NCBI GenBank assembly: GCA_001600635.1
Contig: BCKL01000039.1
Span: 137,930 to 167,077 of the forward strand
Direction: 5' to 3'
Source of the DNA: Leucosporidium creatinivorum
Lineage: Eukaryota > Basidiomycota > Microbotryomycetes > Leucosporidiales > Leucosporidiaceae
DNA length: 29,148 bases
The position numbers were made by a program, and so were the translations under genes. Within the stretch, counting starts at the first letter, position 1; every line of letters begins with the position of its first letter. Shown one piece after another: positions 1-29,148 of the stretch. The notes under the pieces were generated by a model that had not been told where the DNA came from, made no database searches, and saw nothing but the letters and a program-made list of their open reading frames with translations.

Positions 1-222
1 AGCGGAAACTCACACACTAGTAAACAAGAACGCCTTCCCATGCTGCCCATTGAAGCTCTGCCCAATCCACAAGCCAGCGAGTCAGCTCTCGCCCCGAAAT
101 CCGGCTCGGCAACGACTCACCTTGCTCTCAATACATTCCGCCGTCGACAAATGAGTCTTGCACACATGGCAGCCAAAGACCTTGTGCTCCGAGGTGAGAT
201 ACTCTCGTGGTTTGAAGCCCAT
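1..222 (-). CDS. Yippee-family zinc-binding protein, copy A (5' part, cut by window edge)
   Basis: Only the first two exons are in the window. The ATG is at 222-220, exon 1 is 222-121, intron 1 is 120-58 (GTGAGT donor, GAGCTGAC branch point, CAG acceptor), exon 2 is 57-14, and the second intron's donor runs off the edge. Exon 1 encodes [20 protein letters not shown] followed by CKTHLS, with the first CxxC pair of the Yippee zinc fold at residues 18 and 21. Exon 2 encodes the [12 protein letters not shown] core that is typical of the family. Yippee proteins are small zinc-binding proteins of nucleus and cytoplasm; the animal member YPEL5 belongs to the CTLH/GID ubiquitin ligase. This copy is almost identical to the one at 28508 in inverted orientation, differing in exon 1 by three silent changes and one Ser/Ala change. 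It is truncated by the end of the contig, not visibly mutated. Confidence 0.85.
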
Positions 223-480
223 TTGACGGGGAGGTGAGGTTCGGGGAGGGTTGCGAGCGAGAGGGAGTGGGGGTGGCGAGTTGAGAGTTGGAGGGCAGGA
301 GGGGGGCAGAGGCGTAGCGGGAGGTGTCGGAAGAGAGGATGTAGAGTTGTAGGACGGTAGATGAGCGATATGTGAGGTGGGAGAGACGAGGGAGAGGCGG
401 GGAATGTGCGTCCCTGGGCCGTTTGAAGGTGAGTTGAGCTGCAGGAGTACGAGGGTAGGTTGTAGGGCGGTAGGGGAAGC
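1..480. repeat. Terminal inverted duplication, left arm (partner 28252-28731)
   Basis: The reverse complement of about 1-480 aligns with about 28252-28731. The inner part (1-222) covers Yippee exons and intron and differs from its partner by about five substitutions and one single-base indel. The outermost 60 bases (1-60) match 28672-28731 exactly. Beyond the ATG the 5' leader still aligns in blocks but is clearly more diverged. This is either a gene duplication in inverted orientation, or two alleles or homeologues placed at the two ends of one contig. Confidence 0.85.
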
Positions 481-619
481 TGCTCCTGTAGTCGATTCTG
501 TAGCTTTTCAGGGACCGAGCGAATGGAGCGGGAGGACAACCCGTCGGTTCGCCTAAATCGTCTCTCTCCCTCCGCCTCATCTTGCCCCGTTGTCGTCGAG
601 CTCACCCGCCCAGGAGAGG
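223..619. promoter_or_regulatory. Divergent intergenic region between Yippee copy A and ULP1-like gene
   Basis: About 400 bp separate two divergent start codons, so both promoters and both 5' leaders must lie here. Read toward the Yippee gene the sequence is strongly CT-rich, as is usual for leaders in this window. The half nearer the Yippee gene belongs to the inverted duplication. I see no clear TATA box and no other gene. Confidence 0.5.
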
Positions 620-3600
620 ATGCCCTCTACGCCAGTGTACTCGCCTACACATTCAACTACAACGAGCAACAAAAGGACCCGACGGATCTCCCTCTCTGAT
701 CAATCCAACTTTACTCCTACTAGTCGCCCTGCTAAGCGTCTTAAACCCCTCGTCGAACCAGCTCTCGTAGCAAAGAGGTCCTTCCTACCCTCTCTCTTCG
801 ACTGGATCAAAGCTAAAACTAGTCCAAGACCACCTCTGGGTCAGTATAGCTTGCACTCTCCTGGAGAGGTACACAACTGACGCGCTGGGACAAACAGCTC
901 CCGTAGCCCGTCTCCCTCACTCCCGTGCACCACCGCTCCCCTCTAGGCCTGGCCGACAGCAGCAGCGACATCACTACAGCAACATGCCACCTCTCGCTTC
1001 CACTTCCTACCCCTCCTCCTACGTCCCTCAGTCCCGGCAGAGGATGCAACCCACCACTCCAGCTCCCTTCGCTTTCACCCTCCCTCGCTCTCTGCCTCTT
1101 CCTCCTCCAGCAGCAGCACCAGCACCCACACCATCGCCCTACGAAACAGCACTAGCAGCCTGGAAGTGGGATTGCCAGCTCGCTAAAGCGGCGGGCAAGG
1201 CTGAGCCGCCGAAGCCAATGAGGCCGAGGTTGGAGAAGGGCAAGGGGAAGGAAAAGGAGAGGGCGGGGGAACAGAAGGAAGAGGCTTATAGGAAGAAGAA
1301 GCCCATGGGGCAGGCTCAGGTGAGTGATAGGTAGAGATTGGCTCGCTGCGCTGCTCGGGCTCAGCGAGGAGGAGGAGGGCGAGGTCGGCGCTCTGCTGGG
1401 CCTAGCTCGGCTGCGCAATTGTGGACGAGCTACAGCCGCTGACTTCTTTCCCTCTCCTCCTGCTACCCTTCCACGATCCGCTCGCTTCCCCTCCCTCCAA
1501 CTCCAACAGCACCAATCCGACGTAGCCAAGTACCAGCAATTCCGCACGCAGGAGCTCATCGACCAAGCCAACTGTATGAGTCGCGAGAAGCAGGAGGAAC
1601 AAGGTGCGCTGCTCTGCGCCTCCCCTTCCCTTCCCTCCTCTCCCTCCTTCTGCTTCCTCGCCCCAAGCTATGTAGCGCCGAGCTAACGCCCCCCCCCCCC
1701 CCCCCCCCCCCCTCCGACCTCGTCAACAGCCTCAATGGAGCAATATCGTCGCACCCTCGACGCCTTCCGCGCCTCGGACGCTCTTCAACAATCGCCATCC
1801 TCCTCCGCCGTGGCTATCCAACGGAGGAGCTCGAGTTCGGTCAAGCAGCGGTCCAGTGCGGGAGAGAGGGGGCCGTTGGGCGTGGATCATGCGATTGAGA
1901 CGGCCAAGAGGACTATGGCTGCGTAGGTCTCTCCTTCCTCCCGTTCTCCCTTCGAGTTCCTGCTTCTCCCTCGCGCCCTCGAGGTGGAGGTGGAGTCGAC
2001 GGGCGCGCGCCAACCCTTCTTCCCTCTCCTCACCTACCCACACTCCACAGTCCTTCACGACCCACAACATGGACGTTCGACCGTCTGCAAGAGAAGCTGG
2101 CCGAGATCGACCGGCAAGCGGACCAGTTGGTTGGAGGGAAGAGGAGGGGGAGGAAGTGGAGGAAGAGGCTGAGCAGGGAGCAGCAGGAGATCGTTAGTCC
2201 TTTTTCCCCCTTTCCCTCCCCCTCTCCCCCTCTGCGGAGCGCTGATGCAAGGGTCCTAACACCCCAAACAGGTCGACACCAACTTCGCAGACCGCTCCTT
2301 CCGCCGAGTCGTCTCCCCCGGCATCGTCGAGCATAAAGACCTCCTCCGCCTCCGCGGGTTGACATGGTTGAACGACGAGGTCATCACCCTCTATGGCTGT
2401 TTGATTACCGATCGGTCGAAAGCTGGTTTGGCTGCTCGTAGCGAGGGAGGGGGGAAGGAGAAGGAGAGAGAGGAAGGCATGCAGCTCAAGGACGTGCATT
2501 GCTTTAATAGCTTTTTTTACAAGACTTTTACGGAGAAGGGGTTCGCGGGGGTCAAGCGGTGGAGTAAGAAGGTGGGTCTTGTTCCCTCCACACGTCCTTC
2601 CTCGTGCTCGCTGACCCTCTTCTCTCTCCCTCTCTTCACCTCGTGCTTCTCCCCTCACTCGCTCGCTCGCTCGCCTCCTCCGCCCTCCCGCCCCGCCCCG
2701 CACAAATTCTCCCTCTCCCTACTTCCTCTCCCCTCGCTCGCCGCTCGTCGCTCTCCCCTCCTCGCGCCTCCCTCTCCCCCACTCGCTCGACCCCTCGCTT
2801 CCATCAGTTCGACACCTTCTCCAAACAACTCATCATCATTCCCATCAACCTCGGCAACTCGCATTGGGTCTGCTCGGCGATCAATCTTGAAAAGAAGAGG
2901 TTCGAGTACTATGATTCGTTGGGCGGGCCGATGGAGGGTGTTTATAAGGTGAGTTCCGTGTCTCTGGCGCCGTCGACTCAAGGGAGTGAGGTAGAAGAGT
3001 GGTGTGGACGAAGGCGTCGAGCGAGAGGAAAGGGGAGCGCCGAGAGCTGACCACCCTCCCCTCCCTGCAGACGCTCCGCAAGTACCTCGAAGCAGAACAC
3101 CTCGATAAGAAGAAGTCGCCGATTGATTTGAGCGAGTGGGAGAACTACTGGGATGAGGTGAGCTTGCACTTCGCTTTCCCACTTCCCTCCGCCGCCGAGC
3201 GAGCGATGAGTGCTGATGAGTCGTGCTGCATCGAATAGGACGTTCCCCAGCAGGAGAACTCTTGCGATTGCGGCATCTTCACCGTGCGTCCTCCTCTCCA
3301 TCATTCTCCTTTCCCTCCTTTTCGGCCCCTTCCGTCTCGCCCCCGCCGAACGCCGAACTAACCTCTTCCCCTCTCCCCTTCTCCCGCATACAAACAGTGC
3401 CAATTCATGGAATCCCTCTCCCGTAACGTCGAAGGGTTTGATTTCACGCAGCAGCAGATGCCTTAGTACGTCCTCCCTCTGCCTTTCCCCCCTCCCCCCT
3501 CCCCCCTCTCCCCTCTCCTCCTCGCTGAGCACGACGCTGACGACTGGTGCTTCAATTCGAACAGCATGCGCAACAAGATGGCGCTCGAGATCCATGAGGA

Positions 3601-3640
3601 GAGGTTGATCCCCGAGGAGGAGTGGGTCGATCTGGAGTAG
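620..3640 (+). CDS. ULP1: Ulp1-type SUMO (ubiquitin-like) cysteine protease, C48 family
   Basis: Predicted 595-residue protease that matures SUMO-like modifiers and removes them from targets. Eleven exons: 620-839, 898-1319, 1510-1603, 1730-1922, 2051-2192, 2272-2571, 2808-2948, 3071-3157, 3239-3283, 3398-3465, 3565-3640; all phases agree. The first 350 or so residues are low-complexity, Ser/Pro- and Arg/Lys-rich with a helical charged segment, as in the regulatory N-terminus of the family. The catalytic domain starts near residue 358 and has the WLNDEVI motif in exon 6. The predicted active site is His476 (NSHWVC), Asp493 (EYYDS), Gln538 (VPQQENS) and the nucleophile Cys544 (CDCGIF). Start: 620 is the first ATG after an in-frame stop at 554. 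Introns carry CTGAC or CTAAC branch points. Whether it acts on SUMO or NEDD8 cannot be decided by eye, but the layout fits Ulp1/SENP best. Confidence 0.9.
1689..1712 (+). repeat. 24-nt poly(C) run in intron 3 of the ULP1-like gene
   Basis: An uninterrupted run of 24 cytosines lies between the branch-point-like GAGCTAAC (about 1680) and the CAG acceptor ending at 1729. It forms most of the polypyrimidine tract of this intron. Such a run is prone to length error in sequencing and to slippage in vivo. Confidence 0.95.
3484..3512 (+). repeat. C-rich low-complexity tract in intron 10 of the ULP1-like gene
   Basis: Imperfect reiterations of a C5-6-T unit occupy the middle of the intron between exons 10 and 11. 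The intron keeps a GTACGT donor, a GCTGAC branch point and a CAG acceptor. It is probably a polypyrimidine microsatellite without coding role. Confidence 0.7.
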
Positions 3641-4008
3641 GTAGTTGGGTGCTCGGCGAGCGAGGGGGAGGAAGGGGGAGGCTTCGATGGGCTAAGGGGG
3701 GTCGTCTGTACGAGGGATGAAGCTTAAGCGATATGCTGGAGTGTTGTGCGATTGTCCTTGATGTTGATGCAGAGGAGAGAGGAGAGATGAAAAGAGGACA
3801 AGGGGCCAAGTTGCTGCGAAGCTGAGGTTGAGGCCGAACGACGAATTTGGCCCTTATCCTCCTCCTTCTTGCGTCCGTTTTCGCTCGACTTGGCAGCTGC
3901 TCTTCACTCGACTATAGCGCTCCAGCGCTCAACACCTGCCCCTACCCTCCTACCGCCCTCCCCCTCACTCGCTCCCCACCTCGCGCATCACGCAACCCTC
4001 ATCTCCTC
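3641..4008. other. Intergenic region between ULP1-like gene and prenylcysteine oxidase-like gene
   Basis: This 368-bp stretch holds the 3' end of the upstream gene and the promoter and leader of the downstream gene. The last 150 bases are strongly CT-rich on the plus strand, resembling a leader. An open frame continues upstream of 4009 in phase but contains no earlier ATG. Nothing else is recognisable. Confidence 0.5.
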
Positions 4009-6055
4009 ATGTTGGTCCTCCCTCTCCTCCCTCTGCTCGCTCTCACCCAATCAGCAGCAAGCGTCTCAGCCCAACTCCTCTTCCCCGCCAACGTCCCCTC
4101 CTCGCCCGATGGAGCCGCTCAACTCCCTTTCCACCTGACGCACCAGCACCAGGCGGGGGGAGCTGGGGCACTTTGGGTCGAGGGGAGGAAGCCCAGGATC
4201 GCTGTAATTGGTGGTGGAGCGGGTGGTGAGTCCTGCTTCTGCTCGACTCAGGGAAGAGGGAGGAAGAGTGATCGCTAATGCGAGGTGAACGTTGAACGAG
4301 CAGGCTCGTCGGCCGCTTACTTTCTAGCGCATTTTGGGAGGGAGGGACCCGGGATTGAGACGGATGTTACGGTGTTTGAGAAGTCAGATTATGTTGGCGG
4401 GAGGTCGACGGTGGTTCGGCCTTGGGAGGATGATCCCGAGGCTATCCCCGCCGCCGCCGAGCAGGAAGGGGAGGAGAGCGAGGAGCCCATAGAGTGCGGT
4501 GCGAGTATCTTTGTGAGTTGTTCTTATACTTCAGATAAAGAGAAGAGGAAGCTGATGAGTGAGGAAATTGCAGGTCGAGGCCAACAAGAACTTGCACAAG
4601 GCGGCAAGGGTGTTCAATCTCACTCTCTTGGCTCATACGGGCGAGGAAGGGACGATGAGTATCTGGGATGGCGAGAAGTTCGTCTACAGCGAAAGCAAAG
4701 GATGGGGATGGGGCTATTGGGACATTGCCAAGATGTTCTGGCGGTGAGTTTCTCGCTCCTCTCGGCGCTCGGTGATCGCTTCGCTGACCCTCTCACCCAC
4801 CCAAAACAGATACGGCCGCTCGCCGCTCAAAGTCCGCGCCCTAGTCAAAACCACCGTCGCCTCCTTCCTCCGTCTCTACTCCCCCGCCTTTATCTCCTCC
4901 GGCGCCTTCTCCTCCCTCTCCTCCTTCGCCACCTCGACGAACCTCTCCTACCCCTCCACCCTCTCGGGACTCGACTACTTCACCTCCGAGGGCATCTCTC
5001 CCCTCTTCACCACCGAGCTCATCGCCGCAGCCACAGCAGTCAACTATGGTACCCCCATCTCCGAGATCCACGGCACCGGAGCGCTCGTCAGTCTCGCCGC
5101 GACGGGAGCGGTGCATGTCAAGGGAGGGAATCGCAGGATCTTTGAGGGGTTCTTGGGGAGTAGTGAGGCGAGGTTGAAGATGGGCAAGACGGGCAAGGTG
5201 GTTGAGATTGTGAAGCTTGATGCGGTCAAGGGAGCGAGGGCTCAGTGGGTCGTCAAGACCGAGTCGGGAGGTGGCACGTTTGATGTGAGTAGTCAAGCTC
5301 TTGTTTCTTCCAGTGTAGCCGTAGCTGACCCCCGTAGACGTCCAACAGGCCGTCATCCTCGCCGCGCCCTTCCACCAAACCTCCATCTCAATCCACAACT
5401 CTGCCCTCCCTTCTCTCATCCCTCCTCAACCTTACGTCAACCTACACGTCACCTTCATCATCACCAACTCGACCGCCCCCTCTGCAGCATACTTCAACCT
5501 CCCCCCAACAACCTCCATGCCCAAATCCATCTTCGCTTCGTTCGACACACCCTCGGCAAAGGCCTCACCTCCCGCTTTCAACTCGCTCAATTACCTGCGC
5601 CCTCTCCTCCCTTCCACCAGCGCTCGCTTCGGTTTCGGCGAGGGCGAATGGCACGTCGTCAAGATGTTCTCCAAGTCCAAGCTCAGCGCTCAAATCCTCG
5701 GCGAGCTGTTCGGCGGAAGCGAGAATGTTGGCAAGAGTTGGGAAAAGGTTTGGGCCGCGTATCCCAAGCTGAAGCCCGTGAGGGAGGAGAAGGAGTTGGC
5801 CCCCGTCAGGCCGGATGAGGGGTTTTATTATGTCAATGGGTTTGAGAGGTTGATATCGACGATGGAGACGGAGGTGAGTTTCGGCTGCTCGTCCTCATCT
5901 TCCCTCCTCGCCGAACTTGAAATCGAAGCTGACCTCTCCATACTTACTATGCATCACAGACCGTCGCCTCGTTCAACGCCGTCGCTCTCCTCCTCCAGGA
6001 CTTCTTCGGCTACACTCCTCCGACCTCGTGGGCCGAATGGGACGAACAGAAGTAG
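4009..6055 (+). CDS. Prenylcysteine oxidase/lyase-like FAD protein, secretory
   Basis: Predicted 563-residue flavoprotein of the prenylcysteine oxidase family (animal PCYOX1), which cleaves the thioether of prenylcysteines released by turnover of prenylated proteins. Six exons: 4009-4225, 4304-4512, 4574-4743, 4810-5284, 5349-5873, 5960-6055, all in phase. The chosen ATG gives a classical signal peptide (MLVLPLLPLLALTQSA). Residues 62-75 form the FAD-binding Rossmann turn (KPRIAVIGGGAGGSS), followed by the FEKSDYVGGRST element that ends the second strand. The exon 4/5 junction reads GTFD then AVILAAPFHQ, a motif typical of the family's FAD domain. The C-terminal lyase region is complete, ending near SWAEWDEQK. 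The product should act in the endomembrane or vacuole lumen. Some fungal members are annotated only as hypothetical. Confidence in the family is high; the exact substrate is inferred. Confidence 0.9.
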
Positions 6056-6641
6056 GCTAGCAAAGGCGTCGATGTTTGTACATAGTCGGGTAGTGCTTCT
6101 GTGCTGGCATGAACTTGCTTTACGCGCTCGAGCCGCTATGATCGAGCTGAGAGCAGAGAGCAGCGCCGAGCGCCGAGCTCGCGTCCAGCTCAGCTGTGCG
6201 GGAAGTGAGTAGCGAGCCCATCGACGGTATGCGTCATCAGTAAGCCGGAGCGTTCTGTTTCTACTCTCTTTGTTCTGTAGGAACCGCTCAGCTCGGCTCG
6301 GCATGGGCTCCGGCCTCCAAGTCGGCGCTCGTATCTCCAGAGCCTTCGCTGATGCTGTAGGCTGTTCAGTCGGCCGGGAGCTGCTCGGGATTAATCAATG
6401 TGGTATTGTAGGGCCGTAAGCGCGCCACAGCTCTTCAAACTGCTTCAAGAGACTACAGAACTGCGCTTCAGCCTTACGCTGCCCACCCCGCCTGCGAAGC
6501 GCCGCCCAAGGCTCTCACTCTTCCCGTTCACCTCGTCTTCTCGTACAGCAGCTCTCGCAGCTTCCATTTCTCCCAAGACTTCCACCTCGAGTCTCCTGCA
6601 CCATCCTGTCCGACCTCTGCGCAGAGTGCACCCGATTCACG
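6056..6641. other. Intergenic region upstream of the small cysteine-rich gene
   Basis: No convincing gene is visible in these 586 bases. From about 6520 the plus strand becomes CT-rich and contains a CTCGTACAG that could be a 3' splice site of a 5'-leader intron. The frame of the downstream gene stays open from 6420 to 6642 but has no ATG there, so it could be partly coding only if an upstream exon exists. Confidence 0.4.
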
Positions 6642-7028
6642 ATGGACGCGATGTGTGCTGGAGTGGTGCGTTGTACCACATTATTTGGCCGAGCAGGAGC
6701 TGCAGCTAACTTTGAGATGGCAGATCTGCTCCTGGATGAACCGTACGCTCTCCCCTCCTCCGTGCTCCCCTCCTCCGCTGTCCCATCCCTTGGCTCATGC
6801 ACGAGCTAACCTCCCCCTTATATCGCAGTACGAGGCTGTTCACCCAACTGCAACCCCGCCTGCTGTAAAGGACTCTGCTCCTGCGGCTTCGACGAGGACG
6901 ACCGGCGGTATGTCGGTGAACAGCAGGGCGCTGGAGCCGGAGCTGTTGGAGGAGGGGGAGCAGGCGCGCAGGGGCAGGGAACAGCGGGACCGCCGAGTTA
7001 TGAGGCAAATGCGATGAAGGCTAATTGA
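6642..7028 (+). CDS. Small cysteine-rich protein with PPxY motif, unknown function
   Basis: Predicted 80-residue protein from three exons: 6642-6665, a 19-nt micro-exon 6724-6742, and 6829-7028. Both introns have canonical ends and CTAAC branch points, and phases agree. The protein starts MDAMCAGVICSWMN. A dense cysteine block follows (GCSPNCNPACCKGLCSCGF), then an acidic DEDD, a Gly/Ala/Gln-rich linker, and the tail PPSYEANAMKAN. PPSY is a PPxY motif, the class bound by WW domains such as those of Nedd4/Rsp5 ubiquitin ligases. The cysteines could be palmitoylated or bind metal; this is inference. The start is the least certain part, because the same frame is open further 5'. I do not recognise the family. 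The spacing and splice quality make it a real gene rather than noise. Confidence 0.65.
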
Positions 7029-7508
7029 GCTGGGATGTATCGATGCACCATTGAGGGAAGAGGATGTACAGGTGAGTTGATCTTGACTGTCCCGAGCGGG
7101 TGCCGAGAGCTGACCCTTGGCTTCGAGAGCAGAGCAGGGCTATCAATGTACGCGTATAGGAAGAAGGACCATAATCGAAGCTGTTGAACCTATCCGTCGA
7201 GCTTTTGGCCAACGTCCACGCCGCGCGGAGACGGAGCGCCGAGCGACTTCAATGATTGGGGCCGGCTTCTACTCGTCTACAGCTTTTGGACGAGGCCACG
7301 AGCTCCCAAGTTGTTCATCGAACTCTACGCAAGTGTTTCGCGTATACCTCAGATCTTCACCTCCGTCTCAGCGGCTCTCGCGCTGAGCTACTCTTCGCCG
7401 AGCGGGGCAGGCTGAGATAAATGAGTGTCAATCCGACTGCTACTAATCGAGCTACAACACGAAGGGAAAGCCAGTTCCCAGATGCGAATAATGTTATGAG
7501 AGTCTAGC
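7029..7508. other. Convergent 3' intergenic region, with a likely 3'-UTR intron at 7072-7132
   Basis: This is the tail-to-tail gap between the plus-strand cysteine-rich gene and the minus-strand coiled-coil gene. At 7072 a GTGAGT donor is followed by GAGCTGACC and a CAG ending at 7132. This is a perfect intron by the rules of this window, 44 nt after the stop codon. The remaining sequence shows no gene. Confidence 0.45.
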
Positions 7509-10500
7509 CTAGCGATCCGAATCACTCCTATCATCTCCATCCCCGACCACGCTCAAGTCGGCTAAGAATCGTTCATCGTCCTCGTTGAGCTCGTGCATGG
7601 CGCCCTCGCTTCCAGTGGGGTTCCAGTCTCGTTCGATGGGAGGAGGGAGGTGGTCGCCGTAGTCGCTCGAAGCGGTAGACATGCGAGAGAGGCGATAGTC
7701 GACGGGAGGAGGGGCGGCGGGTAGTCGGTGGCGAGTGAATTGGCTTCGGCCGAGGGAGGAAGGAGGAGCGATTTTCGAGGTGAAAGGACTGCCGTTGGGA
7801 GTGGCGCCAGTAGGAGGCGAGGAGCGAGCCTTGAGTGGGCTGGCCATCGAGCCGTAGGAGGACTTGGGGCCGAACGCCATCGTCTGACCCATCAGCGGCG
7901 AGCCAATGTCGCCGAGTCCACTCTGCTCCATCCCATCCAGCGATGAGCCAGTCGAAGCGGTGGAGGAAGTGCGAGCGCGGTAGGCGGAGGCGAGCTTGGA
8001 GGCCGGCGTGTTGGGCGAGTGCAGCTGGCGCATCGTAGGTGAGGCCGAGATGTTGCCGTTCGCCGAGTTGTTGCGCGAGATGTGGGGAGAGGCAGGTGCT
8101 GAGCCCGCGCGACGAGGAGGTCGAATGCCGGAGGGTGAGTGAGATCCTCCATTGAGCTTTGGCGACAAGCCTGCGCCGGGGCGAGGGGAGGCTGAGACGG
8201 GGGTGCTGCGAGGGGACGAGGAGGCGGCGGTGGCGACGGTGGAGGCAAGGCGAGGGGAGGGAGAGCCGACTCGAGGCGATGGGGAAGCCCGATACGCCTC
8301 GCCAGCCGCGAGGCGAGCGCCGACCATGACGGCCTCCCTCTCCAACTGCTCCTCCCGCTCCCTGCCTTCGACGAGCTCCCTGCGAAGCGCGTCTGCCTCG
8401 TCTCTGGACCTCTCGAGCTCCTTGACGGCCTCGCGAGCTCGATCTTCCCAAAGTTGACGACTCTTGAGGAGCTCGTCAAGCTTGTCGGCGTAGCTGTCCG
8501 AGTCGTTGCCGAGCACCTAGAGAGCGAGACAAAGTCAGCAGGACGAAGCGGTAAGATAACTCGAATGCTGTATGGCTCACCTTGCGAAGCTGCTTGGCCG
8601 ATGAGCGCGCCTCCTTGAGATCGGCATCAAGTCCGTCCCTCTGCGCCCGCACGTCGGTGAGGGTCGTTCTCGTCTCATGGAGAGCATCTTGCAGGGCGTC
8701 TCGTTCGATGACGGCCTTGTCGAGGTCGGCTTTGACAGCGGTGAACCTGCAGGAATGCGAGTCAGCAGCGCAACCGAGAGGGAGCGGAGGCTAGGCGAAC
8801 TCACTTGAAGAAGATCTCGAGCTTGTCCATCCCTCGGATGTTGGCCATACTCATCGATCCGTTCGATGCTGTCGAGTCCATGCTCATCCTCATCGTCGAA
8901 GTCTCGCCCGCCACCTCGCTCGTGTTGCTGAGGCTCGACCGACCGAGTGACGACCTCTTGCGGTGGACTGAGCGGTCGGGAGTCGAAGGGTACCAGGTGC
9001 TGGACTCGACACCGTTGCTGGCGCTGGCACCGAGGGCTAGCGGCCGCAAACTCTTCTTCTTGGGCGTGGTTTCAGCCTCCGATTTCTCGGCGGTGGCTGA
9101 GTCGTGAGCGAAAAGGCGTTGAGTGCTGAGCCTTGACGAAGCTCGGCCGAGGGATGAGGATGGCGACTGAGGCGGCTCGATTGTTCCCGTGTCGTCCGCT
9201 AGCCAGCTAACGAGCTGCTTGCCCACGCCGCTCCTCAACGCTCCTGATCCTGAGAGGCGACTGCTCGCTCGCGCACTACCAGGCGATCGGGCGCCGAGAC
9301 GGTCTGCACCTGGCATAGGCGAAGTGCTGGGTGTCGCCCACCCGTCTTCGCTCACTCCCTCGTCGCCCGATACGACCGACGTTCCACCCCTCGGCGGTCG
9401 ACCGCTGAGACGACGGGCGCGACGAGAGGTCAAGCTGTCGCTCTCCCGCCGGCGAGTCTTGGCCGAGGCCTCGTCTTCGAAGACGTCTCGGAGCGATTCG
9501 TTGCTGGGAGCCGTGTTGAAAGTGTGACGGCGAACAGCGCGGGTGGAGGAGGCCGAGGGAGGGGCGAGCGAGTCGAGGGAAGGCTTGAGGGAGATGCTGG
9601 AAGGTGCATAGAGAGGCGAGGTGGGTGGGCTAGAGAAGCTGCTGGTGAGCGAATCGACGGATTTGCGAGTCGTGGGTGCTCGCCCCTCGGCTGCCGACGA
9701 GTCGATGACGAGCGATGGGGAAGGGTGAGCCGCCCTTGATGGCGAAGGTAGGTCGAGTTGGTTGCTGGTGCTGGCTCGAGCTGGTGTGGGCGAGACTGAC
9801 GAGTGGGCGCCGGGAAGGGGAGTGGAGAGTCGGTTCGGCCTGTTCGATGGGCGCCGAAGATCAGCTTCCGAGCTCGACGAAGTCAAAGCTACAGGGGAGA
9901 GCTCACGTAAGAAGCATCACCAAATCATCCTCGATATCCGCCAAGCCCGTAGCTCCACCCTGGTTCTCCGCCTGCTTCAACGCCGCTTCGAACGCCTCCT
10001 CGACCGAGACGTCTCCAGCCTCGGACAGGCAAAAGCTCTTGGTCGAGCCCAGCATGCCCCTCATCCGCTCGTACGCCCTCTCCACTTCAACAATCGACCA
10101 CCGACGAGCCGTCCTCGGCGTAATCTCGTTGAGCGAGGAAGATTGCGAGTTGGCCCTCTCGAGCCCAGGGGCAGGCGAAGCGGGAAGGAGAGGGGTAGGA
10201 GGGCCGTCGGGAGGAGCGAGGAGGGGTGTCGACGATTGTTCGACTTTCGGAGTGGCCATCATCGACTCGGTTTGCGAGGGAGTGGGCGAGCGGAACTCGG
10301 GGAAAGGGGAGGCGGGGGTATCGAGTCGACGACCACCGAGAGCTAGCTCGGCTTCCATGCGCGAGATTTCGCGCTCCATCTCGTCCAGAGTCAGTGTCCG
10401 ATCGGGGTCGGGCGTCGTCCTGAGCACTTCTTGCTCGTTGTCCTCGTCAAGGACCGTCTTTGTCGGCTTGAGGGAGGCGGTAGCGGGAGCGAACTCGTTG

Positions 10501-12692
10501 ATGGGCGCGCCGATGGGAGTGGTGGGGAGGGCGTAGGTAGGAGGCGCGGAAGGAGGTCGGTCCTTCAGAGGTGAGGGGTAAGCGAAGGCGTCCTTGTTGT
10601 CTGAAGAAGCCTCCTCGACGACCGTTGCGGGGTGAAGGTCGATGTTGGTGAGGGTGGTGCTGCCTCGACTGCTGAAGAGGGACGAGGAGGAGGGTTTGCC
10701 GATGGAGCTGACGTCTGAAGGTCGTCGTCCGCCGAGCTCAGTTATGAGGTCGTCGAGAGGCGAGCTGGGGCCTTGGTCGGCGGCGAGTGAGGAAGGAGCG
10801 TTGGGGTTGAAATCCTCCTTGACATCGTCGGCGACCGATAGTCCGCCAGCAGGGGGAACTGGGGGTGCAGGAGCTGCCGGTCGACCGAGCAATCCTTGCC
10901 CCCACTCGCCCGCCGCCAGCATCTGCTTGAGCTGCTCTCCCCAACTCTCGCTCTTCGCCTTCTGCCCTCGCAGCGATCTCCTACGCTCCTTCCTCTCCTT
11001 CAATTCTTGGTCCGCCTCCGGATCTCCTCCGTCCATGCTCGCCTTCCTCAGCGACCTGAGCGACGCCGAGCTCCTACGCCGACCGAGCTCGCCAGCATCG
11101 GCAAAGGCGTCCGACGGGATGACGAAGACCGGTGATCCCGACTCGACTTCACCTGTCGTCTCGCCGTGAGCTCGAACCGAGTCGATCGCCGACTTGGAGC
11201 GCTGCAGCGACGAGGAGCGGTCGCCCTTGCCATTCCGAGGAACGACGATATCGAGGATCTCCTCCTCTTGGTCGGGGATGGGCGACTGCTGGTAAGAGCC
11301 GACGTCGTTGATTAGTCGAGAGTCACCGATGGGTCCGCCGAAGGTGGATTGTCGAAGCTGAGTTGCTGGTGAGGTAGCGGCGGGACTCGAGGAGCGAACG
11401 GAGGGGGAACGAGTGTGGTTGCTGGTGATCTCTTGCGAGTTGCGTTGGCTGAGCCGCTTTTGGAGGGAGGACGCGACGCTGAGGTGGTCGGGCGTGGCGG
11501 GGATGGAAATGGGTCGGAGGACTCGAGGGGTACCGTCAGTCGAGTGGCTGCGGATGAGAGGAGGCTTGGTGGGGTTAAGTTGCTGAATGGGGACTGGCTC
11601 GAAGTTGGAGGGGAAGGGGGTGCTGTATTTGCGCGAAGAAGGCTGCGAAGGCACCCCCTCGACGCCCAAGCCCATCGGCTGTCCATTCGGCTGTGCCGGC
11701 TCCCAGCCTCCTCCGCCTGACTTCGACTTCTCCCACGATGTCCCACTGTCGATCTTGGGACTCCCGCCGTTCAGCACAGGCGACGGCTGCGAAGCGATTG
11801 AGTGTCGGCGGTAGGCGAGGTCGTCCTTGAGTTCTGCTGGGACCGCCGAAGAGAAGAGGCTGGCCGACGCCGATACATGTCGCCCAAGCTTGTCCTCGCC
11901 TGAAGGTGCCCCAGCCGATGGCGAGTGGCCTGGCGCGACTGAGATGCGATTCGAGATGCGACGCGAGCGCCGACTGAGGGATTGCGAGCGAGCCTCTCCG
12001 GCGCGCAGCTGAGCTAGCGTGGGCTCGTTCGACGGTCGAGCGAAGTCTGCCGAGATCCTGTTGTGGAGTTTGCGAACAGCTTGAGGGGTGGGCGAGAGAC
12101 CCGCTGTTGTTGCTGGCGGAGGTGGGTGCTGGCCGAGCGGAGGCGAGTCGTTCGGTATCGGTGGTAGGGGGGACTGGGAGCGTGAAGCTATTGGTGACGA
12201 GATGGATTTTGGCGTCGTCTGAAGCTGAGGAGGAGTGCTGTTGAGAGGGAAGTTGTCGTCGATGGAGGGTCGTTGAACGTAGGCGGCGAAGCGAGGTTCT
12301 GGCGGGCTATCGGAGTTGCTTGCCTTGCGATGGAATCCAAAGAGACCTCCCGCCTTGCCTGTGCTCCCTCCTATGGGCGGACTGCCCTGCGCAACCGCTG
12401 CAGCTGCCTCTTCGCCCACCACGACTTTGGGTCCCGCTGGCGCAGACTGCCTCGACTTCTTGTTGCCGCCGCCGAAGGCTTGGAAAGCATTGCGAAGAGA
12501 TCGAATGGAAGGGAGAGTCGATGCACTAGCGGAGCCGTCCTTGCGAGGCGGAGGAGGAGCATCCGCGCCGAGCGAAGGCGAGCGCCTCATTCCAGCCGCT
12601 GCCGGAGCTGCGAAAGGGTCGGACGCTGACCGAGGCGAACTCACTCCGCTGCGTACGGGTAGACGCGACGGCGGCGGTGGTGAGGCGGGCAT
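7509..12692 (-). CDS. Large Ser/Pro-rich coiled-coil protein, 1,664 residues, unknown function
   Basis: Four exons on the minus strand: 12692-9907, 9839-8805, 8746-8581 and 8516-7509, all in phase, with short introns carrying canonical splice sites. Residues 1 to about 850 are low-complexity and full of SPS, SPR and RRSS clusters, so they look like targets of proline-directed and basophilic kinases. Around residues 810-830 a short helix (LDEMEREISRMEAELALGG) occurs. Near 870-925 lies a more ordered block containing RRWSIVEVERAYERMRG. A second disordered stretch runs to about 1260. A long heptad-rich coiled coil then spans roughly 1265-1400, across exons 2 to 4, and another Ser-rich tail ends in an acidic patch (LNEDDERFLADLSVVGDGDD). 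The architecture resembles fungal cell-polarity or septation scaffolds, but I cannot assign a family. The ATG at 12692 directly follows a 3' splice site of a leader intron. Confidence 0.85.
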
Positions 12693-12780
12693 CTGTAGGG
12701 CAGCGAGAGGTCAGCTTGAGCTCAACCAGCCTCTCGAGCTGAGTCGCGCTGAGAAAGCTTGGCGATGCACTGTAGCGTAC
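12693..12780 (-). other. Likely 5'-UTR intron of the large coiled-coil gene, acceptor abutting the ATG
   Basis: Reading the minus strand, GCAAG is followed by a GTACGC donor at 12780, then AAGCTGACC, a pyrimidine tract and CTACAG ending at 12693. The start codon begins at the next base. The exon upstream has an in-frame stop and no ATG in frame, so it is noncoding. Confidence 0.65.
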
Positions 12781-13754
12781 CTTGCTCGGCCCCCAGGCCT
12801 GGCGGACTAGTGCTACTCAGCTACAGCCAGTCGTTGGTCGAGCTGTGAGCGGCGACGAGACGCAAACACGCTGCTAGAGAAGTGGAGCTCGACGAGCCGG
12901 TCGTGGAGCTTGCTGAGCACAGAGGCGAGCTGTTGGCGATGCTGTAGAGCTACAAACCTCGTCTGTGCTGGCCGTCGAGAGCTGAGCTGAAAGATGAAAG
13001 TTGGACGAAGGAGGGAGAGCTGAAAGGGCAGCGTCGCCGAACGAGGAAGGCTCGCAAGGGGTCAGAACGCTGCGGAAGCGTCGAAAGAGCTTTATGTATG
13101 ACAGCAGAGGCGCCACGTCCAGCTCTACACCTCTCAATCAGTTGTGCACCTTAGCAGCCGAAATCGCGCCCTCCCCTGCGCCTCGACGGCCTCGACGTCC
13201 GACTTGGCCGTCAACACGGCGCTCCTCTCCCTTCTGCAGCTTCCTGTCGCCGTATTTGGCCTTCTCGGGAGGCCGTTGGCAGCTCAGCTTCTTTAAACCA
13301 GACGGTAGGAGCTTCCGCTGCTGTCGCTCGCCTTCAATTCGGTATTCTGGTGCACAAGAGCCTGCTCCGACGAGCTCACTTCTCCTCAGCCTTGCTCTCG
13401 ATTCCAGGACGCCTACCCTCCCTCTTCGAAAACTGACATGGACACTAGACATGGCGATGCATCTTTGCTAGCAATAATCGCGCATCGCTGTCGCTCTGCG
13501 ACCCTTCAACGACCTACAGCTCTTCGCCGAGCTCGATTCTTTCGCCGTCAAGCTCACTCAGCCTCACCACCACAACACCGCTCTCTCCCGACTCGTTTCT
13601 CGGGACCACGCATCTGCCAAGCCTTTCAATCTGTCACCGGGCTGGGCAGGAGAACGACGACGCAGGAGAAGGAGCTCTCGCCTTTCTCCCTCTTGCCTCA
13701 TCTTTCGGACTGCTCTTTTCGTCTGGCTCGCTCCCGCCAGCTTTTGACAACGAC
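12693..13754. promoter_or_regulatory. 1.06-kb divergent intergenic region (coiled-coil gene / PEBP gene)
   Basis: Both flanking genes point away from this region, so it must hold two promoters and two leaders, including the leader intron at 12693-12780. Immediately before the PEBP gene the plus strand is CT-rich (about 13660-13750), consistent with its leader. Open frames occur here on both strands, but they are short, compositionally biased, and show neither domain signatures nor clean intron chains. I call no gene. Confidence 0.5.
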
Positions 13755-14956
13755 ATGCTCGCCCTCACTCTTTTCACGTCTGCTGTACTCGCCGCTACGA
13801 GCGTACAAGCTCACCCGGCTTCCCCTCTCGCCGTCGCCGTTGTCAAGCAGCAGTTCACCCAAGCTAAACTGGTGCCGGTGAGTAGTCTTCCGCCATCACG
13901 CTGTAGGCGAGCAGCCTCGCTGACTGTGATGCTCTCGCTCCCCATGCTCTCTGCCACGGTCAGGCCATTTTCCCCGAGTTCGAGCCTCAGGGAACCGTGA
14001 TCCTCAACTGGACTTCGGTCGGTATCTCGACTGTCGGACAAGTGATCCCGGTGAAGGCCACGGCCGTGCAGCCTTCTGTGAGCTGCTCCTCATCCGTCGA
14101 GCCCCACCGAAAGCTGACCTCGGTGCCCATGTCTCGCTCAGATTAGCATCAAGGGCTCAGCTGAGGCCGAGGCTGCCGCTGGAGGACCCTTCAACAGTAC
14201 TGCTACTCTATACACCGTCCTCATCGTCGACGCCAACGTCGCCGGAACGACCAACTCGACCTCGCTCGTCCGTCACTACCTCGCTGTGAGCCGTCCACTT
14301 TCCCTCCGATAAAAGCCAAAACTGACTCGCTTGCACCATTCAGAACAACCTCGCGTACGGTCCCAACTCGGACCACACCGTCCTCCTCACCAACTCCACT
14401 CCCGCTATCACCGACTTTGCTGGACCCGCCCCTCCCGCTGGCAGTGGACCTCACCGCTACGTCACCCTCGTCTTCGCTCAATCTGAGGGTTTCACTGCAC
14501 CTGCCTCGCTCTCGGAGCCTGGGACGCCTGTTGGTCGATTCGAGTGAGTAGGTTTCGACTCGGCGCGCCAGGAGGAGGGAAGCTGATTCGCCCTCGCAGC
14601 CCCAATGCCTACGTCAAGGAAGCTGGTCTCACTCTCATCGCTGGCACCTACTTCACCGTCGAAGCCGAAGGAACCCCCACCGTCTCCGTAGCTGCCACGT
14701 CGTCTATCGTATCAACGACCTTCGCCGAGGTGAGCTTTCTTCCTGCTGCTGTCAGCTCTCGCTCTACGCTGAACGGCTGCTTCATCAATAGTACACTCCT
14801 AGCGAGTCCGGCGCTGCTCATGGACATGGCGGCGCTTCGACGAGCGACTCGGCTGCTCCAAGCGCTACTTCGGCGCCCGCCTCGGGTGCTTCGACTTTCA
14901 GCGTTTCGCTCTTTGCTGGGTTGGGTGCTATCGGGGTGGTAATGTCGAATCTGTGA
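13755..14956 (+). CDS. Secreted, probably GPI-anchored PEBP-family protein
   Basis: Predicted 291-residue protein from six exons: 13755-13877, 13964-14077, 14142-14285, 14344-14543, 14600-14729, 14792-14956. It starts with a signal peptide (MLALTLFTSAVLAATSVQA). The middle shows a phosphatidylethanolamine-binding fold. VLIVDANVAG (about 105-114) and VRHYLANNL occupy the first conserved region, and GPAPPAGSGPHRYVTLVF (154-171) is the second conserved region with its GPxPP and HRY core. The usual DPDAP of the first region is degenerate here. The last 54 residues are a His/Gly/Ser/Ala/Thr-rich stalk followed by a short hydrophobic end (SVSLFAGLGAIGVV), which fits a GPI-attachment signal. Several NxS/T sites suggest N-glycosylation. 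A role as a cell-surface lipid- or ligand-binding protein is inference; the classical members are cytosolic. Confidence 0.85.
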
Positions 14957-15321
14957 TGATGGTGTTGTGGGATTGGATGGGCGCTAAAGCCTTTTGTTCA
15001 ATATCGCTGGCGTACAATTGAAGACTGCTCGGCGACGGCGCAAGCTTCAGCTCGGCGCTTGTCAAGATTAGAGATGCGATCTCGACCACTCCTTCACTCA
15101 CCTGCAGCCTCTAGAGGACATCGTATAGCTGAGTAAAACGAGCGAAGCTCGAGCCGCCCTTCCGCAGTCCGAGCGGAGCGAAGAAGGAAAGGAGAGGGGC
15201 GACCAAGTTTCGAGGTCTCCCTCCGCCACGTCGCATTGACTGCTCGTCGACTCTCTACAGCGAGGTGAGAGCTTACAGCTCATTGTGCTGCTGCTCAGCT
15301 GACCTCCTGCACTCGTTACAG
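14957..15321. promoter_or_regulatory. Intergenic region with 5'-UTR intron (15265-15321) of the RING gene
   Basis: This 365-bp gap holds the 3' end of the PEBP gene and the leader of the RING gene. A GTGAGA donor at 15265, CAGCTGACC near 15295 and a TTACAG ending at 15321 define a 57-nt leader intron whose acceptor directly abuts the ATG at 15322. No other gene is visible. Confidence 0.6.
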
Positions 15322-16696
15322 ATGCCAGGCCATCCTCTCGCGCGCTTTCTGAATCTCACCTTGCCTCCGCCGCACCTCGTCTGCCCAAGTACGCCTTCTT
15401 CCCTTGCTCGCTCTCGAGCAGATGCTGACATGTACATCCCCAACAGTCTGCAACCTCGTCTTCGACCGCCCTACCGTCCTTTGCGCCGCAGAACACGCCG
15501 TCTGCGAGAGCTGTACCCAGTCCGTGCCGGTCACCATCAAGAGAGAGGTGCCCAAATGCCCTATCTGTATGGTGGTGTTCAACCCAGACGAGTTGAGTAT
15601 TTCGGTGGTGCTAGAGAGGCAGGTGGGAGAGCTGCTGTGAGTCCTCGGCGAGAATTGAGCGGGGAGAAGGGCTCGGCGGCGGCGGAGCTCGGAGCTGACT
15701 CGCTCTTGGTCTCGACACAGCTCGCGATGCGACTTTGTCGACTGTTCTTGGATCGGACCTCTACAAGGCGTCCCTCAGCACATCTACCATGACGTTCGGC
15801 CCCCCTTTCTCTCGCTCCGGCGCTTCCCCTCGCTCACCCTCTTCACACTCGTGCAGTGCGCTCAAGTTCCCCGGTCATGCCCTCATACCTCGCTGGGATG
15901 CACTTTCAGCGCTCCAACAGCTACGGTCGACCTGCACCTCCTCATCAACTGCCCTTTCGCCGATACAGCCTGCCCGAGAGGCGGAGCGGATTGCGGAGGA
16001 GAAGGAAAGGGTGTCTACCGCCGCTCGGAGAGCCATCTACACTTTCCCGTCTGCACCATGCACAAGTGAGTATCTGCTTGGTACTTCAGCACAATCACTA
16101 GCTGGATATAACGCGACTCTGACCTCTTTCTCTTCCCCGTCTCTTCTTCGGCGAGCCAGGTGCACCGTCGAAGCATGCCCCACCAAAGGGTCTTTCTCCA
16201 TGCTCTCCCGCCACACTCCCGACTGCCGCAAACTACACGCCTCCCTCAAAGCCGCCCAAACCGACCTCCAACAGCTCAAATCGGACCAAGCTCGCTGGCT
16301 CTCGATGATCGGCTCGGCGACCAGGAAGGCGTTGCTCCTCGCTGGAGCTGCAAGCGAGGATCGAGTGGTGGAGCTGGAGAGAAGCTTGGGGGAGAGGGAT
16401 GAGAGGATTAGGGAGCTGGAGGAGATGTTGAAGATTGAGGGGGCGTTGAAGGAGGAGGAGCGGTCGTCGTCGACGCCGCCGAGCTCGAGCTCGGAGAGGG
16501 GGAGGACGCTGTTTAGGCGACCCAGAAGCCCCGAGGAGGAGGAGGTTAGTGCTCTGGTACATGTCTGCCGTTGTGAATGCACTGACTTCCTTAGAACAAT
16601 GTGCAGGACGTCGAGCTTGCGCAGCTTTGCTCGAGCCAGGAGGGAGGCAAGGGTTGGATCGTCGAGCAGGGATCTGCTGTCGACTGGCTAAAGTAG
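15322..16696 (+). CDS. RING and TRAF-type zinc-finger protein, probable E3 ubiquitin ligase
   Basis: Predicted 337 residues from six exons: 15322-15388, 15447-15636, 15721-15793, 15857-16065, 16160-16544, 16607-16696. A C3HC4 RING starts almost at the N-terminus: Cys21, Cys24, Cys35, His39, Cys42, Cys45, Cys60 and Cys63. TRAF-type zinc fingers follow (RCDFVDCSWIGPL, then CAQVPRSCPHTSLGC, then INCPFADTACPRG). A long charged coiled coil then runs from about residue 205 to 280, and a low-complexity Ser/Pro segment and an acidic end complete it. RING plus TRAF fingers plus coiled coil is the layout of NRDP1- and TRAF-like ligases, so E2 binding and oligomerisation are expected. The third intron (15794-15856) is 63 nt, a multiple of three and stop-free, with a poor GTTCGG donor. 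The last acceptor could instead be at 16594, adding four residues in frame. Confidence 0.85.
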
Positions 16697-17382
16697 AAAG
16701 ATCTACTTCGAACAAGATGGATGGAAAAGCAATCCTCGCGGCTTCCCATGAGCCGTATTGTGCAAGAGCGTTTTCAGCGATTCATCTCTCCCCGAGCTCG
16801 CCGGAAGCGCCTTGCTCTTCCTGCCTTGTCCCTTTGTCAAGCGTGCAGACGGCGTGTCGAGCCACAGAATCCACTGGAAACTGGTGGATATTCACACACT
16901 ATGCGAGGAAACGTCCCGGATACGATGATGTCGCCAGCATCAGCGCCGAAGGGCACGCTCTCCCGCCGAGATCGAACGAAAGTCGGCGGAGCTTTCGGAG
17001 CTGCTGGGAGATGTCGATGGTGGATCTTGAGGCCTGAGATTAATACAGATGCAGTGGGAGGTCGCCAGATGTATGTTCCGTCTGTAGCGCACTTCACGAA
17101 GCCAGAGGGAGAGCTCGGCGATGGCTCTTCCCTCCCCTTTGCAACTCTCGCTCGCTGCTCGGTAGCGGGGGAAGTGCTCTATGAACTCATTTCTCAACAT
17201 TTTAACTTGCTCGCGCGCGAGCCTGGCGACGTAGCTCGGTGAAGAAGATGATGTATCTGGGGTCCCGCTCGGAAAGAACTACTTGAGCGAGCGAAGGGCT
17301 TGCACTCGCTTTCCTTCCTCCCAGATCTCTCACACTCGCTCAACTCACCTCACACACCACCTTTACACAAACAACACACACC
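16697..17382. other. Intergenic region; CA-rich leader before 17383
   Basis: No gene is visible in 686 bases. The final 60 bases before the next ATG are CT- then CA-rich, ending in ACACACACC directly before the start codon, a leader typical of well-expressed fungal genes. Confidence 0.5.
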
Positions 17383-17718
17383 ATGATCCCCACCGCTGCC
17401 GACCGTGCCCCTTCCCACCCTGTACGTCGACCTTTTCCCTCTTCATCGTCGCCGAGCTCGCGCTGACCTCTCTCTTCGTCGCAGGAGAACGCCCCCGTCG
17501 CCCCCTTCGGCTCGGGAAAGAACGTCAACAGCGTTGGCTCCGGCCCCGACACCCGCATCAGTGAGGAGGGAGGCCGCGCTGCTGGGTCCAACACCCAGGA
17601 GCCTACCGACGTTACCCAGCCCAAGCACGCCCTCGGAGAGCCTTCCGGCCGCGAGCAGGCCGGACTCGGAGGATCTTCCGATGGAGCCGCTGGCGGAGGA
17701 GGAGGAGGACAGAAGTAA
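17383..17718 (+). CDS. Small disordered Gly-rich hydrophilic protein (90 residues)
   Basis: Two exons, 17383-17421 and 17485-17718, joined by a 63-nt intron with GTACGT, GCTGAC and GCAG. The product begins MIPTAADRAPSHPENAPVAP and is rich in Gly, Ser, Ala, Glu and Asn. It has no hydrophobic core and ends in a run of glycines followed by QK. No cysteine, signal peptide or membrane segment is present. Composition and size recall small stress-protective or late-embryogenesis-type fungal proteins, but I see no diagnostic motif and assign no function. The CACC-ATG context and CA-rich leader suggest strong expression, and codons are mostly C-ending as in highly expressed genes. The reading frame, splice sites and leader together support a real gene. 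Confidence 0.75.
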
Positions 17719-18105
17719 TCTGTTGAATCGAGGCAGAAGCTCGGCGAGGGAAGGGCAGCTCCGACGAAGAGTCTGGCTCCTGGTCGACGATACGTAGCTG
17801 TAGATAGGCTCTGTACATAATCCAATGAGCTCGGTACACATCCTTCTCTTGAGCGAGCGCTTCGGTGAGCTACAGTGAATCGAACCGCTCCCTGCGAAGG
17901 CGCGCCAGGTCGGCGTGATGGCGTAAAGCTGCTGAAGCACAGAGGGCGGGCTGTAGCTCGGCGGAGCGGGGAGCTCTACAGTTTAGCTTAACAGACTGTT
18001 GAAGCAAGCTGCAGAAGCGAACGGATCGAGGTCAACTCTTGGCGAACGACGAGCTCGCTTCTCTCCCTCCGCCACACTTCTCGTTTCCAACTCGCATCAA
18101 CCAGC
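17719..18105. other. Intergenic region between small disordered protein and DinB-like gene
   Basis: These 387 bases contain several copies of the words GCTACAG and CTGTAGC that recur in noncoding parts of the window, and a CT-rich leader from about 18055. No gene is visible. Confidence 0.45.
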
Positions 18106-18927
18106 ATGTCGTCCAACAACCCATCGGAGCCGCTTTACTACATTGCAGATGCGCTACTCTCCCAGATCGTCAATCTACTGCAGGAGACAGTCACCACCGA
18201 TGAGCAGCTCTCGTTCGCTTCCAAGCTCATCCCGGGGAGCACTATCGGCAAACACCTTCGGTACGTCTCCCGGGCTCTATGGAGGTACACGTCCGACTGT
18301 TGCTGCTCTGCTGTAGCCTCCGAAGCCGTCGCTGAACTACATCAGCTGACCGACTCGCTCGCCCGCTCCTCCGTCCCCGACGCACAGGCATACCCACGAC
18401 CACCTCCGGCTCCTCCTCGACTCGCTAGCAGCGTCCAGCAGCTCCCCCGACGCCTCTCTAGAGCTCAGCTACGACACCCGCTCCCGCAACGTCGCCTCCG
18501 AGACCTCGCAAGCGGCCGCTCTCGCTTCGTTCAAGGACCTGCGACGGCGATTGGAGCTGGAAACAGAGAAGGGGTTGAAGGTCGCCGGTGATAGGAAGGT
18601 TCATTTGGAGGCTGTCACGCCGGTGGTCGTAGAGGTCGAGAGCAGCTGGGCCCGAGAGGTGCGTTCTCTCCTCTCACTCGCTTCTCGGCGCTCGCTAATC
18701 CGGCTCTCGTTCGCTCGCAACAGCTCTGGTTCACCGTCCTGCATGGCACGCACCATCTCGCCCTGCTACGAGTCATCGCTGTAGGCGAGCTAGACCTCAC
18801 CGTCCCTTCAGACTTTGGCGTCGCTCCCTCGACTTCGACCTTTCGGAAATGGGAGCAAGAGACGCAGGCGACGGCGGGGAAACCGACGATGGGAGGTCAG
18901 CCGGATCCCACACCGGTGAAGCTGTAG
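18106..18927 (+). CDS. DinB-superfamily (YfiT-like) putative metal-dependent protein
   Basis: Predicted 209-residue protein from three exons, 18106-18260, 18388-18658 and 18724-18927, in phase. The four-helix DinB layout is recognisable. Residues 44-58 read GSTIGKHLRHTHDHL, where bacterial relatives have an IGxHxRHxxDH motif. SYDTRSRNVASE corresponds to the conserved YDxRxR...E block. ARELWFTVLHGTHHLALL (about 140-157) corresponds to the helix that supplies further metal-binding histidines, and PSDFGVAPST is a conserved C-terminal motif. His50, His53, His57, His149 and His153 are the candidate metal ligands. DinB-fold proteins include thiol-dependent transferases and many uncharacterised members, so the reaction is unknown. 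There is no targeting signal, so it is probably cytosolic. The last 35 residues are polar and look disordered. Confidence 0.75.
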
Positions 18928-19510
18928 TTTCTGGGATGGCTGAGCGCTCGCGTTGAAGTAGCGACCGAGGGTTTGGGTTGGAAAAGCTTCGGCTCATTGC
19001 ACAACATCAAGTCGAGCTACAGCAGCGGGGATGGGGTTGGGTGGTAATGTGGAAGACACATAGTCACGCGAAGATGTAGAGCTCCCTTTGAGGGGAGCAA
19101 CGAGTCTCCATGCCGGCTTAGAGGTCTACCTGTTCGAGTTCTGTCTACATCACACCACGGTACCTAGCAGAGGTACTAACGAGCTTCCGAGGTTGCTCTC
19201 CCGACGAAATGGAGAGAGCTGTGGTCGAAGAGTGCGAGTCCTCTCGAAAGAGGGTCGCGTGAGGAGAAAGAGAGACGCGCCGACTTCGCGCTTTTGAAGT
19301 CAGATGGGGAGAGGGGTCTCGTGTACTGAAGCTCGGCCGAGGTGCTGTAGTATCTTGCGAAGCTTTCTAGTTAGCTGCATTTTCCTGCTGCGCCTCTCTT
19401 TGCCTCTCACTCGCACCCTCTCCTGCTCGGCGAACGACCTCCCCATCTTCTAACGAATCAAAACACGCCTTCTGACTTTCAGTACACTACTCCGCCCTCC
19501 GGATCCACAT
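18928..19510. other. Convergent intergenic region between DinB-like gene and PRE3
   Basis: This tail-to-tail gap of 583 bases shows no gene, no RNA gene and no clear repeat. Open frames on either strand here lack domain signatures and introns of the local type. Confidence 0.5.
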
Positions 19511-22500
19511 CTATGACTTCTCCCAGAACCTAGGCAGCTGGTCTCCCGGCACAAAGATCCTCTCGACGCCGTCCTCGGTGATGATGGCCATGCGGATCGT
19601 TCCTCCCGAAGAGCCGTCGCGCGACATGGCGAGGGCGAGGGCTGTAGTGGGTAGTGGGGGAGGGTGGTGATGATGGGGAAAAGGGAGGAGAGGGGAGGAA
19701 GGGAAAGAGGAGGAGGAAGAGTCAGCGGCTGATCGGGAGAAGCGGTGGGGAGGCGCTGAGAGGCCGGCCAGCGAATCGAAGGAGAGCAAGCGAGGCTGGA
19801 TTAAGCGAGGACGTGTCCATCAACCTCCAGCATCGCTGTAGCGAAGCAACTCCCATTGCCTCGCTCGCTGCGAAGTGGGTCGACGCTCGCTCGCTCCCGT
19901 TTTGTCCAAGAAGCGCATCAAGCAGAGCAATCGCAGAGGACAGGTAGTGGACTACCCATCTCACTGCGAAGCATCGCCTCGAGCTTCTCGGCTCGACCTG
20001 AAAGCCTCGTCCTCGAACGAGAAATCCAGACGACTCAACATCATGCCGGCGAGGAGCAGACTACAGCCTGCGCCGCGACAGCGAGTCGAGCGATCTCGCC
20101 CTCGCCTCCTGGGCAGCAGCGATGTGCTGTGCGAGGATGACTGCGGTCGGCTTCATCAAGCGCGATGAGCGAAGTAGCGCCGAGCTACTTCGCCCGCCGC
20201 GAGCCGAGGGCGCCGTCTTGACCAATGGTCGGAGGAGACCGCTCTTCAGGAGCAGAAGTGAAGAGCTATGGGAGGAAGAAGGCGCGCGGTAGCTACGCCG
20301 CCTCACGCAATTCGACCAAGCTCTTCTGGCTCCTGCTCGTCTTCCGCCGAAGCGGACGAGATGTGGAAGCCGAATGTATCACGCGGAGAGACAGCTCATT
20401 CATAGCTACAGCTCCACTGCGAAGAGGCCTCCTGCTTCTCCTGCAGATGCCAACAATGGCAAGGAAGCAAAACCAGTCGCGGAGCGAAGAACGAGGTCAA
20501 CGAGGACAGCTCCAAGCTGTCGTCGCTGAGCTCGAGCGGCACCAACTGACTCTCACAGTACTGTGCTCTCGGCACGCTGTTCGACCGAGGAGTCATCGAC
20601 TCGCACGTCTCATCAAGACAAGGCCGCCTCATCCTGCCCGAGAGCCGTTCAGGTCGACGCCTCGAGCTCGCCGCGAAGCGCGAAGCGAGGTGAAGTACAA
20701 ATCCTATCACGTCGAGCAACAGAGCTATGCTAAGCTGCCCTGCGCGAAGCTCGACTCGACCTCGCTCGATGCCGCTTAGCCGGCCAAGCCATTGGCGGAG
20801 GCAGAGCTTCTTCATCAAGACATCACGTCCAGCGAAGCAACGAGCCCTGCTCCTCTGCACGCGAAGGTCTGCTGTCGAGCCCTGTCGCCAGTCGCGACAC
20901 GGCGCCAACTTCCGACGAGCGGACAGCAGCTCGAACGATGCGCCGAGCCAGCTTGCAGCTAGCCTAGCTGCTCTCCAAAGCAGCTGTCGCTCCTCAGTTG
21001 GTCTCCACACACGAAGCGAGATGGAGGGAAGGAGTCGTTGGGTTTGAGACGAAGTGCCCAACCGACTATCGGTCAGCTCAGCGACTTACTCTCGCGCCGG
21101 TACTTCTCTCTCCGCTCAAGACAGCAGAGAAGCAAGTAGACCAGCAGCGGAGCAACATGATGACCGTCCCAATAACGAGTGCGCCCAGCTGACAGCTAGC
21201 CACACTCCATCGTAGGCGGACCCTGTCGGCTCCAGCGCGGTGAGTCGAGTGCAAGGAGGAGGGAGGGATGGAACCGAACGGGAAGAACGGGCCAGCGACT
21301 GCCGGCTCGTCCTCCTCGTATCGCCCGACCCGACCTTCCGCTCCCACGCTCAGCGCGAGCTCGGGGCTGCCGAAGGCTCTGACGGGATGAAGAAAAGCAG
21401 GGAGCATACGAAGGCTCAAGCTGGCTTCCGCCAGCTCGAGCGAGTTCGTAGTCCTCCATCTCGAACTCCTCCTGCCTCATCTCCACCTCGAGCGCGGTCA
21501 CCGATGAACGAGGAGGATCGACCCTACGAAGCTGCCGAGCAAGCATACGCCAGCGCCAGCTGTTTACGAGTAGGTTCCTCCTCCTCGCCCAGAGGCTTGC
21601 TCGACCCTTGCGAGTCAAGGAGAAGCGGGAAAGCAGCTAGGCATCGGTGCAGCTCAAGCTGGCTCCCGCCAGCTCGAGCGACTCCGAATGCTCATGCGCG
21701 CTCCCCATCGGCGGCCGACACACTTGCGCACTGCCCGACTGAAGCGACCAGGAGCGAGGAGGTGGTTGCTTGCCAAACGAGTGATCCGAGCCGGACTAGC
21801 CGACTCGAACCGTCTCGAAGCTCGCAGCGCTCCTCCCCTCCGCGAGTGGCCTCCTATCGTCCCAGACTCGAAGACTCGAAGAAGGTGTGGATTGGAAAAG
21901 AAACGACCGAGCCGGCCAATACCGAGTCGGTAAGCCTCGTAGCCCTCCCGCTCCTTCATCGCGAAGGCCATGAGCGCCGAACCGCCAGGCCTCGAAGAGG
22001 AAGGGAAGAAGCTGCTAGCCTAGCGAAAGGTCCGAGCCACCAGAAGTAGCTCAAACCACCTTGCAGCCCGCTGAACTCTTCCCTCCCGTCGGCCACCAGC
22101 GCCGAACATGAGAGGGCTGTGGGCGAAGGAACGCACCGCGATGGCCTCAACGAGGCGTCCGAGCCAGCGTTGCTGACTTAAACGTCCTCGTAAACCACCG
22201 TGCTCCTCCTCCGCGCCTTCCAGCAATGCCGACTGGTCAAGATAGCCGAGTGATCGAACGAACACGACGACCGCATCGAGAAGCGCGAGCCAGCGTCACT
22301 AACTCGAAATCACTTCGTAGCTGCCAGCTCGACTCGGTCCCCTCCCACTGCCTCTCCGAGCACCGTGGTCCAAAGACAAGAGAGCTACGCCACGGTGTAC
22401 AAGGAAGCCAAGCCAGCGCCAACGGCTAGCTCGGACACCCTCGAAGCTCGGCGCGATCCTCCTGTGCACTCTTCGACAGCGTCGACCCTTGCACCCGAGC

Positions 22501-24062
22501 GGGAAGGTTCAAGGCAGATGCGCCGTCACAACGAGCCATCCGAGCGAGCACTGCCCGGCTCGAATCGCCTCGTAGCGTAGCGTACCTCCTGCTCCTCCCT
22601 CCTTCTTCTCCTAGTCCTCCCAGCTCACGCCTCCTCCTCGCCAACCATTCCCCCGCCCACTCCCGCCCCTCGCGCCAACACATCTCCGAGAAGCAAAAGA
22701 AAAGGAGAGGCCTCAGAGTGACTCACCATTCCGAACAAACTCGACCGTCTCATCGCGGCCCCAGTCCTCGCGGTAGGTGGCATCGCAGTAGCCGTAGATG
22801 TAGGTCGAGCCGGAGCCTACGAGGTTGATGACCGAAGTGAACGGAGGCGCGAGGGGTGGGAGGGGGGAGGGGAGGGGAGAGGAGGCAGAGGTTGACGAGA
22901 GGATGAGGTGGGGAAGGCGAGGGTGAGGAGTGAAGGGGGATCATCAGCTCGGCTCCCTCCTTCCCTCCTCTGAACCTCGCTAGCGCTCGGCCGCAGCAAC
23001 TCACCACCAATAGCCCAAGGCCCTTTGAACATGCCACCTCCAAGGGGAATGTTGTACACGGTGCCGCCATTCTCCTTGTCCCAGCCGGCGACGATGATTC
23101 CGGCGGAGAGTCGGTCCCTGTTGCGATGCGAGGCGAGTTAGCTCCTGGTTCTGCAAGCAACTCGGCGAGGCGAGGCGAGGCGAGGTGAGGGTAGCAGAAG
23201 GGGAGAGTCGGGGAAGGAGGCTCGGCGCTGCTTGCTCGTAGGCGCAGCGCAGGGGCGGGGGGGCAGGAAGAGAAGGTAGTGAAAGGGTTCAAAAACCCAC
23301 TTGTTACTATAGCACAGTCCCTCCAACACCGTAGCAGCGACTTCAACGTTGGGCCGCTGCTCGTGTTGCATCGAGTACATGGCCAGTTGGGAATGGGCGA
23401 CGTCGGCGATGGCCTTTGGAGCGTTGCAGCGGGAGCGAATTGGAGGATGGGTGTTGGGTGAGCGAAGGTGGGCGTGAGGTGAGGTGATGTGGTGCAGAAG
23501 GGAGGGCAGGAGAGGCGAGGGAGAGGTGGAGCGTGCGTGCGCGTCGAGTTGAGTCGAGTGGAGTGCCGAAGCGAGATGGGATGAGGTGCAGAAGTGGAGG
23601 AGCGGGCAAGAGGAGGGTGTAGGACGATAGGATATGAAGCAAAAGTCAGCTCTCCTGCACCTCTGCATCCTCGTCCCCAGCGCGCAACCCCCTCGAGCGC
23701 ATCATCCCCTCAGCTCCCTCTGGCACATACATACCTGAGTATCGGCGGCACTACCACTCCTACAGCAGTAAATCCTCTCGTGGAGATAAGTCAACTTGTC
23801 TGTGACCCTATTGGCAATGTAAGACCCCATGGTCGTCCTCGAGTCGGCTCCTACGACGACTCCCCCTTGGAAAGCGACGGCCATGATGGAGGTCTGTAGC
23901 GTGGTACAGTATAGCGTAGCGAGAGGGATGCAGACGTCAGTAGGGCGAAGAGAGCTACAGAAGCGACAGAGGGACTGAACGCACCCCCAAGTTGACCTCG
24001 CCCGACTTGAGGTGAGCAATCTCGGGAGTGAGAGTAGTAGGGTACGAAGAGTGTTGCGCCAT
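19511..24062 (-). CDS. PRE3: 20S proteasome beta-1 subunit (PSMB6/Pre3), caspase-like active site
   Basis: Predicted 227-residue catalytic subunit of the 20S core, cleaving after acidic residues. Six exons: 24062-23985, 23893-23735, 23413-23301, 23117-23005, 22816-22727, 19641-19511, all in phase. Exon 1 encodes the 26-residue propeptide ending in Gly. Exon 2 begins with the catalytic Thr1 (TSIMAVAF), so intron 1 sits exactly at the autocleavage site. Asp17 (GADSRTT) and Lys33 (VTDKL) of the mature chain are present, as are [23 protein letters not shown] and the SRDGSSGG loop. The C-terminus reads [13 protein letters not shown]. Intron 5 (22726-19642) is 3,085 bp, against 85-321 nt for the others. 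It keeps a GTGAGT donor, a GCTGAC branch point and a CTACAG acceptor, so splicing is plausible. The gene shares its upstream region with RPN12. The protein itself looks intact. Confidence 0.93.
19642..22726 (-). repeat. Giant PRE3 intron filled with a degenerate ~120-bp tandem array
   Basis: On the plus strand a unit marked by CGAGCC(A/G)GC or CGCCAGC recurs at 21429, 21549, 21665, 21787, 21908, 22033, 22160, 22286, 22409 and 22532. The spacings are 120, 116, 122, 121, 125, 127, 126, 123 and 123 bp. Earlier, less regular matches lie near 20944, 21183 and 21288. Read in the sense of PRE3, a typical unit holds GGAGGRG, then a TACGAGG-like word, then a GTTNGAGT-like word, then GGCTCGG, separated by variable bases. 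Units are strongly diverged, and unit length is not a fixed multiple of three, so a coding repeat is unlikely. Open frames of up to 269 codons occur but have no start, intron or domain support. I see no terminal inverted repeats, no target-site duplication and no transposase. The origin is unknown. Confidence 0.7.
20169..20193. repeat. Perfect 10-bp stem, 5-nt loop hairpin inside the PRE3 giant intron
   Basis: GCGAAGTAGC at 20169-20178 is followed by five bases and its exact reverse complement at 20184-20193. It is the cleanest short inverted repeat I noticed in the intron. There is no T-run after it on either strand, so nothing marks it as a terminator. Confidence 0.8.
23164..23188. repeat. 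GGCGA pentamer microsatellite in PRE3 intron 3
   Basis: Four exact GGCGA units are followed by a GGTGA variant. On the coding strand this is a TCGCC pyrimidine-rich repeat upstream of the intron's GCTAAC branch point and CAACAG acceptor. Confidence 0.85.
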
Positions 24063-24453
24063 GCTTGTCTGTTCTGTAGCCTTGTAGGTGCGAGGTGAAA
24101 GTTGTAGTAGAAGTACAAGAGACTTGGGCCGATTTCCGACTTAGAATCGACGCGTCAGCTCAGCGCTCGTCCAGGCCTCGTCAGCTTCCCTCTCTCCCTC
24201 CCGCCTCACACTCGTCGTTCAGGCTACTATCGTCCTACAGCTCTCTCAGCCTACAAGCCTACAGCACCCGTCTGCCTCTTCCACCGTGGCACCCCCAACT
24301 CCCCTCACCTCCAAGCGTCCTCGTCCCTCCTCCCCCTCCTCTCTCTCCTCATCCAACAAACGTCCAACTCCCACGCCCGACCTCAAGGACTTGCACATTT
24401 CTCCTCTTTCCTCTACTACCGACCTCACCACCACCACTACCGCTACAGCAGGC
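24063..24453. promoter_or_regulatory. Shared divergent promoter of PRE3 and RPN12
   Basis: Only 391 bases separate the start codons of two proteasome genes, so they probably share regulatory sequence. Toward RPN12 the region is CT-rich with several CTACAG words. I looked for the ascomycete proteasome control element GGTGGCAAA on both strands and did not see it, so co-regulation, if any, uses another site. The RPN12 frame is open upstream of 24454 but has no earlier ATG in phase. Confidence 0.6.
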
Positions 24454-27400
24454 ATGAGCTCGGCCAATGCGACCAAGCTGTATGAGCAGCTTAAACTGGC
24501 CTGGAGCAAGGGGGAGGGGGAAAAGGTCAAGCAGTTGGGTGGGGCTCTGAAGGTGAGCTTCGAATGCAGAGCAGAGCTGAATGGGAGTGGGACGGAGATG
24601 GGCTGGTACAGCTGGGATGGACTCCAGGCCAGCAAGGGCAGACAGCAGCGTCAGGCCTCGCTCGCTCCGTTCCACGCTTGCTGTAGCAGAGACTGCAGCG
24701 GGCGGGGACGGTAGGTGGAAGAGCTGGCCTGGGGCACTGCGTGTGCCCCGTCCGGGTAGGGAGGCTGGTCCGCTCAGCAGCTCAGACTCGACAACGACTC
24801 AGCGGGCGTCCTCCTGTTCAGCAGAGTTGCTGGGCGGGGGTAGGGCTCGCTAAGCGGTGTGGTCGAATGGCCGCACAGCAGATGAGATATCTCAGTGTAC
24901 CTTCAGGCTCGAGCTCGCTCTCTCGGAGCATGGTTGCTCCGTGGGTCTCACCCCTTTCGCTGGCTGCCGCCCTTCCGGAAGTGGAGGATGGCCGTGAGTG
25001 ATAAATGCTGAAGACTCGAAGCGATCAAGAGTGTCCGTCGAGAGCTTCTGACAGAGCGGTCGGTCGAGGAGGTGCGCTCTCACCCTCGCCGTGGGCTCTC
25101 GGCTTTCGCTGAGCATCGAGCGGCTCTCGACCCCAGTTTTTGGTCGTGCTTCCTCATAGCTCAGCTGCGAGGAAGTAGATCGTGCTCGAGCTCCTCCATG
25201 GTCGCTCCACTCGCCGCGTCCCAGCGATGACTACTCATCTGACCCATCGCAGCCGACCTCTCCCCTTTTGAGCGCCGAGCTTTCTCCCACTGGCGGTGGG
25301 TGGGGCGGCCGTTCTGTATTTGGGGACGCGGAGTCAGCAACTACTGCATTGAGGCTCTTGTAGCGTCTCTAGAGCTCTGAGCGGAGACTGATCGCCAGCT
25401 CGGCTCTCGCTCTCGGTCGCCTTCCTGCTGTGCTCGCCTGTCTTCTTGCAGAGGGAATGGGCAGGCCGGCTATGCAGGTGGTCGGCAGAGGAGGTGCGCT
25501 CACGCTACTGCAGTCCATGCCGAGCTTCCTGGCTAGCAGCCTCTCGCTTGGGAGCTCGAGCGCTCGTCCTCGAGGCTCAGCGCGCGCGATCTCGTCAGTT
25601 TTAGCTGGACGAGGAGCGCCTGCTGGAGCTGTTCAACTTGACCGCTCGGAGTCACTAGTCGACCGCAGACACTGTGCGTTCGAGCTAGCCATGCTCGGCG
25701 CGCGTCATGGCGCCCGATATCGTCGCTTTCGCTGGATCTCTCCCTCGTCGAGACGGGGATGAGGCTGGAGATTTTCGCGGAGACTCGTGCGCTCTGTGCT
25801 ACTGCAGTGGATCGCGGTTGGAGCTCTACCCTCTGAGGGAGGTGACCACCCTGCGTCGTCTCCCTTGGCTTCGCTCGGCAGGAGCGCCTCAACTCGACTC
25901 GCTTCGGTGATGCTCCTTTCTGGCTCAGCTACGAAGGGACATGCTGTACGTTTGAGGGTAGCGGCCCCTGCAGGCGCCCTTGTTTCGCTCTGGAGTGCAC
26001 ACAGAATGGGAGTCAACGGCCGCCTTTGCGCCGAGCTCGATTCCTCGCGCCGAGGCAGCGGGCTGGCGCTTGTTGACAGGCGGGTCGAGAGTTCATATCT
26101 GCTGGCTGAGCCCTGCAGTCTTGTCCCTTGTTCTACAAGAGGACTGCTGAACGCTCCCTCGACTTGACCACTCTCGCTCTCGCGGCGCTTGCTGGTCTCG
26201 TTGGAGATCAGGAGCGTGACAGCTCTTGGGGAGCGCGAAAGTTCTGTAACGGTGCGCTTGAGTATCGAGCATCGAACAGTGTGCAGGGGCTAGCAGGGTA
26301 CGCGAGGAGTGGCGACTCGGCTGCGATGCTCTTTCCCCCTCCCGGCGGCGAGATGGGGCAGGGCTCGCTTCCAGGGCATGCTCTTGCGCACTCGGGAGGG
26401 ATTCAACGCGATCCGACGTGGCTGACCGGGGGCGGTGACTAGGTTTCGCCGAGGGCCAGCTTTGCTTCACACTTCCTTCATTTCGTCCTGCCTTTCAGCG
26501 AAGGGCGGGCGGCTGAGCTGACGTCGTGGATGTCCGGTGCTGGGACTCGCAGATCCAATAAACTGCACAGTAGCGCTCGAAGCTCCGGCGATTTGTACAC
26601 AGCGCGCTAACCACTTTCTTCTCTCCCGTCTCACAGATCGAGCTCTCCGAGCTCAACCTCCTCTTCCCCAACGTTGACGACAAGAGCAAGCTCGACATCG
26701 GCGGACTGACTACCGCTCGTGCGTCCCTCGCCTCTTCTCTCCGACTCGCTGAGCTGCCGCTGACTCTCCTCGACATCGCACAGGCGACATCCTCGAGATT
26801 GGCGCGCTCCAGTCGATCCGCTCCGAGGACGTTCCTGCTTTCGAGAGGTACTGGAGCCTGTTGGGCACTTACTACAATGATCTTGCGTGCGTTTCGACTT
26901 TCATCCGCTCGCTCGCCGCGTCGCTGACCGAAGCTCCCTTCCCTCCTCTCCTCCCCTTCCCCCTCTTCTCCTCCTCGTCTCACTCTCGCTTCTACACCGC
27001 TCGCCTCCGGACCACAGAGCCTACCTCCCCCGCTCCTCGAACCAGTCGGCCCTCTTCGCCCTCTCCCTCCTCCGCCTCCTTTCTCAGAACCGCATCGCCG
27101 AATTCCACACTCTGCTGGAGACGCTCGAGACCGAGATCAAGGACAGCAAGGAGGTCGGATGGGTGCTGACTGTGAGTTGTCGCCACTCTAGCGTCATGCC
27201 GCAATCGCTCGAGGAGAGGATGAGCGAGACGGCCAGCGAGCTGACCCCCCTCGTCGCCATCTTGCAGCTCGAGCGCTCCCTAATGGAAGGCTCCTACTCT
27301 CGCGTCTGGCAACTCTGCCGTCCCACCAGCAGCACCTCAGCGCTCCCCGTCCCCGAATTCGCCTTCTTCACCACCTCGCTCGTCTCGACCGTGCGCAACG

Positions 27401-27773
27401 AGATTGCCTCGTGCGATGAGAGGGCCTACAACACTTTGCCGCTGAGGGACGCGCAGACGTTGCTGTTCTTTGAGAGTGAGGAGGGGGTTCGCGAGTTTGG
27501 TCAAGCCGTACGCCCTCTTCCTCCCTTCTTCCCTTTTGCTGCAGCGCACCGCAAGCTGACCCGAGTGCGTTGAACGAACAGCGCAACTGGCACATCACCC
27601 CCACCACCCCTTACGTCATTCATTTCCCTTCCTCCCCTTCTCATCCCTCGCAGACGGGCGTTCCGAATGCGTTGAACACGGGAAGGACGGTCGGAGAGGA
27701 TAAGGAGTTGGATAAGGAGAAGGTGGTTAAGGCTACCCTTGGGTATGCGAGGGAGTTGGAGAGCATTGTGTAG
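24454..27773 (+). CDS. RPN12: 26S proteasome regulatory lid subunit Rpn12 (PSMD8)
   Basis: Predicted 289-residue subunit of the 19S lid, which joins last and couples lid assembly to the base. Six exons: 24454-24552, 26637-26718, 26784-26886, 27018-27171, 27268-27507, 27582-27773; phases and length agree. The N-terminal helices (SANATKLYEQLKLAWSKGE) are followed by LNLLFPNVDDKSKLDIGGLT, then GALQSIRSEDVPAFERYWSL, SRVWQLCRPTSS and SLVSTVRNEIASCDERAY. The C-terminal half is the SAC3/eIF3k-like winged-helix (CSN8/PSMD8) domain, and the protein ends in a helix (VVKATLGYARELESIV). Length is close to that of yeast Rpn12. The start at 24454 is the first ATG in the open frame. Intron 1 is 2,084 bp; all others are 66-131 nt. 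The gene is divergent from PRE3. The family call is firm, and the short N-terminal extension is typical. Confidence 0.9.
24553..26636 (+). other. Giant first intron of RPN12
   Basis: The intron has a GTGAGC donor at 24553 and ends with GCGCTAACC, a pyrimidine tract and CACAG at 26636, all of local type. Inside I see no gene with domain support. Repeated words occur: GAGGAGGTGCGCTC at 25066 and 25488, each preceded by GGTCGG; GCTACTGCAG near 25503 and 25798; and AGGAGCGCCT near 25611 and 25880. They resemble parts of the PRE3 intron unit in the same transcriptional sense, for example CGAGCTAGCC at 25681, which is also found in sense orientation at 22433-22424. Periodicity is less clear than in PRE3. 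An internal CTGACCCATCGCAG at 25239-25252 looks like a usable 3' splice site. Confidence 0.65.
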
Positions 27774-28507
27774 AGCGGTGTGGGAGAACTAGTGACGAGA
27801 GGATGTGTACTGAGATTGAAGAGGCGAGAGGAGAGTGAGGCGAAGGAGGATGGGAAGAGCTGCTCGGTGTAGCTGAGACAGCTGATGAGGTCGACCTTTT
27901 CAGATACGGGCTACAGTACCCGAGCGAGACAGAGCTGTAGCGAGCGACTCTGTTTTCAAGCAGCCCTGCAGTGCACCACTGCACCTCGACAGCTCGCCTC
28001 TCTCAGCTCGCTCGCCCTGCCCTCTCTTACTCTCCCCTCCTTCTACCTCGCTGGTCTCTTCGCTCACCTGGCCTCGTCTCGAATCCACCACAGCGTACAG
28101 GCCTCGCTATGCTCAGCTCTCGGGCCTACCGCCTCTTCCCATCGCGCTCGCTCAGCTGAAAGCAGCTCCACCCTCGATGCTCCTTCGCCTCGCAGCGCTC
28201 TTCTGGCCAGGTCTCACTCGCTCAGCAGCAGCAGCCTCGCGATCGAAGGATATCTGGACCGACCTACAGCCCGCCTCTGCTCCCCCTACACCTCAACTCA
28301 CCTGCAAACGGCGCAGCGACGTACACTCCCCGCCCGTCGCCTGCCTCTCCAGCCCGTCTCTTGCTCGGCTACCGTCTTACAGCTCTACATCCTCTCTCTC
28401 CTAGCTCCCAGCGCCTTGTTACCGCCCTACAGCTTCCTCGACTCCCGAATCGCCACCCCCACTTCCTGTCTCTCGCAAGCCTCCCCGAACCTCACCTCCC
28501 CGTCAAA
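27774..28507. promoter_or_regulatory. Intergenic region and leader of Yippee copy B
   Basis: The first 450 bases show no gene. They contain a GCTACAG and CTGTAGC pair near 27910-27943 that could form a weak stem. From about 28252 the sequence belongs to the inverted duplication and is the CT-rich leader of the Yippee gene. Its homology to the left arm is clear but patchy compared with the coding part. Confidence 0.5.
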
Positions 28508-28731
28508 ATGGGCTTCAAACCACGAGAGTACCTCACCTCGGAGCACAAGGTCTTTGGCTGCCACGTCTGCAAGACTCATTTGGCGACGGCGGAATGTATT
28601 GAGAGCAAGGTGCGTCGTTGCCGAGCCGGATTTCGGGGGCGAGAGCTGACTCGCTGGCTTGTGGATTGGGCAGAGCTTCAATGGGCAGCATGGGAAGGCG
28701 TTCTTGTTTACTAGTGTGTGAGTTTCCGCTT
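28252..28731. repeat. Terminal inverted duplication, right arm (partner 1-480)
   Basis: This arm pairs with the reverse complement of 1-480. The last 60 bases (28672-28731), covering the intron 1 acceptor, exon 2 and the start of intron 2, are identical to the first 60 bases of the window. The contig continues past this arm but not past the left one. Confidence 0.85.
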
Positions 28732-28942
28732 GCTTCCCCTGTCTCGTCTCCGCAGCCACCTGTGAGGGAGTGGCAGCGGCTCGGCGTTCGCCCCGGTGGC
28801 TGACTCCCCCCTCCCCTTCCCTTCGCACGCAGCGTCAACATCACCACCGGCCCACCCGAGGACCGACCGATGACCACGGGACTACATACCGTCAGGGACA
28901 TTCAGTGCGCCAAGTGTGGAGAGGTGCTCGGGTGGACTTATG
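28508..28942 (+). CDS. Yippee-family zinc-binding protein, copy B (3' end beyond window)
   Basis: Three exons are visible: 28508-28609, 28674-28717 and 28833-28942, with the next donor at 28943. The 85 visible residues cover most of the Yippee domain: CHVCKTHLA with the first zinc-binding Cxx[38 protein letters not shown], and the second CxxC in [12 protein letters not shown]. The C-terminal helix-strand segment that normally follows is not identifiable before the Ns at the end. All canonical zinc ligands in the visible part are present. See copy A at position 1 for the near-identical partner. A role in a CTLH/GID-type ligase is possible by analogy with YPEL5 only. Confidence 0.88.
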
Positions 28943-28970
28943 GTGAGTTCTTGCTCTCCTCTCCTCTGCG

Positions 28971-29000
28971 TGGGCTGGGGTGGGCTGGGATGGGCTGAAT
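28971..29000 (+). repeat. Three G-rich decamers in the third intron of Yippee copy B
   Basis: TGGGCTGGGG, TGGGCTGGGA and TGGGCTGAAT follow one another without a gap. The first two with their flanks give several runs of three or more G. It is a short local tandem expansion. Confidence 0.8.
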
Positions 29001-29110
29001 TTGGGGTCGAGAAGTGGGGAGGTGGAGCGGTGAGGATTGAGTGAGGGAACGAGGAGGGCTGAGCTGGAGGATGGGAGCAGGCGACGAGACGACAGCTCGG
29101 CGATGGTCTT

Positions 29111-29145
29111 CCGTCTGCCAGACGGNNGGTCTCGCTCGAGNTNNN
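29111..29145. other. Contig end: 15-nt palindrome followed by ambiguous bases
   Basis: CCGTCTGCCAGACGG at 29111-29125 is a perfect 7-bp inverted repeat around one base. It is followed at once by NN, and more Ns lie at 29141 and 29143-29145. Low-quality sequence or a hairpin-stalled read end is the simplest reading. Confidence 0.7.
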
Positions 29146-29148
29146 TGT

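Follow-up and report, generated by a model that had tools for sequence, protein, structure and literature searches.

An oversized last intron, predicted to be folded, in the PRE3 gene of Leucosporidium creatinivorum with a diverged tandem array of predicted hairpins

The last intron of the proteasome gene PRE3 in L. creatinivorum contains 14 diverged tandem units of about 120 bp, each with one RNA hairpin predicted at a homologous position on the sense (transcribed) strand. Across the whole intron the sequence is more strongly folded than shuffled sequence, and more so on the sense strand. The explanation preferred here, which is put forward tentatively and at less than even confidence, is that of an oversized, folded spliceosomal intron which has grown in part by duplication of a hairpin unit and whose hairpins act in cis. 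The window, that is the whole stretch of DNA analysed, consists of 29,148 nucleotides of contig BCKL01000039.1 (assembly GCA_001600635.1).

Results

The PRE3 gene and its last intron

PRE3, the proteasome beta-1 gene, lies on the minus strand and was correctly called in an earlier sequence-only reading of this DNA. Among solved chains, the spliced protein matches 8fz5_H (proteasome beta type-6) best, in an alignment that has no gap, not even at the exon junction; Pfam family PF00227 extends across residues 23-205, and yeast PRE3 entries are also among the solved-chain matches. The other four introns have 91-321 bp. Intron 5 (Table 1) has the GT...AG ends and, once spliced, the uninterrupted frame of a spliceosomal intron, with splicing predicted from the sequence. 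Its sense strand is T-rich, and the word GCTGAC near its 3' end is a putative branch point.

Table 1 Features of the PRE3 and RPN12 introns (positions in the window; all hairpins are predicted)
Feature	Position	Strand	Remarks
PRE3 intron 5 (last)	19642..22726	minus	3085 bp, GTGAGT...ACAG ends; spliced model reads through
Intron 3' end	19642..19726	minus	GCTGAC word resembling a branch point; pyrimidine tract; ACAG; no pairing in MFE fold
Rest of intron	19722..20898	minus	without the 120-bp array; lags 325 and 97; z sense -6.3, antisense -2.3
Array, 14 diverged tandem hairpin units, ~120 bp each	20899..22609	minus	autocorrelation, alignment A1, model R1
Unit 1 apical hairpin	22539..22564	minus
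Unit 2 apical hairpin	22407..22435	minus
Unit 3 apical hairpin	22284..22308	minus	85-nt window not significant, z -0.32
Unit 4 apical hairpin	22158..22182	minus
Unit 5 apical hairpin	22031..22055	minus
Unit 6 apical hairpin	21906..21931	minus
Unit 7 apical hairpin	21785..21809	minus
Unit 8 apical hairpin	21653..21678	minus
Unit 9 apical hairpin	21534..21559	minus	weakest pairing probability, 0.51
Unit 10 apical hairpin	21415..21440	minus
Unit 11 apical hairpin	21286..21311	minus
Unit 12 apical hairpin	21180..21204	minus	sequence-homologous register
Unit 13 apical hairpin	21056..21082	minus	z -1.79
Unit 14 apical hairpin	20943..20967	minus	sequence-homologous register
RPN12 intron (neighbouring)	24553..26636	plus	2084 bp, GTGAGC...CAG; boundaries by eye; downstream exon matches PF10075

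The tandem array

A periodicity of about 120 bp, for which the sequence-only reading had set a comparison with dinucleotide shuffles, was confirmed by 5-mer autocorrelation of positions 20944-22540. The top peak was at lag 125 (z 11.7), with more peaks at 237-238 and 251, and the observed maximum was reached by none of 200 dinucleotide shuffles, nor by any of 100 in a repeat run. The same reading had listed ten CGAGCC/CGCCAGC markers, nine of which are exact (CGCCAGC at 21429, 21548, with another at 21554, and 21667; CGAGCC at 21787, 21908, 22033, 22160, 22286 and 22532), the tenth being the variant CAAGCC at 22409; their spacing measures 119-127 bp rather than the 116-127 bp that had been claimed. 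Before the markers lie four further units at 20899-21381, which brings the total to 14.

The units, homologous and arranged head to tail as in a tandem array, are spaced 106-132 bp from centre to centre. Their mean aligned identity is 0.64 (range 0.54-0.73) in permissive pairwise alignment, and all 14 were recovered at E 6.8e-6 or better by model R1, which was built from the same units. Tandem Repeats Finder gave no row of ~120-bp period at the array, presumably owing to the extent of divergence between the copies. The description of the array as old, diverged and situated within the PRE3 intron is supported; ORF 21216-22046 (+), the one long ORF scanned in the array, had no Pfam match. A coding repeat of ~40 amino acids was rejected, since most marker and unit spacings are not divisible by three and that ORF matched no Pfam family.

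Predicted hairpins and foldedness of the intron

The hairpin of each unit, which the earlier reading had missed, is predicted to have an apical stem of 11 bp, closed by a loop of 3-7 nt, over a unit-specific lower stem. Windows of 85 nt on the 14 loops had a mean z of -3.05, with 12 of 14 below -2, compared with a mean of -0.15 and one of 13 at the midpoints; on the antisense strand of the same loop windows, 8 of 14 units were below -2. Each apical loop is borne by an exterior stem of 18-45 predicted pairs, with a single hairpin loop in 11 of 14 cases, and the whole 3-kb intron has 20 exterior stems with at least 26 predicted pairs each. By fold prediction, one transcript would carry repeated long hairpins, as do hpRNA or miRNA-like precursors.

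Foldedness was expressed as z from shuffles of 200-bp blocks, with 11 tiles on 2 strands as controls (z -1.6 to +3.8). The array had z values of -6.1 (sense) and -4.0 (antisense). The remaining 1.2 kb of the intron is equally folded and the RPN12 intron more weakly so, neither of which had been seen in the earlier reading. Folding above shuffled sequence with a sense bias, as expected of a structured functional intron RNA, is seen, the strand difference being small within 21200-22646 (-3.6 vs -3.0). Intron 2 of PRE3 (321 nt) is unfolded (z +1.8). Predicted contraction of the intron was not above that of 16 shuffles (201 vs 162, sd 31), leaving compaction that draws the splice sites together unsupported. 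Branch-point-like CTRAC words occur once in the intron body against 5.0 in shuffled sequence (10 of 300), and for words resembling a 5' splice site there is no depletion (2 vs 2.1).

Conservation and covariation

Column conservation was highest in the two apical arms (0.56 and 0.62), with 0.49 in the lower stem and 0.31-0.44 outside the stem. Conserved columns of alignment A1 lie mostly inside the hairpin, and no box-like words were seen outside it by eye.

Once the alignment ignores the fold, pairing within units modestly exceeds that between swapped arms, in the apical stem only: 124 of 150 apical pairs form between own arms (82.7 %) vs 77.6 % (sd 1.7) after arm swapping, 15 of 5000 swaps. 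On the same sequence-only alignment the lower stem showed no coevolution, and A-C mismatches were not significantly depleted (6 vs 9.2; 319 of 5000). Pairs changed on both sides were not above shuffled (7 vs 5.8; 165 of 500), and RNAalifold on A1 kept only 7 pairs (-2.21 kcal/mol). With stems in the sequence-homologous register, 141 of 154 positions were paired vs 121.8 (sd 3.1) after arm swapping (0 of 5000).

The sequence-only alignment was preferred because the whole-arm swap test (0 of 5000) is biased by fold-chosen centres: in 12 control sets centred in this way own arms also beat swapped arms, with a mean z of -3.95 (range -2.0 to -4.9), compared with -5.5 for the array, or -6.3 with blind centring as in the controls. 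Likewise, in units 21262 and 21018, a stem register chosen by the fold overstates pair flips.

Other long introns and searches for further copies

The RPN12 intron had z values of -2.5 (sense) vs -0.3 (antisense), and its diverged copies -3.7 vs -1.1 and -1.4 vs +1.2. An array shared with this intron was rejected, the period there not being significant (reached by 9 and 11 of 100 shuffles), and CTRAC words are not depleted in it. The copies, ~70 % identical, keep specific pairs no better than the null (0.69-0.73 vs 0.69-0.71). In another pair of stretches, the unassigned C39:103596-105608 / 118429-120456, pair-level conservation has a z of only about 2. A probable long intron on C15 showed no sense bias in z (-1.0 vs -1.5).

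No second DNA match to the PRE3 intron was found in the genome at E<=10, in a search that skips very common words. Model R1 over 26 loci (254,001 bases) gave four matches at E<=1 (best 0.17) and no further array. The pattern CGAGYYRGYN{3,5}GCYRGCTYG occurs at 8 places genome-wide, 3 of them inside the array (backward control 1); in five 1.3-kb stretches around the remaining places R1 gave 4 matches, one each in 4 stretches (best E 0.013), and no array. As the genome was searched by DNA match and pattern, a diverged array elsewhere could escape. No Rfam family reached the gathering score in the window, and none of three matches at E<=1 in 19600-26700 overlaps the PRE3 intron; a snoRNA or other known RNA family was accordingly rejected, there being no covariance-model match in the intron.

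Discussion

Under the preferred explanation, the intron transcript would be packed with local hairpins, part of its length having arisen by tandem duplication of a single hairpin-forming unit of ~120 nt. The hairpins may keep the 3-kb intron folded during transcription yet leave its 3' splice site, pyrimidine tract and branch point accessible, and the folding would thereby shield splicing from internal signals; duplication of a self-folding unit could be a harmless route to a longer intron. On its side are the folding of the array and of the remaining intron beyond the control tiles, the strongly folded loop windows, the conservation and own-arm pairing of the apical stem, the sense bias shared by the RPN12 intron and its copies, the unfolded intron 2 and the depletion of CTRAC in the PRE3 intron body; against it are a contraction no greater than in shuffled sequence, the antisense folding of the array and its small strand difference in 21200-22646, the few pairs kept by RNAalifold, the lower stem without coevolution, the undepleted A-C mismatches, the pairs changed on both sides at shuffled level, the undepleted 5' splice-site-like words and RPN12 CTRAC words, the lack of specific pairs kept in the RPN12 copies and the unbiased C15 intron. 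If the hairpins matter, nature provides here a test of two points: whether a long intron must stay folded when the other introns of its gene are short, and whether such introns grow through duplication of a self-folding unit.

In Saccharomyces cerevisiae, long stems are reported to be commoner in introns than in coding regions or in decoys that are not spliced, many longer introns being structured and most short ones depleted of stems (PMC12350175). The structures described there are individual stems (zipper, downstream and others) in longer introns mostly of 400-500 nt, whereas the PRE3 intron is 3 kb filled by its predicted exterior stems, its 14 array hairpins are tandem homologues, and its contraction is not above shuffled.

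It is also quite possible, if rather less than probable, that the array goes back to an ancient tandem duplication of a palindromic unit and is now decaying without function. Hairpin-prone DNA could slip in replication, and hairpin-templated repair would restore some arm complementarity; transcription-linked mutation (on the sense strand, T over A and G over C) could turn G-C into G-U pairs and make the structure look sense-specific. The divergence of the units, the single match in the genome, the T-rich sense strand and the lack of specific pairs kept in the RPN12 copies agree with such decay, the strong antisense folding of the array fits a DNA palindrome, and pair coevolution is modest and confined to the apical stem, with fold-chosen centres favouring own arms in the control sets as well. 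If the units only shared an ancestral hairpin, however, arm swapping should cost no pairing, yet a loss is present on the sequence-only alignment; conservation peaks on both apical arms, the non-array part is equally folded, and composition is already accounted for by the dinucleotide shuffles. If neutral, the array serves as a warning: palindromic repeats in tandem can mimic conserved RNA structure. Introner elements are repeat-like intron sequences dispersed over many genes. The array resembles these, and diverged minisatellites, in its tandem non-coding units or repeat-like intron sequence; unlike introners, whose numerous near-identical copies occupy the introns of various genes, it has no second DNA match, and the genome search found no such array outside this intron.

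An unlikely alternative is that the excised intron or pre-mRNA would serve as a polycistronic Dicer precursor of miRNA-like or endo-siRNA small RNAs. The 14 tandem hairpins have long, mostly single-loop predicted stems, and the Dicer and Argonaute expected of a host are present at the domain level: Dicer_dimer (2 places), Piwi, RNase III and RdRP were identified as domains, not as assembled genes. There is precedent in the available text on Drosophila hp-CG4068, whose tandem hairpins share a common transcript, with 20 copies in D. melanogaster and 9 in D. simulans, and yield siRNAs that disappear in dcr-2 mutants (PMC10317233); the PRE3 copies differ in being much diverged, sited in a proteasome-gene intron and known from sequence alone. 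Fungal mi/milRNA loci likewise have stem-loop precursors, some of them intronic, notably in Cryptococcus, and the available text mentions no tandem array among them (PMC9757828). Against small-RNA production, an intronic position is very rare among published fungal mi/milRNAs outside Cryptococcus (PMC9757828), no other place in the genome matches the intron at E<=10, so that no target of long complementarity was found, and the folding of the remaining PRE3 intron and of the RPN12 intron is left unexplained. The fuller proposal, that the 14 hairpins (~20 with the rest of the intron) would be processed to small RNAs and couple proteasome expression to small-RNA output, is more doubtful still. 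If the hairpins feed Dicer, the array would stand as the counterpart, in a fungal intron, of the tandem hairpin RNAs of Drosophila. A literature search covering titles and abstract openings, with most subscription journals outside its scope, found no description of tandemly arrayed hairpins in fungal introns.

That the units are tandem protein-binding or structured non-coding RNA elements regulating PRE3 (snoRNA-like, landing sites for dsRBD proteins or RNase III, or transcription checkpoints) is very improbable given the Rfam results and the position of the conserved A1 columns mostly in the hairpin rather than in box-like words outside, while a regular run of similar hairpins would suit cooperative binding.

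Host gene and array

The anatomy of the last intron of PRE3 (proteasome beta-1, minus strand) is very probably that of a tandem array of hairpin-forming units set within a long, folded intron. Once spliced, the six minus-strand PRE3 exons encode 227 residues that include a single complete Proteasome domain. Among solved chains this protein has 34 matches, yeast PRE3 entries included; its alignment with the best of them, 8fz5_H (proteasome beta type-6), is free of gaps even where the exons flanking the 3,085-bp intron meet. The remaining four introns are of 91-321 bp. The genome (27.7 Mb, 63 contigs; the window is on contig C39) gives the impression of a GC-rich basidiomycete yeast. PF00227 matches it 30 times, and matches pairing as exons of the same gene lie at most about 480 bp apart, one pair on contig C15 excepted; the gap in that pair is 1,020 bp long, and its initial 590 nt are probably intronic.

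The ~120-bp periodicity proposed in the sequence-only reading was recovered, since the 5-mer autocorrelation of 20944-22540 is highest at a lag of 125 bp (z 11.7), a maximum matched by 0 of 200 dinucleotide shuffles, and rises again at 237-238 and 251 bp. Nine of the ten markers reported there are exact, the one at 22409 being a variant, and their spacing is 119-127 bp rather than 116-127 bp; the proposed extent (20944-22540) grew on sequence-based extension to 14 units. The units are old and diverged, with a mean aligned identity of 0.64 (range 0.54-0.73, permissive pairwise alignment). Pairwise scores are on average highest for adjacent (66.3) and second-neighbour (67.0) units, compared with 46.7 for shuffled sequence, and units five and six apart also score high (62.6 and 65.6). 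The array is missing from the Tandem Repeats Finder output. The non-array part of the intron has weaker repeat lags of its own (325 and 97 bp), perhaps an older array.

A DNA-level search of the genome, skipping very common words, found no second match to the intron, and the best match of a covariance model built from the 14 units, over 254 kb of genome sequence, had only E 0.17. A short sequence pattern occurs at eight places in the genome, three of them inside the array; no second array was found in the surroundings of the other five.

Positions of features (bare coordinates, window; C39 and C13, contigs)
Feature	Position	Strand
Array, 14 units	20899-22609	-
Non-array part of PRE3 intron	19722-20898	-
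Between PRE3 and RPN12, divergent transcription	24062-24553	
RPN12, in the window	24444-27780	
RPN12, partial copy	C39:127812-131184	-
RPN12, partial copy	C39:175917-178845	+
RPN12, partial copy	C39:191475-192172	-
Second homologous pair	C39:103596-105608	-
Second homologous pair	C39:118429-120456	+
Inverted repeat, left	1-471	
Inverted repeat, right	28258-28730	
Proteasome-domain exon	C13:5683-6548	
Proteasome-domain exon	C13:109625-110490	

Predicted hairpin in each unit

Every unit has a predicted hairpin on the sense (minus) strand at the same aligned position, in which a 3-7-nt loop caps an 11-bp apical stem that a small internal loop separates from a lower stem. Standard pairs fill 141 of the 154 apical-stem cells over the 14 units, including 33 G-U, and A-C stands in 3. 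The fold energy relative to shuffled sequence (z, negative when more folded) of 85-nt windows centred on the loops, with centres derived from the fold, averaged -3.05 in sense, where 12 of the 14 were below -2, and -1.71 in antisense, where 8 of the 14 were, compared with -0.15 at the 13 midpoints between loops (one below -2). A blind best-centre search came within 2 nt of the fold-derived centres in 11 of 14 units. When the intron was folded with a span limit, apical stems had mean pairing probabilities of 0.79-1.00 in 13 units and of 0.51 in unit 21534-21559. Identity along the unit is highest in the apical arms (0.56 and 0.62), followed by the lower stem (0.49) and the remainder (0.31-0.44), a peak not expected of an evenly decaying array, although the apical arms are also where alignment is easiest.

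Pairing tests and possible roles

With the register guided by the fold, own apical arms scored 141 against 121.8 (sd 3.1) for swapped arms (0 of 5000), a test biased by the fold-chosen centres. Own arms also beat swapped arms in 12 control sets from the window, centred on their best hairpins (mean z -3.95, range -2.0 to -4.9); the array gave -5.5, or -6.3 with blind centring as in the controls and only -1.9 with exactly periodic centres. In a stricter test, with units cut at sequence anchors and aligned from sequence alone, the apical excess persisted (124 of 150, 82.7 % vs 77.6 %, sd 1.7; 15 of 5000), ranging from 2 to 54 of 2000 across five aligner settings. On the sequence-only alignment the lower stem had no own-arm excess (2514 of 5000), both stems together gave 126 of 5000, and apical A-C mismatches were not significantly depleted (6 vs 9.2, 319 of 5000). 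A pair counter agreed, with 77.6 % paired vs 74.4 % in shuffled sequence (9 of 500; slid partners 30-52 %), but pairs changed on both sides were no commoner there than shuffled (165 of 500); in the core alignment (A2) it gave 76.9 % vs 72.3 % (3 of 500). RNAalifold kept only 7 pairs of alignment A1. Given these graded outcomes, pair-level evidence for selection on RNA exists, yet is modest.

Our first, tentative choice is that the hairpins have a cis structural role. Branch-point-like CTRAC words are scarce in the intron body (19732-22716, sense; 1 vs 5.0 shuffled, 10 of 300), a depletion absent from the antisense strand and from the long intron of the neighbouring RPN12. Against a structural role, predicted contraction of the intron was no better than shuffled (201 vs 162, sd 31), and splice-donor-like words were not depleted. 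That the units are a neutral palindromic repeat ranks somewhat lower in probability. A hairpin-RNA precursor is an unlikely candidate. Dicer_dimer, Piwi, RNase III and RdRP domains in the genome mean that parts of an RNAi machinery exist. siRNA-making tandem hairpin arrays are described for flies in PMC10317233; intronic fungal miRNA-like loci are rare, Cryptococcus excepted, according to PMC9757828.

Folding beyond the array

Unusual folding extends past the array into the rest of the intron. With block shuffles, z was -6.1 sense and -4.0 antisense for the array and -6.3 and -2.3 for the other 1.2 kb, compared with -1.6 to +3.8 in 11 control tiles (both strands). Whole-region shuffles (12 each) gave -9.6 sense and -2.6 antisense for 19722-22646, only -3.6 and -3.0 for its sub-part 21200-22646, and +2.0 to +9.7 in five 2-kb control regions. 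The 321-nt PRE3 intron 2 had +1.8 and +0.4, and the initial 590 nt of the gap on C15 had -1.0 and -1.5 (sense and antisense). Among 85-nt windows of the long PRE3 intron, 14 of 200 sense and 2 of 200 antisense were at or below -40 kcal/mol; the sense strand of the RPN12 intron had 6 such windows among 134, and there were 130 among 17,648 elsewhere (both strands).

In RPN12, the divergent neighbour, one intron likewise reaches 2,084 bp, and its block-shuffle z was -2.5 on the sense and -0.3 on the antisense strand; the two divergently transcribed proteasome genes both carry unusually long introns. Several diverged partial copies of RPN12 exons and/or the long intron, about 70-94 % identical by piece, all lie on the 198-kb C39. 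Diverged copies of the intron had z -3.7/-1.1 and -1.4/+1.2 (sense/antisense). A further result against a structural role is that copies of the RPN12 intron, which are about 70 % identical, did not retain particular pairs (0.69-0.73 vs null 0.69-0.71). A second homologous 2-kb pair on C39, 69 % identical, also folds stably with a sense bias (-4.1/-0.6 and -2.4/0.0). A scan in 1-kb tiles (454 in total) covered 130 kb of contig C1 and 99 kb of C39. Energies under -0.40 kcal/nt occurred in 15 tiles, every one of them on C39 and in or overlapping the PRE3 intron, the RPN12 intron and its copies, or the second homologous pair.

Other features

Inverted repeats, 86 % identical, lie near both window ends, and the contig bases immediately outside the window are N on the left and right. 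The right copy overlaps a putative yippee-type zinc-binding gene, recognised by eye. Contig C13 carries two identically scoring Proteasome-domain exons, oppositely oriented and separated by about 104 kb, which may reflect either an inverted duplication or the assembly.
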